A program made the translations under genes and the position numbers. From an uncultured cyanobacterium (GTDB lineage Bacteria > Cyanobacteriota > Cyanobacteriia > Thermostichales > Thermostichaceae), in assembly GCA_937944885.1 (NCBI GenBank), contig CALFBB010000025.1:1-64000 (forward strand): a stretch of DNA of 64,000 nucleotides, in the 5' to 3' direction. Shown here piece after piece: positions 1-64,000 of this stretch (its first letter is position 1; every line of letters begins with the position of its first letter). A model generated the notes under the pieces. It was not told the origin of the DNA. It ran no database searches and worked only from the letters and a program-made list of their open reading frames with translations.

Positions 1-2
1 GT

Positions 3-231
3 CGCCGCCACATCCACGAACATCCCGTGCAGAAGGCCATCCGTGTAGCGGTGCAGGCGGCCGGCATCCCTCAGCGGGTCGGCCCCCACACCCTCCGCCA
101 CTCATCTCCTCGAGGCGCATGACGACATCCGCACGGTGCAGGAACTCCTTGGGCATTAGGACGTGAAGACGGCCATGATCCCCACCCATGTCCTCTAGCG
201 CGGCGGTTTGGCCGTGCGCAGCCCGTTGGAC
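3..231 (+). pseudogene. Decayed integron-type tyrosine recombinase, C-terminal fragment
   Basis: Frame 3 reads through a recombinase C-terminal region with the catalytic motif HTLRH at 87-101. The match then jumps to frame 1 at about 106 (a small deletion of the Phe-Ala-Thr-His region), continuing as LLEAHDDIRTVQELLGH, then DVKTAMIPTHVL and RGGLAVRSPLD. In-frame TAG stops lie at 157-159 and 196-198, where the family has Lys and Asn. The catalytic Tyr position (normally IYTHVL) reads IPTHVL, so Tyr is displaced or lost. The pattern LLGH-DVKT-MIYTHVLNRGG-GVRSPLD is typical of integron/chromosomal IntI-like integrases. One frameshift and two stops make this a dead gene; its 5' part lies outside the window. 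Confidence 0.8.
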
Positions 232-573
232 GATGAGCCTCGATAGGTTGCTGCCGGCGAAGAGAGCCTGCGCGCCTGACGATGACTTCGATGGCGTGCC
301 GGCGCCAAATGGGCGCAAGAACGCACGGACGGGCGCCGAGCCAACACGCACGGGAGATGCTTGCCCTACCGCCGCCCGGTACGCTCACATCACCTAGCTG
401 ATCGCCCACCTTCATTTGCATCCATTACAACTTGCGCGCAGATCACACGACACATTGCCCCTAGCGTCAATCCCTCGCCCAGGTGCGACAGAGGGACTGC
501 AGAAGTGCAGGAGGTGATTGCTAAGAGGGCTGTATCGTTCAAGCCGGCCTGGGTTGTTTGGGGCAAAACCTAA
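232..573. other. No gene seen; non-coding flank of the integrase remnant
   Basis: About 340 bases lie between the recombinase remnant and the aldo/keto reductase. Short open frames exist on both strands, but none resembles a protein family or has a convincing ribosome binding site. The first 880 bases contain no GGATCC, which otherwise occurs about every 375 bases. With the integrase scar, this suggests DNA of foreign origin. I see no clear attC-like element. Confidence 0.5.
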
Positions 574-615
574 GATGCAGAATGTCATGCTTTAGATGCA
601 GAATGTCATGCTTTA
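574..615 (+). repeat. 21-bp tandem duplication over the start codon of the aldo/keto reductase
   Basis: Two perfect 21-bp copies (574-594 and 595-615) each contain the start ATGCAGAATGTC. The upstream copy reads ATG-CAG-AAT-GTC-ATG-CTT then TAG, a six-codon decoy peptide that stops exactly where the second copy restarts the same six residues and continues into the gene. Because 21 is a multiple of three, both copies share a frame and only the TAG separates them. Confidence 0.85.
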
Positions 616-1735
616 CCGCCGGTTTGGGCGCACTGAACAGCAGATTTCTGTTTTCTCCTTGGGCAGTATGCGCTTGGTGAATGTACCCCCTGCTCAGGCT
701 CAGGCTACTGTCGAGGCTGCTATTGCGGTCGGTATCAACCATATTGAGACAGCACAAGCTTATGGTCATGCGGAAGCACTCTTGGGTCAAATTCTGTCAG
801 CATTACCCATTTCACGCCACCGCCTGATTCTAACCAGTAAATTAACACCCACAGCCGATTCGCAAGACCGCTTGAGGGAGCATCTACAGGGATCCCTGAC
901 TCGCTTGCGGGTGGATTACTTGGATCAATTTGCTTTTCATGGCATCAATCGACCCGAACATCTGCAGTGGGTACTGCAGGAGGGGTTGCCGGTACTGCGA
1001 CAGGCGCAGCAAGAGGGCTGGGTGCGGTACATCGGCTTTTCCACCCATGGATCTTTGGATTTGATCCTGCAGGCCATTCAAACGGGATGTTTTGATTTTG
1101 TGAATTTGCACTACCACTTTTTCCAGCAGCACAATCAGCCTGTCCTAGAAGCAGCCAGCCAGCAAGATATGGGGGTTTTTATCATTTCTCCTGCCGATAA
1201 GGGGGGAATGCTTTATCGGCCGCCGCAACGCTTACAAGAAGCCTGCCAGCCCTTTAGCCCATTGGAGTTTGCCTACCGTTTTTTGCTGGCTAACCCGCGT
1301 ATTCACACCCTGAGTTTGGGTATTACCCACCCGCAAGAGTTGCAGACAGCTTTGGCCAGTTTACGGGATCCGGAACGGTGGTGGGTGGAGGGTCTTCGCG
1401 TGCAGAAACGGTTACAGGAAGCAGAAGAGCAGCGCCTCGGCTCGACGCGCTGTGCTCAATGCTACGCCTGTTTACCCTGTCCGGAAGGGATCCACATTCC
1501 TGAGGTGTTGCGCTTGAGAAACTTGGCACTTGCCCATGATATGACTGAGTTTGGCCAGTACCGCTACAACATGTTTGGCCAGGCCGGCCATTGGTTCCCG
1601 GGAGTAACAGCGGATCACTGTAGTGAGTGTGGAGACTGTCTACCCCGCTGCCCGGAACAGCTGCCGATCCCAGATTTGTTAGCAGAGACACACCGACTCT
1701 TACACCGTGCCCCAATTCGGCGGCTCTGGGAATAG
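596..1735 (+). CDS. Aldo/keto reductase with C-terminal 4Fe-4S ferredoxin domain
   Basis: A 379-residue soluble oxidoreductase of the ferredoxin-like aldo/keto reductase group (COG1453 type). The N-terminal TIM barrel begins YRRFGRTEQQISVFSLGSMR. Tetrad-like residues are an acid/Tyr pair in INHIETAQAYG (Glu where Asp is usual), Lys in LTSKL, and His in FAFHGIN. The C-terminus holds two Cys clusters, C286/C289/C292/C296 and C342/C345/C348/C352, each CxxCxxCxxxC, suited to two 4Fe-4S clusters. Substrate unknown; electron transfer from ferredoxin is plausible. The start at 596 follows a 21-bp tandem duplication that leaves an abortive copy of the start just upstream. It sits alone, convergent with ctaB. 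Confidence 0.88.
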   Translation: MQNVMLYRRFGRTEQQISVFSLGSMRLVNVPPAQAQATVEAAIAVGINHIETAQAYGHAEALLGQILSALPISRHRLILTSKLTPTADSQDRLREHLQGSLTRLRVDYLDQFAFHGINRPEHLQWVLQEGLPVLRQAQQEGWVRYIGFSTHGSLDLILQAIQTGCFDFVNLHYHFFQQHNQPVLEAASQQDMGVFIISPADKGGMLYRPPQRLQEACQPFSPLEFAYRFLLANPRIHTLSLGITHPQELQTALASLRDPERWWVEGLRVQKRLQEAEEQRLGSTRCAQCYACLPCPEGIHIPEVLRLRNLALAHDMTEFGQYRYNMFGQAGHWFPGVTADHCSECGDCLPRCPEQLPIPDLLAETHRLLHRAPIRRLWE

Positions 1736-1875
1736 GGAATGTGCTCCGTATCTGCAGATTGGACCGGAGGAACGTCTGGTCGGCCCAAGAGCCCCAAACA
1801 GCAGAGCAAGATATGAAGATCAATAAAGATTAATAAGTTAATAATCTTGAAAGACTCGACGGCTTTATCAACACC

Positions 1876-2883
1876 TCAGCTCAGGGATCCGATCCAGGCG
1901 GTGTAGATGCTTCGTAGGGACGTCGTCACTTGTCCCCAAAGGGTATGAGTCCAGGACAAACCATCCAAGCCCATCGCCCCACACAGCAGCAGCAGGTAGA
2001 GGTTGGCAAACCCAAACAGAGATGCGGCTCGCTCCCGATCCTGGGGAGCCTGAAGCAGTTGTACCGCCTTCCAAATGAACAGGGCTCCAAGTAGACCAGC
2101 AACACCCAGGTAAAAGGCTCCCAGTACCTGTAAGGGGTAAACCAGCAACAGGCTCACCGGCACAATCAACAGAGCATAGAGCAAAATCTGGAGAGCCGTG
2201 TGGGTTTCTCCGGCCACCACCGGTAACATCGGCACCCCGGCACGGGCGTAGTCCTCCTGCTTCAAAATGGCTAGGGCCCAGAAGTGGGGCGGTGTCCACA
2301 GGAAAATAATGGCAAACAGCACCCAAGCCGCCCAGCTCAGTTCACCGGTGGCCGCTGCCCAGCCCACCAAGGGAGGGATCGCCCCTGCTGCCCCGCCGAT
2401 GACAATGTTTTGGGTGCTAGAGCGCTTTAACCAATGAGTGTAAACCCCTACGTACACCAGGATCCCGGCCATGGCCAAACCAGCAGCCAGCCCATTGGTA
2501 AAAACAGCCAGTAGGCCGAAAGCAGCCAAAGCCAGGATCCCGGCAAAAATCAGAGCATCGCGGGCCTGAATGCGACCAGAGGGTAAAGGGCGGTGGCGGG
2601 TTCGCTCCATCAGCCGATCAATATCTGAGTCATACACCATGTTGATGGTATTGGCAGCCGCAGCCGCCATGCCTCCCCCCAGGAGAGTAATGGCAAACCT
2701 AACCGGATCGGTATTGCCCGCTATCCACATGGCCCCTGCCGTGGTCATTAACAACAGAGCAATAATCTTTGGCTTGACTAACTGACTGTAGCTGCGAAGG
2801 ACCTGAGGTACGGTTTGGTGATGGCGAGTTTGAAAAGGGATCCGCGTTGACTGACCTTGGAAAACATCTTGCATGGAACTCAC
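1876..2883 (-). CDS. ctaB: Protoheme IX farnesyltransferase (heme O synthase)
   Basis: A polytopic membrane prenyltransferase of the UbiA superfamily, 335 residues. It transfers a farnesyl group to protoheme IX to make heme O, the precursor of heme A for cytochrome c oxidase. The first Asp-rich motif is in [20 protein letters not shown]; the second region is around [21 protein letters not shown]. Multiple hydrophobic helices follow a short polar N-terminus. The GTG start at 2883 overlaps the ctaA stop by four bases (GTGA), so the two are translationally coupled with ctaA first. An ATG lies three codons further in. The pair is divergent from ctaCDE, the usual cyanobacterial arrangement. Confidence 0.95.
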
Positions 2884-3896
2884 TCACTGGTAATTTCTGC
2901 TGTCACGGCCACTTGCTTCCGATCCACCGGAGAAAGTCTTTCCCCGTTACGGCTAGCCCTGCGTTGCATCTGCCAAGCCAGCACCGTGAAGCCTACTAGA
3001 CAGCCCAACAAAGCCGCTCCGACCATCTGATGGGCTACCGTTAAGGGTTCTACCTGCAGCCGGTAACGATAGGTGAGAATGCCGATCCCCACTTGGGCCA
3101 GCAAAATCAGCACGGCCGAGTGACTAAAGACCTTCAGGATTTTCGGGATCCGTTTGCGCCTCAGGGCGGTACCTACTGCAACCATCAGTACCCCAACCGT
3201 GGCGGGGACTACCCCTAACAGATGGCCATTCATCACACCACACAGCTCTCCAGCAGCAAAGCACTGGTGCAAAGCCCACTGGGAAGCCACCAAGGCCCCC
3301 AAAAGGCTCTGGCCGTATACCAGCAACACGGCGACCCCACCAAGCCAGGGTAGATACCCCACCGATCCCGGTTGCTCAGACCCTTCAGAGACCGGAGTAA
3401 AACCAGGCAAAACCGCCAGCCCCAGGGTAAGGAGCGTAGCAAAAAACAATAACCCCGTGCCCAAGTGAGCCGTGACAATGTCGAAGCGCAATAGCTCCGT
3501 AACCGTCAGCCCCCCAAGGATCCCTTGCACCAAAATCAGCCCAAACGCAAAACTCAAGCCCCAGGGCAACCCAGCGGACAAAGACCGGCGCTTCAACCAG
3601 GCAAACCCCATTAAGGTCAGTGTTGCCAATCCCACCCCAGCAGCCACTACGCGGTGAAACCATTCTAGAAACACCTGCAAGTTCATCTGCTGGCTAGGCA
3701 CAATTTCCCCATAGCACAGAGGCCAATCCGGACAAGACAGACCCGCATTCATGACCCGAGTAGCACTGCCCAAGCCCATGAGTAGCCAGGTGGCCACTGC
3801 CAGCCCTAGCAACACCCGTCCCATACGCTGGGAAAGCAAGCCAGAGGGTGAACAATCACGATAGGAAGGTTGAGATTGAGAAATCGAAGAATCCAT
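2880..3896 (-). CDS. ctaA: Heme A synthase (COX15/CtaA family)
   Basis: A 338-residue integral membrane protein that oxidises heme O to heme A for aa3-type oxidase. Visible family signatures are [21 protein letters not shown] near the N-terminus, with conserved Cys residues, and the heme-ligand His motifs [11 protein letters not shown] and, later, TAHLGTG and VAHQMVG. About eight hydrophobic helices are apparent. I place the start at the ATG at 3896; an in-frame TTG at 3929 would add 11 residues, and neither has a strong Shine-Dalgarno. It is upstream of and coupled to ctaB. The promoter must lie between 3900 and 4130, shared back-to-back with ctaC. Confidence 0.93.
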
Positions 3897-4104
3897 CACA
3901 GAAAAAAAGAGGTTATTAAACCCAGCCAAAACTTCAGATCACCAGGTCAGATCAGAGGAGGACACCTCTTTAATGAATCCTAAAAGCAGTTTTGCGGAGA
4001 GCGAAGGCTTTTTAAGATTTTCTTTGAGACCATCACCCCAGGGTGACTTGGAATCCCAGCCCCAATTCTTCTCCAATTCTGAAGAGATCCATAAGTCTCT
4101 TTAA

Positions 4105-4131
4105 TTGCCTGCAACCTCTGTGATCTATAAA
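4105..4131 (+). promoter_or_regulatory. Candidate sigma-70 type promoter for ctaCDE
   Basis: TTGCCT at 4105-4110 and TATAAA at 4126-4131 form a -35/-10 pair with a short 15-base spacer. Transcription would begin near 4138, downstream of the ATG at 4131. That argues for an internal start for ctaC. This is sequence-based inference only. Confidence 0.4.
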
Positions 4132-4223
4132 TGGAGAGGCTACACCTGGCTAGGCCAAGATCCGTTGGGTATCTTTGGATCCCTGTTAAGGTGGATGTAC
4201 CTTGCATTGGGTGGACAATAGTC

Positions 4224-5195
4224 GTGAGTGCGCTTAGCAACATCATTTTGGTTGGTATCGGGATCCTCCTGACCGTTACCAGTCTTTGGTACGGGCAAAA
4301 CCATCATCTTCTTCCGGCATCAGCTGCCAATTCTGCCCCTCTGTTCGATAGCCTCTTTAACAGCACCCTCACCATTGCCACCGGCATTTTTCTGATCGTG
4401 CAGGGGGTACTGATCTACACAGCTATTCGCTACCGCAAACGCCGTGGTGACTGGGGGGACGGGGATCCCAACCATGGCAATGTCCTCCTGGAAATTGTCT
4501 GGACAGCCATACCGGCTGTGATCATCCTCTGGCTAGGGTTATCCAGCCTGGATGTATATCAGGCTATTAATGGCGGTGTTGGTATGGGTGGACATACCCA
4601 CTCTGGGATGGCTGCCTCTGAGATGACCATGGCCATGGAGGAGCCTGACCATGGAGCGGCAGATTCCGGCTATGCCTACACGCCTGTGGTGGTTCCCGGT
4701 AAGGAGGTGGGCAAACCGGAGTTGGTTGTACAGGTGCAGGGGATGCAGTATGCCTGGGTGTTTACCTATCCTGAGTCAGGGTTAGTAGCGGGTGAGTTGC
4801 ACCTGCCCCTCAATAAGCGGGTTCGTCTGGAGATGACGGCTCTCGATGTGAACCATGCCTTCTGGGTACCTCAGTTTCGCCTCAAGCAGGATGTTATCCC
4901 TGGGCGGGAGACCTATCTGGAGTTTGTGCCGAGCCAGTTAGGGGAGTACCCGATCATCTGTGCTGAGTTGTGTGGCCCTTATCACGGGGTAATGGCTGGT
5001 CAGTTGTTTGTGGAAACTCCAGAAGCGTTTGAGCGTTGGCAGCAAGAGCAGATTCTAGCCACCCGTCCTGACGACAGCACTCTGGCTCTGGCTCCTCAAT
5101 CTGAATCTGCCTTTGCCAGGGCACAGCAGCAACGGCTGGGGATCCCAGCGGATATCCACCAAGCTCTGCAGCAGGGATCCCAGTTTTCCGGCTAG
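4224..5195 (+). CDS. ctaC: Cytochrome c oxidase subunit II (CuA subunit)
   Basis: Subunit II accepts electrons from cytochrome c6 or plastocyanin at the CuA site. Two N-terminal membrane helices (VGIGILLTVTSLWYG and TIATGIFLIVQGVLIYTAI) precede a soluble cupredoxin domain. CuA ligands are visible in CAELCGPYHGVM (C246, C250, H254 from this start), together with the aromatic GMQYAWVF. Between helix 2 and the cupredoxin core lies a Met/His-rich loop (GMGGHTHSGMAASEM, MAMEEPDHG). The start is uncertain: the frame opens at an ATG at 4131, but homologues begin near the first helix and the candidate -10 box overlaps 4131, so I prefer GTG 4224 (GTG 4191 is possible). It heads the ctaCDE operon. Confidence 0.9.
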   Translation: MSALSNIILVGIGILLTVTSLWYGQNHHLLPASAANSAPLFDSLFNSTLTIATGIFLIVQGVLIYTAIRYRKRRGDWGDGDPNHGNVLLEIVWTAIPAVIILWLGLSSLDVYQAINGGVGMGGHTHSGMAASEMTMAMEEPDHGAADSGYAYTPVVVPGKEVGKPELVVQVQGMQYAWVFTYPESGLVAGELHLPLNKRVRLEMTALDVNHAFWVPQFRLKQDVIPGRETYLEFVPSQLGEYPIICAELCGPYHGVMAGQLFVETPEAFERWQQEQILATRPDDSTLALAPQSESAFARAQQQRLGIPADIHQALQQGSQFSG

Positions 5196-5318
5196 ACAGA
5201 TTCGGCTAGACAGATCGGACGAGACAAACCAGACAAGCATGAATTCATGAATTGTCTCTGATGTTTTTAGAGATTGGGGTATCCCTTTCCTCTTGCGCCC
5301 TTTAGGAGCACATTTGTC

Positions 5319-7037
5319 ATGACCCAGTTATACGAAAATCCAAACCTGGCTTCTGCTTCTTCAGCATCTTCTTTAGTCAAGATAGAGTTGTTGTCTGAAC
5401 CTTGGTGGCGCTTCTTTACCTTCTCCACGGACCATAAGGTGATTGGGATCCAATACTTGGTCACCACCTTTTTCTTTTATCTGGTGGGAGGAGCACTGGC
5501 GACGGCAGTACGAGCAGAATTGGCCACCCCAGAGGCGGACTTTTTGGGATTTGAGCGCTATAACGGCGCTTTTACCGTCCATGCCACGATCATGATCTTT
5601 TTGTGGATTGTGCCGGCTCTGGTGGGGGGCTTTGGCAACTACCTGGTGCCGTTGATGATCGGGGCGCGGGATATGGCCTTTCCCAAGCTGAATGCGGTGG
5701 CCTTTTGGATGATCCCACCCACTGGGATCCTGTTGCTGGTGAGCCTGTTAACGGAAGCACCGGCGGCAGGGTGGACTTCCTATCCTCCCCTCAGTTTGAT
5801 CAGCGGCAAGCTGGGAGAGGAGCTGTGGATTCTAAGTATTTTGCTGGGGGGAACCTCTTCCATTTTGGCGGCGGTCAATTTCTTCGTTACCATTCTCAAA
5901 ATGCGCATGCCAGGGATGAAGCTGGAGGATATGCCCCTCTTTTGCTGGGCAATGCTGGCCACTTCGGTCTTAACTTTAATCGCCACACCCGTTCTGGCAG
6001 GGGCCTTGATCCTGCTCAGCTTTGATCTGTTGGCCGGAACAGCCTTTTTTAACCCTACCGGCGGCGGGGATCCGGTGGTGTACCAGCACATGTTCTGGTT
6101 TTACTCCCATCCAGCGGTTTACATCATGATCTTGCCGGTCTTTGGCATGATCTCAGAGATTTTACCGGTACACGCTCGCAAGCCGATTTTTGCCTATAAA
6201 GCCATTGCCTATTCCAGCTTGGCCATCTGCTTTCTGGGGTTGATTGTTTGGGCCCACCACATGTTCACCAGTGGTACCCCAGATTGGATGCGGGTGTTCT
6301 TTATGATTGCCACCATGGCCATTGCCGTGCCGACAGGCATTAAGGTCTTTAGCTGGCTGGCCACCTTGTGGGGGGGCAAAATCCGCTTTACCTCCGCCAT
6401 GTTGTTTGGTATGGGTTTTGTCTCTATGTTTGTGGTTGGGGGCCTGAGCGGTATTATCCTTGCTTCTGTGCCGCTGGATATTCACGTTCATGACACCTAC
6501 TTTGTGGTGGCCCACCTGCACTATGTGTTGTTTGGGGGCAGTGTGTTTGGCATTTATGCCGGTCTATACCATTGGTTTCCCAAAATGACCGGTCGGATGC
6601 TGAATGAATTTTGGGGGCGGGTCCATTTTGTTCTTACCTTTGTCGGCTTTAATATCTGCTTTTTGCCGATGCATAAGCTGGGTCTGATGGGGATGCCGCG
6701 GCGGGTGGCTCAGTATGATCCGCAATTTGCCGATCTCAACTGGATTAGCTCGGTGGGAGCCTTTATCTTGGCTATCTCCACCCTGCCCTTCCTGTTTAAT
6801 GCCATTTACTCTTGGCTGGCAGGGCCAAAAGCTGGAGACAATCCCTGGGAAGCTCTGAGCCTGGAGTGGACAACCACCTCCCCCCCACCCCACCAAAACT
6901 TTTATGGGGATCCGATTTTGCTGACGGGCCCCTATGACTACGGCACCCATAGCAAAGAAACTCTGGACTATTTTGCGAGCCAATTAAAAACTTTGCGGGA
7001 GCTAGCGCTGATGGACACAGAAGCTCCCCACTCCTAG
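5319..7037 (+). CDS. ctaD: Cytochrome c oxidase subunit I (heme a / heme a3-CuB)
   Basis: The catalytic core of the terminal oxidase, 572 residues with about twelve membrane helices. Seen directly: the heme a ligand in FTVHATIM (H88); the CuB/Tyr cross-link region WFYSHPAVYI (H264 and following Tyr); the two CuB His in WAHHMFTSG (H313, H314); and HDTYFVVAHLHYV (about 391-403) with the remaining heme a and a3 ligands. These ligands mark a true oxygen reductase of the aa3 type. The start at ATG 5319 has AGGAG at 5303-5307; an in-frame extension to 5274 lacks such support. It lies between ctaC and ctaE and is probably co-transcribed with them. Confidence 0.97.
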   Translation: MTQLYENPNLASASSASSLVKIELLSEPWWRFFTFSTDHKVIGIQYLVTTFFFYLVGGALATAVRAELATPEADFLGFERYNGAFTVHATIMIFLWIVPALVGGFGNYLVPLMIGARDMAFPKLNAVAFWMIPPTGILLLVSLLTEAPAAGWTSYPPLSLISGKLGEELWILSILLGGTSSILAAVNFFVTILKMRMPGMKLEDMPLFCWAMLATSVLTLIATPVLAGALILLSFDLLAGTAFFNPTGGGDPVVYQHMFWFYSHPAVYIMILPVFGMISEILPVHARKPIFAYKAIAYSSLAICFLGLIVWAHHMFTSGTPDWMRVFFMIATMAIAVPTGIKVFSWLATLWGGKIRFTSAMLFGMGFVSMFVVGGLSGIILASVPLDIHVHDTYFVVAHLHYVLFGGSVFGIYAGLYHWFPKMTGRMLNEFWGRVHFVLTFVGFNICFLPMHKLGLMGMPRRVAQYDPQFADLNWISSVGAFILAISTLPFLFNAIYSWLAGPKAGDNPWEALSLEWTTTSPPPHQNFYGDPILLTGPYDYGTHSKETLDYFASQLKTLRELALMDTEAPHS

Positions 7038-7103
7038 CGAGGTTGCCACTTTGTCCTTTTGACTTTGTTTAGTAGCCCTTTTTGAACCCAACGGATACAG
7101 ACT

Positions 7104-7715
7104 ATGCAAGGATCCCTCGCCCCTGACATGCTGGTGGCTGGTCATACTCAGGCTAAGGCTGTCCATGCCGAGCACCCTGATCACCGGCTATTTGGTATTT
7201 TGGTGTTTCTGGTAGCGGAAGCCTGTCTTTTCTTGGGGTTGTTCATTGCCTATTTAGCCTTCAGCCTCAACTCTCCTGTCTGGCCTCCGGAAGGCACACC
7301 GGAGCGGGAATTGCTTCTGCCCGGTATCAATACCCTGATTTTGATTGGCAGCAGTTTTGTCATTCACCAGGCCAAACCTGCTATCAAGGCCAACAATGTT
7401 AGGGGTCTACGGCTGTGGTTTTCCCTCACGGCCCTGATGGGAGCGATTTTCTTGATGGGGCAGATCTATGAGTACAGCCATCTGGAGTTTGGTCTGACCA
7501 CCAACCTGTTTGCCAGTACCTTCTATGTTCTGACCGGGTTTCACGGTTTGCATGTGGCGGCAGGATTGCTGTTTATTCTGGCGGTGCTGTGGCGCTCCCT
7601 CAAACCCGGCCACTACAGCCCTGAGTATCACTTTGGGGTTGAGGCTGCTGAGGTGTACTGGCACTTTGTGGATGGGGTTTGGATTGTGTTGTTTGTTTTG
7701 CTCTATCTGCTCTAG
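7104..7715 (+). CDS. ctaE: Cytochrome c oxidase subunit III
   Basis: A 203-residue polytopic subunit that stabilises the oxidase core. Family motifs visible are HPDHRLFGILVFLVAEACLF in helix 1, the GQIYEYSHLEFG segment, LTGFHGLHVAAGLLF, and the C-terminal AAEVYWHFVDGVWIVLF. It has five hydrophobic helices, the short bacterial form. It follows ctaD by 66 bases and completes the ctaCDE operon. Together with the divergent ctaA/ctaB, all core genes for an aa3-type respiratory oxidase are present. No subunit IV-like gene is visible nearby. Confidence 0.95.
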   Translation: MQGSLAPDMLVAGHTQAKAVHAEHPDHRLFGILVFLVAEACLFLGLFIAYLAFSLNSPVWPPEGTPERELLLPGINTLILIGSSFVIHQAKPAIKANNVRGLRLWFSLTALMGAIFLMGQIYEYSHLEFGLTTNLFASTFYVLTGFHGLHVAAGLLFILAVLWRSLKPGHYSPEYHFGVEAAEVYWHFVDGVWIVLFVLLYLL

Positions 7716-7884
7716 GAGCAACCCAATTCCACCTTTCCCTCGGTAGAGACTGATTCTGGGATACGGTATCTGCTCAGGATGCCAACTTACAATCACCTCT
7801 GCTCCTTCCCATAGCCGTTGTGAGTTGCTGTTAAGGTTAGGTTGTCAAGCCAAAGTTAGTCTCGATGCCGGGTATACACACCTG

Positions 7885-8499
7885 CTAGCGCAGGGAAACT
7901 CCCAAATAGGCGGTATCGCAGATCTGACCGTCAGGTGGCAATACCCAGCCGGCATCTCCTTCCCGGGTAGGCCCATTTGAATGTGTTCCAGTTGCAAGGG
8001 AAACCAGGCAGGCCGGGGATCCCAGGCTGGTTTCCCGATAAAGCTCGCCACAAAGCAGGGGGTCGGTTGTTGGTACAGTTTTTGGTGGGGATCCCAGTTG
8101 TTCGATGTGCCCCTGATGAAACACGGTGATGGGGTTGCTCATGGTTAGAGCTTCTGCTAACTCATGGCTGACCTACAAGACAGCTGACCCGGTTTACGGG
8201 ATCCCATCTCGGGTGTTGCACCAAGTCCAGCGCCTCCTAGACCCGTTTTGGGTGCTCCTTGGCGGGGATGCCCCGAAGCATCAGGCTGTAGCCGGCAGGG
8301 TCTGCTACCGTCATGTGAGGGCATAGTCCTGAAATAGGGTGTTTACCTGCTGTTGGTGAGGGAGTCAGCCGGAGACATCCTGGCCGTTCAACTCCATTCG
8401 ACCTTGATCCAGACCTTCGAAGTCCGCGATCATCCGTAAACGCATGGTTCTACTCGATCCGGACGACTTCAACAACACTCCCCGCCCGCTGAATCCATC
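7885..8499 (-). pseudogene. Decayed PotA/FbpC-type ABC transporter ATPase
   Basis: Reading the minus strand from about 8499, a recognisable ATPase appears in pieces. A ruined Walker A region reads LLKSSGSSRTMRLRMIADFE, where the family has LLGPSGSGKTTTLRMIAGFE. It is followed by LDQGRMELNGQDVSG, a stop, VNTLFQDYAL with a frameshift, HMTVADPAGYSLMLRG, another stop, and RKPGQLS. The ABC signature and Walker B are deleted. The match resumes as VSHELAEALTMSNPITVFHQ then GHIEQLGSP. At least three stops or frame changes and an internal deletion of roughly 70 residues make it non-functional. The closest family by eye is spermidine/putrescine or iron importer ATPases. No permease or binding-protein partner remains nearby. 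Confidence 0.82.
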
Positions 8500-8570
8500 A
8501 AAGCCAATAAGTAAAGCCAACAAGTAAGAAAATCCTCATCACCCCACGCTTTTTGACCCCACGCTTTTTG
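8500..8570. repeat. Two small tandem duplications upstream of the 8658 gene
   Basis: AAAGCCAAYAAGT occurs twice in tandem (8500-8512, 8513-8525), followed shortly by two copies of ACCCCACGCTTTTTG (8541-8555, 8556-8570). Both pairs look like recent slippage or duplication scars in the non-coding DNA between the ATPase remnant and the next gene. Confidence 0.75.
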
Positions 8571-8657
8571 TAGGAGGAGCAACACCTCCTGGAGTTGGGG
8601 ACTGAACTTGCCGAGAAGCTCTGTCATAATAGGTCGGCTTAGGTGTGAGAAGTAGGA

Positions 8658-9722
8658 ATGGAGACTCTTGAAGCAGCGGCTATCCCCCTGCAAACTTGGC
8701 CACCCATGGCATCCCTGCCGGATTTGGCTTTGCCGGATCCCACTGATGAAGCTTTGCCAGAAGCAGAGTTTGAGCAGCAGGTGGAACAAGCTTGGCAAGT
8801 GTGTGACCGCTTTGATCTACAAACAGAGATTTGGCGCGGGCGTATTCTGCGGGTGGTACGGGATCGGGAAAAGCAACGGGGGAATGGACGGGGCAGTGGC
8901 TTTCTCCACTGGCTGAAAGATCGCGAGATCAGCAAAAGTCGAGCTTATGCGCTGTTGCAGCTGGCAGAGAGTGCCGATAGCCTCATGCAGACCCAGGAGT
9001 TGGCCCCAGAGACAGTGGAGCGCTTCAGCAAACGCGCCTTTTTGGAAACCGCCCAAGCTCCACCGCCTGTCCAGCAAATGGTGGTGGAAGCAGCTCAGCA
9101 AGGCCAGCGCATCACCCGAAAACAGGTACGCGATCTCACGGATGAGTGGACGGCTGCGACTTCAGAGTTACTCCCGGCTCCGGTGCGGGCTAAGGCTGCA
9201 GAACAGAGCCTTCCAACTCGCTATCTCACCCCTTTGGTGCGAGAGCTGGAAAAATTGCCGGGATCCCATCGGCAAGCTCTCCAAGCAGAAATTGCCCTTA
9301 ACCCGGATGTGGATACCCTTAGACAAGCAACTGCCGAGGCTCGTTTTCTGGCTCGCTATTTACAATCTGCTGCTCAGGTGCAGGCTGTGCAGGAGCAAGA
9401 AGGGCTGGATTTGGAGGGAGCACTGGAGGAGGCCCTGCGCTTAGGGTTGCTGAATTTAACAGCGGATTTGCTGAGCCAAGCCGCTCAACTGGAGCAGACC
9501 CTGGTCCGCCTGTGGACCACCTGGAAACGCCTGGGATCCCTAGCTGAGAGATTGGACGGTCATATCGGTGCCAGTACCCCCCATTTGCGTCGTCTTTGCC
9601 ATGCTGTAGAGCGTCTTGTGGGCCCGACGCTCCAAACCAAGTTAGGTCAGGGGGCAGAAGCGCTGCAGCTGCAAGTGGCCCTGCAAGTTTTGGCAGACCA
9701 AGAACAGAGCCAGTTGGATTGA
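8658..9722 (+). CDS. Conserved-looking hypothetical protein with HTH-like segment
   Basis: A 354-residue, Gln/Leu/Ala-rich, soluble helical protein with no signal peptide or membrane segment. I do not recognise a family with certainty. The stretch from about residue 60 (RGRILRVVRDREKQ, HWLKDREISKSRAYALLQLA) resembles the DUF3102 or ParB-like pattern in which a short helix-turn-helix follows a tryptophan-containing helix. A second basic segment, ITRKQVRDLTDEW, lies near residue 150. The remainder looks like helical bundle or coiled coil. DNA binding is inference only. The ATG start at 8658 has a weak TAGGA upstream. The gene is convergent with the sugar epimerase at 9751. Confidence 0.7.
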   Translation: METLEAAAIPLQTWPPMASLPDLALPDPTDEALPEAEFEQQVEQAWQVCDRFDLQTEIWRGRILRVVRDREKQRGNGRGSGFLHWLKDREISKSRAYALLQLAESADSLMQTQELAPETVERFSKRAFLETAQAPPPVQQMVVEAAQQGQRITRKQVRDLTDEWTAATSELLPAPVRAKAAEQSLPTRYLTPLVRELEKLPGSHRQALQAEIALNPDVDTLRQATAEARFLARYLQSAAQVQAVQEQEGLDLEGALEEALRLGLLNLTADLLSQAAQLEQTLVRLWTTWKRLGSLAERLDGHIGASTPHLRRLCHAVERLVGPTLQTKLGQGAEALQLQVALQVLADQEQSQLD

Positions 9723-9750
9723 AGGGTCCCCATCTGGGGTGGGATCCCGG

Positions 9751-10653
9751 TCAATCCAGGACACCGACTTGCAAGACAAACTGAGTTTCTAGGCTGTCTC
9801 CCGGTGGCAGCTGAATCAGCTGTTCCCCGGAAATGAGGGCATTGCGGGGCCCTGTCCAAGGTTCTAGGCAGAAGAAGGATTTGCCCTGCACGGTCCAAAA
9901 CACCAGGGTACGAAAGAGCTTGTCGTAGGTAAGGGTTAGCCTTCTCTTGGCCATGGGATCCACCACGGTTGCCTCTTGGGCCGTTAAGGCTGTGAAGGCA
10001 ACATCGATTTCAGGAGCCGTCCAATCGAAAGTCCCTGCAAAAGGGACAGGGGTTCTGCGCTGCGCGCTAGCGGGATGGGGTTCTCGGTGGTCATAGAGCT
10101 CCTGGGCCGGGATCTGGAACTGGAGCTGAGGTTTGGCTGCCTCTTCCACCCGGAAATAGGGGTGAAACCCCAGCGAAAAGGGCATCGGTTCTGGGGAGCG
10201 GTTGGTGATGTGTTGCTTGAGGATGAGCTGACGCCCCTGCAATTGGTAGCTGAACAGAAGGGTAAACTCAAAGGGGTAGATAGCTAAAGTTTGGGCCTCA
10301 CTTTCTAGCATCAAGGTCAGGCAAGCATGGCCATCCTGATCCTGATCCACCACTTGCCAAGGTAGGTTGCGGGCAAAACCATGCTGTTTGAGGGTGTAGC
10401 TTTGGCCGTTGTGGGTGTAGGTGTTGTTGAGGAGATTGCCACAGATGGGAAATAGGATTGGAATACCCCCCCGCACCGTCAGGCCGGGATCCAGGAAGCG
10501 CTCCTCATCCATGTAGAGGATCTCTTCCCCATCAATACGCCAACGGGCGAGAATACCGCCCCGCTCCGGGACAATTTCTGCTTCTGCTCCACTGGATTCG
10601 TCTTTGAGGAGATAGGTTAGGTAGGACTTGTGGAATGAGGTAATGCTGTACAC
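9751..10653 (-). CDS. Aldose 1-epimerase family protein (sugar-phosphate mutarotase-like)
   Basis: A 300-residue cytosolic beta-sandwich protein of the aldose 1-epimerase / glucose-6-phosphate 1-epimerase family, which interconverts alpha and beta anomers of hexoses or their phosphates. Catalytic-type residues seen are His in LKQHGFARNLPW, His in SLGFHPYFRV, and Glu in FFCLEPWTGPRNAL. RGGIPILFPICGN near residue 60 is also characteristic. The GTG start at 10653 fits the domain boundary. Substrate (free glucose versus glucose-6-phosphate) cannot be told from sequence. It is isolated, convergent with the preceding gene and divergent from CIA30 across a 476-base AT-rich gap. Confidence 0.88.
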   Translation of the reverse strand: MYSITSFHKSYLTYLLKDESSGAEAEIVPERGGILARWRIDGEEILYMDEERFLDPGLTVRGGIPILFPICGNLLNNTYTHNGQSYTLKQHGFARNLPWQVVDQDQDGHACLTLMLESEAQTLAIYPFEFTLLFSYQLQGRQLILKQHITNRSPEPMPFSLGFHPYFRVEEAAKPQLQFQIPAQELYDHREPHPASAQRRTPVPFAGTFDWTAPEIDVAFTALTAQEATVVDPMAKRRLTLTYDKLFRTLVFWTVQGKSFFCLEPWTGPRNALISGEQLIQLPPGDSLETQFVLQVGVLD

Positions 10654-11129
10654 AAAGAGACCTTCAAATCAGGATCCCTTTTATTGTGAACTTGTGGGGT
10701 TCCCACCCGAGAGCTTTTTCTGGAGGGGTGCAAGGTGCTGCCAGATTTGAGTTAGGCCTTAACTGGATGTTTGGCAACATTTTTTGACAACATTGGGACT
10801 GTCTAGGTGCTGTCAAGAGGGTGAGAGAGGGTTTTTGACTGCCCTATAGGGCAAATGTAAATGTAAATGTATTCATATAATAAATGTATAAATGTATTCT
10901 TAAATATAAATGCATTCTTGTCCTCTAGCCTGCTGCAGACAGAGGGATTCTCATGGCTCAGCTAGGGGGCGGTACGCAGGTGGTGGGAGGAAATGACAGC
11001 GGTTTGATAAACTGAGCGGATAGCAGAGCAGGGGTAGCTATCCTGTAGGTATTGACCAGAGCTACGGCCGTCGAGAGTGTTGCTGGTGATCTTTGCCGTT
11101 GAGTTGCCATCTGTGCTGAGGTTGTAGGG
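10654..11129. other. Non-coding divergent region with an AT-rich repeat patch
   Basis: There is no convincing gene in about 476 bases between the divergent epimerase and CIA30 genes. At about 10853-10921 lies a strongly AT-rich block built from short variants of AAATGTA and AAATGTATTC, unlike the GC-rich surroundings. It would melt easily and may contain promoters or a protein-binding array, but I see no precise known motif. Confidence 0.6.
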
Positions 11130-12239
11130 ATGTCTTGGGACTTGGGCCGATTCCTGAATACCTTAACCTATTACGATGCCCTGCCTTTTGCGGAAGCTTG
11201 GCGCCGGATACAGAATGGCTTTCAGCCCAAGTCGAAGGTCAATCCTGTGTTACCTACGTTTTCTCGGTTGGCCCAAGTGTTGTTGCTGGGAAAAGGATTG
11301 CCAGCCGGATTGGCAGAGGCTCTCCAGCAGCAGGTAAGGACTCCGTCCCGCTTACGCGAACAGGTGTTGGATTCTAACCGGGATTTTACGGCGGCAACGG
11401 TCCTCTTGGGTCTAGAGGATGGAGAACTGGCCCGAACCTATCTGCAGCAGATCGGTTGCACTCCGCAAACGGAGCAGCTGCTGTTTGATTTTCGCCAACC
11501 TAACCCTGCTCTGGATGAGTTTTGGGGCATTTTGGATGATGTAGTGATGGGAGGGGTAAGCCGAAGCCGGTTGCTGTGGGGAGGGCAGCAGTTGCTGTTT
11601 ACAGGCCAAGTTTCTACGGCTAATTCTGGGGGGTTTGTGTCTACCCGTACCCGCAACCTGGAGCCTCCCTTAGATTTGTCTGGCTTTGCTGGCCTAGAAC
11701 TGCGCCTGAGAGGGGATGGACAGCGCTACAAGTTCTTTGTGCGGGATCAAACTGGCTGGGATAGCCCTGCCTACAGCTATGCCTTTGAAACCACACCTGA
11801 GAAGGAGCAAACGGTGCGCATTCCCTTTGCTGAGATGGTGCCTACCTTCCGGGCGCGGATTTTGCCCTCTGCTCCTCCCGTCAATACCAGCCGCATTTAC
11901 TCGTTGCAAGTGATGCTGAGCAAGTTTGAGGCGGATGGGAGCTTAAACCCTAATTTCCGGCCGGGGTCCTTTCAGCTGGGCTTGCGCTGGATCGGGGCCT
12001 ACCGCCGGGATCCCTTGCCGCAGGTAATCGGGGTAGCGCGGGGGCCAATCCCGGTGGAACTGTTGGCAGCTTTGCAGAGTTCTTCTCCCCGTTGGTGCGG
12101 GGTGGAAGGGCCTGCCGATACGGAGGAGTTTGGTCTGGTGGCTCATGCGCATACGCGATGCGTAGAATTTTTGCTGCAGGTGATGCAGTCCCCTGCGGCG
12201 GTGGGCCGAGTTTTGCAGGTTGAGCCGGTTCATGCTTAA
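11130..12239 (+). CDS. CIA30 (complex I intermediate-associated protein 30) domain protein
   Basis: A 369-residue soluble protein. The C-terminal half carries a CIA30/NDUFAF1-like beta-sandwich: FWGILDDVVMGGVSRSRLLW, SGGFVSTRTRNLEPPLDLSG, LELRLRGDGQRYKFFVRD, and RIPFAEMVPTFRARI. In mitochondria the family assists complex I assembly; cyanobacterial members are poorly characterised, so a role with NDH-1 is inference. The first about 120 residues are helical and cyanobacterial in type. A 24-bp dispersed repeat at 11338-11361 lies in frame (encoding about TPSRLREQ). It overlaps the next glycosyltransferase start by eight bases, so the two are translationally coupled. Confidence 0.82.
   Translation: MSWDLGRFLNTLTYYDALPFAEAWRRIQNGFQPKSKVNPVLPTFSRLAQVLLLGKGLPAGLAEALQQQVRTPSRLREQVLDSNRDFTAATVLLGLEDGELARTYLQQIGCTPQTEQLLFDFRQPNPALDEFWGILDDVVMGGVSRSRLLWGGQQLLFTGQVSTANSGGFVSTRTRNLEPPLDLSGFAGLELRLRGDGQRYKFFVRDQTGWDSPAYSYAFETTPEKEQTVRIPFAEMVPTFRARILPSAPPVNTSRIYSLQVMLSKFEADGSLNPNFRPGSFQLGLRWIGAYRRDPLPQVIGVARGPIPVELLAALQSSSPRWCGVEGPADTEEFGLVAHAHTRCVEFLLQVMQSPAAVGRVLQVEPVHA
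11338..11361 (+). repeat. Small dispersed repeat, GGAC sub-type, inside the CIA30 gene
   Basis: GGAC-TCC-GTCC forms a 4-bp stem with a 3-base loop. It is followed by CGC-TTAC-GCG (3-bp stem, 4-base loop) and AAC. Further members of the family lie at 25637, 41991, 42422, 61859, 61883, 62037 and 62620. Confidence 0.8.
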
Positions 12240-14007
12240 GTCGTCGCCGCTTTTGCCTGGGGGTAGGTTCTCTGCTGCGGTGGTGCTGCCGGCTCTAGGG
12301 ATTGGGCTGCTGGCGGGATTGTGGCTGCTGTGGTGGCAAGGGATCCCTTTTTTGTTTGATTGGGATGAGCTGATCTACGGCAGCTTAGCCCGCCAGATGG
12401 TGGAAAGTGGGGATCCCTTCTCGCTGGCGATTAACGGTGAACCGTTTTTTGAGAAGCCGCCTTTGTTCTTTTGGCTACAAGCTCTGGCCATGCGAGCGAT
12501 GGGGGTGAACGAATGGGCGGCTCGCCTACCCAATGCTTGGGTGGGTGGGATCACGGTAGCGCTCTTGGTGGCCTGGGGATCCCATTTGCGGGGGGTGGGC
12601 TTTGGCTGCCTGTGGGGGATGCTGTTATTGACGGCCTATTTACCGCTGTTTTTTGCCAAAACGGGGTTAATCGATCCGCTCTTTAACCTGGGCATGGGTT
12701 TGGGTCTGGGATCCCTGCTGGCCGCGGAGCAGGCCCGCTGGGTGAGGCAGTCCGGTGGAGTTTGGCTGGGGGTGGGGGCGCTGGCCCTAGGATTGGCAGT
12801 GCTGGCCAAGGGGCCACTGGGGTTGGGGTTGCCCCTTGTGATCTGGACTGGGTACAAACTCTGGCATCCGGATCCCCGGCCCCGTTGGGGGGAGAGCCTA
12901 GGCTTTTTGGGGTTAGCTGCTGGTGTTGCCCTGAGCTGGTTTGCGGTGGAGTGGGTGCAACAAGGGCCGCAATGGGTGAAGGAGTTTATGCGTTACCAGT
13001 GGCGTATCCTCACCACCTCGGATGGTCACCCCGGCCCGGTTTATTTTCATCTGTTGGCCTTTGGGCTGGGGTGCTTCCCTTGGGCTGCCCTATCCTTAAC
13101 CCAGATTCTGCAGCTTCTCCGCGGGGAGAAGCAAGCGACACGCCGGGGCTTGGGGTCTGCGGGGTTACGGCTAGGCTCGGCGGCTGCGGCTGTGGATCTC
13201 CTACAACGAGTGGATCACCTGCTCTTGGTGGCCTTTGGAATGGTACTGGCACTGTTTTCTCTGGTGGTGCAGACCAAACTGGTGCATTACACCTCACTTT
13301 TGTATCCCATCGGCGCCTACTTTGCCGCTTTGCGGTTGCAATCTCTCTGGGCCGGCCAAAGCCGACTAACCCTCTGGGAAGGAGGGTGGATGGGCTTGAG
13401 CGGCCTATTTTGGCTGCTGATTTGGCTGTTGTTGCCCTGGCTTGGAGAATCCCAAGGGCAGGGGTTGGCGGATTGGGGCATGGTCATTACGGATGGGCTG
13501 ACCTGGGGGTATTTGCAAGCAGGGGTGGACTGGCCCCTCTACACTTATGGCCCGGCTTTGCTGCTCCTGTTGGGTGGTGGGGTTTGGATGCTGGGGCGGC
13601 AAAAGGGCTGGGGCTGGGCCGGTTTACTTCTGGCTACTGGATTAAGCGCCCAGTTGACTTGGGGCTGGGTGTTCCCGCGACTGTTACAGCACACCCAAGG
13701 GGGAGCCATTCACTTTTTTCAGCGCTTTGCCGGTTCTGCAGAAGGGATCCCAGCTGCGGATCTGGCGGGGACAGTGGGTCTGTACGGATTCCGCTCGTTT
13801 ATCCCCTACTTTTATGGCCCTTTACAGGTTCCCTATGCTGCCTCTCCAGCGGAGCTATCTGCCTGGCAAAGAACGGGGCAAATGCCGGATTATCTGGTCA
13901 CCTGGGATCCTTTTGTAGCGGAGCTGGCCCAGCTGGGAGCTATACAGGCGATTGAGCAACAGGGACCCTTTTGGCTGCTGAAAACATCCCCTACCTTTGC
14001 ACCATGA
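12232..14007 (+). CDS. Glycosyltransferase family 39 (ArnT/PMT-like) membrane protein
   Basis: A 591-residue polytopic inner-membrane glycosyltransferase of the GT-C fold that uses polyprenyl-phosphate sugars to modify lipid, polysaccharide or protein. The acidic motif in the first periplasmic loop, [19 protein letters not shown], and the following [18 protein letters not shown] match ArnT-like GT39 enzymes. At least ten hydrophobic helices follow. The start is ATG 12232 inside the CIA30 stop; a TTG four codons upstream is also open. It ends in an ATGA overlap with radC, so CIA30, GT39 and radC form a tightly overlapping operon. The acceptor is unknown. Confidence 0.87.
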
Positions 14008-14735
14008 GCCAGTATGTGTTGCGCATCAGCGATATCCCTGCTCAGGATCGTCCCCGGGAACGGTTGCTCACCTACGGGGCCAGAACCCTCTCCACGGCGG
14101 AGTTACTGGCTATTTTGCTCAATACAGGCCAAGGACCAGGCAAGCTCTCCGCAGTAGGGCTAGGACAACTGCTCCTGAAAAAATTAGAACAACAGGGGGA
14201 TCCCCTGGCCCAATTGCGGCAGGTAGAAGCAGGGGAGCTACTCCAAATTGAGGGCATTGGCCCGGCCAAGGCGGCTACGGTACTGGCTGCTGTTGAACTG
14301 GGGCGGCGGGTGTTTCTAACCCCTCCACCGGAGCGAAGCGTGATTGATTCTCCAGAGAAAGCAGCCATGGCCCTGAGTGGGGAGCTGATGTGGGAGACGC
14401 AGGAGCACTTTGCCGTCTTGCATTTGGATATTAAGCACAGGCTGCTCAGCCAGCAAGTGGTAACCCGGGGCACGGCCACCGAAACCCTCTCTCACCCGCG
14501 AGAAACCTTTCGCAGCGCCATTAAGCAAGGGGCCAGCCGCATCCTCATCGCCCACAACCACCCCTCCGGCGACTTGGATCCCAGCCCGGAGGATCTCGCC
14601 CTGACCCGACAATTGCTGCAAGCGGGGCAACTGCTGCACATTCCCGTGCTGGATCACCTGATCCTAGGCGGTGGACACTTTCTCAGCCTGCGCCAACAAA
14701 CCACCCTTTGGTCGGAAATTCCCCAGCTGGAGTAG
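14004..14735 (+). CDS. radC: RadC/JAB-domain DNA repair family protein
   Basis: A 243-residue protein with the usual RadC layout. An N-terminal HhH-containing UPF0758 region ([40 protein letters not shown]) is followed by a JAB1/MPN metalloprotease-like domain with the zinc motif [15 protein letters not shown]. The upstream Glu lies in the [20 protein letters not shown] segment. The family is widespread; despite its name its role in repair is doubtful. The ATG at 14004 overlaps the glycosyltransferase stop (ATGA). It is convergent with gshA 46 bases away. Confidence 0.93.
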
Positions 14736-14781
14736 CTTAGAGCAGGCCCCCAACAGCCTAGAATCTTCGGCCTTGCGGCGG

Positions 14782-15918
14782 TCAACCAACCGTTTGGCAG
14801 AGGGTTTCCAGCATCCTCTGCTCCTGATAAGCTAGCTCCTGAATCGCCTGCTGGTACACCTGGGCAGGAGAGGATCCCCGGTTCACTTGCTGCAGCCAGC
14901 GCTGCGCTTCATTGCCCTGTTTTAGCAGCGTCTGCAAAGGAGCCAAGAAGCAGCCAAACCCTTGGGGCTGACCTATCCGCCAGGCTTCTGTAAGCAGCTG
15001 CTCAATCCACTCTTGGGCCACCCGTTCACGGCCCGTTTGCCAGTCGATCAAAGTGGCCTGCAGCGAGTTGTGGGCAGCAGCTTGCTCATTGTGATCACAC
15101 AGGGTTGGCAACTCCGCCGGGGTAAAATCCCCCCGCAAAGGATCCAGTGCCTCCGGGTCGGCCAGCAACTGCAACAACCGCGCCTCGAGCAAAGCTGTAA
15201 TGGCCAAGATCATCACCGGATCCCCCACCAGATCACAGATACGCAGCTCCACTCGATTCAGGTGGTAGGGACGCTCCGGGCCATTGGGACGCACAGCAGC
15301 CCACAAGTGGCGTACATTCTGCATAGTGCCCAGAGCCAGCTGCTCCTGTATCCAGGTGATGTAATGGGCATGATCCCGAAATAGGGGCACCTGCGCCGGG
15401 GTCTTGGGAAACACCTGCCAGCGGCTGGAATGGGATCCCGTCACCCGACCCTCCAAAAAGGGAGAAGAAGCACTTAGAGCTAGGTAGAGAGGTGCTTCCA
15501 CCCGCAGCAGGCGGCAGGCCCGCAGGATGGACTCGGTATCTGGCAAGCCGATATTGATGTGGATGCTGGCGGTCACCACGCGGGTGCCATAGGTGCGCTC
15601 AATGTAATCGTGGTAAGGGTTATCCGGATCGGAGCGCTGAAAATGGTCAGATCCCCCTAAAGCCAGGGTACTGCCTGGCAACAGGGTATAAGGACCAAGG
15701 CTGCGCAGGAATTGTCGCAAACGAGCCCGTGGCTGCAACAGGGCACACATCAAATCTTCGTAGTGACGCAGAGGAGGGGTAATATACTCAACATTGCGCC
15801 GGTCCGGCTCCCAGACGAACCCTGGCAAGGCCTGGCAGATGCGATCCGACAAACCGACTACTTCTCCGGCGGCGGTGCCGGTGAACATTTCCACCTCAAA
15901 GCCCTTGGTCAACAGCAC
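14782..15918 (-). CDS. gshA: Glutamate-cysteine ligase, cyanobacterial type
   Basis: Catalyses ATP-dependent formation of gamma-glutamylcysteine, the first step of glutathione synthesis, in the cytosol. The 378-residue product begins VLLTKGFEVEMFTG, as cyanobacterial enzymes do. It contains RRNVEYITPPLRHYEDLM, PGSTLALGGSDHFQRSD, VVTASIHINIGLPDTE and LNRVELRICDLVGDP, matching the GCS2-like fold with its nucleotide- and substrate-binding acidic and basic residues. The start GTG 15918 is chosen because GGAGG (15926-15930) sits seven bases upstream; a GTG at 15936 lies before the Shine-Dalgarno. A gamma-glutamyltransferase lies 460 bases upstream on the same strand. Confidence 0.92.
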   Translation of the reverse strand: MLLTKGFEVEMFTGTAAGEVVGLSDRICQALPGFVWEPDRRNVEYITPPLRHYEDLMCALLQPRARLRQFLRSLGPYTLLPGSTLALGGSDHFQRSDPDNPYHDYIERTYGTRVVTASIHINIGLPDTESILRACRLLRVEAPLYLALSASSPFLEGRVTGSHSSRWQVFPKTPAQVPLFRDHAHYITWIQEQLALGTMQNVRHLWAAVRPNGPERPYHLNRVELRICDLVGDPVMILAITALLEARLLQLLADPEALDPLRGDFTPAELPTLCDHNEQAAAHNSLQATLIDWQTGRERVAQEWIEQLLTEAWRIGQPQGFGCFLAPLQTLLKQGNEAQRWLQQVNRGSSPAQVYQQAIQELAYQEQRMLETLCQTVG

Positions 15919-16376
15919 GGGCCAGCCTCCAGCCACAGTTTCAACAGTGTAACCTTTCTCCTCTTCTTCGATAAAGGATCCCTCGGCTTGGGATGGATAG
16001 CCAAGACTACCTCAGCCGGGCGGATCCCCTCTGTGTGATCAACAGGATCACCCCCGAATTTCAGCTTGTGCTCCAGAAGTATTGAATTCTGGAACAGAAC
16101 TTAATGTTGTGAACTCAAGGTTACCAAATCGAACCCCTCGATATCGGTCATGATTGAGTTCCGTCCTCATGTTGCTCTTATGTTGCTCTTAATGTGCACA
16201 ACAAAATGTGCACAACAAATCGTTACCCTGCTTCACATCATGCATCGAGAAACTTCTAGCTTGCAAACCCCGATCGATTATCGCTACCGCATTCTCAGAA
16301 ATTATCTCGATGACCTGCCCTCCAAAACTCAGTGCATGTCTCCCTTCAAAAGAGAATGATTGCTTCACCCGTTCCC
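15919..16376. other. Non-coding gap between ggt and gshA with two tandem duplications
   Basis: There is no convincing gene in about 458 bases. It contains an 11-bp direct duplication (16169-16179, 16180-16190) followed immediately by a 14-bp duplication of ATGTGCACAACAAA (16192-16205, 16206-16219). Short open frames here have no family resemblance. The gshA ribosome binding site lies at 15926-15930. Confidence 0.6.
16169..16219. repeat. Back-to-back 11-bp and 14-bp tandem duplications
   Basis: ATGTTGCTCTT is repeated twice, then ATGTGCACAACAAA is repeated twice, with two bases between the pairs. Each half contains a GTGCAC palindrome in the second pair. It is probably replication slippage; no function is evident. 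Confidence 0.8.
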
Positions 16377-17993
16377 TCACCAAGCTAGAGCTAGGCCATC
16401 CGCCCGTGGCTCCGAGGCCGCAATCAGGGGATCCCCGGCCCGGCAGATGATCTGCCCTCGCCCAAAGCCGTCATACTCTTCGTCGAGCATCACCTGCACC
16501 TGATGACCCCGCGCCGCCAACTCCTGCCGCACCGATTCTGGTACTGTTGCCTCCAGTAGCACCTGATTGCCCTGTCGGTAGCGCCAGCGGGGGGCATCCA
16601 GAGCAGCTTGCGGATTCAAGCCATAGTCCACCATATTCACCACCAGCTGCACATGCCCCTGCGGCTGCATTGCACCCCCCATGACCCCAAAAGGCCCCAA
16701 GGGGATCCCATCCTGGGAAAGAAAGGCAGGAATAATTGTGTGATAGGGCCGTTTGCGAGGGCCAACTTGGTTGGGATGCCCAAATTCAAGGGTGAAACCG
16801 CTGCCGCGATTGTGCAAGGCAATACCGGTCCCTGGCACCAGCAGCCCACTGCCAAAACCCTCAAAGTTGGACTGAATGAAGGACACCATCAAGTCTTCAT
16901 CTGCTGCCGCCAGATACACCGTTCCCCCTTGGGGTAGCCCCGGCCGGGCCAATGGGATGGCCTCAGAGCCGATCAACCGCCTGCGCCGCTCGGCATATCC
17001 TTTATCCAGCATTTGTGCCGGGCTCACCTGTAGATAATCGGGATCCGCCACCTGTCGATGCACATCGGCAAAGGCCAGTTTCATGGCCTCAATTTGCAGG
17101 TGATAGCGCTCAGCGGAATGGTAGGGGATTCTGCTCAACTCAAACCCTTCTAGGAGATTGAGGGCCATCAAGGCTGCAATCCCTTGCCCATTGGGTGGCA
17201 TTTCCCAGACGGTGTAGGCGCGGTAGTCGGTGCAGATTGGCTTTACCCAGTCTGCTTGGTGGTTCTGCAAATCTGCTGTTGAGAGGATCCCGCCGCTGGC
17301 GTCGGAAAAAGCCAGCAGCTTCTTGGCTAGTTCCCCTCGGTAGAAGCTCTCTCCGCCTGTGCGGGCCAGGATTTCTAGGGTTTGGGCATGTTGAGGGCTA
17401 CCCCAGGTCTCCCCGGCACGAGGAGCACGCCCCTGAGGGAAAAAGACTTTCAGGAAAGGCTGATACTGGGGCTCCCGTAGAGGTAAATAGATCTTTTCTG
17501 CTGTCTGCCACAGCTGGGCAACGCGCGGAGAAACGGGAAACCCTTCCTGGGCCAGGCGAATGGCCGGCTCAAACAACCGCTCAAAGGGCAGCCGACCCCA
17601 ACGGCGATGCAAAGCCTGCCAAGCGGAAACTGCTCCCGGTACGGTGACCGCTAACCAACCCAAGGGTGGGATCCGCTCATAGCCTGTGAAGAGTTGGGGA
17701 GTCAAGGCTGCCGGGCTGCGACCGGAGGCATTCAAGCCATGCAAAACTCCATCCCACACCAGGGCAAAGGCATCGGAGCCAATGCCATTGGAGGTGGGCT
17801 CCACCACCGTTAAAGCAATGGCCATCCCCAGAGCAGCATCCACCGCATTGCCCCCGGCCCAAAACAGTTCCATACCCGCCATGGCTGCCAAAGGTTGGCT
17901 GGTAGCCACTGCACCACGCTTTCCCATTACCACCCGCCGCTGGGAAGCAAAAGGATAGTGGCCCAGCGCCTGACCCAGAAAGGCAAATGACAT
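16377..17993 (-). CDS. ggt: Gamma-glutamyltransferase-like protein (Ntn hydrolase)
   Basis: A 538-residue member of the gamma-glutamyltranspeptidase family, which cleaves the gamma-glutamyl bond of glutathione and related compounds after autocatalytic processing. Visible features are GKRGAVATSQPLAAMAGMEL and GGNAVDAALGMAIALTVVEP near the N-terminus, GIGSDAFAL, the processing/nucleophile Thr in GGTVYLAAADEDLMVSF (about T358), and GSGFTLEFGHPNQVGPRKRP. No obvious signal peptide is seen, so a cytosolic or atypically exported enzyme is possible. It is upstream of gshA on the same strand, 460 bases away, which couples glutathione synthesis and turnover in one locus. The ATG start at 17993 fits the family. 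Confidence 0.9.
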   Translation of the reverse strand: MSFAFLGQALGHYPFASQRRVVMGKRGAVATSQPLAAMAGMELFWAGGNAVDAALGMAIALTVVEPTSNGIGSDAFALVWDGVLHGLNASGRSPAALTPQLFTGYERIPPLGWLAVTVPGAVSAWQALHRRWGRLPFERLFEPAIRLAQEGFPVSPRVAQLWQTAEKIYLPLREPQYQPFLKVFFPQGRAPRAGETWGSPQHAQTLEILARTGGESFYRGELAKKLLAFSDASGGILSTADLQNHQADWVKPICTDYRAYTVWEMPPNGQGIAALMALNLLEGFELSRIPYHSAERYHLQIEAMKLAFADVHRQVADPDYLQVSPAQMLDKGYAERRRRLIGSEAIPLARPGLPQGGTVYLAAADEDLMVSFIQSNFEGFGSGLLVPGTGIALHNRGSGFTLEFGHPNQVGPRKRPYHTIIPAFLSQDGIPLGPFGVMGGAMQPQGHVQLVVNMVDYGLNPQAALDAPRWRYRQGNQVLLEATVPESVRQELAARGHQVQVMLDEEYDGFGRGQIICRAGDPLIAASEPRADGLALAW

Positions 17994-18545
17994 GGAAACC
18001 TCTAGGCTGGACTGTGCTTATGGTGACATACTCAGACCCTAGGGGTAGAGCGCGAGCTTCTTCAGTTTTCGCGCCTTTGGCACGCCGGCGCCAGCGACCT
18101 TGCTTGTGCCTTACAGCATGTGGGAGTTGAGCTGTTTGCGTGGCTCAGCAATACTGCCCCCCGGCGGGCAAGTATTGACCGGGCAGCGGTTTACTTCCCA
18201 CCCATCCAAGCATCCGCCAGTAGCCAGTTGTACTGATGCTGCTCCATCTCTAGCCGGTAACTCATGGGAGACTGCTCTTGGTCAGTTGGCTGCCATGGCT
18301 ACGGGCAGACGAGTACCCCCTGAGTTTGCAGAACGGATAAACAAGTTCTACGGGGAGGCAGGGCTTGGCCATGAGTCCTACTTCATCGCCTGACGGTGTC
18401 CGTTTTGGAAGGGACATTGACCAGCAGGACCCCCCTGATGCGGGCCCAAGGTACGACTTTCATCCCAAAGCTAGACAGGGCGCTTAGCTGCCCGCCAATC
18501 AAGCTAAGATAGCGAGGCTGCCCATTCTGCAATGGCTAGCTATCT
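17994..18545. other. Non-coding region between ggt and purN with unassigned open frames
   Basis: About 550 bases contain no gene I can name. Two plus-strand open frames have gene-like composition. One, about 18025-18238, has no good start and reads ELLQFSRLWHAGASDL, then HVGVELFAWLSN. The other, 18100-18393, ends RRVPPEFAERINKFYGEAGL. Neither has a ribosome binding site or a recognised homologue by eye. They may be a decayed gene or chance. The purN promoter should lie in the last 150 bases. Confidence 0.4.
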
Positions 18546-19214
18546 ATGGGTCAACCCAGTTTGCTCTGGCCGGATGCTGACGACGTTCCTGAGCCCGCAG
18601 CTCCTGTTCTTTTGGGGATTTTGGCTTCCGGCAACGGCAGCAACTTCGCCGCCATTGCCCAGGCCATTCGCGCCGGGGAACTAAAAGCAGAAATTGCTGT
18701 TGTGATCACCAATAACCCCGATGCTTATGTGCGCCAGCGGGCAGAACAGTTGGGGATCCCCTGCATTCTTCTTAACCACCGTGAATATACCCAACGGGAA
18801 GCCTTGGATGCCGCCATTATTGAGGTGCTCAAGCAGTATCGGGTGGAATGGGTGATCATGGCCGGCTGGATGCGTCTGGTAACCGAGGTCTTGATCGCAG
18901 CTTACCCGGGGCGGATCTTGAATCTGCACCCCAGCCTGCTGCCTAGCTTTAAGGGGTTACACGCTGTTGAGCAGGCCCTGGAGTATGGGGTGAAAATTAC
19001 CGGTTGCACCGTACATTTGGTTACTCTGGAGATGGATAGCGGCCCGATTGTGGCCCAAGCTGCTGTACCCGTTTTACCAGACGATACGGTGGAGTCTCTT
19101 TACCAACGCATCCAAGCGCAAGAACATCGACTTTACCCGCAAGCAATTCGTCTCTGCATTGCCCCCCCAGAGGGATCCCGGCTACCCAAGCCTACAGGAA
19201 ACCGGCACAATTGA
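18546..19214 (+). CDS. purN: Phosphoribosylglycinamide formyltransferase (GART)
   Basis: Transfers a formyl group from 10-formyltetrahydrofolate to GAR in step three of purine synthesis; cytosolic. The 222-residue protein has the nucleotide-binding start LGILASGNGSNFAAIAQAIR, the folate region AGWMRLVTEV, and the catalytic triad: N126 and H128 in ILNLHPSLLPSF and D164 in EMDSGPIVAQAAV. About 15 extra residues precede the usual start. It is followed by a PIN-domain gene 33 bases downstream. Confidence 0.95.
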   Translation: MGQPSLLWPDADDVPEPAAPVLLGILASGNGSNFAAIAQAIRAGELKAEIAVVITNNPDAYVRQRAEQLGIPCILLNHREYTQREALDAAIIEVLKQYRVEWVIMAGWMRLVTEVLIAAYPGRILNLHPSLLPSFKGLHAVEQALEYGVKITGCTVHLVTLEMDSGPIVAQAAVPVLPDDTVESLYQRIQAQEHRLYPQAIRLCIAPPEGSRLPKPTGNRHN

Positions 19215-19247
19215 GGAAACCACTGACACTCAATATGGCCAAGCAAT

Positions 19248-20078
19248 ATGGCCGAGATTCCACCTCTTCTGGTTTTCGATAGCCCGGTGATTTTGGCCGG
19301 TCGTCCGGCTCTGTGGCAAGAGTGGGCAAGATTTGGGGTTTGTGTGCTGCCCCGGGCGGTTATGACGGAGCTAGAGCGCCTCACCCGCCAGGCCATTCAA
19401 CCCCAGGAAGAATCGGTTGCCCGCGAGTTTTTGCGCCAATGGCCCCATTTAGGATTTCAAGTCTCTGCAGCCAAAGCTTTGGTGGGCGGGCTCCAACCTG
19501 CCGGACTGTCGATCGCGTCAGCGGTGCCGAGCACTTTGAGCCAGCGGGCCCGCCTAGAGGAAGCGATTGCCGAGTGTGCCTATGCCCTGGCCCAGCAACA
19601 ACCGGGCACCTTGGTGGTGCTGGTGAGCAATGATCGGCCTTTGGTGGGTCGCATCCAAGCCTTGGGCCACAGCAATCTCTGCAGCATCTCCCTGGCGGAG
19701 CTGAACCAATGGATCCGCACCTCTCAGCGCCCCCAGGCAGTGGTAGCAGCTCTCAACCGGTTGCCGGGGCCGGCCATTCCGGCCTCCATCTTAGTTTCCC
19801 CCTCTGCTGTGACTCAGGTGGCCGCTGCTCAGCCAGTATCCCCCGCAGCTGCCAAGCTTCCCTCCCAGGGGAGACCCTCCAAAGTTGCTGCTGCGGTGCA
19901 ACCGGCCCATTTCTGGCGGATGTTCAAGACCCTACAGAACGCTGTCACCCTGCTGCTGGCTTTGACACTCCTCTCGAGTGCCGGGTTACTGGCTTGGCGC
20001 TTGATCGATCCAGACGGAAGCGAGAGCCTTTGGCGGCGCTTGCCCCTTTCTGGGATCCCTGGGCTGCGGGATTTGTGA
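19248..20078 (+). CDS. PIN-domain protein with C-terminal membrane anchor
   Basis: A 276-residue protein. Residues 1 to about 165 form a PIN-like nuclease domain: LVFDSPVIL (first Asp), MTELERL (acidic), EAIAECAYALAQ, and VVLVSNDRPLVGR, where the final acidic cluster reads SNDRPL. These Asp/Glu positions would bind Mg for RNA cleavage. An Ala/Pro-rich linker follows, then one hydrophobic helix near residue 240 (AVTLLLALTLLSSAGLLAW). No antitoxin gene is adjacent, so a classical VapBC toxin is unlikely. A membrane-tethered RNA-processing role is inference. The start ATG 19248 lies in a short CAATATGGCC duplication. Confidence 0.8.
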   Translation: MAEIPPLLVFDSPVILAGRPALWQEWARFGVCVLPRAVMTELERLTRQAIQPQEESVAREFLRQWPHLGFQVSAAKALVGGLQPAGLSIASAVPSTLSQRARLEEAIAECAYALAQQQPGTLVVLVSNDRPLVGRIQALGHSNLCSISLAELNQWIRTSQRPQAVVAALNRLPGPAIPASILVSPSAVTQVAAAQPVSPAAAKLPSQGRPSKVAAAVQPAHFWRMFKTLQNAVTLLLALTLLSSAGLLAWRLIDPDGSESLWRRLPLSGIPGLRDL

Positions 20079-20218
20079 GGTAAAAACGCAACCATTCCCG
20101 GATTTCGAGTGGGATCCCGGTCAAGCCCTGGATCCCTCTGCACCAGCCGGCATGGATACCGCTAAAAAAGCTGTACAGTACCTATGAACCCTTGACGCTC
20201 CTCTGAGGAACCCTTTCT

Positions 20219-21250
20219 ATGACCGAGTCTGCCGATCTCTGGCCCCAGCTTCTGGCGCAACTGCTGGATCGACAGTCCTTGACGGAAGCCCAAGCTGAGC
20301 AGCTGATGCAAGGCTGGCTTAACCAGCAGGTGCCGGAGGTGGTCTCGGGGGCCATCCTGGCCGCTCTCCAGGCTAAAGGAGTCAGTGCCGCCGAATTGGC
20401 GGGAATGGCCAGGGTTCTGCAGAGAGCTTCCCTGGGATCCCCCCTGGATTTACCCCTACTGGTGGATACCTGTGGCACAGGCGGGGATGGAGCCGGCACC
20501 TTTAATATCTCCACAGCAGTGGCTTTTGTGGTCAGCGCTGCCGGCATCCCGGTGGTTAAGCATGGCAATCGTTCTGCCTCGAGCAAGGTGGGATCTGCGG
20601 ATGTCTTGGAAGCGCTGGGGGTTAACCTCAAGGCTGAGCCGGAGCGGGTACGAGCTGCCGTCACAGAAGTGGGCATCACCTTTTTGTTTGCCCCCAACTG
20701 GCATCCGGCCATGGCAGCGGTAGCCCCCTATCGGCGGGCCTTGAAAATACGGACTATCTTCAATTTGCTCGGCCCCTTGGTGAACCCTTTTTATCCCAAT
20801 CGGCAGGTGATCGGCGTTTATGCTCCAGAACTGGTGCCGATTCTGGCGGAAGCCCTCCAGTTGTTGGGACGGGAAGCAGCCATTGTCTTGCACAGCCGTG
20901 AGCACCTGGATGAAGCAGGACTGGAGCAACCCACTGATCTGGGAATCCTGACCGAGGGCAGGGTGCAAGCAGAAGTTCTCGATCCGCGAGCCTATGGACT
21001 GACCCCGGCTCCTACCCACGCTCTCAAAGGGGGGGAATTGCCGGGGAATGTCGCCATCCTTACCCAAGTTCTGCAAGGATCTGGGGAACCGGCCCAGCGG
21101 GATGTGGTGGCCTTGAATGCTGCCTTGGCATTGCAGGTGGCGGGAGCTACCCCCGATTGGGTAACTGGGATTGCCCAGGCCCGCGAGATTCTGGCCAGTG
21201 GAGCAGCCTGGGAACGGTTGCAGCAGCTGGTGGATTTTCTTAAAGCCTGA
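20219..21250 (+). CDS. trpD: Anthranilate phosphoribosyltransferase
   Basis: Second enzyme of tryptophan synthesis: anthranilate plus PRPP gives phosphoribosylanthranilate. The 343-residue protein shows the PRPP loop [18 protein letters not shown], the [21 protein letters not shown] motif, and [11 protein letters not shown], all typical of the nucleoside phosphorylase III-like fold. The start ATG 20219 is preceded by GAGGAA at optimal distance. Other trp genes are not in this window; scattered trp genes are normal in cyanobacteria. Confidence 0.96.
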
Positions 21251-21317
21251 TGTGGGTTTTCTCCCGCCCTGCCAATCCAATAGAATCTCCTTAACCTAGA
21301 GGGTAGGAGCGGTTCTG

Positions 21318-21800
21318 GTGACCCATCCTGAGCAAGGCAAAAGAGCTGTCTCAGTAGAGGGGGATCCCTGGCCAAATCTTCACATCCGCGAAAGCTCGCG
21401 GGACCGGCGGGTCATCCTGAAATACTCCCCTCACAAGGGTTGGCAACTGGTGCTCCCCACCGGCTTTGACCGCAGCCGGATCCCGGATATCCTGCACAAC
21501 CACAGTGCCTGGATCCAACAGCAACTGCAAAGGCCAGTTCAGTCGGCTCCCTTTTGCCAGAGAGAACCTGCCTATCTGCTTATCCCACGCCGAACTGTCG
21601 CAGCAAAGGGTCTGTTCTTTACCGATCTTTACCGACCCAGCAGCCACCTGCCCAGCTGGCAGGAGCAGGATGGGATCCTCTTGCTCAACCGTGGACAGGA
21701 AAACCCCCTCTCTGTTGTGCCCTTTTGCAGAGGTGGTTACGCACTCAAAATCCTGTCGGCGCGGATCCCTGCTTGGGCAGAGGCACACCGAACCAATTAG
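21318..21800 (+). pseudogene. Truncated YgjP-like metallopeptidase (zinc domain missing)
   Basis: A GTG-started frame of 160 residues with AGGAG upstream. The N-terminus (SSRDRRVILKYSPHKGWQLV, PTGFDRSRIPDILHNHSAW) matches the beginning of YgjP/DUF45 proteins, and ALKILSARIPAWAEAHR matches the helix that normally precedes the catalytic domain. The expected HExxH-like zinc motif and the following HxxxFW segment are absent; the frame ends at a TAG right where they should begin. The following 45 bases encode nothing similar. The gene is therefore probably a 3'-truncated relic, though an expressed short form cannot be excluded. Confidence 0.65.
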
Positions 21801-21808
21801 ATTTTGTT

Positions 21809-21826
21809 ACTCTTTAGTTAAAGAGT
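21809..21826. terminator. Inverted repeat between convergent genes, terminator-like
   Basis: ACTCTTTA-GT-TAAAGAGT is a perfect 8-bp inverted repeat with a two-base centre. It lies in the AT-rich gap between the plus-strand truncated gene and the minus-strand ribonuclease gene. Position and A/T flanks fit a weak bidirectional terminator. Confidence 0.45.
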
Positions 21827-21845
21827 TAAATAAGGCTAGGGTTGG

Positions 21846-23879
21846 CTACCGGTCTTTCACCTGCTGCAGTTCGATGACATCGGCACGGGGATCCGCTTGC
21901 ACCACTTCCAGTTCAATCCAGGCCCCCAGTGGGATCTGGCGTTCCAGCCGCACCGGCACCCGAAAGGCAATCTCATCCAACATCACCAGCACCAGATTCT
22001 CCTGCTCACGCAGGTAGCCCAGCACCAAAGCCCGCCACACCTGACCCGGTCGCAGGCGCAGGTATTCAATGCTCCAGTAGCGTTTGGATTTGCGTTCCAC
22101 CTGAATGGCTTCGGCAGTACCCGGCTCCAAAGCCAGCAACACCTGCTGCACGTCGGACTCTGTCAAAGGTGGGGGATCCCCCTGCAAAAAGGCTTTGATC
22201 TGGTAGTGGGCCAGCAAATCTGCATAGCGGCGAATGGGGGAGGTGACCTGACAGTAGGCATCTAGGCCCAAGCCTGTGTGTCGGCCCGGTTGTGTACCCA
22301 CTTCTGCCCGCGATAGGCAGCGCATAATGGCAAAAGACCGCACCGGCCCCTGTGGATACAGATCCAAGGTTTCAGGGGGGGGCAAATCGGGAGCCGGTTG
22401 CAGGCGATAGGGCACTGGGATCCCGTTTTGGTAGGCAAAGCGAGCTGCCACTTCTCCAGTAAGCACCATCATTTCCGCCACCATCTGGCGAGAGGGAGTA
22501 TCTTCGATAACCCGCAGATGGGGGATCTCGTCAATGACCTTGATATCTTGCTCCGGTAGGCCAATCTGGATTGCCCCCTGGGCCAGACGCCAGGCATAGC
22601 GCCACTGAGCTGCCCGAGCAATGGCAGTGAGTTCTTCTTCCGCCCCTAGCTCCAGCATTTCGTCAGCATCTTCGTAAGTGAGGCGGTAGGTCACCTTGAT
22701 GTGGCTGAGGCAAATTTCAAAGTCGTGGATCTGACCCTCGCATCCCAGCACAACGCCGAAGCTGAGAGCAGGCCGAACCTCCCCTTGGACCAAGCTCATC
22801 GGACCGGTGGACAGTTGTGGCGGAAACATCGGAATTACTTGTTCTGGTAGATACACGCTCGTGCCCCGCTTACGGGCCTCGAGATCAAGGGGATCCCCCC
22901 ACTGCACCCAACGGCTGGGATCAGCAATGTGGATCCACAGTTTCACCTGCTCTTCCGACCAAGACTCGATACTGAGGGCATCGTCAATATCACGGGTGCT
23001 GGCATCGTCGATGGTGTAGGTGTGCAAAGCCGTGAGATCACGGCGGGCCACCCTTTCGGCTGGGGGATTCTCCAGCAAGGTTTGCGTGTATTGCTCCACC
23101 TCCTTGGGAAACTGAGTCGGGATCCCTGTCAGACGTAGGGCCAGGTTTTCGTGGCGGCTCCATAGCCCTAGCGCAACCAAGGCATCAAAGGCCCCTTGCG
23201 GGCTAGGAGGAAAACCCATCTGCTGCAGCAGCTGGAGGGCCCGCTCTCGATCTGAAGGGTTGAGGTTTTGGGAGAGATCCTCGTGGTTGCGGATCCCTGC
23301 TGCTGCCCCCTGTAAAGCCAGGCGCTCCAGCAATTCCAAGCGCGCTCGTTCGGCAGGGGTCCAGACCTGTTTTTGCCCGGCCAGAGCCTGTTGCAGATGG
23401 GCCTCAAACTCCGCCTGTTCCTGCTGCCGCTGCCGGGTGACAGCCATTTGATGCAGGATCTCCTTCACCTGAGCCGGCGTGCGCGGTTCGTATCCCTCCC
23501 CTTTTGGCTTGAAATAGGTACGATCCTCGCTGAGCAAACGATAGGTGGCATAGGTAGAAATGGGGGAGTCATCGGAAAACAACAACTGAGCTAGCTCCAC
23601 CAGACTGAAGGCGTGGCGCTCTTCTTGCACCAGTTCCCAAGCAACCGCCAGACTCTCGGGATCCAACTTGGCTTGTACCGCCTCCCAAAAACCGGGAATA
23701 TCAGAAGGGGTGAAGCTGGAGCTGCCGTTTATGGCAAAGGTAATCTGACGGGGATGAACGCTGTGGACTTGCCCTGAGGGAACTCCCAGTAATAGATTTT
23801 TCTTCCCTTCTGTTCCCTGAACTACCGCCAACACACGATCACTGTTGTGACGGAACTCCACTAGTGTGCCCTTTTCCAC
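21846..23879 (-). CDS. RNase II/RNase R family 3'-5' exoribonuclease
   Basis: A hydrolytic exoribonuclease for RNA turnover, about 677 residues from the preferred start. The RNB catalytic core is clear: YTIDDASTRDIDDALSIES carries the Mg-binding Asp cluster, followed by KLWIHIADPSRWV, RKRGTSVYLPEQVIPMFPP and HTGLGLDAYCQVTSPIRRYAD. The C-terminus carries an S1-like beta-barrel. The N-terminus starts VEKGTLVEFRHNSDRVLAVVQG, a cyanobacterial-type beginning. GTG 23879 has GAGGG about nine bases upstream; the frame stays open to 24134, with an ATG at 23939 (M66) as alternative. Cyanobacterial annotations call this rnb, rnr or vacB. Confidence 0.9.
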   Translation of the reverse strand: MEKGTLVEFRHNSDRVLAVVQGTEGKKNLLLGVPSGQVHSVHPRQITFAINGSSSFTPSDIPGFWEAVQAKLDPESLAVAWELVQEERHAFSLVELAQLLFSDDSPISTYATYRLLSEDRTYFKPKGEGYEPRTPAQVKEILHQMAVTRQRQQEQAEFEAHLQQALAGQKQVWTPAERARLELLERLALQGAAAGIRNHEDLSQNLNPSDRERALQLLQQMGFPPSPQGAFDALVALGLWSRHENLALRLTGIPTQFPKEVEQYTQTLLENPPAERVARRDLTALHTYTIDDASTRDIDDALSIESWSEEQVKLWIHIADPSRWVQWGDPLDLEARKRGTSVYLPEQVIPMFPPQLSTGPMSLVQGEVRPALSFGVVLGCEGQIHDFEICLSHIKVTYRLTYEDADEMLELGAEEELTAIARAAQWRYAWRLAQGAIQIGLPEQDIKVIDEIPHLRVIEDTPSRQMVAEMMVLTGEVAARFAYQNGIPVPYRLQPAPDLPPPETLDLYPQGPVRSFAIMRCLSRAEVGTQPGRHTGLGLDAYCQVTSPIRRYADLLAHYQIKAFLQGDPPPLTESDVQQVLLALEPGTAEAIQVERKSKRYWSIEYLRLRPGQVWRALVLGYLREQENLVLVMLDEIAFRVPVRLERQIPLGAWIELEVVQADPRADVIELQQVKDR

Positions 23880-24350
23880 CCTAATTTCCCTCGGCTCAGG
23901 CTTTTTTCTATTCTCTATTAGCCCTGTCCATGTGCCCATGGGCAAGGGATGCCTTAAGGAAGAAGGGCTAAGTTCATGAATCCCATCAACCTTGATCGCT
24001 TCAGGTACGCAGGGCAAGCAGCCCTGACCTGTCTTTCGTAAACTGTCATGGGTGAAAAATCTAAGTCTAGAGTTGCAGTGGGTATCCTTGGAGCGAGTTG
24101 TTGTAAGTGCAACTGGAGATCTGCGTGCTGGCAAGACAGGTCAAATTGTACCAGTGCAGATTCAGTAAACTACCGGATCTATGAGTATCATGACTGTTGT
24201 ACTCCCTCTCGTGCAGTAGCGTTGGTGCATCCTGCTGGCTTAGGCTTAGTGGTTTTGACGGAGATGAACTCAAGCGAGTCAATCCTATGCTCTGCACAAC
24301 AGCCAGCATTGCTGCCACACCTAAGCTGAGATGGATCTCCAAAGGCCCCT
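23880..24350. other. Divergent intergenic region, ribonuclease / response regulator
   Basis: About 470 bases separate the preferred ribonuclease start from the response regulator; part of it is an open extension of the ribonuclease frame. I see no separate gene. Promoters for both divergent genes should lie here, but none is clear enough to place. Confidence 0.45.
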
Positions 24351-25022
24351 GTGACCACTTTTCTCTTTAGCAAAAGTCAAACCGTGGATAATCAAAAGCG
24401 ATTGTTGCTCATTGATGATGATCCCAACTTGATCCTCTTGGTCAAGGATTACCTCGAGTTTCGCGGCTATGAGGTGATTTCGGCCAGTAACGGTCGAGAG
24501 GGGCTAGAGGCAATGCGCAATTTCACCCCTGATCTGATCATTTGTGATGTGATGATGCCGGAGATGGACGGCTACACTTTTGTAGAGACGATTCGGTCCA
24601 ATTCTGCTACTGATTGGATCCCGGTGATCTTTTTATCGGCGCGTGGGCAAACGGCGGATCGGGTGCGTGGTCTCAATACGGGTGCAGATGTTTACATGGT
24701 TAAGCCCTTTGAGCCGGAGGAATTGGTGGCACAGGTGGAGTCGGCTTTGAAGCACATGGATCGCCTGTTGCAAGTGCAGAATATCGGCATCCAGCCGATT
24801 ATGAAGCTAGATCGAGAAATTGACCTCACCCCAACGGAAACAAAAGTCATCCAATACGTGGCTCAGGGTATGTCCAACCGGGAGATTGCCGATGCTCTCG
24901 GGGTGAGCCAGCGTACCATTGAAAGTCATGTCAGCAACATGCTGGGTAAAACCGGTCTGCACAACCGTACTGAATTGGCCCGTTGGGCGATAGAGAGTGG
25001 TTTGGGCAAGATCCGGCCTTGA
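24351..25022 (+). CDS. NarL/LuxR-family response regulator (REC-HTH)
   Basis: A two-component transcription factor of 223 residues from a GTG start. Receiver domain about 16-135: LLLIDDDPNLILL (acid pocket), phospho-acceptor Asp in LIICDVMMPEMDGYTF, Ser/Thr in VIFLSARGQTADR, and Lys in YMVKPFEPEEL. A LuxR-type HTH at about 160-220 reads LTPTETKVIQYVAQGMSNRE, then LGVSQRTIESHVSNMLGKTG. Overall it resembles the Ycf29/NarL-type regulators of cyanobacteria and red-algal plastids; I am not sure which orthologue. No histidine kinase is adjacent. A GTG at 24384 is an alternative start closer to the receiver domain. Confidence 0.9.
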   Translation: MTTFLFSKSQTVDNQKRLLLIDDDPNLILLVKDYLEFRGYEVISASNGREGLEAMRNFTPDLIICDVMMPEMDGYTFVETIRSNSATDWIPVIFLSARGQTADRVRGLNTGADVYMVKPFEPEELVAQVESALKHMDRLLQVQNIGIQPIMKLDREIDLTPTETKVIQYVAQGMSNREIADALGVSQRTIESHVSNMLGKTGLHNRTELARWAIESGLGKIRP

Positions 25023-25097
25023 GCAAGCCCTGCCTATTTCTTTTCCTAACGGCCTTGAGAGGAGTCCTGTCTGTCTGGGAGAGAATGAGAGGATCCT

Positions 25098-25301
25098 TTG
25101 GCTGCTCGCGTGCCCCCTGGTTTGGGGCAAGGTTTTCCGGTTCTGACCTACGGTGAAACTCCGGTCATCCGAGCAGAAGAGGGACAGCTGCGCATTTGGG
25201 GGGCTGTGGAAAAAGAGGTGGTGATTACCGGAAAGGGTTTGCTGGCCCTACCCCAACACACCTTGACACAAGCTTTCTGCCTAGCGATAAGGGGGCTTTA
25301 G
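25098..25301 (+). pseudogene. N-terminal remnant of a molybdopterin (sulfite oxidase/YedY-like) oxidoreductase
   Basis: A TTG-started open frame of 67 codons reads RVPPGLGQGFPVLTYGETPV, then RIWGAVEKEVVITGKGLLAL and PQHTLTQAFC. This matches the first about 60 residues of sulfite-oxidase-like Mo-cofactor proteins (pattern RVPPGQ-L-GFPVL-YG-TP, RIWG-VE, LLALPQ-T-T). In the family the sequence then enters the Mo-binding domain (ADFHCVTRWS). Here the coding similarity is lost after PQHTLT, and the next 150 bases lead to bciB. The catalytic Cys and cofactor site are missing, so this is a relic. Confidence 0.65.
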
Positions 25302-25451
25302 GCCACTTCCCGCTAAGGCTTACCCTTGGGGATCCCTGTCTAGAGCAGGATCCTGCAGCTTTGCAAAGGTTAATGCCCTCTGCAGGGGATTTTGGCAGCA
25401 AACTGAAAAAGGAGTTAAGCCTCCATCTCTATCCTTCAGCCAGAAGACCCT

Positions 25452-26690
25452 ATGGGATCCCCTTCACGTCGTCCTGCTCGGCCCATCCGTTCCGGCCACT
25501 ACCCTGCCAAGGAGCTGTGCAGCCAGTGCGGCCTTTGTGACACCCACTACGTGGCGCAGGTGAAAGAAGCCTGTGCCTTCTTAAATCAGCAATTGACGGC
25601 ACTAGAAGAACAAACCCACGGGCGGTCACGGGAAAAGGACTCCGTCCCGCTATCGCGAACGGTACAGAGCGGATCCCCAACGGCGGCGGTTTCGGATACC
25701 GATTACTTTGGCATTTATGAAGAGATGTTCACTGCCCGTAAACGGGATCCGATCCAGGGAGCCCAGTGGACGGGGATTGTCAGCAGCATTGGTATGAAGG
25801 CTCTGACCACAGGGTTGGTGGAGGGGGTGGTCTGTGTGCAGGCGGATGCCCAGGATCGCTTTAAGCCACAGCCCATTTTGGCCCGTAGCCCGGAGGAGGT
25901 GTTGGCAGCGCGGGTAAATAAACCAACGTTATCGCCCAATCTGTCGGTCCTGGAGCAGGTGGAACAAAGTGGCCTGAAACGGCTGTTGGTAATCGGGGTG
26001 GGCTGCCAAATCCAGGCCTTACGAGCAGTGGAGAAGCGATTGGGCTTGGAGAAGCTTTACGTGTTGGGTACCCCCTGTGTGGACAATGTCAGCCGGGCCG
26101 GGTTGCAAAAATTTCTGGAAACCACCAGCCGCTCCCCAGAAACGGTGGTGCACTACGAGTTTATGCAGGATTTTCGAGTGCATTTTAAGCACGAAGATGG
26201 CTCGGTGGAAAAGGTGCCCTTTTTCGGCCTCAACACCAAGCAACTGAAGGATGTGTTTGCCCCCTCCTGTCTCAGTTGTTTTGATTATGTCAACGCCTTG
26301 GCGGACCTGGTGGTGGGCTACATGGGATCCCCCTTGGGTTGGCAATGGCTGGTGGTGCGCAACGGGCGGGGTCGTGAGCTGTTGGATCTGGTGTGGGAGG
26401 AACTGGAGACCCAACCGGTGATCTCCAAGGGATCCCGTCAAGCGGCAGTGCAGCAGGGGATCCAGGCCTATGATCAGGCCATGACGCTACCGATGTGGTT
26501 GGCCCAGTTGATGGGGGCAGTGATCGAGCGGTTTGGGCCCCAGGGGTTGGAATATGCTCGCTTCTCCATCGATTCCCACTTCACCCGTAACTACCTCTAT
26601 GTGCGCCGCCACTACCCCGAGAAACTGGAAAAGCATGTTCCTCCCTTTGCTCAGCGCATTGTTGCCCAGTACCAACTGCCGAAAAGCTAG
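25452..26690 (+). CDS. bciB: 3,8-divinyl (proto)chlorophyllide 8-vinyl reductase, ferredoxin-dependent
   Basis: Reduces the 8-vinyl group during chlorophyll a synthesis using ferredoxin. The 412-residue product belongs to the F420-hydrogenase beta-subunit family. CSQCGLC (C23/C26/C29) begins the 4Fe-4S set; IGVGCQIQALRAVEK, VLGTPCVDNVSRAGL and PSCLSCFDYVNALAD supply further Cys and the flavin/substrate core, as in the Slr1923 type. Between HGRSR and DTDYFGIYEEMF lies about 20 residues (DSVPLSRTVQSGS and neighbours) created by a 24-bp dispersed repeat at 25637-25660. It sits in a surface-type position, so the enzyme probably still works. The gene marks the organism as chlorophyll-producing. 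Confidence 0.92.
   Translation: MGSPSRRPARPIRSGHYPAKELCSQCGLCDTHYVAQVKEACAFLNQQLTALEEQTHGRSREKDSVPLSRTVQSGSPTAAVSDTDYFGIYEEMFTARKRDPIQGAQWTGIVSSIGMKALTTGLVEGVVCVQADAQDRFKPQPILARSPEEVLAARVNKPTLSPNLSVLEQVEQSGLKRLLVIGVGCQIQALRAVEKRLGLEKLYVLGTPCVDNVSRAGLQKFLETTSRSPETVVHYEFMQDFRVHFKHEDGSVEKVPFFGLNTKQLKDVFAPSCLSCFDYVNALADLVVGYMGSPLGWQWLVVRNGRGRELLDLVWEELETQPVISKGSRQAAVQQGIQAYDQAMTLPMWLAQLMGAVIERFGPQGLEYARFSIDSHFTRNYLYVRRHYPEKLEKHVPPFAQRIVAQYQLPKS
25637..25660 (+). repeat. Small dispersed repeat, GGAC sub-type, inside bciB
   Basis: GGAC-TCC-GTCC followed by CGC-TATC-GCG-AAC. It is in frame within bciB and encodes DSVPLSRT, in a segment that I believe other BciB proteins lack. Confidence 0.85.
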
Positions 26691-26778
26691 GGTGAGAACT
26701 TACCGGGGGCGGTAAACCTCAGGCTGCGATTGGATCTATGCTTGTGCTGTACCCTGGTGCACCTCTTTGTGGAGCTAG

Positions 26779-27363
26779 ATGCTTGGCTCTATGTCTGATG
26801 CTGCTCCGCTAGCCTCTAGCAGCGATGCTGAGCTAATAGAGGCTCTACAGGCTAGGCAACCCATGGCTTTAAGTGTGCTCTACGACCGGTATGCCAGTTT
26901 GGTATACGGGCTAGCTCTCAAGATGATGGCCAATGTCAGCGACGCTGAGGATTTGGTTCAGGAGGTGTTTGTTACCCTTGGACAAGGAGCCAGCTATGAT
27001 GCGCGGCGTGGCTCCGTGAGCAGCTTTTTGTGTGCCTTAACCCGTGCTCGAGCCCTTGAGCGGCTACGTGCCCAGGAGAGTCAACACCCCTTTTGGAAAA
27101 GCTGGCAACCAACTTGCAGCGGTGAAAGCGTGAGAGCGGCTCCTTTTGAACAGCTATCTATGGAGGAGCGTCGCCAAGTGGTACGGGCAGCCCTTAGCCA
27201 ATTGTCCGACAACCAGCGGCAACTCCTGGAGCTACTCTACTATCAGGGGTTGACCCAAGCGGAAGTTGCCCGTCACTTGAGGATCCCCTTGGCAACGGTT
27301 AAAAGCCGCTCTCGCCAGGCGCTCTGTCAATTGCGCAACTCCTTGCAGACCCTACTCAGGTAA
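26779..27363 (+). CDS. ECF-family RNA polymerase sigma factor
   Basis: A 194-residue group-4 sigma factor. Region 2 is at about 35-100: LYDRYASLVYGLALKMMAN, DAEDLVQEVFVTL, and SSFLCALTRARALERLR. Region 4 is at about 135-190: LSDNQRQLLELLYYQGLTQ, EVARHLRIPLATVKSRSRQAL, a clear HTH for -35 recognition. The linker contains one Cys. The ATG at 26779 has GGAG upstream, and a second ATG lies at 26791. The next gene encodes a membrane anti-sigma factor, so release of this sigma probably follows an envelope signal. Confidence 0.92.
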   Translation: MLGSMSDAAPLASSSDAELIEALQARQPMALSVLYDRYASLVYGLALKMMANVSDAEDLVQEVFVTLGQGASYDARRGSVSSFLCALTRARALERLRAQESQHPFWKSWQPTCSGESVRAAPFEQLSMEERRQVVRAALSQLSDNQRQLLELLYYQGLTQAEVARHLRIPLATVKSRSRQALCQLRNSLQTLLR

Positions 27364-27411
27364 GGGATAATCCCGGGCGATCGTCCGCCAGTCGTGAGGA
27401 TTCTGTCTGTT

Positions 27412-28185
27412 ATGTCTGAATCTGCGGGATATCCTCTGGGTGAAGGCCAGGCTGAGGAAGACTTAGCCGGCTACCTGCTTGGGGATCTGCTTCCTGAAGA
27501 GGCTCACGCCCTTGAAGAACGCCTGCAGCAAGCTCCTCAACTGGTGGCAGAATTGCACACCCTACAGGAGACCCTGGAATTGTTGCCCTACGGGTTGCCA
27601 GGAGTGATCCCGCCTGCCACTTTGCGGGATCGGGTTTTGGCGGCAGTGGGCTTGGCCGGAGCACCCCTGCCCTTGCAGTCCGTTTTGCCTGTGCTTTCGG
27701 CCAGTCGATTCCAAGCTTGGTGGCGCTGGTTGGCGGGTTTGTTGGCGGTAGCTCTGGTGCTGCTGGCTCTGGATAATTGGCGGTTACGTCAAGCCTTACA
27801 ACTGGCTCAATTGGAATCGGTACGAGAGTTGGCCAATCTACTGCAACAACCGGGAGCCCGTTTGGTGAATTTGCAGGGGGAGGTAGGAGTGGCCAACCTG
27901 CTGTTTCAGGATGAGGAATGGCAGGAGGTGGTTTTGGCGGCAACCGATCTGCCCCCACTGTCCGCTGGGGAGCACTACCATCTTTGGCTGAGGCTGGATA
28001 ATGGGGATATTCTCTACTGCGGTGACTTTCTGGTGGATGCCTATGGCGGAGCTATGGCGGCGATGCGCCTGCCGCGTACCCCTGCTTCTGGAACCCGTGC
28101 TCAAGAGGCGTGGATTACAGCCCAGGCTCCTAGCAGTCCCCGCGAACCGCGTGGAAAACCCATCTTGATGGGCAGGATACAGTGA
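27412..28185 (+). CDS. RskA-type membrane anti-sigma factor
   Basis: A 257-residue single-pass protein. The N-terminal cytosolic part (EEDLAGYLLGDLLPEEAHAL, EERLQQAPQLVAEL) matches anti-sigma-K type sigma-binding domains. One transmembrane helix follows (WWRWLAGLLAVALVLLAL, about residues 102-120), then a periplasmic RskA domain (HYHLWLRLDNGDILYCGDFL). It presumably holds the sigma factor encoded 48 bases upstream at the membrane. The start ATG 27412 is preferred over GTG 27394. The stop overlaps the GTG start of the VanW gene, so the three genes form one operon. Confidence 0.85.
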   Translation: MSESAGYPLGEGQAEEDLAGYLLGDLLPEEAHALEERLQQAPQLVAELHTLQETLELLPYGLPGVIPPATLRDRVLAAVGLAGAPLPLQSVLPVLSASRFQAWWRWLAGLLAVALVLLALDNWRLRQALQLAQLESVRELANLLQQPGARLVNLQGEVGVANLLFQDEEWQEVVLAATDLPPLSAGEHYHLWLRLDNGDILYCGDFLVDAYGGAMAAMRLPRTPASGTRAQEAWITAQAPSSPREPRGKPILMGRIQ

Positions 28186-28832
28186 CCCAACCTTATCTAC
28201 GCAGAGGGTTTTTGGTAGCGGGGCCGTTGCTGGCTCTACTGACTTTGTGGTGGACGGATCCCACCCCGAGAATCCTCAGCCACTACGTCACCTCTTTGCA
28301 GCAGCGCAGCAGCTCCCAAATCCACAACATCCGCCAGGCCGCTCAAGCTTTGGATGGAGTTTACATTCAACCGGAGGCGACGTTCTCTTTTAATCGAGTG
28401 GTTGGGCCGCGTCGCCTGGAACGAGGGTACTTGCCGGCGCCGGTGTTTATGGTGGCGGAAACTGTGGATTCGCTGGGGGGGGGAATCTGCCAGGTTTCTT
28501 CCAGTCTTTACAATGCCGCCCTATTGGCCGGGCTGGAGGTGGTGGAGCGACATCCCCATTACACAGCGGTGGAGTCGGTACCTGCCGGCTTGGATGCCAC
28601 GGTTTGGTATGGTCTGGCGGATTTACGGTTGCGCAACCCTTTCCCCTGGCCAGTGCGCTTGCGGGTAAACATCCGAGGGCAGAATCTGGTTGTAACGGTT
28701 CGGGGCAGAGGATCGCATCCTGTCCCGCCTTTGTACGTGCAACACCATTGGTTAGATGACCAGCACCTGCAGGTGAGTGTGTACCGAGGAAATGAGCGGC
28801 TTTCCCAGGATCGCTATGTGATGCCTCGCTAG
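28182..28832 (+). CDS. VanW-family exported protein
   Basis: A 216-residue VanW-domain protein. The N-terminal hydrophobic stretch (GFLVAGPLLALLTLWW) can serve as signal or anchor. VanW motifs seen are ATFSFNRVVGPRRLERGYLP, GGGICQVSSSLYNAALLAGL and RHPHYTAVESVPAGLDATVW. The biochemical role of VanW is unknown; it is linked to cell-wall and glycopeptide resistance loci. The GTG start at 28182 overlaps the anti-sigma stop (GTGA), placing it in the sigma regulon. It ends two bases from the convergent tilS. Confidence 0.9.
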   Translation: MTQPYLRRGFLVAGPLLALLTLWWTDPTPRILSHYVTSLQQRSSSQIHNIRQAAQALDGVYIQPEATFSFNRVVGPRRLERGYLPAPVFMVAETVDSLGGGICQVSSSLYNAALLAGLEVVERHPHYTAVESVPAGLDATVWYGLADLRLRNPFPWPVRLRVNIRGQNLVVTVRGRGSHPVPPLYVQHHWLDDQHLQVSVYRGNERLSQDRYVMPR

Positions 28833-28834
28833 GT

Positions 28835-29851
28835 TCAGGACAACGGCTCCGGTTGATGCCGACCCTCCCTCCAGAGTAAACAATCTCCCTCTACCTGCAA
28901 CCAACCGCCGCCAGGGTAATCGGGAGTACGACTACCACGACCTGCGGGTAACAGACGGATCGCAGCTTCTACTTGGGTAAAGGTTGGGTGGTGGGGTAAG
29001 GTCTGCTCCAGAAACTGAAACAAGATTTGCCGCTGCAGGGCTAAAGGAGCCTTGCGCAAGGGATCCCGCAATAGCCTGGGCGGATCTGGCTGGTACAGGG
29101 TGGGCCAAAGTTGGGCCGCCTGGGCCAACACCAGCTCATGTTCCGCCTCTAGCAAAGAGGCCACACGGTTCAAAGCTGCTTCCAGTTGCGGATTGAGATG
29201 CTTTTGTAGATAGGGGATCACCTCTAGGCGCAGGCGATTGCGGGTATGGGATAAATCCTGATTACTGGGATCCGGCCAGACCGGTAAGGAATAGGCTTGG
29301 CAAAACTGCTCGGTTTCCTGACGGGAGACGGCCAACAAAGGCCGTACCAAACTAGGAGAATGGGGATCCCTAGCATCCAAGGGGCGCTGCCAATCCAGGC
29401 TGGTGAGCCCGCCTACGCCTGTACCTCGCAGCAAGTTGAACAAAAAGGTTTCCGCTCGGTCACTGGCAGTATGCCCTGCTACCACAGCCGAACAATTCCA
29501 TGTTCTTGCCCAGCGGGACAATTGTTGGTAACGCCAGGCCCTAGCCCCAGCCTCGTCCCGGCGAATGGGATCCGCAGTGGCCACCGCATGAGGTAAGCCC
29601 TGCTGCTCCAGCCATCCCTGCAAAAAGCGGGCGCAATCGGTTTCCGCCTCTGACCAGCGGTGATCACAGTGGAGAACAAACAGTTCCCACCCCCAGCGCG
29701 GTTGTAAATCCTGCAGGATCTTGAGCACACAAAAAGAATCTTGACCGCCAGAAAGCCCCACCAACAAGCGCTGACCGGGGTGAAGAAGCTGTTTCTGGCG
29801 GATGGTGCGCTGGACTCGCAGGTGTAGAGGAGAGAGCCTGGCCACAGCCAC
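28835..29851 (-). CDS. tilS: tRNA(Ile)-lysidine synthase
   Basis: Modifies C34 of the CAU-anticodon tRNA-Ile to lysidine, switching codon reading from AUG to AUA; essential in most bacteria. The 338-residue protein has the PP-loop ATP site LLVGLSGGQDSFCVLKIL (residues about 30-47), then VLHCDHRWSEAETDCARF, VVAGHTASDRAETFLFNLLR and LRLEVIPYLQKHLNP. It lacks the extended C-terminal domain of the E. coli enzyme, as many cyanobacterial TilS do. Upstream lies an unusual four-copy 14-bp repeat separating it from hrcA. Confidence 0.94.
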   Translation of the reverse strand: MAVARLSPLHLRVQRTIRQKQLLHPGQRLLVGLSGGQDSFCVLKILQDLQPRWGWELFVLHCDHRWSEAETDCARFLQGWLEQQGLPHAVATADPIRRDEAGARAWRYQQLSRWARTWNCSAVVAGHTASDRAETFLFNLLRGTGVGGLTSLDWQRPLDARDPHSPSLVRPLLAVSRQETEQFCQAYSLPVWPDPSNQDLSHTRNRLRLEVIPYLQKHLNPQLEAALNRVASLLEAEHELVLAQAAQLWPTLYQPDPPRLLRDPLRKAPLALQRQILFQFLEQTLPHHPTFTQVEAAIRLLPAGRGSRTPDYPGGGWLQVEGDCLLWREGRHQPEPLS

Positions 29852-29865
29852 ACTGGATCCCTTTC

Positions 29866-29920
29866 AACACAACAAGTTGAACACAACAAGTTGAACACAA
29901 CAAGTTCAACACAACAAGGT
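29866..29920. repeat. Four tandem copies of a 14-bp unit between hrcA and tilS
   Basis: AACACAACAAGTTG is repeated at 29866, 29880, 29894 (last base changed) and 29908 (partial). It lies 15 bases upstream of the tilS start, where transcripts from hrcA would run through. There are no spacers, so it is not a CRISPR. Copy-number variation could alter tilS translation (inference). Confidence 0.85.
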
Positions 29921-29928
29921 AAGCTCCC

Positions 29929-31113
29929 CTAGGCAAGGGCACGGCTGAGATGGGAAGCTACTGCCTGCACCGCCGCAATACTGCGCTCATAGGCCATCCG
30001 GGTCGGCCCCAACAGGGTGACTGTACCCAGGGGAGAAGAGCGACGGTGATAGGTGGAGGCAATCACCGTGCAGTGGTGCAGAGATTCCAGGGGATTTTCA
30101 CTGCCAATGTAGATGATCACAGGGATCCCGGAGTAACGGGGGTCCTGCGGTTTCTCTTCGTTATCTTCAGGAGGAGAACCTAATTTCGAGGATGAGGCTT
30201 CTGTTGTCTGGGGCCGGAGGCCTGTCATGTCTATGGGCCGGAGGCCTATCATGCCTTGCAGTTGCTGGGATCCCTCCTCGAGCAACTGCACCACCGCCTG
30301 AACTTGCTCGGCCTGGGAAAATTCCGGTTGTCGCATCAGCTCCGTCATGCCGGCGCTAAACACCTGCCCAAGGGGGGGCTGGAGATAGCGTTGCACCACA
30401 GAGCGCAGCAGCTGCTGTAACCAATGGCCGTAGGTGCGCAATTCTTCGTCTAGCTTCAACCAGCTCAAGTCTTGCAACTCTGCAAAGGTTTTGCCCCGCA
30501 GCTTGAGCGTAAGGAAGTTGCTGAGCAGTTGCAGCTCATCTTCTAGCCGGTCACTCGGCCAATCCGGTGGACTGACCATAGCTGAGTAGGTTTGGTAAGA
30601 GTCGGTTACCACCAGTACCATCACCCGCCCCGGGGAGACTGCCACCAATTGCACATGATGAATAGCAACCACCGGCCCCTGGGGCGGCGTGATTAGGGCA
30701 ATACAGCCACTCAACTGGGCCAAGAGCTGAGCTGCCCGTTGCAACAGGCTATCCAGGTTATCTCCCAATTGTCGGTTCAGCTGCTCCATCAAAGATTGCA
30801 GGGCAGGATAGGGAAAAAGTTCGGGTGTATCGTAAGGGATCCCGCTGCCAGAGGAAGAAAGCCTGGCCAGCAGATCATTGACATAAACCCGATAGCCAAA
30901 GTCGGACGGGATCCGTCCAGCGGAAGTATAGGGCTGAAAGAGCAATCCCACCTGTTCCAGGGTGGCCAAGTCGTTCCGAATGGTGGCTGTGCTGACTCCG
31001 AAGTCATAGGATTGGGCCAAGGTTTTGGATCCCACAGGCTCAGCTGTGGCAATGTAGCTGCGCACTGTTGCCCATAAGATCTTTCGCTGTCGGGGAGTCA
31101 GTTTGAGTCTCAT
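29929..31113 (-). CDS. hrcA: Heat-inducible transcription repressor HrcA
   Basis: Repressor of groE/dnaK class genes through the CIRCE element, tuned by GroEL. The 394-residue protein starts MRLKLTPRQRKILWATVRSY. It contains the winged HTH (SYDFGVSTATIRNDLATLEQ, PYTSAGRIPSDFGYRVYV) and the GAF-like dimerisation core (VQLVAVSPGRVMVLVVTDS). An extra charged linker near residue 300-325 (SSSKLGSPPEDNEEKPQDP) follows a small repeat, IGLRPIDMTGLRP. I found no CIRCE palindrome upstream of hrcA itself, so autoregulation by CIRCE is not supported here. Confidence 0.95.
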   Translation of the reverse strand: MRLKLTPRQRKILWATVRSYIATAEPVGSKTLAQSYDFGVSTATIRNDLATLEQVGLLFQPYTSAGRIPSDFGYRVYVNDLLARLSSSGSGIPYDTPELFPYPALQSLMEQLNRQLGDNLDSLLQRAAQLLAQLSGCIALITPPQGPVVAIHHVQLVAVSPGRVMVLVVTDSYQTYSAMVSPPDWPSDRLEDELQLLSNFLTLKLRGKTFAELQDLSWLKLDEELRTYGHWLQQLLRSVVQRYLQPPLGQVFSAGMTELMRQPEFSQAEQVQAVVQLLEEGSQQLQGMIGLRPIDMTGLRPQTTEASSSKLGSPPEDNEEKPQDPRYSGIPVIIYIGSENPLESLHHCTVIASTYHRRSSPLGTVTLLGPTRMAYERSIAAVQAVASHLSRALA

Positions 31114-31437
31114 GGCTGCTCAAAAAACAAAGTCAACACATCTACTAGAGATGAATCAACAGGAAGCTAGACTACGAAGCCATCTGAACCTTAAACCTTT
31201 ACCTCTATTTTTACGCCTTCGCGATAAATTGTGCCCGAGAAGCGCTAAGGGATTAATCCTGAGCGCGTCTGTTCCCTCGTTTATGCTTATGTAGCCTACT
31301 CCATACGGAGAAGCTGGGTAGAAGCTTGTCGGTTCCTTGGGCAGTTAGACTGGCTACCCGCGTCAGGCCCGGAGGTGGTAAAAGAAAGTAAGTTAGCGTC
31401 AGCTACGGATTCTGTTGGCTCCCTTTAGGTAAGCTCT
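31114..31437. other. Divergent intergenic region hrcA / ureA
   Basis: About 324 bases contain no gene. At 31304-31325 is a sequence shared with 51333-51351 (TACGGAGAAG, then GGTAGAAGC). A GTA-N10-TAC occurs at 31291-31306, but its spacing does not fit the N8 NtcA consensus. Promoters for ureA and hrcA should lie here. Confidence 0.5.
31304..31325 (+). repeat. Minor dispersed repeat, copy upstream of ureA
   Basis: TACGGAGAAG-CTG-GGTAGAAGC; the same sequence without the CTG occurs at 51333-51351 upstream of pilI. In both places an inverted CTCC/GGAG or CTC/GAG pair flanks the left end. Only two copies were seen in the window. Confidence 0.5.
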
Positions 31438-31740
31438 ATGCACTTATCGCCTCAAGAGAAAGACAAGCTGCTCATCTACTTGGCTGCTCAACTGGCACAG
31501 GATCGGCGGCAGCGGGGTCTTAAGCTCAATTACCCAGAGGCGGTGGCTTTTTTGAGTGCAGCGGTGCTGGAGGGGGCCCGAGAAGGCAAGACGGTAGCCC
31601 AACTGATGAGTGAGGGCTTGACCTGGCTGAGTCGAGAGGATGTCATGGAGGGAATCCCAGAGATGATCCCGGAGATTCAAGTGGAGGCCACTTTTCCCGA
31701 TGGCACGAAGTTGGTGACGCTACATCATCCCATTCGCTAA
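31438..31740 (+). CDS. ureA: Urease gamma subunit
   Basis: The small structural subunit of nickel urease, which hydrolyses urea to ammonia and carbamate. At 100 residues it is full length: [20 protein letters not shown] at the start, [20 protein letters not shown], and a C-terminal [15 protein letters not shown]. The start is ATG 31438. ureB follows after 58 bases. The catalytic alpha subunit (ureC) and accessory genes are not in the window; urease genes are often dispersed in cyanobacteria, so a complete enzyme elsewhere is likely but unproven. Confidence 0.96.
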
Positions 31741-31798
31741 GCCAGCTGGGATCCCTGAATTCAGAACTGGACAATTGAGACGGTTGGAGGTTGCTCCC

Positions 31799-32212
31799 AT
31801 GGCTCCTGCTCGTAAATCAAACCTCAAGCCTAGCGCTAAGGCGGAAACCGGCTTGGTACCGGGGGAGCTTCTGCTAGCGGAGGAACCTATCCAAGCCAAT
31901 CTTGGACGGGCTACCGTTACTCTGGAGGTGACCAACCGGGGGGATCGCCCCATCCAAGTGGGATCCCATTTTCACTTTTTTGAGGTGAACCGGGCCCTGG
32001 TGTTTGATCGGGCGGCCAGCTTTGGTATGCGTTTGAATATCCCTTCCGGCAACGCCGTACGCTTCGAGCCCGGACAAACCCATCAGGTAACTTTGGTGGC
32101 ACTAGGCGGCAAGGGATTGGTGCACGGTTTCAACAAGCTGACAGAGGGTAGCATCCGCTCAGCCAGCCAAAGACGGATCGCACTGGCACGGTTGCAGGGG
32201 TGGATGGGTTAA
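31799..32212 (+). CDS. ureB: Urease beta subunit
   Basis: Beta subunit of urease, 137 residues. The core is standard: [39 protein letters not shown], and a C-terminal [20 protein letters not shown]. About 20 extra basic residues ([18 protein letters not shown]) precede the core. The start ATG 31799 has GGAGG about ten bases upstream, whereas the open frame back to 31775 has none. It is co-oriented with ureA and probably in one transcript. Confidence 0.95.
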
Positions 32213-32350
32213 GAAGCAATTTGCTCAGGGATAATTCCTCTGCAATTGTGCAGGGTTAAGCATCTGAACCGAGGCTCAGTCACATCCTCTTCTCAGTGCA
32301 GATCCGCAACAGTAGTGCTATCCTCTTTTCTTCCTCTAGGAGCCAGCACA

Positions 32351-32551
32351 ATGTCAGGGCGTGAAACGGTCTTGTGGATGTGGGTGCAAGGTTTAGGGTT
32401 AAATCTATCCGGGCTAGCTTTGTTGGCGGCAGCAGGTACCCTCTTGGGGCCGCTAGGCTGGACGGGAACGGGGGTAGCTCTTATACTGAAGCTAATCGGG
32501 GACGGGCAATTGGTACGAGGGTATTGGCTCTGGCAAAGCCAACAACGATAA
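32351..32551 (+). CDS. Small hydrophobic membrane protein, unknown function
   Basis: A 66-residue protein with two predicted membrane helices (LGLNLSGLALLAAAGTLLG and a weaker WTGTGVALILKLIGDGQL). It ends in a short polar RGYWLWQSQQR. The start ATG 32351 has AGGAG nine bases upstream; an earlier open extension lacks such a signal. I do not recognise a family. It lies between ureB and a DraG-like gene, but with a 138-base gap and probably its own promoter, so a urease link is not supported. Confidence 0.65.
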   Translation: MSGRETVLWMWVQGLGLNLSGLALLAAAGTLLGPLGWTGTGVALILKLIGDGQLVRGYWLWQSQQR

Positions 32552-32712
32552 CCGAGCTCCCAATCGTAGCAGGCGTCGGTTGCTTGATCGCCTCAGGTCT
32601 TTAGGGGTTTACAGGGACGGCAAAACTGAGGTCTAGGGCTCCTTGACACAGTTACTCAGTACATGCTCAGTACAGGAAAGATCTACGGGTTAAGCATGAC
32701 TGCAGAGTTGTC

Positions 32713-33657
32713 ATGCTAGAGCGATTTTGTGGTTCTCTGTTGGGCTTGGCGGTTGGAGATGCTCTCGGCACCACCCTGGAGTTCCAGCCACCTGGATCTT
32801 TCCCTCCTATCACTGATATGGTGGGGGGCGGCCCCTTTGGTCTCCCTCGCGGCTACTGGACCGACGATACTTCCATGGCCCTCTGCCTAGCGGAAAGCCT
32901 GCTCCATTGCCAAGGCTTTGACCCGGCTGACCAGATGAACCGCTATGTGCGCTGGTGGCAGACCGGTTATCTTAGCTCCACCGGACGCTGCTTCGGTATC
33001 GGCAATACTGTCAGAAGTTCTCTGGCCCGTTATTGCAGCAGCGGGGATCCCTATAGTGGCCCTACTTCCTCTAAAACAGCAGGCAATGGATCTCTGATGC
33101 GCTTGGCACCCATTCCGTTGTTTTTTGTCAGGGATCCCCGCCTAGCACTGCAGCGGGCTGCCGATAGTTCCCGCACCACCCATGCAGCCCCCACCTGCCT
33201 GGATGCCTGCCGCTACTACGCCGGGTTAATCATCGGGGCTCTGCAAGGGATCCCAAAGTCTGATTTGCTGGCCCCCTACTTTTGTCCCTTGCCGGAGGGC
33301 TGGGCCTCTCAACCTTTGGTGGGTGAGATTGCCGAGGTTGCTGCCGGGTCTTTTCAGCAGCGAAACCCTCCCCAAATTCAGGGATCCGGCTACGTGGTCA
33401 AGTCTTTAGAAGCAGCGCTCTGGGCTTTTTATCACAGCCAGAGCTTTGCCGAGGGTGCCCTTTTGGCAGTGAACTTGGGGGATGATGCCGATACCACCGG
33501 CGCCATTTACGGACAACTGGCCGGCGCCTACTACGGTGAGCCGGGGATCCCATCCTCTTGGCTGGAGAGCTTGGTGATGCGGGAGATGATCGCCAACTAT
33601 GCCACCCGGCTTTACAAGGCCGCCCTTGGCCCCAAGGGATCCCTACTCGGATCATGA
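32713..33657 (+). CDS. ADP-ribosylglycohydrolase (DraG) family protein
   Basis: A 314-residue, all-helical, binuclear-Mg hydrolase that removes ADP-ribose from proteins or other substrates. Metal-binding motifs are visible: GYWTDDTSMALCLAESLL (residues about 48-65), and NLGDDADTTGAIYGQLAGAY (about 255-275). The N-terminal GSLLGLAVGDALGTTLEF is also typical. No partner ADP-ribosyltransferase (DraT) or nitrogenase gene is nearby, so the target is unknown. It is convergent with the glycerol-dehydrogenase-like gene. Confidence 0.9.
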   Translation: MLERFCGSLLGLAVGDALGTTLEFQPPGSFPPITDMVGGGPFGLPRGYWTDDTSMALCLAESLLHCQGFDPADQMNRYVRWWQTGYLSSTGRCFGIGNTVRSSLARYCSSGDPYSGPTSSKTAGNGSLMRLAPIPLFFVRDPRLALQRAADSSRTTHAAPTCLDACRYYAGLIIGALQGIPKSDLLAPYFCPLPEGWASQPLVGEIAEVAAGSFQQRNPPQIQGSGYVVKSLEAALWAFYHSQSFAEGALLAVNLGDDADTTGAIYGQLAGAYYGEPGIPSSWLESLVMREMIANYATRLYKAALGPKGSLLGS

Positions 33658-33700
33658 CACCCCAATCTTTGCACGTGACCGGGTACGGGGTGCAGGTCCC

Positions 33701-34831
33701 TCAAAGTTTGGGTGTGGCAGGAGTTGCGCCGGTCAAATCGGTAGTGGTGAGAGCAACCAGGAGCGCTTCCGGGCTGACGGGAAAGGGCAAATGATGAATA
33801 TCCGAGTCGGCTTGGCAGGCTACCTGAGCTGCTTGCAGAAGTTCAGCGGATCCCAGATGAGCCAGGTGCAAATCTCGCAAATTGAGGGGTAAGCCCACCT
33901 GACGATACAACTCCATCAACTGGGTGCGTGCCGCCAAAGCCAACTGACTGCCCTGGAGGATCTCTTCTAGGCGCAATTGGGCCAAGATCCCGAAGGCAAC
34001 TTTTTCCCCATGCAAGGTGGCCCGCTGCCCCAACAGGTGCGTCAAACCATTGTGAACCGCATGGGCTGCCACCGTACGACATTTGGCCCCCCCCATCCCG
34101 CCGACAATTCCTGCCAAGCAAATACAAGCATCCACCACCTGCTTCCAGGCTACGCCACCAGGTTCTTGGAGGGCCGCTAAGGATCCCTGCAGCAGCAGAT
34201 CCCGCAAAACGCGAGCTTGTTGCACAGCAGCAATCACCAGGGCATCCTCAGAAGCACCACTGCTCACCGAAGACTCATACCACTTAGCCAAAGCATCTCC
34301 AATGCCGGCCACCAAGGTACGCGGTGGTGCCTGGCGAATCAGCTCGTAGTCAAGAATCAGGGCATCTGGGGCCTTGTCCAAGACTACATCTCGCTCAAAA
34401 GCGCCGGTATCGGAGTAAACATTAGACAGAGCACTCCAAGCAGCACAGGTGGCAGCAGAGGTAGGCACCGTAACAATCGGCAGCCGCAACCGGTGGGCAA
34501 CCAACTTAGCCGTATCCAGAGCCTTGCCCCCACCCACCCCCAGAATACCGGTGATGGCCTCCTCGATGGCCAGCGCCTGTAAGCGTCTCAACTCCGACTC
34601 ACTGCAGTCCACACCGTAGGTGGTCCAGTGGATTTGGGTGTGCGGATCCCGCGCCCAGTTGCGCTTCAAGGCCGGCTCTGCCACCGTCAGGGAGCGCTCT
34701 CCCCCAATCACCAACACCCGGGATCCCAGCACAGTTAGGGGAACTGCCTCCAAAATATGGTGGCCGCGATACACTCGGCCTGGAGCAGGAATGGCAACAG
34801 CAACATCCAACTCAGAAGGGGTGCTCAACAT
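33701..34831 (-). CDS. Iron-containing alcohol dehydrogenase family (glycerol dehydrogenase-like)
   Basis: A 376-residue NAD-dependent dehydrogenase of the GldA type. NAD-binding GILGVGGGKALDTAKLVAH and IVTVPTSAATCAAWSALSNV are clear, as is the metal site region IGDALAKWYESS, with HAVHNGLTHLLGQRATLHGE providing His ligands. Several family members act on other polyols, so the substrate is uncertain. ATG 34831 is preferred over TTG 34837. It lies 159 bases downstream of zwf on the same strand, in the place where many cyanobacteria carry opcA. Confidence 0.87.
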   Translation of the reverse strand: MLSTPSELDVAVAIPAPGRVYRGHHILEAVPLTVLGSRVLVIGGERSLTVAEPALKRNWARDPHTQIHWTTYGVDCSESELRRLQALAIEEAITGILGVGGGKALDTAKLVAHRLRLPIVTVPTSAATCAAWSALSNVYSDTGAFERDVVLDKAPDALILDYELIRQAPPRTLVAGIGDALAKWYESSVSSGASEDALVIAAVQQARVLRDLLLQGSLAALQEPGGVAWKQVVDACICLAGIVGGMGGAKCRTVAAHAVHNGLTHLLGQRATLHGEKVAFGILAQLRLEEILQGSQLALAARTQLMELYRQVGLPLNLRDLHLAHLGSAELLQAAQVACQADSDIHHLPFPVSPEALLVALTTTDLTGATPATPKL

Positions 34832-34990
34832 CGGCAATGCAGAAAAGGGCTATAGAGTAGCTTAGTATCCGGTAACACATAATCCTAGCGACACATCTTC
34901 TCTCCGGCATCCGCCTCCACCCATCGACCCTACACTTGGCCAGCAGGGGTAAGCAGACCCTAGGCTCCAGACGACAGACTTTATCCGAGA

Positions 34991-36544
34991 TCAAAGTCGT
35001 CGCCAACGCCGCCCCGATTGACCCAGCAGATCCTCTGCCGCCTTTGGCCCCCAAGTACCGGCCTCATAGGTGAAAACTGGAGGCGCCACACTGTTACCGT
35101 TGCCACCCCCGGGTTCTGCTTCCCAGGCCGATAACACCGGGGTAACCACTCGCCAGGCTGCTTCCACCTCATCCGCACGGGTAAACAGCGTCGGATCCCC
35201 AAGCAGACAATCCAGCAATAGGCGATCGTAGGCATCGGGAGTACCAGCCCCAAAGGTTGTCCCATAGCGAAAATCCATCTCCACCGAGCGGGTGCGGATC
35301 TCCGGGCCCGGCATCTTGGCCTCGAAGCGCAGCGAGATCCCTTCATTGGGTTGGATGCGCAGCACCAGAATATTGGGGCTCACCTCCCGTGCTGCCGACG
35401 GAAACAGAGACAAAGGCACCTGCTTGAAATAGATGGCCACCTCTGAGACCTTCTTAGCCAGGCGTTTGCCGGTGCGCAGGTAAAAGGGCACCCCTTTCCA
35501 CCGCCAGGTATCGCACTCCAGCTTCAGGGCCACATAAGTAGGCGTTGTGGAGGCAGGGTTGACATTCGGTTCCTGCAGATAGCCCACCACCGACTTACCC
35601 CCTATCCAGCCTGGGCCGTACTGTCCCCGCACAGCAGCAGCGGCTACATTGCGAGTATCCCCTAGACGCGTTGCCAGCAACACCTTGGTCTTTTCGCTGC
35701 GCACCCCATCACTGCGCAGAGAAACCGGCGGCTCCATTGCCGTTAAACAATACACCTGCATCAGGTGGTTCTGCACCATATCCCGCAGAGCACCGGCAGA
35801 ATCGTAATACCCGGCCCGGTCTTCTACACCGACGGTTTCCGCCACGGTAATCTGCACATGATCGATGAAATTGCGGTTCCAAAGAGGCTCAAAAATGGCA
35901 TTGGCAAAGCGAAACACCAACAGGTTCTGCACCGTTTCTTTGCCCAAGTAATGATCGATGCGGTAGATTTGCTCTTCATGGCAAACCCGCTGCACCATCC
36001 GGTTCAGCTCCTGGGCGGAGGTAAGGTCATGACCAAAAGGCTTCTCGATCACCACCCGCGTTTTGACGGGATCCGCCACCATTCCGGCTGCCCCCAACTG
36101 TTGGATCGCCTGCGCATACAAATCCGGCGAAACGGCCAGGTAGAAAATCCGGTTGCCACGGGTACCCCGTTCTGTGTCCAGTTGGCTGAGCAGTTGGTTG
36201 AGGCGGCTGTAACTCTCGGGATCCCCAATATCGAGGCGGGAGTAAAACAAACGGCTAGCAAATTCTTCCCAAAGGGCCTCAGGGCCGAGATCCTTGGCGG
36301 CAAATTCTTGCAGAGCGGCCCGCATCTTTTCCCGGTAAACCTCATGGGTCCAATCGCGGCGAGCCACCCCCACCAGGGTAAACTCCAGCGGCAGACGCCG
36401 TTGCACAAAAAGCCGATAGTAGGCTGGGATTAGCTTACGGGCAGCCAGATCCCCAGAGGCACCAAACTGCACCAGAATACAGGGCTCCGGAACACGCTCT
36501 TGGTTGAGGCCAACGCGGAGGGGATTTTCAGCCAGGGTGACCAT
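34991..36544 (-). CDS. zwf: Glucose-6-phosphate 1-dehydrogenase
   Basis: Opens the oxidative pentose phosphate pathway (glucose-6-phosphate plus NADP to 6-phosphogluconolactone), the main night-time NADPH source in cyanobacteria. The 517-residue protein has the nucleotide-binding [16 protein letters not shown] (26-41), [14 protein letters not shown] (about 164-177) and the substrate motif RIDHYLGKE (195-203). Cyanobacterial G6PDH is redox-regulated through Cys residues; several Cys are present. It follows fbp by 55 bases on the same strand, the classical fbp-zwf order. opcA, the allosteric activator gene that often follows zwf, is not present here. Confidence 0.97.
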
Positions 36545-36599
36545 ACATCAGCTCAGGTGGTGGAGATAGGGTTAAACAAGGGGGGTAGGGAGCCTGTCT

Positions 36600-37637
36600 T
36601 TAGCCCTTGAGACAGTGCAGCACTTCCGCTACATTCTCGCGGCTACCGATGATCAAAGGCACCCGTTGATGCAAAGACTGGGGGAAAATGTCCAAAATAG
36701 ATTCCGTGCCGGTAGTGGCCATACCCCCTGCCTGCTCGGCCAAAAAAGCCAGCGGCGCTGCTTCGTACATGAGGCGCAACTTGCCCTCCGGTTTCTTTTG
36801 GGTACCGGGATAGAGATAAACTCCCCCCTGCATGAGAATGCGGTGAAAATCGGCCACCAAAGCACCGCTGTAGCGAGAGGTATAGCCGTCGCGGCGGTGA
36901 ACGTAGCGGACAAAGCTTTGGATCCCTTCGCTCCACTGACAGAAATATCCTTCATTGAGGCTGTAAACGGATCCCCGTTCCGGGGTGCGAATGCAGCTTT
37001 GGCAAAGCACAAATTCCCCTAGACTGGGATCCAAGGTAAAACTGTGCACCCCCTTGCCAATGGAATAAACCAATTGGGTACTGGGGCCGTAGAGAATGTA
37101 GCCGGCTGCCAGTTGCTGCCGCCCCGGCTGCAACAGATCCTCATTGTTGGTTTCAGGACAGTTTTCCCGGGGGCGCAGAACGGAAAAAATGGACCCAACC
37201 GTCAAGTTGGCATCAATATTGGAGGAGCCATCCAGCGGGTCGATCAACAGCGCCAAACGGCTGAGGGAGCAGTTTTCCGGCAGGCGAATCGGGGTTTTCA
37301 TTTCTTCAGACACCAGCCGACACACCAAACCTGTTTGTTCCAAGGCCCGAATAAAGGCCCGGTTGGCGTAGTCATCCATCTGTTGCTGTTCTTCCCCTTG
37401 GACGTTAACGCTGCCAGTAACCCCAAGGGCATCTTCGACCAATCCAGACCGACCCAAACGGCGGGCGATCATCTTGCCGGCCAGAGCAATGCGGCTAAAT
37501 AGGGCACTAAAGTCCTGGGCTTCGGCAGTAAAACTCTCAAACTGCTGCAGAACATGGCGGGAGAGAGTAAGCACATCCCGGGATATCTCTCGTTCGGTGC
37601 TGCTAGGCAACACAGTGGAGGGAGAACTCAGAACCAT
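36600..37637 (-). CDS. fbp: Fructose-1,6-bisphosphatase class I
   Basis: Hydrolyses fructose-1,6-bisphosphate in gluconeogenesis and possibly the Calvin cycle. The 345-residue protein shows [12 protein letters not shown] (about 108-119), the metal and phosphate site [20 protein letters not shown], and [40 protein letters not shown] near the C-terminus carries the substrate Lys/Arg residues. The start ATG 37637 has GAGG upstream; a TTG at 37661 is less likely. It heads the fbp-zwf pair. Confidence 0.96.
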
Positions 37638-37749
37638 AACAGGTAACCTCGCTGCTGCCAAGAGAAAAAACCTAGGCTAGGGATCCCCCTCAGCATCAAT
37701 CGGCACTGACGTGCTCCAAGCTACGCCGGTGGCGACTCAGGGTGGCTTC

Positions 37750-37774
37750 GTAAAGGGATCCCTTTACTTAAGTA
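37750..37774. promoter_or_regulatory. Two abutting perfect palindromes in the fbp/ilvD divergent region
   Basis: GTAAAGGGATCCCTTTAC (37750-37767) is a perfect 18-bp palindrome centred on the GGGATCCC word. Overlapping its right end, TACTTAAGTA (37765-37774) is a second perfect palindrome. The site lies 112 bases upstream of fbp and 155 bases upstream of ilvD. It may be an operator for either gene; alternatively it is an extended HIP-like site. Confidence 0.5.
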
Positions 37775-37928
37775 CGCTGGCCGATAATCCGCATCGTTGC
37801 GGGAACTTACAGAGTTCCTTCAACTTTTGGCGGGGGTGTTGGGCACTCCCAGCTGGAGGAAACAGGATAGGATCAATCCCACGCCCAATATGGGATCCCC
37901 TTGCCTTTTTCTTCGTTCAACCTTTCCC

Positions 37929-39629
37929 ATGACAGCTCAGTTTCCCTCCCCACTGCGCAGCCAAGTGGTTACCCAAGGAGTCCAGCGTTCTCCCAACCGA
38001 GCCATGCTCAGGGCGGTGGGCTTCCAAGATGAAGATTTTTCTAAGCCCATTGTCGGCATTGCCAACGCCCACAGCACCATTACCCCCTGCAACATGGGCA
38101 TTCAGGCTCTGGCCAACCGGGCTGAAGCAGCTTTAAAAGACTCCGGCTGCATGCCCCAGCTGTTCGGCACCCTCACCATCAGCGATGGCATCTCCATGGG
38201 CACAGAAGGCATGAAATACTCACTGGTGTCACGGGAAGTGATTGCCGATGCCATTGAAACCGTTGTCAACGGCCAAAGCCTGGATGGTCTGCTGGCAATC
38301 GGTGGCTGTGACAAAAACATGCCGGGAGCGATGATCGCCATGGCCCGCACCAATGTTCCTTCTATTTTTGTTTACGGAGGCACCATTAAGCCGGGGCACT
38401 ACAATGGCCGCGACCTGACGGTGGTGAGTGCCTTTGAAGCAGTAGGGCAGTTTAGCGCCGGTCTCATCTCGGAGGAGGAGCTGTTGGCTGTGGAGCGCCA
38501 TGCCTGTCCTGGGGCCGGCTCCTGTGGTGGTATGTTCACCGCCAACACCATGTCCAGTGCCTTTGAAGCCATGGGCATGAGCTTGCCCTATTCCTCCACA
38601 ATGGCCGCCGAAGACAAGGAAAAAGCCGAGAGCACCGCCGAATCCGCTAAGGTCCTAGCAGAAGCAATTAAAGCCGGCATCCGACCGCGGGATATCATCA
38701 CCCGCAAGAGCATTGAAAATGCTATCTCGGTGATCATGGCCGTGGGGGGATCCACCAATGCGGTGTTGCACTTTTTGGCCATCGCCCATGCGGCGGAGGT
38801 GCCCCTGACTCTGGATGATTTTGAGACCATCCGCGCCCGCGTGCCGGTGCTCTGTGATCTCAAGCCTTCCGGGCGTTTTGTGGCTACCGATCTGCATCGC
38901 GCCGGTGGGATCCCACAGGTGATGAAAATGCTTCTCAACCATGGCCTGCTGCATGGCGACTGTCTCACCATTTCCGGCCAGACGATTGCAGAAGTGTTGC
39001 AAGAGGTGCCGGATGAACCCCGCCCCGACCAAGAGGTGATCCGCCCCTGGGAGAATCCCCTCTATCCTCAAGGTCACCTGGCCATTTTGAAAGGGAACCT
39101 GGCCACTGAAGGGGCCGTAGCCAAGATCACCGGCGTCAAAAGTCCCAGCATTACCGGGCCGGCACGGGTGTTTGAATCGGAAGAAGCTTGTCTGCAAGCC
39201 ATTCTGGCCGGCCAGATCCGAGCCGGGGATGTGATTGTCATCCGCTACGAGGGTCCCAAAGGGGGGCCGGGAATGCGGGAGATGCTTTCCCCCACCTCAG
39301 CCATTATTGGGGCCGGTTTGGGAGATAGCGTTGGCCTGATCACCGATGGTCGCTTCTCCGGCGGGACCTACGGCATGGTGGTGGGGCATGTGGCTCCGGA
39401 AGCCTATGTAGGCGGTACGATTGCCCTGGTGGAAGAGGGGGACTCCATCACCATTGATGCCCACGCTCGTTTGCTCCAACTCAATGTCAGTGAAGAAGAA
39501 CTGGCCCAGCGGCGAGCCAGGTGGTCCCCTCCCAAACCTCGCTACGAGCGGGGTGTATTGGCCAAATATGCCAAGTTGGTTTCCAGCAGTAGCCTGGGAG
39601 CGGTGACGGATTTGGGCTTGTTTGATTGA
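37929..39629 (+). CDS. ilvD: Dihydroxy-acid dehydratase
   Basis: Dehydrates dihydroxy-acids in valine, leucine and isoleucine synthesis; an Fe-S lyase. The 566-residue product has the cluster Cys residues C54 (STITPCNMG), C127 ([12 protein letters not shown]) and C199 ([16 protein letters not shown]), plus [20 protein letters not shown] near the C-terminus. I start at ATG 37929, which matches family length; the frame is open upstream to 37797 but that part does not resemble the family. The stop codon lies inside a 13-bp tandem duplication. Confidence 0.97.
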
Positions 39630-39655
39630 ATTGTTTGATTGAAATTTTGATTGAA
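39618..39655 (+). repeat. Tandem TTGTTTGATTGAA repeats spanning the ilvD stop
   Basis: Copies lie at 39618-39630 and 39631-39643, and a variant at 39644-39655. The first copy contains the last ilvD codons and TGA; the further copies repeat the same stop downstream. It looks like a duplication of the gene end. Confidence 0.8.
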
Positions 39656-39950
39656 ATAAGGCCGAGACCCAAATCCCGCTTGACACCTAATCTGGATCCT
39701 GTGTGCCATCGATGGGGCATTGAGTCTGGGTTGTGCTTTTGGAGCCAAGCTGGCGAATTGATTTGACTTTGCTTTCCTTAAATGGATTGCTATGTGGGAG
39801 TCAAGAACTTAGAGGGTGATGGGAACGAGCTAAGGCTCAAAGATAGTGATAGAGATAGACCGACGAGAGAATGTTTTGTTAACAACTCAACCATCAGCTT
39901 TGTCAAAAAACCGGTTTAACAAGACTAACGATCTGCCCTCAAGCTCAAGA
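39630..39950. other. Convergent intergenic region ilvD / ecfT, no gene
   Basis: About 320 bases contain no coding signal on either strand. Apart from the tandem repeat at its left edge it is AT-richer than its surroundings and may hold terminators, but I see no strong hairpin with a T-run. Confidence 0.5.
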
Positions 39951-40913
39951 CTAGACCTGACCGAAACCTGCTATCCGCACCAACCAAAACAGCGGCAGGA
40001 GAGCCAGCATCCAGCGATCCAGTCGTCGCAGCTGGAGGGGATGCCAGCGCAGCGGGTGATCTAGGCCTGTCAAACCGCGGGCTTGCATAGCCACTGCCGT
40101 TTGTTCGGCTCGCAAAAGCAAATTTTCAAAAAACCGTTCCACCAAAGCCAGCAGCGTTTGCATCCCACTTCGGAAACTAAGGGATCCCCAGCGCACATCC
40201 CGAGTGCGCACCGCTCGCACCAGGTTTTGCACCTCTTCCATCACCAGGGGCAAAAAGCGCAGCGCTAAGGTCAGAGTGAGAATCACCTCCGCAACCGGCA
40301 GCCCCCAACGTTTCAGAGGTTGCAACAACCGCCCAATCCCTTCCGTAATCTCTTCAGAGGCAGTGGTGAGTAAAAACAAGTTGGTGGCGTAGAGCAGGGT
40401 GAAGATTAAAGTTCCCACCCGCAAGGCCACTGATAAGGAACGGCGGGAAACCTGAAAAGTCCGTCCAAATACAGAAAAACGAAGCAACCGGTAGCGATAA
40501 GAAGTTGGCCATTGACGAGTTTGGGTTACCCAGGCACGGGTTACCTCTTGAGAATCGGATTCAGAATTGGGGATCCCGGTCAACCCATAGTTCACCACCT
40601 GCACATCCTGTCGTTGTGGCTGGGGGAAAACCCCCAACCCATCCGGTGCCAAGCCGGTCACTGCAAAGGTGAGCAAGCTCAAAGCCAGTACCCAAGAGAG
40701 CTGGCGTGACCAGATTCGACGCGGCAGGCGGGCCACAGCTGTCAAGGCCAACAGAGCAACCACCACCACCAAGCGCCAAAGATTGTTGGCCAGGATGGGG
40801 CTAAGCAGCACACTCAGCAGCCAGATCAGCTTGACCCGCGGGTCAAGGCGATGCAGCCAAGTATGCGGTTCTTCCAGGTAAACCCCAAGCGGGGCATTGC
40901 GCAGAATATCCAC
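39951..40913 (-). CDS. EcfT/CbiQ-type energy-coupling factor transmembrane protein
   Basis: The T-component of an ECF-type vitamin or metal importer, 320 residues with about five membrane helices. The C-terminal coupling region is clear: LALRFLPLVMEEVQNLVRAV (first Ala-Arg-Gly-like helix) and RAEQTAVAMQARGLT, the second ARG motif. The periplasmic loop at about residues 90-150 is unusually long and polar. No ECF ATPase or S-component is adjacent, so it may serve shared modules elsewhere. GTG start at 40913. Cyanobacterial homologues near division and photosystem genes are of unknown role. Confidence 0.82.
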   Translation of the reverse strand: MDILRNAPLGVYLEEPHTWLHRLDPRVKLIWLLSVLLSPILANNLWRLVVVVALLALTAVARLPRRIWSRQLSWVLALSLLTFAVTGLAPDGLGVFPQPQRQDVQVVNYGLTGIPNSESDSQEVTRAWVTQTRQWPTSYRYRLLRFSVFGRTFQVSRRSLSVALRVGTLIFTLLYATNLFLLTTASEEITEGIGRLLQPLKRWGLPVAEVILTLTLALRFLPLVMEEVQNLVRAVRTRDVRWGSLSFRSGMQTLLALVERFFENLLLRAEQTAVAMQARGLTGLDHPLRWHPLQLRRLDRWMLALLPLFWLVRIAGFGQV

Positions 40914-40976
40914 AAAAAACGGTAGGAGAGCAGCTATCCCTGGTGAAGGGGGGGACTTTTGGTGGTGGGAAGGACT

Positions 40977-43031
40977 TCAAGGTCGTTCTACCAGGCGGGT
41001 GGTGCCCGATTGGGCGGCAATCCAGCCCCCTGGAGCCCCATCCCGCTCGATGCGCAACCAAACAGGAACCTGTCCTTCGCCGGCCTGGACCTCCACCACC
41101 CGCAGCAAGGCCTGACGAGGGGCTACCGCAACGATTGCTCCTGTCAAACTGGGTTGCTGGCGAATGTTGACGCCATTGTCGGAGATAACCCGCACCTGTT
41201 GCACACCCTGCCACTCGGCCAAAGGACCGGTCAATTCTGGCTCCGGAGAAGGGGTTGGTTCCGGTTGGACAGGGTCGTTGTTAATGACAACCGGAGGCTG
41301 ATCCAGTTGTACCTGCGGCTGTTCAAGCGGCGGTGCCGGGGGTGGCGTGAACAGGCCCCGCAATATCTGCCAAATCACAATCAAAGAAAGGATGCCGAGG
41401 CTCACTACGCCTGCCAAGCGCACCCCAATCGGGATGGCAGGGCGATGGGGATCCCTGCCACTCCTGCGGTTTCTCCTCGGGGGGTAGCGGCGGTGATCCT
41501 CCCAGTCATGGGACTCCATCCTACTCGCCCCCAAGGGAGCAGGGTTGCGGGCCGGTGGAACCTCAGGGTTATTTGTATAGGAATGAGCTGCCTCTCCACC
41601 GGGGTAGGGAGGTAAATCCACCATCCGGGGGGTATCCGGTGGCAACATCGCTCCTCCCCGTTGTGAAGGACTTGGGGAGCGGTTTAACGCTGGCGTCTGT
41701 TCTGTAACCCGGGATGCCATATGAGGCTGAAGTGAGCTCGAGGATGGGGGAGATAACATCCCAGGGATCCCTTCTGGGGCATCTTCACGGCTGGGCATTT
41801 CATCTAGGTAAGCTTGTACCTGCGGGTTATCGAAGTAAGCTTGCAGACTGGCTTGAGCCGTTTCCAAACCGCGAAACTCGGGGAAGACTTCCACTTCGAA
41901 CCACTTTTCTGTGAAGCGGCACAGCCCCGGCAGTAGGTCAGGGGAGCCAGCAGAGTGTTCCTGGATAAACTGCAAAGCCTCTTCCTCTAAGGACTCCGTC
42001 CCGCTGCCGCGACGGGCCATTTGCAGATGCTGTAGGGCTTCCTCGGTACGACCCAGCAACAGGCTGCAGATGGCTTGTTCTAGGTGGACATCCTGTCGTT
42101 GTGCCAGCCGAGCCAGATAGCCACGGGCGCGTCGGATCAGCGCAGGGCGATTGTCTAGGTACCCTGCTGCCAGCAACACCTGTGCTGCCAAGTAGGCCGC
42201 CACCATGGAGGGGCGCTCGGCTTCCCGCTCGAACAGCTCCTGCTGCTCTTTGAGGGTGAGTTGACGGCGCACCCGCTGAATAAAGCGCAAGAAATCTTCG
42301 GTACTCAGACCAGAGCCATCCTGGCCGTTCCCCTCAATCCCCCGCCGTTCCTCCAACATGGCCTTGAGCAGAGTGAGTCCCTGCTGCCGCCCCGGATCCC
42401 CTGAGGATGTCTGGCTGGATAAAGACTCTACCCCGCTGACGCAAACGGAGTCAGGCTCGTGGCTAAGAAGCTGCAAAATCCGGTAAGGGCGCAGCTTGCC
42501 CAGATCCACCCGCATCTCCGCCTGGATTTGGGGAAAAGCTTGGGACTCTTCTAGCTCCGCCAAGCCGGTCTGGAGGGAACGGGCAGCCTCTTCATAGGAT
42601 CCCTGTTTCCAGGCCTCTCGTCCCAACTCCAAGCGAGCAATGGCCCGCGCCAAGATGGCATCGGAACGGGCAGGGTGCCCCTGCTGCAGCATTGTCTGGG
42701 CTAAATCCAAAGCAGCTTGATACTCTCCGGCTTCGCAGTGCAAATACAACACGCCGGGTAGGAGGGACTCCTCCACCATCAAAGTGGGATCCGCCGGGGT
42801 GAGGCGTTCATCGTACTCTCTCCTGGCTTGCGGGTCAAGCAACACATCGGCTGCTTCCTGGATCAGGCGGGCCCGGCTCTCCATCGCCTCAGGAGAGAAC
42901 CCCAGCAACCAAGAATGCTCCCCTGGCTTGAGATCAACCCGCTCCTGGTAAGCTTGCTCAATCTGATGCTCATCTGCCCGTGCTGACAGCATCAAAACCC
43001 GGTAGTAGTCGAGGGCCACCCGCACCGTCAT
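40977..43031 (-). CDS. Ftn2/ZipN/ARC6-like division protein with C-terminal SH3b domain
   Basis: A 684-residue protein. Residues 1-75 form the J-like domain of ARC6/Ftn2 (VALDYYRVLMLSARADEHQI, EAADVLLDPQARREYDERL), and a TPR-like helical region runs to about 390 (ESLLPGVLYLHCEAGEYQAA). A low-complexity Pro/Ser part follows. One membrane helix lies at about 535-560 (VVSLGILSLIVIWQILRGLF). A Pro-rich spacer leads to a C-terminal SH3b domain (VRVISDNGVNIRQQPSLTGA, VPVWLRIERDGAPGGWIAAQ). Ftn2 tethers FtsZ to the membrane; its usual outer domain is the ARC6 IMS type, which I do not see here. Two dispersed-repeat copies lie within the coding sequence. Confidence 0.85.
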   Translation of the reverse strand: MTVRVALDYYRVLMLSARADEHQIEQAYQERVDLKPGEHSWLLGFSPEAMESRARLIQEAADVLLDPQARREYDERLTPADPTLMVEESLLPGVLYLHCEAGEYQAALDLAQTMLQQGHPARSDAILARAIARLELGREAWKQGSYEEAARSLQTGLAELEESQAFPQIQAEMRVDLGKLRPYRILQLLSHEPDSVCVSGVESLSSQTSSGDPGRQQGLTLLKAMLEERRGIEGNGQDGSGLSTEDFLRFIQRVRRQLTLKEQQELFEREAERPSMVAAYLAAQVLLAAGYLDNRPALIRRARGYLARLAQRQDVHLEQAICSLLLGRTEEALQHLQMARRGSGTESLEEEALQFIQEHSAGSPDLLPGLCRFTEKWFEVEVFPEFRGLETAQASLQAYFDNPQVQAYLDEMPSREDAPEGIPGMLSPPSSSSLQPHMASRVTEQTPALNRSPSPSQRGGAMLPPDTPRMVDLPPYPGGEAAHSYTNNPEVPPARNPAPLGASRMESHDWEDHRRYPPRRNRRSGRDPHRPAIPIGVRLAGVVSLGILSLIVIWQILRGLFTPPPAPPLEQPQVQLDQPPVVINNDPVQPEPTPSPEPELTGPLAEWQGVQQVRVISDNGVNIRQQPSLTGAIVAVAPRQALLRVVEVQAGEGQVPVWLRIERDGAPGGWIAAQSGTTRLVERP
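41991..42013 (+). repeat. Small dispersed repeat, GGAC sub-type, in the ARC6-like gene
   Basis: GGAC-TCC-GTCC then CGC-TGCC-GCG-AC. It is antisense to the gene, whose product reads RRGSGTESLE here. The second loop differs from other copies while the stem is kept. Confidence 0.75.
42422..42445 (+). repeat. Degenerate small dispersed repeat in the ARC6-like gene
   Basis: AGACTCTACCC then CGC-TGAC-GCA-AAC, a decayed relative of the GGAC sub-type. The encoded peptide on the gene strand is near VCVSGVESL. Confidence 0.5.
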
Positions 43032-43299
43032 GGTTTTCGTCTGCTCTCCTGTTGAATCACCGGCAGCTTGTCCTCCCCTTTCCTGTGCCCCAAAGCTTAG
43101 GACAGCCGCAATAACAAGGCAACAACAATGTGCAAGACTCTGTGGAAGACTTCATGCTTTGTTGTGCAGCGCCTTGAGCCCCCTTCAAGAGGGATGTTTG
43201 GGTTGAAGACAACTTACCCAAGTCAGATTTACTTTAGTCCTTTTCGTCGGCAAAAGGGATCCCCTTCCTGAGAATCGCTGCTATGACCGAGGACCTGAC

Positions 43300-43794
43300 T
43301 TACCAACCCCAACTGCCCGGCCCACCTTTGAAGGGCCCGACCACTTTACGGGTAATCCAGCCGCCATAAAAGCCCCCTGGCTGCGGTTGTACCCGTTCTC
43401 CATCCACGCGGCACTCTTGCATTTGCCCTGGGTAAAAGGCGAGATAGTTGCGGATGGGCAGAAAGGCCGGATTGGGATCCGGGTAGCTCCAGGCAGCATC
43501 CACTGCAGTTTGAGAACCAACTTGTACCGTCCAGTAGCGGGCGGATCCCTTGAACTCACAAAAGGAGGTGCGTGGGCTGGGCTGGAGATACTGCATCTGG
43601 ATATCGGCAGGAGGGATGTAATACACCGGCGGGTGACCGGTTTCCAAGACACGGTAGCAGCTCTGGCTGCGGGCAATGAGCTGGTCGTTAAAGATGACTT
43701 CCACGCATTCTGAGGTGGGTTCTAGGCGAGGGGGGCGAGGATAGTCCCAGACGGATTCCTGCCCAGGTTGGGGAGGGATGGGTTGTGGGCGCAT
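43300..43794 (-). CDS. DUF427 domain protein
   Basis: A 164-residue protein whose body is the DUF427 fold: SECVEVIFNDQLIARSQSCY, VLETGHPPVYYIPPADI, TSFCEFKGSARYWTV, AWSYPDPNPAFLPIRNYLAF. The C-terminus is Gly/Trp-rich. Function in cyanobacteria is unknown. The N-terminal about 30 residues are Pro-rich. It stands alone between the division gene and a Crp-like regulator, both on the same strand, with gaps of about 270 bases downstream and an upstream gap of 45 bases to the regulator stop. Confidence 0.88.
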   Translation of the reverse strand: MRPQPIPPQPGQESVWDYPRPPRLEPTSECVEVIFNDQLIARSQSCYRVLETGHPPVYYIPPADIQMQYLQPSPRTSFCEFKGSARYWTVQVGSQTAVDAAWSYPDPNPAFLPIRNYLAFYPGQMQECRVDGERVQPQPGGFYGGWITRKVVGPFKGGPGSWGW

Positions 43795-43839
43795 AGGGAA
43801 ACATCACAGCAGCTAACTGAGGGCAGGGCAGCAGAACCC

Positions 43840-44574
43840 CTAAAGCAAGCGGGTAGCCTGTACCAGTTTGGTGTACTGGGTCAGCAGCAGGGAATGTTCC
43901 TCCGGCAGGGGTTTTACAATCGCCTGCTGCATCAAGCGATCCAACACCATGGTTGCAGTCTCTAGGCTGATCTGACTGATATCAGCCAAATCTTGTAGAG
44001 GGGGATGAAAGATGCGCACCCCCTGCGGGGTATTCTCGCCAAAGGCTTCCGCCAGTTGCACCAGGGTGTGAACTAGACGCACTGGCGGGCTTTGCTGGCT
44101 GAGATCCGCCTGTAGGTTGGCAAGACGCAAGCGGCGGGAAAGGCTACAGGCCAGTTGATAACACAATTGCGGCTCCTGCACCATCAATTCCCGGAAAACC
44201 GCAGCCGGGATCCCAGCTAGCTGCACCTTTGTGAGGGCCATGACATCGCGAGAGCGAGGCGCTTTGTCCAAAACCGCCATTTCCCCCACCCAAGAGCCGG
44301 GCCCCAAAATGGCTAGGCAGCGATTCTGCACTGACTCTCCGTTGCCTACTCGTAAAACTCGCCGTACCTTCGCCCAACCCTTGAGCATCAAATAGACAAC
44401 ATTGCCCCATGCATCTTGTATAAAGATCGCTTCTCCGGCGGAGACCTGCCGCCACTTCACCTGGGATCCCAGCCATTGCAAAGAGGCTGGCGAGATCCCG
44501 GCCAAGGTTGGCACAGCCTGCAGTTGCGCAAGAGTAGCAGACAGGGAGTGGGCAGCAGGAGAATCGGAAGTCAT
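43840..44574 (-). CDS. Crp/Fnr-family transcription regulator
   Basis: A 244-residue protein with an N-terminal cyclic-nucleotide-binding fold (LAGISPASLQWLGSQVKWRQ, GEAIFIQDAWGNVVYLMLKG, LGPGSWVGEMAVLDKAPRS). The C-terminal winged HTH reads PLQDLADISQISLETATMVL. The phosphate-binding cassette has GEMAVLD rather than the GELAL-R(T/S)A of true cAMP binders; RSRD follows, so nucleotide binding is uncertain. The start ATG 44574 is chosen; 16 open codons upstream look non-native. It is divergent from the SigG-like operon and could control it. Confidence 0.85.
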   Translation of the reverse strand: MTSDSPAAHSLSATLAQLQAVPTLAGISPASLQWLGSQVKWRQVSAGEAIFIQDAWGNVVYLMLKGWAKVRRVLRVGNGESVQNRCLAILGPGSWVGEMAVLDKAPRSRDVMALTKVQLAGIPAAVFRELMVQEPQLCYQLACSLSRRLRLANLQADLSQQSPPVRLVHTLVQLAEAFGENTPQGVRIFHPPLQDLADISQISLETATMVLDRLMQQAIVKPLPEEHSLLLTQYTKLVQATRLL

Positions 44575-44867
44575 GGGGGTCAGGCTTTCCAGTACCCAGC
44601 AAGCCCACTGTAGCCCAGTCACCGAGCCACGGGCTATCCTGCAAGGGTGATCTCTGGTGTTTGGGTGAAGCCTAGCTCCTGCGTCGGAGAAAGGGTGGAT
44701 GGTGTTTTGGCTTGGTCCTTACCGGTATTCAGCCCCTGTTTCTGCTGGCACCACATGGGGCTGGCCGAGGGAGCAGGGGAACCCTATTTTGTCCACTGCG
44801 TCTGAAAAGCAGAGGTTCTGCTCAGGAGGGCATCCCTCCCTTTTTGTTGCTTACCCCATGGATACCT

Positions 44868-45530
44868 ATGAATGTTGCCCTCAGCGATGTCAGTTACCAG
44901 CTCTGGTCGATCCCGGTGACGGATGTGCCTGTGCGGCCGGAAAAGCTCACTGACCTAGAGCTGGTGCTGCTCTGTCAGCAGGGATCCCAGCCTCACCGCG
45001 AAGCCTTTGCTGAGCTGATGCGTCGTTATCAAGCCCATGTGGATAAGGTGCTCTACCATTTGGCTCCCGACTGGCATGAGCGGCACGATCTGGCTCAGGA
45101 AGTTTGGATCCGTGCCTACCGTCATCTGAAACGGCTACAGGAGCCGGTCAAGTTTCGCAGTTGGCTGGGTCGGATTGCCACCAATCTTTTTTACGACGAG
45201 TTGCGTAAACGCAAGCGGCGGCAGCAGCCTCTTTCGCTGGATGCCCCGCTCCAGCTGCGGGATACAGAGCTGGAGTGGGAACTGCCCAGTGACAGCCCCA
45301 GCCCCCACGACCACCTTGCTACCTGCGAGTTTTACGAGCAGCTGCATCAGGCCGTTCGCGACCTGCCGCCTGCCTTTCGGCAGACAATTCTGCTGCGGGA
45401 GGTGCAGGGCATGGCCTATGAAGAGATTGCCGAGATTACCGGCGTGTCTCTGGGAACGGTGAAATCTCGCATTGCCCGAGCCCGTGCCCGTCTGCAGTCT
45501 ATTCTGAAACCCTACCTCGATGGTGAATGA
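44868..45530 (+). CDS. sigG: ECF sigma factor, SigG-like
   Basis: A 220-residue group-4 sigma factor. Region 2: EAFAELMRRYQAHVDKVLYH, DLAQEVWIRAYRHLKRLQE, VKFRSWLGRIATNLFYDELR. Region 4: RDLPPAFRQTILLREVQGMA, YEEIAEITGVSLGTVKSRIA. The long N-terminal tail and overall pattern match cyanobacterial SigG. The start ATG 44868 is preferred; the frame runs open to 44712 without family resemblance. Its stop overlaps the next start (ATGA), coupling it to an anti-sigma gene. The symbol is by resemblance only. Confidence 0.88.
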   Translation: MNVALSDVSYQLWSIPVTDVPVRPEKLTDLELVLLCQQGSQPHREAFAELMRRYQAHVDKVLYHLAPDWHERHDLAQEVWIRAYRHLKRLQEPVKFRSWLGRIATNLFYDELRKRKRRQQPLSLDAPLQLRDTELEWELPSDSPSPHDHLATCEFYEQLHQAVRDLPPAFRQTILLREVQGMAYEEIAEITGVSLGTVKSRIARARARLQSILKPYLDGE

Positions 45531-46108
45531 GCATGTTTCGCGGTAACCCTAACCCTGAACGAGGGGATCCCTGCAATCATCCATGGCAAGAGTTGCCGCA
45601 GGTGGAGGAGCGCTTTGAGCAGTTAAGCGCCTACCTGGATGGGGAACTATCGCCTGAGGAGGCACAACAGGTGGAAGATTGGCTAGCCTCCGATGTCCAG
45701 GCTCGACAGCTATACAGCCAGCTGGCTTCTTTACAGGCGGGCCTAGCCAATCTAGAACCCCCAACCCTGAGCAATGCCCAGACAGAGCTGCTGATTAGCC
45801 GCGTGTTTGATGAGCTGGATCAAGCACCCATGGTGGATCTAGGCTGGGGATCCCGGCAGTGGCAGGGGCGCAATCTCTGGCGGCAGGTGACAGCAGCTGT
45901 GGTGGCCTTGGCCGGTGCAGGCTGGCTGGGCTGGCGCTGGTCTCATCCGCAGCCATTGGTATCGCTGGAGAACCCGCCGGTGCGTGTGGCCATTGTGCCG
46001 GCTTCTGCCCGGGTTGCTCAACGCTACTTATTTGAGCCGGGGCAGAAGCAAGATGCCTACTCCATCTTGTTTGAGTCAGTCCCCCATGATGGGTCTGGGG
46101 TGCATTGA
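45527..46108 (+). CDS. Anti-sigma factor with single membrane helix
   Basis: A 193-residue protein. The N-terminal helical domain (FEQLSAYLDGELSPEEAQQV, DWLASDVQARQLYSQLASL) is the RseA/ZAS-like sigma-binding fold. The HxxxCxxC zinc ligands are absent, as in the zinc-less subtype. One membrane helix follows (VTAAVVALAGAGWLGWRW, about 120-138), with a short periplasmic tail. It is translationally coupled to the sigma gene and to the next gene, and probably inhibits the SigG-like factor until a membrane signal arrives. A second ATG lies two codons in. Confidence 0.85.
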   Translation: MSMFRGNPNPERGDPCNHPWQELPQVEERFEQLSAYLDGELSPEEAQQVEDWLASDVQARQLYSQLASLQAGLANLEPPTLSNAQTELLISRVFDELDQAPMVDLGWGSRQWQGRNLWRQVTAAVVALAGAGWLGWRWSHPQPLVSLENPPVRVAIVPASARVAQRYLFEPGQKQDAYSILFESVPHDGSGVH

Positions 46109-46110
46109 GC

Positions 46111-46803
46111 ATGACTGAGAAGCGGGGTGTGGGAAAAGCAGCGGGTTGGGCCCTAGGAATCTGTTTCTGGCTGTATGGCCTGGGATCCGCATCGGTGCAG
46201 GCCCAGGTCAGCCCCCGTCCCATCTTAAATGGCAGTTACTTCCTAGAGCAGCCTGGTCAAACCAACTCCTCCCCCTACCCTGCATCAGAACCGGAACCAG
46301 GACAGACACCCCCCCCTTTACCGGGGCGCCTACCCCGTCTCACCACACCGAGTCTTACCACACCGACGGCCCGCCCCCAAACCCCTGCTCCAGAACGGTG
46401 GCGACCGGTGCTCCCCAGTTCAGAAGCAGAAGGGTTTCCCTTTTCCCGCTTTCCTCTGCTTAAAAAGTTGGATCCCCCTTCTCCCAGCTTGGCCGACTTG
46501 GGTATCGATCTGGAGCGCTTGGCCCTGCTGCCAGATCCTGAGTTGGCAGAAGAGATGGATAACGAATTTAGCCGGCAACTGGCCCGTCTCAATGGTCAGA
46601 TTGCTGATAAGCAGGAGCGTCTCTTGCGCCTTTTGCAAGACTGGGGAGCCAGTGAAACTGAAATTCGTCAGATGCAAATTCAACTGAGTGCACTGCGTAC
46701 CGAACGGGATCGGTTGGCTCTGGAACATCTGCTCCTGTTGCGCCAACTGCAAGAGAACTTTGCCCTTCCCTTACCCAGTCGCTCTGCTGCTGGCTCCCCG
46801 TAG
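46111..46803 (+). CDS. Exported coiled-coil protein in the SigG operon
   Basis: A 230-residue protein with a signal peptide (WALGICFWLYGLGSASVQAQ, cleavage after AQA likely). A Pro/Thr-rich spacer follows (residues about 60-120), then a C-terminal helical coiled coil (LARLNGQIADKQERLLRLLQ, MQIQLSALRTERDRLALEHL). The layout (short exported helical protein co-transcribed with ECF sigma and anti-sigma) recalls CpxP/Spy/heavy-metal-sensor proteins that feed signals to the anti-sigma factor. Sequence identity to them is not evident, so this is inference. ATG 46111 is two bases after the previous stop. Confidence 0.72.
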   Translation: MTEKRGVGKAAGWALGICFWLYGLGSASVQAQVSPRPILNGSYFLEQPGQTNSSPYPASEPEPGQTPPPLPGRLPRLTTPSLTTPTARPQTPAPERWRPVLPSSEAEGFPFSRFPLLKKLDPPSPSLADLGIDLERLALLPDPELAEEMDNEFSRQLARLNGQIADKQERLLRLLQDWGASETEIRQMQIQLSALRTERDRLALEHLLLLRQLQENFALPLPSRSAAGSP

Positions 46804-46868
46804 CGCCGGGTTATGCTGGAACTGTGGGCAAAAAGTCATCAACCATCCGAAGAGAACGGAGCTGAGCA

Positions 46869-47180
46869 ATGAGCAAGGTGCCCAGCAACCCAGAGATCGA
46901 GCAATTGGCGGCAGCGATTGGTGCGGAAGTGTACATGGATGTGGCCCGCTGGCACCTTTACCTGCGGGATGCCCATTTGCACACCCTCTTGGCAGAAAAG
47001 TTGGCTCCGCAAGTGATGGCCGGCAAGGTGGATGAGACAGCCGTAACTCAGGTCTTGCAGGAGATCCCGGTCAAGCTAGGGGGTGGACGCAAAGAATTGC
47101 CTCTATCGGATCTGCTGCCGATGCAGAGCTTACTGAATCTGCTGGATGTGCTAGAAGACTTTAGTCGTCAATGGGCCTAG
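46869..47180 (+). CDS. DUF3181 family cyanobacterial protein
   Basis: A 103-residue soluble protein (IEQLAAAIGAEVYMDVARWH, LYLRDAHLHTLLAEKLAPQV, VKLGGGRKELPLSDLLPMQS). The pattern VYMDV-KWHLYL-DAHLHT matches DUF3181, a cyanobacteria-specific family of unknown function. The start ATG 46869 has GGAG at good distance. It lies 65 bases after the coiled-coil gene and 13 bases before the SLH lipoprotein gene, so it is probably in the same operon. Confidence 0.8.
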   Translation: MSKVPSNPEIEQLAAAIGAEVYMDVARWHLYLRDAHLHTLLAEKLAPQVMAGKVDETAVTQVLQEIPVKLGGGRKELPLSDLLPMQSLLNLLDVLEDFSRQWA

Positions 47181-47193
47181 TTGGGGAGGAACC

Positions 47194-48378
47194 GTGTCGC
47201 ATCATCAACTCAAGTCTCATCCCACTCGAGTGACGGACTACCTGAAGCTGAGTGGATTGGCCTTGCTGCTTTTTTGGGTGTCGGCCTGTCAAGGAACCGA
47301 GTGGGGGGAGCAGCTGGGGCGGGTGGTGCAGCCTATTGGTTTACCGGCTACTTCCACAGACACTTCCACAGACACTTCTTCTCCAGAAGCTCCTGACGTG
47401 CCGGCTACTCCTCAAGCACTCCCTTCACCGGGCTCCCCTCTAACTTCCGTCCCCCTACCTGCTGCTTTCCCCCTTGCTCCCTCCTCACCGCTGCCCGGTC
47501 AGGGGGCTAGCCGCTTTGTGGATTTGGAGGCAGGATCCCTGGTAGCCCGCTCTGTCGGTGCATTGGATCAACTGGGGGTATTTGCCGACCTGACTGACAG
47601 GGAGTTTCAGCCGCAGCGCAGCATCCGTCGCGGTGAGTTTGCCCGTTGGTTGGTGCTGGCCAACAATGCCATTCACGCCGATGAACCCAGCCGGCAAATC
47701 CGCCTGGGATCCCCCTTGGAGCGACCGATCTTTTTGGATGTCCCGGAGGAGGATCCTAACTTCCCCTACATTCAAGCTTTAGGAGCTGCCGGCTTAATTG
47801 AGGGGGATAGCAACCGTGAGTTTCGCCCCCAGAGCCTGCTGTCGCGGGCCGAGTTGATCCGCATGAAGGTACCCTTGGATCTTCCCCCCGGCCAGATGAA
47901 AGGATCCCGACAGGAATTGGAGGAAAGCTGGGGCTTTACGGATGGATCCCAGATCCCACCGGAAGCCATTGCCCCCCTGGTGGCGGATCGCCGTCTAGAG
48001 AACGCCTCAACAGTGTTGCGCACCTTTGGTCCGATTCGCACCTTTAAGCCCTTTGAGCCGGTCAGCCGGGGAGAAGCCGCCATTGCCCTGTCGGTCTTTG
48101 GGGAACGAACCGCCCAAGAAGCCAGACCCCAGACCCCGGCCTCACCCTTACCAGATCCCAGCCCAGAACCAGAATCACCAGAATCACCAGAACCTGAACC
48201 CTCTCCCTCTCCAGCAGAGCCACCACAAGAGCCACCACAAGAGCCACCACAGAGCATTTCCCCTGAACCTGCCCCCAGCCCGGATCCCCCCTCTCCTGAG
48301 GCCCGAGACGCATCAGGCCCGCGTTCCCCAGAGGCAGCTGCAGGAGAAATCATCACCCCCAGCGACTCCCAACCCTAG
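47194..48378 (+). CDS. SLH-domain lipoprotein with Pro/Glu-rich tail
   Basis: A 394-residue exported lipoprotein: a signal peptide ends in the lipobox-like LLLFWVSACQG. After a Thr/Ser/Pro spacer come SLH-type segments (DLEAGSLVARSVGALDQLGV, REFQPQRSIRRGEFARWL, YIQALGAAGLIEGDSNREF, RPQSLLSRAELIRMKV, TFKPFEPVSRGEAAIALSVF), which bind secondary cell-wall polymers or peptidoglycan. The C-terminus is a low-complexity Glu-Pro tail with EPPQ repeats. The GTG start at 47194 is preceded by GGAGG. It is the last gene of the sigma operon, consistent with an envelope regulon. Confidence 0.85.
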   Translation: MSHHQLKSHPTRVTDYLKLSGLALLLFWVSACQGTEWGEQLGRVVQPIGLPATSTDTSTDTSSPEAPDVPATPQALPSPGSPLTSVPLPAAFPLAPSSPLPGQGASRFVDLEAGSLVARSVGALDQLGVFADLTDREFQPQRSIRRGEFARWLVLANNAIHADEPSRQIRLGSPLERPIFLDVPEEDPNFPYIQALGAAGLIEGDSNREFRPQSLLSRAELIRMKVPLDLPPGQMKGSRQELEESWGFTDGSQIPPEAIAPLVADRRLENASTVLRTFGPIRTFKPFEPVSRGEAAIALSVFGERTAQEARPQTPASPLPDPSPEPESPESPEPEPSPSPAEPPQEPPQEPPQSISPEPAPSPDPPSPEARDASGPRSPEAAAGEIITPSDSQP

Positions 48379-48487
48379 GGAGATGGCGAGTACTGACAGT
48401 TGAATGCGCCTCTGGATGCTCCTCCACCTGCGGCTGAGTCGGAAGCAACCTCAGCTGGCATCCCGCTGAGCGCCCCTGCACTCTTTC

Positions 48488-48838
48488 CTAGTGCAAGGCC
48501 ATCCTCAGCAACCCCTGTTGCCCCAGCAAAACCTCCCGCAGCAAAGTAACCAAACCTACCCAAACCACAGGAGCCATATCCACACCGCCTAGAGGGGGGA
48601 TCAGCTTGCGGGTGGGCTGCAACAAAAACTCCGTTGCCCCGATCACCCCAGAGTAAGGCAGCCGGGAGGTATCCAGTTGAGGGTACCAAGATAAAAAAAT
48701 GCGCAGCACAAACAGCACCGTATAGATAGCCAGCAACGGGCTAAGAACCCAAGTGGTGAAGATCGGCAGCATAGATTGACCAATAAGTTGCCTAGAAAAC
48801 AGGTTTGTAGATTGTTGCTCTTGACCATTGTTCACCAT
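48488..48838 (-). CDS. YggT/Ycf19 family membrane protein
   Basis: A 116-residue protein with two membrane helices. YggT signatures seen are LLAIYTVLFVLRIFLSWYPQ, SGVIGATEFLLQPTRKLIPP, and GGVDMAPVVWVGLVTLLREV. The family (Ycf19, CcmB3/CCB3-like) is linked to cytochrome b6 heme attachment or thylakoid organisation in photosynthetic organisms. The ATG at 48838 is the likely start; ATG 48772 would give a shorter protein. It is convergent with the SLH gene and divergent from pilG. Confidence 0.85.
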   Translation of the reverse strand: MVNNGQEQQSTNLFSRQLIGQSMLPIFTTWVLSPLLAIYTVLFVLRIFLSWYPQLDTSRLPYSGVIGATEFLLQPTRKLIPPLGGVDMAPVVWVGLVTLLREVLLGQQGLLRMALH

Positions 48839-48964
48839 TCTGACAGCCGACCGGGATACAGCAACAGCCCCCTGCTCAAGAGAATCTACAATGCCTGCGG
48901 AGACGGTCTGACAGGGGTTGGGGTGACCCAACCAAGTTAAGGGTCTGTGAAACAGGAATCTCCG

Positions 48965-48981
48965 ACCCTACCCGTTAGGGT
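48965..48981. promoter_or_regulatory. Perfect inverted repeat between yggT and pilG
   Basis: ACCCTA-CCCGT-TAGGGT is a perfect 6-bp inverted repeat with a 5-base centre in the divergent control region. It could be an operator or a short RNA hairpin. No T-run follows, so a terminator is unlikely. Confidence 0.35.
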
Positions 48982-49213
48982 TGGGGGGAGAGCGTCAAAA
49001 GTTGACCTAGAGGATCTGATGAGCATCCGCAGAAGGGGTGCTCCTTAGGGGATCCCTCCAATCTCAAGACAGTTTCTCCTGCTCAAGCAGCGCCTGAACG
49101 CTTTTGCCAAAAGATATTTGAGCAAAGGGTTGACATCTGCCCAAGTTTGGGATGGCATCGGGGAGACTGGCGGCATAATAGTTGTATCTCGCTGGACTTT
49201 AGGCAGGGATCCC

Positions 49214-50356
49214 ATGCAGGGGAAACTACAAGAAATTGATATCCGCAGTATCCTTCAGTTAATTGAGTTGGGCCAGCGCACAGGGGAGCTCTTTGTAGAA
49301 GCCAGCCCCTCTGCCTATTGGTTTGTTTTTTTCCTCAACGGGCGAATTATCTATGCTTCCGAAACCGAGGGGAACATTACCCGTTTAAGGGACTACCTAC
49401 ACCGGTTCAAGGTAGAGGATGCCCTTGACCAAATTCAAATCCCCCACAAGGCCGCCGTTAACGCTCCTGAGTACAACCGCCTCTGGGCTTTGCTGGAAAA
49501 CCACAAGCTCAACCCCAACCAAGGGAAACAAATCCTCCTGGGCATGGTACGGGAAGTTCTCTTCGATCTACTTAGCCTCCACTATGGCTCTTTCATTTTC
49601 GAAGCCGGATCCCCTCTGGCGCCGCAACTGACCACCTTTCCTGTCACCCCTCTGCTCACCGAGATCATGACGCAGGTGCAGGAATGGAAAAAGTTACACC
49701 CCTACATCCAGGCCCCCAACCAGGCCCCTACCATCCTCAACCCCCTTCCCCTCCAGCAAAGCCTGCCTGCCCCTGTTTTCAAAGCACTAAGTGAATGGTC
49801 GAACGGCAAAACCAGCATCCGCCAGATGGGACGCTACCTAGGCCGAGATACCCTCACCGTGGCGAAGGCCATCTATCCCTATGTTCAGCAGGGCGCCATT
49901 CAACTGTCTGAACCCCTATTGTTGGTTGAGCCAAAGCTTAGCCGGCCCTCTAGCCTAAGTGGCAAACCCAGCCACATCCTCTGCATCGACGATGCCATGA
50001 CCATCCAGAAAACCGTGGAGTTCATTTTGCAAAACGAAGGCTACCAAGTCACCACCATTGGCAATCCCCTCAAAGCCCTAGGACAGGTGTTTCTTCTCAA
50101 CCCCGACATGATCCTCTGCGATGTAGCCATGCCCAAACTGGATGGATATGAGCTGTGTGCCATGTTGCGTAAATCCAACCAATTTCGTGAAACCCCCATG
50201 GTTATGCTGACCGGTAAAGATGGCTTCACCGATCGCATCAAAGCCCGTATGGCTGGCGCCAATGAGTTTCTCAACAAACCCTTCACGGAGAAGGAATTGC
50301 TGACCATTGTCGAGTCCTATGTCGGTCCTCCCCCGAAAGGTGGCAGCAAAACCTAG
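49214..50356 (+). CDS. pilG: PatA/PilG-type response regulator (DUF4388-REC)
   Basis: First gene of the chemosensory operon, 380 residues. The N-terminal PATAN/DUF4388 domain reads MQGKLQEIDIRSILQLIELG, RTGELFVEASPSAYWFVFFL. The C-terminal receiver (about 255-375) has CIDDAMTIQKTVEF, acceptor Asp in LCDVAMPKLDGYEL, Thr in MVMLTGKDGFTDR, and Lys in FLNKPFTEKEL. In cyanobacteria this class links CheA phosphorylation to the type IV pilus for phototaxis. ATG 49214 gives the family start; the open frame from TTG 49118 adds 32 unrelated residues. Confidence 0.9.
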   Translation: MQGKLQEIDIRSILQLIELGQRTGELFVEASPSAYWFVFFLNGRIIYASETEGNITRLRDYLHRFKVEDALDQIQIPHKAAVNAPEYNRLWALLENHKLNPNQGKQILLGMVREVLFDLLSLHYGSFIFEAGSPLAPQLTTFPVTPLLTEIMTQVQEWKKLHPYIQAPNQAPTILNPLPLQQSLPAPVFKALSEWSNGKTSIRQMGRYLGRDTLTVAKAIYPYVQQGAIQLSEPLLLVEPKLSRPSSLSGKPSHILCIDDAMTIQKTVEFILQNEGYQVTTIGNPLKALGQVFLLNPDMILCDVAMPKLDGYELCAMLRKSNQFRETPMVMLTGKDGFTDRIKARMAGANEFLNKPFTEKELLTIVESYVGPPPKGGSKT

Positions 50357-50526
50357 GTGTTGGGTAGCTCAATCTTGCCAATGCTGGACAGAAAGAGAAC
50401 TCCTCGAAACAATGGGGGTAGCACAGCCAACCTAGAGTTGGGGAGCTAGGGTGAAGTCCAAGAACCCATCTTAGCCCCTGCGGCAGTTATTGGGGGTGCA
50501 AGAAAAACAATAGGAGCAAGGCAACA

Positions 50527-50904
50527 ATGACCAAAGTGCTGGTAGTGGATGACAACCGTACTTACCTGGAGACCATTTCCAGTTTACTTTCCGAGAATGG
50601 TTTGGAAGTCTTAACTGCCATGGACGGCGTAGAAGCCATGGATGTTATCCGGCAGCAGAGGCCTGATCTGGTGGTGCTAGACATTGTCATGCCCCGCATG
50701 AATGGCTACGAGGTCTGCCGAGAAGTGAAGGGGGATGACAGTACCAAGCACATTCGCATTGTTGTCTGCTCTACCAAAGATCAAGCCTTTGATATCGAGT
50801 GGGCCAAGCGCAATCAGGCGGACGCCTATGTTACCAAACCCTTCAAGCCTCAGGAGTTGTTGGCCACCATCAAAAATCAGTTGCGGGAGATCCAGCAGAA
50901 ATGA
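50527..50904 (+). CDS. pilH: CheY-like receiver protein PilH (first copy)
   Basis: A 125-residue stand-alone receiver: VLVVDDNRTYLETISSLL, acceptor Asp in LVVLDIVMPRMNGYEVCREV, Ser in VVCSTKDQAFDIE, and Lys in YVTKPFKPQELL. It acts as a mobile phosphate carrier or sink for the PilL kinase. The ATG is preceded by AGGAG. Its stop overlaps the start of a second, similar receiver gene (ATGA). The receiver core sequence around the phospho-site is nearly identical at the DNA level to the next gene, indicating a tandem duplication. Confidence 0.92.
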   Translation: MTKVLVVDDNRTYLETISSLLSENGLEVLTAMDGVEAMDVIRQQRPDLVVLDIVMPRMNGYEVCREVKGDDSTKHIRIVVCSTKDQAFDIEWAKRNQADAYVTKPFKPQELLATIKNQLREIQQK

Positions 50905-51266
50905 GTCGTATTTTGGTTGTAGAAGATAGCCAATCTCAGCGGGAGATGATCAGCAACTTGCTGAAGCAGAGCGGCTTAGAGGTGATCGTTGTCGCAGATG
51001 GCCTGGAAGCTCTAGAAGCCGTGCAGAGCAACAAGCCGGATTTGATCGTGCTGGATATTGTCATGCCCCGCATGAATGGCTACGAGGTCTGCCGCCGCCT
51101 CAAGGCTGATCCCCTGACCCAGAAGACACCGATTGTCATGTGTTCCTCGAAGGGAGAAGAGTTTGATCGCTACTGGGGGATGCGACAGGGGGCTGATGCT
51201 TATATCGCCAAACCCTTTCAGCCCCAAGAATTAGTGGGTACGATCAAGCAATTATTGAGAGGTTAA
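50901..51266 (+). CDS. CheY-like receiver protein PilH (second, tandem copy)
   Basis: A 121-residue receiver: ILVVEDSQSQREMISNLLKQ, acceptor Asp in LIVLDIVMPRMNGYEVCRRL, Ser/Lys in VMCSSKGEEFDRYW, and YIAKPFQPQELV. The start ATG 50901 overlaps the preceding stop. It shares with the first copy about 35 nearly identical bases around the Asp, while its N-terminus and helix 4-5 face differ, so the two could address different partners. I recall only one pilH in the Synechocystis operon. Confidence 0.9.
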   Translation: MSRILVVEDSQSQREMISNLLKQSGLEVIVVADGLEALEAVQSNKPDLIVLDIVMPRMNGYEVCRRLKADPLTQKTPIVMCSSKGEEFDRYWGMRQGADAYIAKPFQPQELVGTIKQLLRG

Positions 51267-51332
51267 ATTGAGGGGTTAGGACCTGCCCGTTACTGATTCT
51301 TCGCGGTGAGAGCTAAAAGGCACACTATGCTC

Positions 51333-51351
51333 TACGGAGAAGGGTAGAAGC
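51333..51351 (+). repeat. Minor dispersed repeat, copy upstream of pilI
   Basis: TACGGAGAAGGGTAGAAGC matches 31304-31325 apart from a 3-base gap. It lies in the 124-base gap between the second receiver gene and pilI. Confidence 0.5.
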
Positions 51352-51390
51352 GGGCCGCTGATACGCATCAAACCACTACGCGGGGGCGTC

Positions 51391-51909
51391 ATGCTGGGGG
51401 ATCTGGATTTACTCATGGGGGATGAGACCCAAGAACTTCAGGAAATGGAGGCCCCAGAAGGGGAGCTGTTTCTAAAGTTCAAGGTGATGACTGGAGAGCA
51501 ATTTGCCCTGCCGGCGGTTGCGGTGGTGGAGGTGATGAGTATTGGGCCTGAGAAGATCACGCCCATGCCCAATGTGGCGCCTGTTTTGCTGGGTACTCTG
51601 AATTTGCGGGGTGAAATCATTTGGGTTGCTGATCTGGGGCAGTTTCTGGGAATCAGTCCACCCTTGAATCTCGATCGCACTGAGCTGCCGGTGATAGCGG
51701 TGATGGATCAACAAGATTTGCTCATGGGTCTTGCTGTGGATTTAATTGTAGGCATGGAGTGGCTGAAGACCGAATTGGTGCGGCCTGTGCTTAAAGCTCC
51801 GGAATCTATGGCTCCCTTTTTGCGGGGGGAATGGACGGCAGTCGAAACAGGGACAACCTTGCCATTGCTGGATCAGTCAGCCATCCTGAGATCTAATCGT
51901 TGGGGTTGA
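51391..51909 (+). CDS. pilI: CheW-like coupling protein PilI
   Basis: A 172-residue CheW-fold protein that couples the PilJ receptor to the PilL kinase. Typical features are FLKFKVMTGEQFALPAVAVV, EVMSIGPEKITPMPNVAPVL, LGTLNLRGEIIWVADLGQFL, and VDLIVGMEWL. An acidic N-terminal extension of about 25 residues precedes the domain. ATG start at 51391. The next long gene is 320 bases away; a small open frame with a strong ribosome binding site fills part of that gap. Confidence 0.9.
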   Translation: MLGDLDLLMGDETQELQEMEAPEGELFLKFKVMTGEQFALPAVAVVEVMSIGPEKITPMPNVAPVLLGTLNLRGEIIWVADLGQFLGISPPLNLDRTELPVIAVMDQQDLLMGLAVDLIVGMEWLKTELVRPVLKAPESMAPFLRGEWTAVETGTTLPLLDQSAILRSNRWG

Positions 51910-51987
51910 TAAAGTCTTAGCGGGAAGAGGATGTACAGTTCCTAACAGTGATCTGAATCCAATTCGTTTTGGATGGAGGAGATTGAG

Positions 51988-52131
51988 ATGACCTTTTGGG
52001 AATCCTTTAGGGATACTTACTCGGTTGTTCAGGTTACTTTCTCCTATAGCTCCCCAGCAAGTGTTGAAGAGGTGGCAAAAAGCCAATGGCTTTTTTGCAC
52101 AGTAGAGGTTACAGAACACTCGGGGAGATAA
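51988..52131 (+). CDS. Possible small protein between pilI and pilJ
   Basis: A 47-codon open frame starts at ATG 51988, six bases after a near-perfect Shine-Dalgarno GGAGGAG (51975-51981). A second in-frame ATG at 51973 would add five residues but lies before that site. The peptide begins MTFWESFRDTYSVVQVTFSY and ends VEVTEHSGR: soluble, with mixed beta-type pattern and one Cys. I know no homologue. It is co-oriented within the pil operon. The strong ribosome binding site is the only evidence; it could instead be a leader peptide for pilJ. Confidence 0.4.
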   Translation: MTFWESFRDTYSVVQVTFSYSSPASVEEVAKSQWLFCTVEVTEHSGR

Positions 52132-52229
52132 CTTGTAAAGACTACCAGAGGACAGGAGTGTTGAGGAAAGTTCCGTTGAATCCGTTTTAGGGCGCAAACA
52201 GAGGTAACGCAGCAGTGAAGGGAGGATCC

Positions 52230-54656
52230 ATGGTTTCGAGCGCGAACAAAGACTACACCGATGCGGTGGCCGCCTTTTGGCAAGGAGATTATGTTCGGGC
52301 GGTGCGGTTGTTTAACCAGGTGCTCGCTGCTCAGCCGCAGGATACTGCTGTCAAGTTGTTGCTGGCTTCTGCGCAGAGGCAAGCGGGTCAGTTGCTAGAG
52401 GCCCGCCACACCTACAATACTATTTTGCAAACCTCCAGCAGTCCGGATGAGTTGGAGTCGGCACGCAAAGGTTTGGATGAGCTGTTGCAAATAGCACCGG
52501 AGTTGGCGGATATGCCCTACCCGGCAGAAACCCAGAGCCTGCAACAGGAGAGCTTCCCCAGGTCTTCCCAAGCAGAGGGTTTTGATCTTGATTCGGATAG
52601 GTTTCCGGAAGTGGATCCCTTCCCAGTGCTTGAGGGGAGGCAGGAGCTAGGGGAGAACCCTCTTGAGTCAGATCCTTTTGCGGATCCCTTTGGGGATTCT
52701 TTTGAGACTGGGTTACAGATGGAGGATGCTCTGGATCCCTTTGGGGATTCTTTTGAGACTGGGTTACAGATGGAGGATGCTCCGGATCCCTTTGCTGACT
52801 CTTCTGAAACAGGATTTTTGTTGACACCGCCTGTTGTCAAGAGCACACAGGATCAAACTGCCGATGACGACTTTGCCTTTCTCGACGAGTTTGATCAAGA
52901 TCCCTTCGAGACGATGGAAAGTGAGTCCATCACTCAGGTGGCTGACAGTGAGAATTTCCTGGATGAAATGGGATTTTCTCTGCCTTCTTTCCCAGATGAG
53001 GGATCCCTAGAGGAGGGCTTACCCACAGAGTTGGCTGCCCCAATGAGTGAGCCGATTCCTGCTCCGGAAGAAGACACAGCTAGCCCCAGCACAACTCTGT
53101 TTGACTTTGATGAGCTCGACAGTTTGGATCGAGAGATTGCCGAGATGGAGGGAGGTGAGCAGACTCCTTTCTACAGCGAGGCCGGTGATATGCCCTCAAT
53201 GGCTGGAGTCAGTGTAGGGATGCCCCCCGCTTCCGGAACATCTACTGGGCCAGGCAGAGCCTTCTCCAGTCTCTCCGCTCGTCCGATTGCAGATCGGCAG
53301 TTGGCTATGGCCCTGATTCAGGGGGCTGTTAGTTTGGCTGCTGGGCTGGTGATTGGCCTCGGGATCCCTGCTGGTGGGGGTGCTCGTCTAATTGGTGGCG
53401 TGATTGGGGGTGGAGTGATCGGTACTGGGGCAGGAGTCCTGCTAGGTGCTAGCTATGCCAAGCAACTTCGTGCCAGCACCAACGAATTGGCCAGCCACTT
53501 TGCCAGTTTGGCCCAAGGGGATTACTCGGTACGGGCCAGAGCCGGTGCCAATGACGAGTTGGGGCGCCTAGCGGACAGTTTCAACCAAATGGTGAGTGCG
53601 ATTGAGGCCAACTTCAGCGAGCTGAATCAGCGGGCTGCTGAACAGGGACAGGCCAAGGAAGATCTGCAGCGACAGGTGATTCGCCTGTTGGATGATGTAG
53701 AGGGTGCTGCCCGAGGTGACCTGACGGTACGGGCGGAGGTGACTGCTGACGTACTCGGTGCTGTCGCCGACTCCTTTAACCTCACCATCCGCAGCCTGCG
53801 GGATATTGTTAGCCAGGTGAAACGGGCCGCTGCTGCTGTGAACGACGCGGCTTTGCAAAATGAAGACTCTGCTCGCAGTCTTTCTGCAGATGCTTTGCGG
53901 CAGGCGGAGGATATTTCCACCGCTCTTAACTCTATTCAAGTGATGACGGATTCTATTCAAGAGGTGGCCAGTAATGCTCGCGAGGCAACCAATGTAACCG
54001 CTCAGGCAACAGAAGCCGCCTCCCGCGGTGGAGAAGCCGTGGATCGCACCGTGAGTGGCATTTTGGAGATCCGTGAAACCGTAGCTGAGACTACGCGCAA
54101 GGTGAAGCGATTGGCGGAATCTTCTCAGGAAATTTCCAAGATCGTCGCCTTGATTTCTCAGATTGCCTCCCGTACCAACCTGCTGGCCTTGAACGCCAGT
54201 ATTGAGGCTGCCCGTGCCGGAGAATCGGGACGGGGCTTTGCTATTGTGGCGGATGAGGTACGTCAGCTAGCAGACCGGGCGGCAAAAGCTTCTAAGGAGA
54301 TTGAGCAGATCGTACTGCAGATCCAGTCGGAGACCGGCAACGTGATGACCGCCATGGAGGAAGGGACCCAGCTGGTTATCGAGGGCACACGACGGGCGGA
54401 GCAGGCTAAGAACAGTCTGGATGAGATCATCGACGTCAGTCGACGGATCGATGTGTTGGTGCGGGCTATTTCTCAAGCCACCGTGCAACAGACGGAAACT
54501 TCCCGTTCGGTGGCCCAGGTGATGCAATCGGTGGAGTTGACCGCCAACGAGACCTCGAAGGAGGCTCAGAAGGTAGCCACCTCGCTGCAACAGTTGGTAA
54601 GCATTGCCCGTGAGCTGCAAACTTCGGTGGGTCGTTTCCGGGTTGGGGATGAATGA
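52230..54656 (+). CDS. pilJ: Methyl-accepting chemotaxis protein PilJ, TPR-TM-HAMP-MCP
   Basis: An 808-residue chemoreceptor. Residues 1-90 resemble TPR repeats ([37 protein letters not shown]). About 100-330 is an acidic spacer with two perfect 17-residue repeats ([16 protein letters not shown] from 152). A Gly-rich hydrophobic hairpin at 357-405 forms the membrane part. Two HAMP-like segments follow ([40 protein letters not shown]). The signalling tip is [40 protein letters not shown] at about 642-685. No periplasmic sensor domain exists, so input must be cytoplasmic. ATG 52230 has GGAGG upstream. Confidence 0.93.
52683..52784 (+). repeat. 51-bp tandem duplication within pilJ
   Basis: Two almost identical 51-bp units (differing by one base near the end), plus a partial, diverged third, encode [16 protein letters not shown] plus Leu or Pro. 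Each begins with a GGATCC site. It lengthens the acidic linker without changing frame. Confidence 0.9.
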
Positions 54657-54845
54657 GTCAATTTCCTGTTTTGAGGGCATTCTAAGAGAAAGGATACCCA
54701 TGTCAGCAGAAGTTATTGTTCTTCCTTCAGTGCAGTGGGATCTTTGTTTCAACTTGTAACGTCGGTCTTCGCATGGGTGAGCTTTAACCGGTTTGATCTG
54801 TTACTACTGATGCATACTCGTGGGCTATAGGAAGGGTCTCTTGTC

Positions 54846-57800
54846 ATGAATGAAGAAGCACAGAAGCGAATCCTGAGTTATTTCATTGAAGAAGCCCGCG
54901 ATCACCTGACAACAATTGAACAGGGGTTGCTCAACCTGCGGGACAATATGAACGACCCGGAGCTGATCAATGAGTTGTTTCGGGCCGCCCACTCCATCAA
55001 GGGGGGATCCGCTATGCTTGGCCTCACCAGCATCCAGCGGACGGCTCACCGGATGGAGGATTTTTTCAATGTTTTTCGCTCCAACCCCGGTAGAGTGCCG
55101 GTGGATCAGCATCTAGAAACCCTGCTGTTGCGGGCATTTGACGGCCTGTCACTGCTTTTAGACGAAATGCAAAGCCCGCGCGGTCTGACGGAAGAAGTCA
55201 GCCGTACAACCCTAGCGGAATTGGAGCCTGTTTTTCAAGAAACCGAAAGGCACATTCAGAACCTTCTCGGCGAGGGATCCGTTTCCACCTCAACCCCAGC
55301 TCCTAAGGTTGCCGCAGCCCGTACCGCCCAACAGGATATGGCCGAGGTGGTACCCCAACTGCTGCGTCAGATGTTGGAGCTATTCAAACAGCGGGATCAA
55401 CCGGATATCCGCGAGCGATTGCTGCAAGTGAACAACAGCTTGGCCGAGATCGGCCAGACCCATGGCCTCTCCGGCTGGCAGCAGCTTACCGAAACGGTAG
55501 GGCAAGCCATTCAAAACCCCGACACAGATCTGCGCAACTTAGCTTTGGTTGCTCTCCGGGACTTGAAACAAGGGCAGCAGCTGATCCTGGCCGGTCAACC
55601 CCAACAGGTGACTGTTTCTCCAGAGTTGCAAGAGCTGGCTCGACCGGCAGCCCCTAGCGCTGATCCTCTGGAGGTGCTGGTGCAACAGCAGATCCCGCCT
55701 CTGTTGCGCCAGATGTTGGATCTGTTCAAACGCTTCGACGACCCGGCCACCCGACCGGCACTGCAGAGCGTAGCGCGATCTCTGCAGGAGCTAGGACAGT
55801 CCTCAGGCTTGGACTTAGGGGGTTGGACCTCTCTAACCGGTCTAATTGGGGAGCTTTTGGCGGATCTCGGCCAGGATCTGCGTCAGCTGGCCCTACCGGT
55901 GCTGCGGGATCTCAAGCAAGCCCACCAGCTGTTGAGCAGTGGCAGAGCTAGCAGTATCGAACCTTCTGCTGAGCTACTGGCTTTCCGGCCTGTGCCGGTA
56001 ACCTCTGAGGAGCCAGAAGTTCTCCCCGACGTTGACCTCGGCCTGACAGAATCTGAACCTGAAGGGGAGCCGGAGCCTCTGTTCCCGGAACCTGAGCCTG
56101 CTCCGCAAGAAGAGTGGGCCGCAGCCGGGATCCCTGCAGAAGATGGTTTTGGTTCGGATCTGAGCTGGGAACCTGAGTCTTTACCGGAAGAAACCTCCTA
56201 CGCGCCATCCTCAGACTGGGATTTGGCTGCAGAGACTACATTGTCGCCAAGCGAGAGTTCAGCAGGGGATTTGTGGGTGGAGCAACCCTCTGCTGCAGAG
56301 TCAGAATGGACCTGGGAAGAGGGCACCGACAACCTGTTCACTCCAGACATGGAGGATGCCAGTTTGGATTGGAGCGGGTCGGATGCGGCTGAAGCTGGGG
56401 CAGCTGAAGCTGGGGAGGAATGGACTCTAGAAAGCTCTGTAGCAAGTGAAGCTGAGGAGCTGTGGGGGAATTGGGATCCCTCCTTAGATGCAAACTGGAC
56501 CACAACCTCAGCCAATCGCGATAGCGGGACGGAGTTCTTACCGGATCAAGAACCGGAAGCCAGCGTTGGCCAAGAAGAGACCCTGGAAGAGGACTTAGCC
56601 TCCTGCGAAAGCTTTGCGCCTACCCCCTTGCGCTTGGAAGAGGAAGCCTCTAGCGCCTTTGATGAACTGTTTGCCAATGCCGAAGAGCTTTCTAGCATTG
56701 AAGAGCCTCCTCTCGATCTGCTTGCTCCCCCTGAGTCTTTCCCAGAAGATTTCGAGGATCTCAGTCAACAACCGGAGGAGGTGAAAGCAGAGGAGGATTT
56801 GGTGGATCTCTTTGCAGAGGTGATGGATGAAGCGGTAGCGGAGCCTCTGCCAGCGGAATCCACAGAGCCAGGGTGGGCTGAAGATCTCAGTCAGCTTTGG
56901 AATTTTTCTCCATCCGCCGAAGTAGAAGCACTGTCCCCTGCATCAGAGCCTGCTGCTGAGGAGGTGGACTCATCTGCGTTGGATTTCCTCACCCATTCCG
57001 AGCCAGCGCCTGCCCCTGGACTGACCCCCGAGGGAACCGCAGTCGAGGACACTTTTGATCTGTGGATGGGTGAGGTGCCGGATTTTACTCTCGCAGCTGA
57101 GGAGGAAGAGACTGTTCCATCCTTGGCCGATCTGTTATCAGAATCCATGGAACTGGGTTCTGCGGAAGGGGCCACTGAGGAAGCAGAGCGGGCAGATTCG
57201 GATGGGCTAGACTTTACCCTTGCGGAGTTTGGAGCTGACCTTTGGGGAGTGGAGCCCTCAGCCTTTGAATCAGATCTTGAAAAAGATCTTGGAAATGTTG
57301 CCCCAGACTTTTCGGCCGAACCTGCTCCTGAGCCGGGTCGGGATGATCTTTCTCCTGCCGCCGATCGAGCCGACTTGGAGGATTTGGCCTTTGATTTCAA
57401 TTTCTCAGAAGCGGCTGAGCCGGCGGAGTTCTCCAATATTCTGGCTTTGGAGGGTGAACAGGAGAGTCTAGAGCAGCTATTGGCAGGGGAGGTGGAGCTC
57501 ACCAGCTCAGAGACAGCAGAGTCTGCCCAGTTTGCCGACTTCTCAGCAGATGAGTCTGAGGAGCCTTTTCCCAAATTGGATGAGCTTGTTGCAGCAGCAG
57601 ACAGTCTCTCCGAGGTCCCCATTGAAGAATTTTCCTTTGCCCCCGACTCAATGTCGCTATCCCTCGCAGCAGAGACGGAAGCGGAGCTTAGTTTTGCCGA
57701 TCTCTTTTCCGGTGATGAGGAGACAAGCACAGAAACTGCTCTCGAGGTGCCTTCACCAGAACTGTCACAATTGCTTGAGGACTGGGCTTGGAACGAAGCG

Positions 57801-60515
57801 GGATCCCCAGAAGTTCCCGAACCGGCCAGTACCGGCGATGCTGACTGGGGCTTGCTAGAGGAACTCTTCCCAGCTCAAGAAGAGCTGGAGGATCTGTCTC
57901 TAGAGCCGCAAGCCACAGACCTAGGGGGCATCGCTGCTTCTACTGAAGCTTCGTTCAGCTATCTCGACGCTCTATTTACGCATGAGTCGGATACCGAAGG
58001 ATTGAATTTGGAGGCCAATCGCACCCTCTCAGCCGTAGACACGGATGGAGACGGACAAGTTGATCTGGAGGAATTGAGTCAGTTCTTCACCGAAGGAGAA
58101 ATTGTTACCAGCTTTGATAAAAAGATGAGCAGCCCCGCCGAAGCACCTTTGCCTGAAGCGGAGCCATCCTCTGCCCCCCTAGAGGTAGATCTCGAAAGTC
58201 AGCTGGCCGAACTCTTTGCTGAGGACGACCTCTTTGCCCGTCAGCCTAGCCCAGTAGAAGAAGCAGAGACGGAAATCTTGGATTCTGGCCCCCGTTTGGA
58301 TGACTTGGCTGCTCTGTTCGACCAAGGAGAGCCGACGGCCACCCTTGAGGAAAGGATTCCTGAAACAGAATCTGTTGTGACCAGCCAGGCCGGAAGTGAT
58401 TTTGAGGCCCAACTGGAATCGCTGCTAGGAGATTTGGATACGGCTCCCAAAGCTGCGGTTGCTCCCTCTGCACCGACTCCCCCCGCTGCTGCCCCACCAG
58501 TTACTGCTCCGGTCTCGACAGCTTCTGGCAGCCGGCGCACCCCTGCCTTCAGTAACCCAGTGATGCGGGTCGAGGTGCGACACCTGGATTCCATCAACAA
58601 CTTGGTGGGAGAGCTGGTGGTTATCCGCAACAGCATGGAACAAAACCAAACTCGTCTGCGCCAGTTTCTGGATGGCCTTTTGGGACGAGTCCAGCAGTTG
58701 GGGGATTTGGGCCAGCAGATGCGGGATCAGTACGACCGCTCTTTGCTGGAATCAGCTTTGTTCTCCAGCCGTAGCTCTACCTACAGCGGTGCAGTCACCG
58801 TTGGCTCCACTCGATATGGAGAAGACAGAGTCAGTGGATCCCGCAGAGGTGGGCACTCCTCCGGTCAGGAGTTTGACAAGTTGGAGATGGATCAGTTTAC
58901 AGCCTTCCACGCTTTGGCCCAAGAGATTATCGAGCTGATCGTGCGGGTGAGGGAGTCTTCTTCGGATATTGAGTTTGCGGTAGATGAGGCTGAGCAGATC
59001 ACCCGTCAATTTCGTCAGGTGACCACTCAGCTGCAGGAGGGCCTAAACCGGGCGCGCATGGTGCCCTTCTCACAAATTGCCGACCGGCTGCCGCGGGCCA
59101 TTCGGGATCTCTCCATCAAGACCGGTAAACAAGCCAACCTGGTGGTGGAAGGACGGGATACCCTGATTGACAAGGCCATTCTGGAGGAACTCTACGACCC
59201 GATGACCCACCTGGTGAACAACGCCTTAGTCCATGGGATCGAGTCTCCGGAAGAGCGCCGCCGTGCCGGCAAGCCTGTGGAGGGCAAGATCATCATCAAA
59301 GCCTTCTATCAGGGCAACCAAACCATCATAGTTGTCTCGGATGATGGAGCAGGGATCCCGGTGGAAAAAGTGAAGGCCAAAGCCCAACGGTTGGGGCTGC
59401 TTTCTGAGCAAGCGGATGAAGATGAGGTATTTAATGTCCTCTTTAGTCCTGGTTTTAGCAGCCGGGATACAGCGGACGATCTGGCCGGACGAGGGGTGGG
59501 GTTGGATGTAGTGCGCCGCAACATCACCGAACTGCGGGGCAGCATTCAAGTGGATTCTGTGCGCGGTAAAGGCACCACCTTCACCATTCGCCTGCCCCTC
59601 ACCCTCAGTATTTCCAAGGCCATGGTCTGTGTCAGTGACAAAGCTCTGATTGCTTTCCCTCTAGATGGGGTGGAGGAGATGCTGGATATTCCTGCCGATG
59701 AAGTTCAAGTAGATGAGCAAGGGCGGCCTTCCATTCCCTGGCGGGATCAGCGCTTGTATTTTCAGCCTCTGTCGAACTTGTTGGCCTACAGTCGCAGCCA
59801 CAATCGCAGCCGTTCTGAGGTTTACAGCATTAGCCAAGACGAGGGCATTATTCCCATCGTTGTCTTGCAAAGTGCTGGCCAGTATGTCGCCCTACAGGTG
59901 GACAGCTTTGTGGAAGAGCAAGAAATCGTGATTAAGCAACTGCGCGGGCCGGTGCCGAAGCCACCGGGCATTTCGGGAGCAACGGTGTTGGGGAACGGAC
60001 GGGTGCTGCCGATTGCTGACATCATCGAACTGGTGGATATGGCCCATGGTCGGCGTCGCGATCTCAACCGCTTCTGGCTGGATCACCGAGGTGAGGAACC
60101 GACAGCGGAAGAGGTGCACCAGACCACGGTGCTGATCGTGGATGACTCGATTACGGTGCGGGAGCTGCTTTCTATATCCTTCCAGAAGGTAGGTTACCGG
60201 GTGGAACAAGCCCGGGATGGCCAAGATGCTTGGGAAAAGCTGCGCGGGGGACTGCCCTGCGACCTGATCTTCTGCGATATTGAAATGCCGCGCATGGATG
60301 GGCTGGAGCTGTTAGCCCGTCTGCGGGAGGACAACAATCTCAAGCATGTACCGATTGCCATGCTCACCTCCCGTGGGGCCGAGCGTCACCGCCAAACAGC
60401 GCGGGAATTGGGGGCAACGGCCTACTTTACCAAGCCTTACCTGGAGGAAGAACTGCTCAGTGCTGCTGCCCGTATGTTGCAGGGAGAACAGTTGTTGACC
60501 GGGGCGACTTCCTAG
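54846..60515 (+). CDS. pilL: CheA-type hybrid histidine kinase PilL with EF-hand in linker
   Basis: A 1889-residue kinase for pilus-based motility. Hpt at about 1-110 with phospho-His H49 (ELFRAAHSIKGGSAMLGL). Two copies of a helical module at about 168-264 and 283-380 (QLLRQMLELFKQ / LLRQMLDLFKRF; LALVALRDLKQGQQL / LALPVLRDLKQAHQL). An acidic low-complexity linker spans about 385-1235, with a canonical EF-hand loop DTDGDGQVDLEE at 1065-1076. Dimerisation from about 1240. HATPase with HLVNNALVHGIESPEERRRAG, VSDDGAGIPVEKV and GRGVGLDVV. CheW-like regulatory domain. C-terminal receiver from about 1762 (LIVDDSITVREL, FCDIEMPRMDGLEL, YFTKPYLEEE). Confidence 0.93.
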   Translation: MNEEAQKRILSYFIEEARDHLTTIEQGLLNLRDNMNDPELINELFRAAHSIKGGSAMLGLTSIQRTAHRMEDFFNVFRSNPGRVPVDQHLETLLLRAFDGLSLLLDEMQSPRGLTEEVSRTTLAELEPVFQETERHIQNLLGEGSVSTSTPAPKVAAARTAQQDMAEVVPQLLRQMLELFKQRDQPDIRERLLQVNNSLAEIGQTHGLSGWQQLTETVGQAIQNPDTDLRNLALVALRDLKQGQQLILAGQPQQVTVSPELQELARPAAPSADPLEVLVQQQIPPLLRQMLDLFKRFDDPATRPALQSVARSLQELGQSSGLDLGGWTSLTGLIGELLADLGQDLRQLALPVLRDLKQAHQLLSSGRASSIEPSAELLAFRPVPVTSEEPEVLPDVDLGLTESEPEGEPEPLFPEPEPAPQEEWAAAGIPAEDGFGSDLSWEPESLPEETSYAPSSDWDLAAETTLSPSESSAGDLWVEQPSAAESEWTWEEGTDNLFTPDMEDASLDWSGSDAAEAGAAEAGEEWTLESSVASEAEELWGNWDPSLDANWTTTSANRDSGTEFLPDQEPEASVGQEETLEEDLASCESFAPTPLRLEEEASSAFDELFANAEELSSIEEPPLDLLAPPESFPEDFEDLSQQPEEVKAEEDLVDLFAEVMDEAVAEPLPAESTEPGWAEDLSQLWNFSPSAEVEALSPASEPAAEEVDSSALDFLTHSEPAPAPGLTPEGTAVEDTFDLWMGEVPDFTLAAEEEETVPSLADLLSESMELGSAEGATEEAERADSDGLDFTLAEFGADLWGVEPSAFESDLEKDLGNVAPDFSAEPAPEPGRDDLSPAADRADLEDLAFDFNFSEAAEPAEFSNILALEGEQESLEQLLAGEVELTSSETAESAQFADFSADESEEPFPKLDELVAAADSLSEVPIEEFSFAPDSMSLSLAAETEAELSFADLFSGDEETSTETALEVPSPELSQLLEDWAWNEAGSPEVPEPASTGDADWGLLEELFPAQEELEDLSLEPQATDLGGIAASTEASFSYLDALFTHESDTEGLNLEANRTLSAVDTDGDGQVDLEELSQFFTEGEIVTSFDKKMSSPAEAPLPEAEPSSAPLEVDLESQLAELFAEDDLFARQPSPVEEAETEILDSGPRLDDLAALFDQGEPTATLEERIPETESVVTSQAGSDFEAQLESLLGDLDTAPKAAVAPSAPTPPAAAPPVTAPVSTASGSRRTPAFSNPVMRVEVRHLDSINNLVGELVVIRNSMEQNQTRLRQFLDGLLGRVQQLGDLGQQMRDQYDRSLLESALFSSRSSTYSGAVTVGSTRYGEDRVSGSRRGGHSSGQEFDKLEMDQFTAFHALAQEIIELIVRVRESSSDIEFAVDEAEQITRQFRQVTTQLQEGLNRARMVPFSQIADRLPRAIRDLSIKTGKQANLVVEGRDTLIDKAILEELYDPMTHLVNNALVHGIESPEERRRAGKPVEGKIIIKAFYQGNQTIIVVSDDGAGIPVEKVKAKAQRLGLLSEQADEDEVFNVLFSPGFSSRDTADDLAGRGVGLDVVRRNITELRGSIQVDSVRGKGTTFTIRLPLTLSISKAMVCVSDKALIAFPLDGVEEMLDIPADEVQVDEQGRPSIPWRDQRLYFQPLSNLLAYSRSHNRSRSEVYSISQDEGIIPIVVLQSAGQYVALQVDSFVEEQEIVIKQLRGPVPKPPGISGATVLGNGRVLPIADIIELVDMAHGRRRDLNRFWLDHRGEEPTAEEVHQTTVLIVDDSITVRELLSISFQKVGYRVEQARDGQDAWEKLRGGLPCDLIFCDIEMPRMDGLELLARLREDNNLKHVPIAMLTSRGAERHRQTARELGATAYFTKPYLEEELLSAAARMLQGEQLLTGATS

Positions 60516-60597
60516 GTTGGGAGGCAAAGCCTACTTCAGGGTGCCAAACAGATGATCTCCTGCATCCCCCTATCCGGGGGAGAGGGTCGTGGTCGTT

Positions 60598-61040
60598 TCA
60601 TCCAGTATTCACTGCAGCAGTGTAGATGGGTACTTCAGGGTGCTGCTTGTGGAAGTATTGGATCCCTTCGGGGGCAGCTACTAAGCAGACAAAGCGGATG
60701 GATGGGGGACGGGTTTGCTGCAAACCCAGAACAGCTATGGTGACCGAATGGCCTACAGCCAACATAGGAGGCCTTCTCCGGGTCGCACAATTGAGACCAG
60801 CACCGGCTTTTTCTCTGCCGCTAACCTTGGTGATAGCGTTGCAGCCATCGGAGTTTGGATGGGTTCCAGCTTCAAGGGCAAATCACGGGTGACTTTGTCG
60901 GCCATGAGCCAACTGATCTTCCCCCATCAAGGCCTGAACTTCGGCGGTGGTGGTTTCAACGCGGCCCATGAGACTGAGTTTGTGCTGCACCAGGGGATGG
61001 TCAATGATGATCGCCTGGTCGGTCAGGCTTGCACGCCTGG
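60598..61040 (-). pseudogene. Decayed uracil phosphoribosyltransferase
   Basis: On the minus strand, fragments of a Upp-type enzyme appear in order. From about 61040: LTDQAIIIDHPLVQHKLSLM, the conserved Upp N-terminus. A degraded middle with stops and frame changes follows, in which the PILRAG and PRPP-loop regions are unrecognisable. Near the end: RFVCLVAAPEGIQYFHKQHP, EVPIYTAAVNTG, then a stop at 60598-60600. In intact Upp this last part continues to a GLGDAGDR-type uracil site, which is missing. The plus strand of the same 640-base gap has only incidental open frames. The pilL 3' end lies 82 bases away. Confidence 0.8.
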
Positions 61041-61155
61041 ACAAATTCAGGAATTCAGGATCGCGAGAGGGAGGGATGTCAGGGTAGCAAAAGCGCTTGA
61101 CCCTCTAGCCAACTGGAAACTTTAGGATGAGAAGGATGTTGTTGCCCGTTGAGTC

Positions 61156-61794
61156 ATGTCAATCCACAAGACTGTACAGGGATTGCTCTTGACCGGTGTA
61201 GTTGTCCTAGCAGGGATGGGAATCGGTTTCAGAGCAGAACCAGCTTCCCATGGGCAAACTACCGATCCCTCTGTCCATGCAGCTCACTCGATGAGTTTGG
61301 GCCCTGCTGATGACTCTTTTGATTTGCGGTTTATTGATGCGATGATCCCTCATCACGAGGGGGCCGTGCTCATGGCCAAAGAAGCTTTGGAAAAATCCCG
61401 GCGGCCTGAGATTCGCCAGTTGGCAGAGGCAATCATCGCCGCTCAGAGCCAAGAAATTGAGCAAATGCAAGCTTGGCGGCTGAGCTGGTATCCAGAGGCA
61501 CCTCCTTACGCCCTGATGTGGCATGAGGAGATGGGGCACATGATGGCCATGACACCGGAAAAGCTCTTCGATATGCGCATGGATAGGGATTTGGGATCCG
61601 CCGATGCTCAATTTGACCAGCGCTTTATTGAGGCCATGATTCTCCACCACGAAGGCGCTTTGCTGATGGCGGAAGAGGCTCTGCAAAAATCCCAGCGGCC
61701 TGAAATCTGGCAACTGGCAGAAGCTATCTTGGCTAACCAACAAGCAGAAATAGCTCAGATGAGAGCCTGGCAACACCAGTGGTATCCCCAGTAG
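61156..61794 (+). CDS. Periplasmic double DUF305 protein, Met/His-rich
   Basis: A 212-residue exported protein. A signal peptide (TVQGLLLTGVVVLAGMGIGF) precedes two consecutive DUF305 units: RFIDAMIPHHEGAVLMAKEA with QEIEQMQAWRLSWYP, and RFIEAMILHHEGALLMAEEA with AEIAQMRAWQHQWYP. The linker has further Met/His (MWHEEMGHMMAM). The ferritin-like helical DUF305 with HH and Met clusters is associated with metal, often copper, handling; function here is inference. The duplication is old enough that the copies differ by about a third. ATG start at 61156. Confidence 0.85.
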   Translation: MSIHKTVQGLLLTGVVVLAGMGIGFRAEPASHGQTTDPSVHAAHSMSLGPADDSFDLRFIDAMIPHHEGAVLMAKEALEKSRRPEIRQLAEAIIAAQSQEIEQMQAWRLSWYPEAPPYALMWHEEMGHMMAMTPEKLFDMRMDRDLGSADAQFDQRFIEAMILHHEGALLMAEEALQKSQRPEIWQLAEAILANQQAEIAQMRAWQHQWYPQ

Positions 61795-61858
61795 AAGCAT
61801 GCTTGAGCTCAACCCAGCCTTGGCCCCAAGCACTAAACTGAACCAAGGGATCCCCAAG

Positions 61859-61906
61859 GTGCTACGCACCGCTATCGCGAAAGTGCTACGCACCGCTATC
61901 GCGAAC
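61859..61906 (+). repeat. Two tandem small dispersed repeats, GTGC sub-type
   Basis: Copies at 61859-61881 and 61883-61906 read GTGC-TAC-GCAC, CGC-TATC-GCG-AA(C). This is the only non-coding occurrence in the window; it lies 60 bases upstream of lnt. Confidence 0.9.
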
Positions 61907-61966
61907 GTAGGAGAGTTTTCTAGATAACTCAGGGATCCCTATATCCGTGGAGTGGCAAGTGGGGTG

Positions 61967-63610
61967 ATGAAGCAGCTGAAGCAAAACCGCCCAGGTGCAC
62001 CCAAGCTATTGCTAGCAGAAGACCGGTTCTCGCAGGGTGCTACACACCGCTACGCTACTGCTGGCTTGAGTCTGGTTGCGATTGGACTCCTCTGCCTGGG
62101 ATCCCCCAACCGCTGGTTGCACTGGTTTCCGGGGGCGCTGCTGGGCTTGGCACCCCTCTTTGAGCTCTGCGAACAACGGCAGGGATGGCGGCGGCTGCGC
62201 CTGGTCTATGGTCTTTGGTTCTGGGTTTGCCTCTATGCCTTCTGGGTGGATCCCTTTTCGGTGCAGGTGCTCAGCCTGGGGGAGATTCTGGGTGGCGTTG
62301 TGGTTGCTCCCCTGATCCCGCTTTTTTTTACGGCTGCTACGCTGCTGAGTCTCAGCTTCAGTCGGCCCTTGCCTGCGTGGGCCCGTCCCCTGGGTATAGC
62401 CACTGTCTGGACAGGGTTGGATGGGCTGCTAGGTTTGCTATGGTGCCCAATTCCTTTCCATTGGGGATCCCTGTTGTTTGACTGGCCTCTGGGGATCCAG
62501 ATTGCCGATGTGACCGGCATTTGGGGGGTAACCTTTTTTGCGGTTTTTGTGAACGGGGTGCTCTGGCAGCTGGCAAAGCAGGGCTGGCACCTGGGGAAGG
62601 TCGGATCTTCTGCGGCAAGGTGCTACGCACCGCTATCGCGAACGGCTGGTGTGAAGAACTCCAGCTTCTGGTCTAGCTTGGCTTGTGGATTGGGGCTCAG
62701 TGGACTGGTTTTGGGCTACGGCGCTGTGCGGCTGGCCCATTTTGATGCTCTGGCTGCTGCTCAGCAGGATCCCCGCTTCCGAGTGGGAACTGTACAGCAG
62801 GTGGCCTGGCTAGAAGCAGATCGCAGTTGGGAGTATCGCCTACAGCGCTACCAGGAGCTGCATAATCTTTCCCGACAGGCAGTGGAGCAAGGGGCAGAGC
62901 TGGTGATCTGGCCGGAGGGAGCCCTGCGGGCGCGGCTGCTCAATACAGGCTTAGAACCCTATGTTCTTGAGCCAATGCAAGGGATCCTGCCCCCTCAGGG
63001 GGCGCTGATTACCGGAGCCACAGAACCGGATCCCCGCACCGCAGATTGGCCGGAGGAGCGGAAGCGTTTTTTCAATACGGCTCTCCTGTTTGATGCACAA
63101 GGGAATCTGCTGGATTGGTTCGGCAAGCAGTGGATCTTTCCCTATTTTGAATCGGGGCGCTATGTACCCTCACCGGATGGTTACCGACCGCTGGCAGCAG
63201 GGGAGCGTTTTGGCGCTTTGGGGGTGATGATTTGTCTGGAGAGTGTCTTGCCGGCCCCTAGTCGGCGGCTAACCGCCCATGGAGCTGAGTCTTTGGTCGT
63301 CATCTCGGACGATAGCTGGTTTGGCAATAGCCATTGGCCGATGCTGCACGGTAGGCTCTCGGTTTTTCGGGCCGTTGAAAATCGCCGTAGTGTTGTCTTT
63401 GTCAACAACACCGGCGGCAACCTGGTGGTGGATCCCTCGGGGCGGCTGCAACAGGTGGGTCCGATTTTTCAACAGGGAGTCCTCACAGGGGAGGTGATGC
63501 GGCGCTCAGAGCTCACCTTCTACAACCGCAGCGGGGATTGGCTGGCCTGGCTAACCTTGGGATTGACCTTGGGTTTGTGGCGTTGGCAAGTTGACAAGCA
63601 AGTTTTGTGA
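61967..63610 (+). CDS. lnt: Apolipoprotein N-acyltransferase
   Basis: Adds the third acyl chain to lipoproteins at the inner membrane. The 547-residue protein has N-terminal membrane helices and a C-terminal nitrilase-like (CN hydrolase) domain with catalytic E317 (VIWPEGALR), K387 (FGKQWIFPYFESGRYVP) and C423 (GVMICLESV). A final membrane helix follows (WLAWLTLGLTLGLWRW). Two small dispersed repeats fall inside the gene: a degenerate one near the N-terminus (62037) and a perfect one at 62620, encoding RCYAPLSRT in a loop before the nitrilase domain. The start ATG 61967 is preferred over GTG 61952. Confidence 0.93.
   Translation: MKQLKQNRPGAPKLLLAEDRFSQGATHRYATAGLSLVAIGLLCLGSPNRWLHWFPGALLGLAPLFELCEQRQGWRRLRLVYGLWFWVCLYAFWVDPFSVQVLSLGEILGGVVVAPLIPLFFTAATLLSLSFSRPLPAWARPLGIATVWTGLDGLLGLLWCPIPFHWGSLLFDWPLGIQIADVTGIWGVTFFAVFVNGVLWQLAKQGWHLGKVGSSAARCYAPLSRTAGVKNSSFWSSLACGLGLSGLVLGYGAVRLAHFDALAAAQQDPRFRVGTVQQVAWLEADRSWEYRLQRYQELHNLSRQAVEQGAELVIWPEGALRARLLNTGLEPYVLEPMQGILPPQGALITGATEPDPRTADWPEERKRFFNTALLFDAQGNLLDWFGKQWIFPYFESGRYVPSPDGYRPLAAGERFGALGVMICLESVLPAPSRRLTAHGAESLVVISDDSWFGNSHWPMLHGRLSVFRAVENRRSVVFVNNTGGNLVVDPSGRLQQVGPIFQQGVLTGEVMRRSELTFYNRSGDWLAWLTLGLTLGLWRWQVDKQVL
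62037..62059 (+). repeat. Degenerate small dispersed repeat near the lnt start
   Basis: GTGC-TAC-ACAC, then CGCTACGCTAC, a decayed GTGC sub-type copy in the lnt coding sequence (product near GATHRYATAG). Confidence 0.6.
62620..62643 (+). repeat. Small dispersed repeat, GTGC sub-type, inside lnt
   Basis: GTGC-TAC-GCAC then CGC-TATC-GCG-AAC, identical to the copy at 61883. It is in frame, encoding CYAPLSRT between the membrane part and the catalytic domain. Confidence 0.9.
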
Positions 63611-63764
63611 ACCTGATGGGTATCCGTATGGATCCACAGCTCCCATCGGGTGGCCGTTGGCCAGTACCCTCATCCCTCTACTGCTACTCATCATTCAATC
63701 TGAATCCAAACAGCTGACCGATGAGTATGAGTGTCCATTCTAGGTATCCACCTGAGAAAGACAC

Positions 63765-64000
63765 TTAGCCGATAGAAGACTCACTCTCAACAGTTAAGAA
63801 TGGCGCAATTTTACTGAGTTTAATCTTGGGATTGCTGCCGACAAACTGTTGTAGAGTCCACTCATTCTTGAACAAGAGGACGGGTCTTTCCTGAATATCT
63901 TTGACAATGGCCGTATTAAATAAGCTGGGAATGTTCTCCAGTGCTTCCCACCCATCCTCCACCCAGCGAGCCAGCGTGTAAGGTAACATTTCCAGACGAG
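63765..64000 (-). CDS. C-terminal part of an unidentified gene, truncated by the window edge
   Basis: The minus-strand frame is open from the window edge to a stop at 63765, with at least 77 codons visible. The visible end reads [59 protein letters not shown]. It has soluble, gene-like composition. I do not recognise the family; the ATG at 63989 is probably internal because the frame continues upstream without a stop. The gap of about 150 bases to lnt contains nothing else evident. Confidence 0.55.

Follow-up and report, generated by a model that had tools for sequence, protein, structure and literature searches.

A putative F-hand-like calcium loop in the linker of a cyanobacterial PilL kinase and its distribution among relatives

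To our knowledge, CheA kinases are taken to receive input through receptors only. The CheA proteins of the Tfp class (PilL, ChpA) combine an Hpt domain, a long unstructured region, H-kinase_dim, HATPase_c and CheW domains and a receiver domain, and are encoded in pil clusters; the auxiliary domains in the published survey of CheA proteins are P2, CheY-like and CheC/CheX (PMC10782961). EF-hand loops are known from quite different proteins. Calmodulin-type EF-hands display the ligands of a 12-residue loop, Gly in position 6, a hydrophobic residue in position 8, Glu in position 12 and a hydrophobic exit helix. The F-hand of dockerins consists of a calcium loop and an exit helix only; dockerins are extracellular, contain two F-hand repeats and usually have Asp in loop position 12. 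EF-hands normally function in pairs (PMC3997525). In filamentous cyanobacteria, CSE (Ca2+ Sensor EF-hand), a small, free-standing protein containing two EF-hands, has been proposed to be a cellular Ca2+ sensor (PMC7065334).

The window, i.e., the whole stretch of 64,000 nucleotides analyzed here, encodes a Tfp-type CheA kinase, PilL (1889 aa; 54846..60515; all features described are on the + strand), which is the last gene of a pil chemosensory cluster. The remainder of the cluster (49118..54656) encodes, according to Pfam, a DUF4388-receiver protein (PatA/PilG-like), two CheY-like proteins, CheW and a TPR-HAMP-MCP protein (PilJ-like). The assignment of PilL to the Tfp class is based both on this neighborhood (PilG/H, CheW and MCP) and on its Pfam domains, namely Hpt (residues 9-92, 54870..55121; PF01627, E=3.6e-18), H-kinase_dim (residues 1239-1294), HATPase_c, CheW and Response_reg, with the kinase core and receiver occupying residues 1239-1873 (58560..60464). 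What sets this protein apart from the described members of the class is an EF-hand-like loop. According to the original prediction, no CheA with an EF-hand was known, and indeed the survey of 13,673 CheA proteins names none: the word EF-hand is absent from its main text, although a survey of this kind could miss a single short loop scoring below the cut-off (PMC10782961). A search of the open-access literature also found no report of such a kinase.

The loop and its surroundings in the PilL linker

The acidic low-complexity linker of PilL, delineated by composition, spans residues about 385-1236 (55998..58553), in agreement with the length of about 850 residues given in the original prediction; Pfam finds in it the EF-hand-like loop and otherwise very weak matches. 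Glutamate and aspartate account for 15% and 8%, respectively, of PilL residues 131-1232. Judging by its residues, PilL carries a genuine single F-hand-like loop of the calcium type, that is, an EF-hand loop with an exiting helix. The canonical 12-residue loop, DTDGDGQVDLEE (residues 1065-1076, 58038..58073), was identified by translation and Pfam. D1, D3, D5, G6, V8, D9 and E12 are all present and the PROSITE EF-hand pattern is satisfied, as was read originally from the letters. The EF-hand_5 model matches residues 1060-1080 with 22.4 bits (E=7.6e-5), below the cut-off of 25.9, in the whole-protein Pfam scan, and reaches 28.0 bits at the loop, above this cut-off, in a six-frame genome-wide scan; EF-hand_1 yields 19.3 bits in the whole-protein scan. 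This is the sole EF-hand-like match in the protein, so that the loop stands alone, as had been claimed, and a second hand for pairing is absent. The best phmmer alignments of the segment are to EF-hands of solved calmodulin-type proteins, including the fourth hand of calmodulin, the loop of which is a close match (the E values down to 1e-9 reflect a score summed over several hands). A Foldseek search with the low-confidence AF2 model of the loop segment gave no match.

Of the helical flanks originally proposed for the loop, the exit side is kept in seven genomes and the entering side is not conserved: NRTLSAV is replaced in a relative from another genus (G006) by FSPSSPRSAV, with its prolines. 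The AF2 single-sequence model places helices 1057-1063 (58014..58034; not conserved in G006) and 1074-1082 on the two sides of the loop at low confidence (pLDDT about 52). Compared with calmodulin-type EF-hands, with which it shares the loop ligands, Gly6, hydrophobic residue 8, Glu12 and the hydrophobic exit helix, the PilL element has one hand and an unconserved entering helix and is located in a disordered linker. With dockerins, PilL shares the combination of a calcium-type loop and an exit helix, but it is cytosolic, has Glu in position 12 and contains a single copy where dockerins have two. CSE is likewise a cyanobacterial protein of the EF-hand type, and differs in being a small stand-alone protein with two hands. 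A further parallel comes from the same lineage, where a transaldolase (L100; G000:C12, about 18130-18258) has a C-terminal EF-hand pair, also a graft on a cytosolic protein; in contrast to PilL, these are two adjacent hands with helices, and the pair is present in 6/6 scanned members of the genus, whether their PilL loop is intact or broken.

D, E and G are common in the linker, and the loose PROSITE pattern also matches, by chance, four other, unrelated orthologue linkers, so that this pattern alone is weak evidence and a chance resemblance has to be considered. The strict loop, D-x-[DN]-G-[DN]-G-x-[ILV]-xxx-E and then a hydrophobic residue, argues against chance: 20,000 shuffles of this linker did not produce it once, and when the linkers of 47 orthologues were simulated with a Markov model, it came up in 0.01% (about 1e-4). 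A looser canonical loop appeared in 0.075% of the shuffles and in 1.5% of the simulated linkers.

The linkers are rich in short modules of the LxxLF type: the 47 linkers together contain 211 instances of L[DE].L[FLW] compared to 32 expected from shuffles, an about sevenfold excess. Around the loop, the motif count yields LDALF at residue 1040 (57963..57977), LAELF at residue 1120 (58203..58217) and LESLL at residue 1190 (58413..58427), and LAALF at residue 1154 (58305..58319) lies inside the stretch that is best conserved across seven genomes. The exit half of the loop, VDLEELSQF (residues 1072-1080, 58059..58085), is itself a module of this kind, LSQFF in LEELSQFF being a looser instance, and is kept as VDL(D/E)ELS(Q/R)F in 7/7 genomes; because this module is common to all seven, the calcium loop appears to be an addition upstream of it. 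The same facts allow another interpretation, namely that the conserved element is a docking module, VDLEELSQFF, preceded by DTDGDGQ as an N-terminal capping or spacer turn, with no calcium switch operating in the cell. This interpretation is in line with the membership of VDLEELSQFF in the over-represented module set, with the about equal conservation of LDDLAALFD, which has no calcium loop, with the lack of an entering helix and a partner hand, with the D/G-rich character of DTDGDGQ, shared by much of the acidic linker, and with the loss of the loop in three of the seven genomes that keep the exit half.

Conservation and loss of the loop among relatives

The distribution of the loop rests on the seven genomes that keep this linker (n=7), namely the genome of the window (G000), five congeners (G001-G005) and G006, from another genus of the same family. 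All nine genomes of the order were searched, and a search of GTDB r220 contigs for additional relatives returned G003 alone, already in the set. The loop is intact in 4/7 of these family members: besides the loop of G000 itself, G005 and G002 share DADGDGQVDLDE and G006 carries DTDGDGQVDLDE. The pattern-found canonical loops of G000, G005, G002 and G006 score 28.0, 25.9, 25.5 and 25.3 bits genome-wide, and EF-hand Pfam models match 4/47 orthologue linkers. The loop is absent from 38 further cyanobacterial orthologues and from G008, of the same order; none of the 20 CheA paralogues from these genomes contains such a loop, and a search of 291 cyanobacterial genomes with the 31-aa segment detected nothing clearly related outside the family. 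Weak matches in G005 and G001, inspected as possible donor proteins, are FG-GAP/VCBS-like repeat proteins and were dismissed.

In the other three congeners, the loop is broken by three different indels: G001 has SAMDGEVDLDE, G004 has SAMDSDSQVDLDE (DSDSQVDLDE), and G003 has an eight-residue insertion after DADG, LDADGGRASGAELSGQVDLDE. Sequencing errors are an unlikely cause in all of these, considering that the G001 and G004 genomes each consist of a single contig and that the frame is intact in all three. The broken genomes form one clade in the kinase-core tree (support 98/99), with the intact ones outside, and G006 groups with G007 (88/84; G007 partly aligned), in which the loop segment between two neighboring modules is missing, as read by eye. 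The simplest history would place the loop in the family ancestor, with subsequent loss in the broken clade and in G007.

Where the loop persists, it appears to be constrained. Between G000 and G006, it shows 8 synonymous and 1 non-synonymous differences in 12 codons, which rules out a recent exchange between these two genomes. Its pN is 0.035, compared to 0.116 for the kinase core and 0.479 for the rest of the compared linker, at saturated synonymous sites between G000 and G006; the loop comprises about 8 synonymous sites, so that the counts are small. The 13-residue segment SAVDTDGDGQVDL, which contains the loop, is the longest identical run among the 378 alignable linker residues. The low pN, below that of the core, and the position in the longest identical linker run indicate that the loop itself has been under purifying selection across two genera. 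This conservation against saturated synonymous change largely refutes chance resemblance, which we regard as highly improbable. It also weighs against the docking module with a mere capping turn: the ligand residues are exactly conserved between the two genera, and a capping turn needs no joint retention of D1, D3, D5, G6 and E12. We therefore consider that interpretation possible but rather doubtful.

The expectation that the 12 positions would be conserved and the linker would not thus holds between G000 and G006 and fails in 3/5 congeners that keep the linker. Relatives with the linker present and the loop destroyed, the observation set beforehand as a refutation of the original prediction, do exist (G001, G003 and G004). 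Within the broken clade, VDLDELS(Q/R)F is retained while the first half of the loop is drifting, with pN values between members of about 0.26-0.43. Because these three congeners have an otherwise similar PilL with an unusable loop, the loop must be considered dispensable. Taken at the level of sequence, the motif is genuine and selected, yet dispensable in close relatives.

Possible calcium input to pilus control

The explanation that appears best, and that we rate as an even call, is that an F-hand-like calcium loop was grafted onto a docking module of the linker in a restricted lineage and was lost repeatedly, and that Ca2+ orders this module. The loop would have arisen, or would have been grafted, just upstream of an acidic LxxLF module within the disordered PilL linker of the family ancestor. 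Most likely, it would bind Ca2+; the occupied loop might then cap and order the adjoining LEELSQFF helix, and the ordered helix could change the docking of that single module. Calcium would thereby have a local and modulatory influence on pilus control, possibly with an effect on phosphorylation, without being central to catalysis by the kinase. In keeping with such an input, the photo-orientation of Synechocystis is Ca2+-dependent (Moon 2004, as quoted in PMC7076178), and free Ca2+ in Anabaena responds to light-to-dark shifts (PMC7065334). Binding of Ca2+ by the PilL loop is plausible; control of the kinase by calcium through the loop is hypothetical, and because three sister species broke the loop in three ways, any such control would be optional and lineage-specific.

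A stronger version, the one hypothesized originally, would make PilL a full calcium sensor: bound Ca2+ would act directly on autophosphorylation or on the transfer from Hpt to kinase, and would in this way set phototaxis or pilus output. The location of the loop in a motility kinase, its strong conservation wherever it is intact and the effects of calcium on cyanobacterial motility (PMC7076178, PMC4284465) are compatible with such a role. Nevertheless, we find it unlikely, given that three congeners have a broken loop, that G007, G008 and the 38 other orthologues have none, and that the site is single and unpaired. Moreover, Synechocystis PilL consists of two proteins, pilL-N and pilL-C (PMC7076178), so that the linker is split, and linker length varies widely among the other orthologues; for these reasons, a setting of the distance between Hpt and kinase, as suggested originally, is unlikely as a core function.

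Returning to the grafted loop, its affinity for Ca2+ would matter. In Anabaena, free Ca2+ rises from about 0.2 to 4 uM upon a light-to-dark shift (PMC7065334). Fairly tight binding would be demanded at such concentrations. A lone EF-hand usually binds weakly, and therefore pairing within the CheA dimer would be a route to the required affinity: the loops of the two chains might pair, each supplying the second EF-hand that is missing in one chain. An elaborate form of this scheme, which we consider quite improbable, is that the dimer loops pair at micromolar Ca2+, reorganize the LxxLF modules and thereby let the calcium transients of light-dark changes switch the output to pili or phototaxis; if this were true, the sister species without the loop would be a natural loss-of-function series. 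The link between calcium and motility is known from physiology, and a named receptor for this link was not found in the open-access literature; a selected calcium loop within a CheA would connect cyanobacterial calcium transients directly to pilus motility. In any case, the sister species that kept the loop and those that broke it provide a natural comparison series for a possible calcium input to PilL.

Additional features of PilL and the adjacent MCP

Between the Hpt domain and the acidic linker, PilL contains two tandem repeats of ~100 aa, for which no Pfam family was matched. Repeat 1 (residues 165-263, 55338..55634) is predicted to form a four-helix bundle (AF2, pLDDT 90.9), and repeat 2 (residues 275-379, 55668..55982) is 46% identical to it. 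The bundle resembles CheA P1/Hpt (TM up to 0.74, yet with a Foldseek E of about 4-5), and N or R occupies, by eye, the expected phospho-His position, so that these are probably pseudo-Hpt domains. Sequence related to the repeats is found in many cyanobacterial PilL.

In the draft G006 (L034, 1229-3554), the N-terminal half of pilL shows frame changes and a second Hpt-like start (MTEAQRRILG) in a different frame, and in G007 (L035) the kinase core is interrupted; both cases could reflect assembly error or real splitting. The PilJ-like MCP encoded upstream of pilL (52215-54656) has an N-terminal TPR and contains near-identical tandem repeats within an acidic stretch preceding HAMP.
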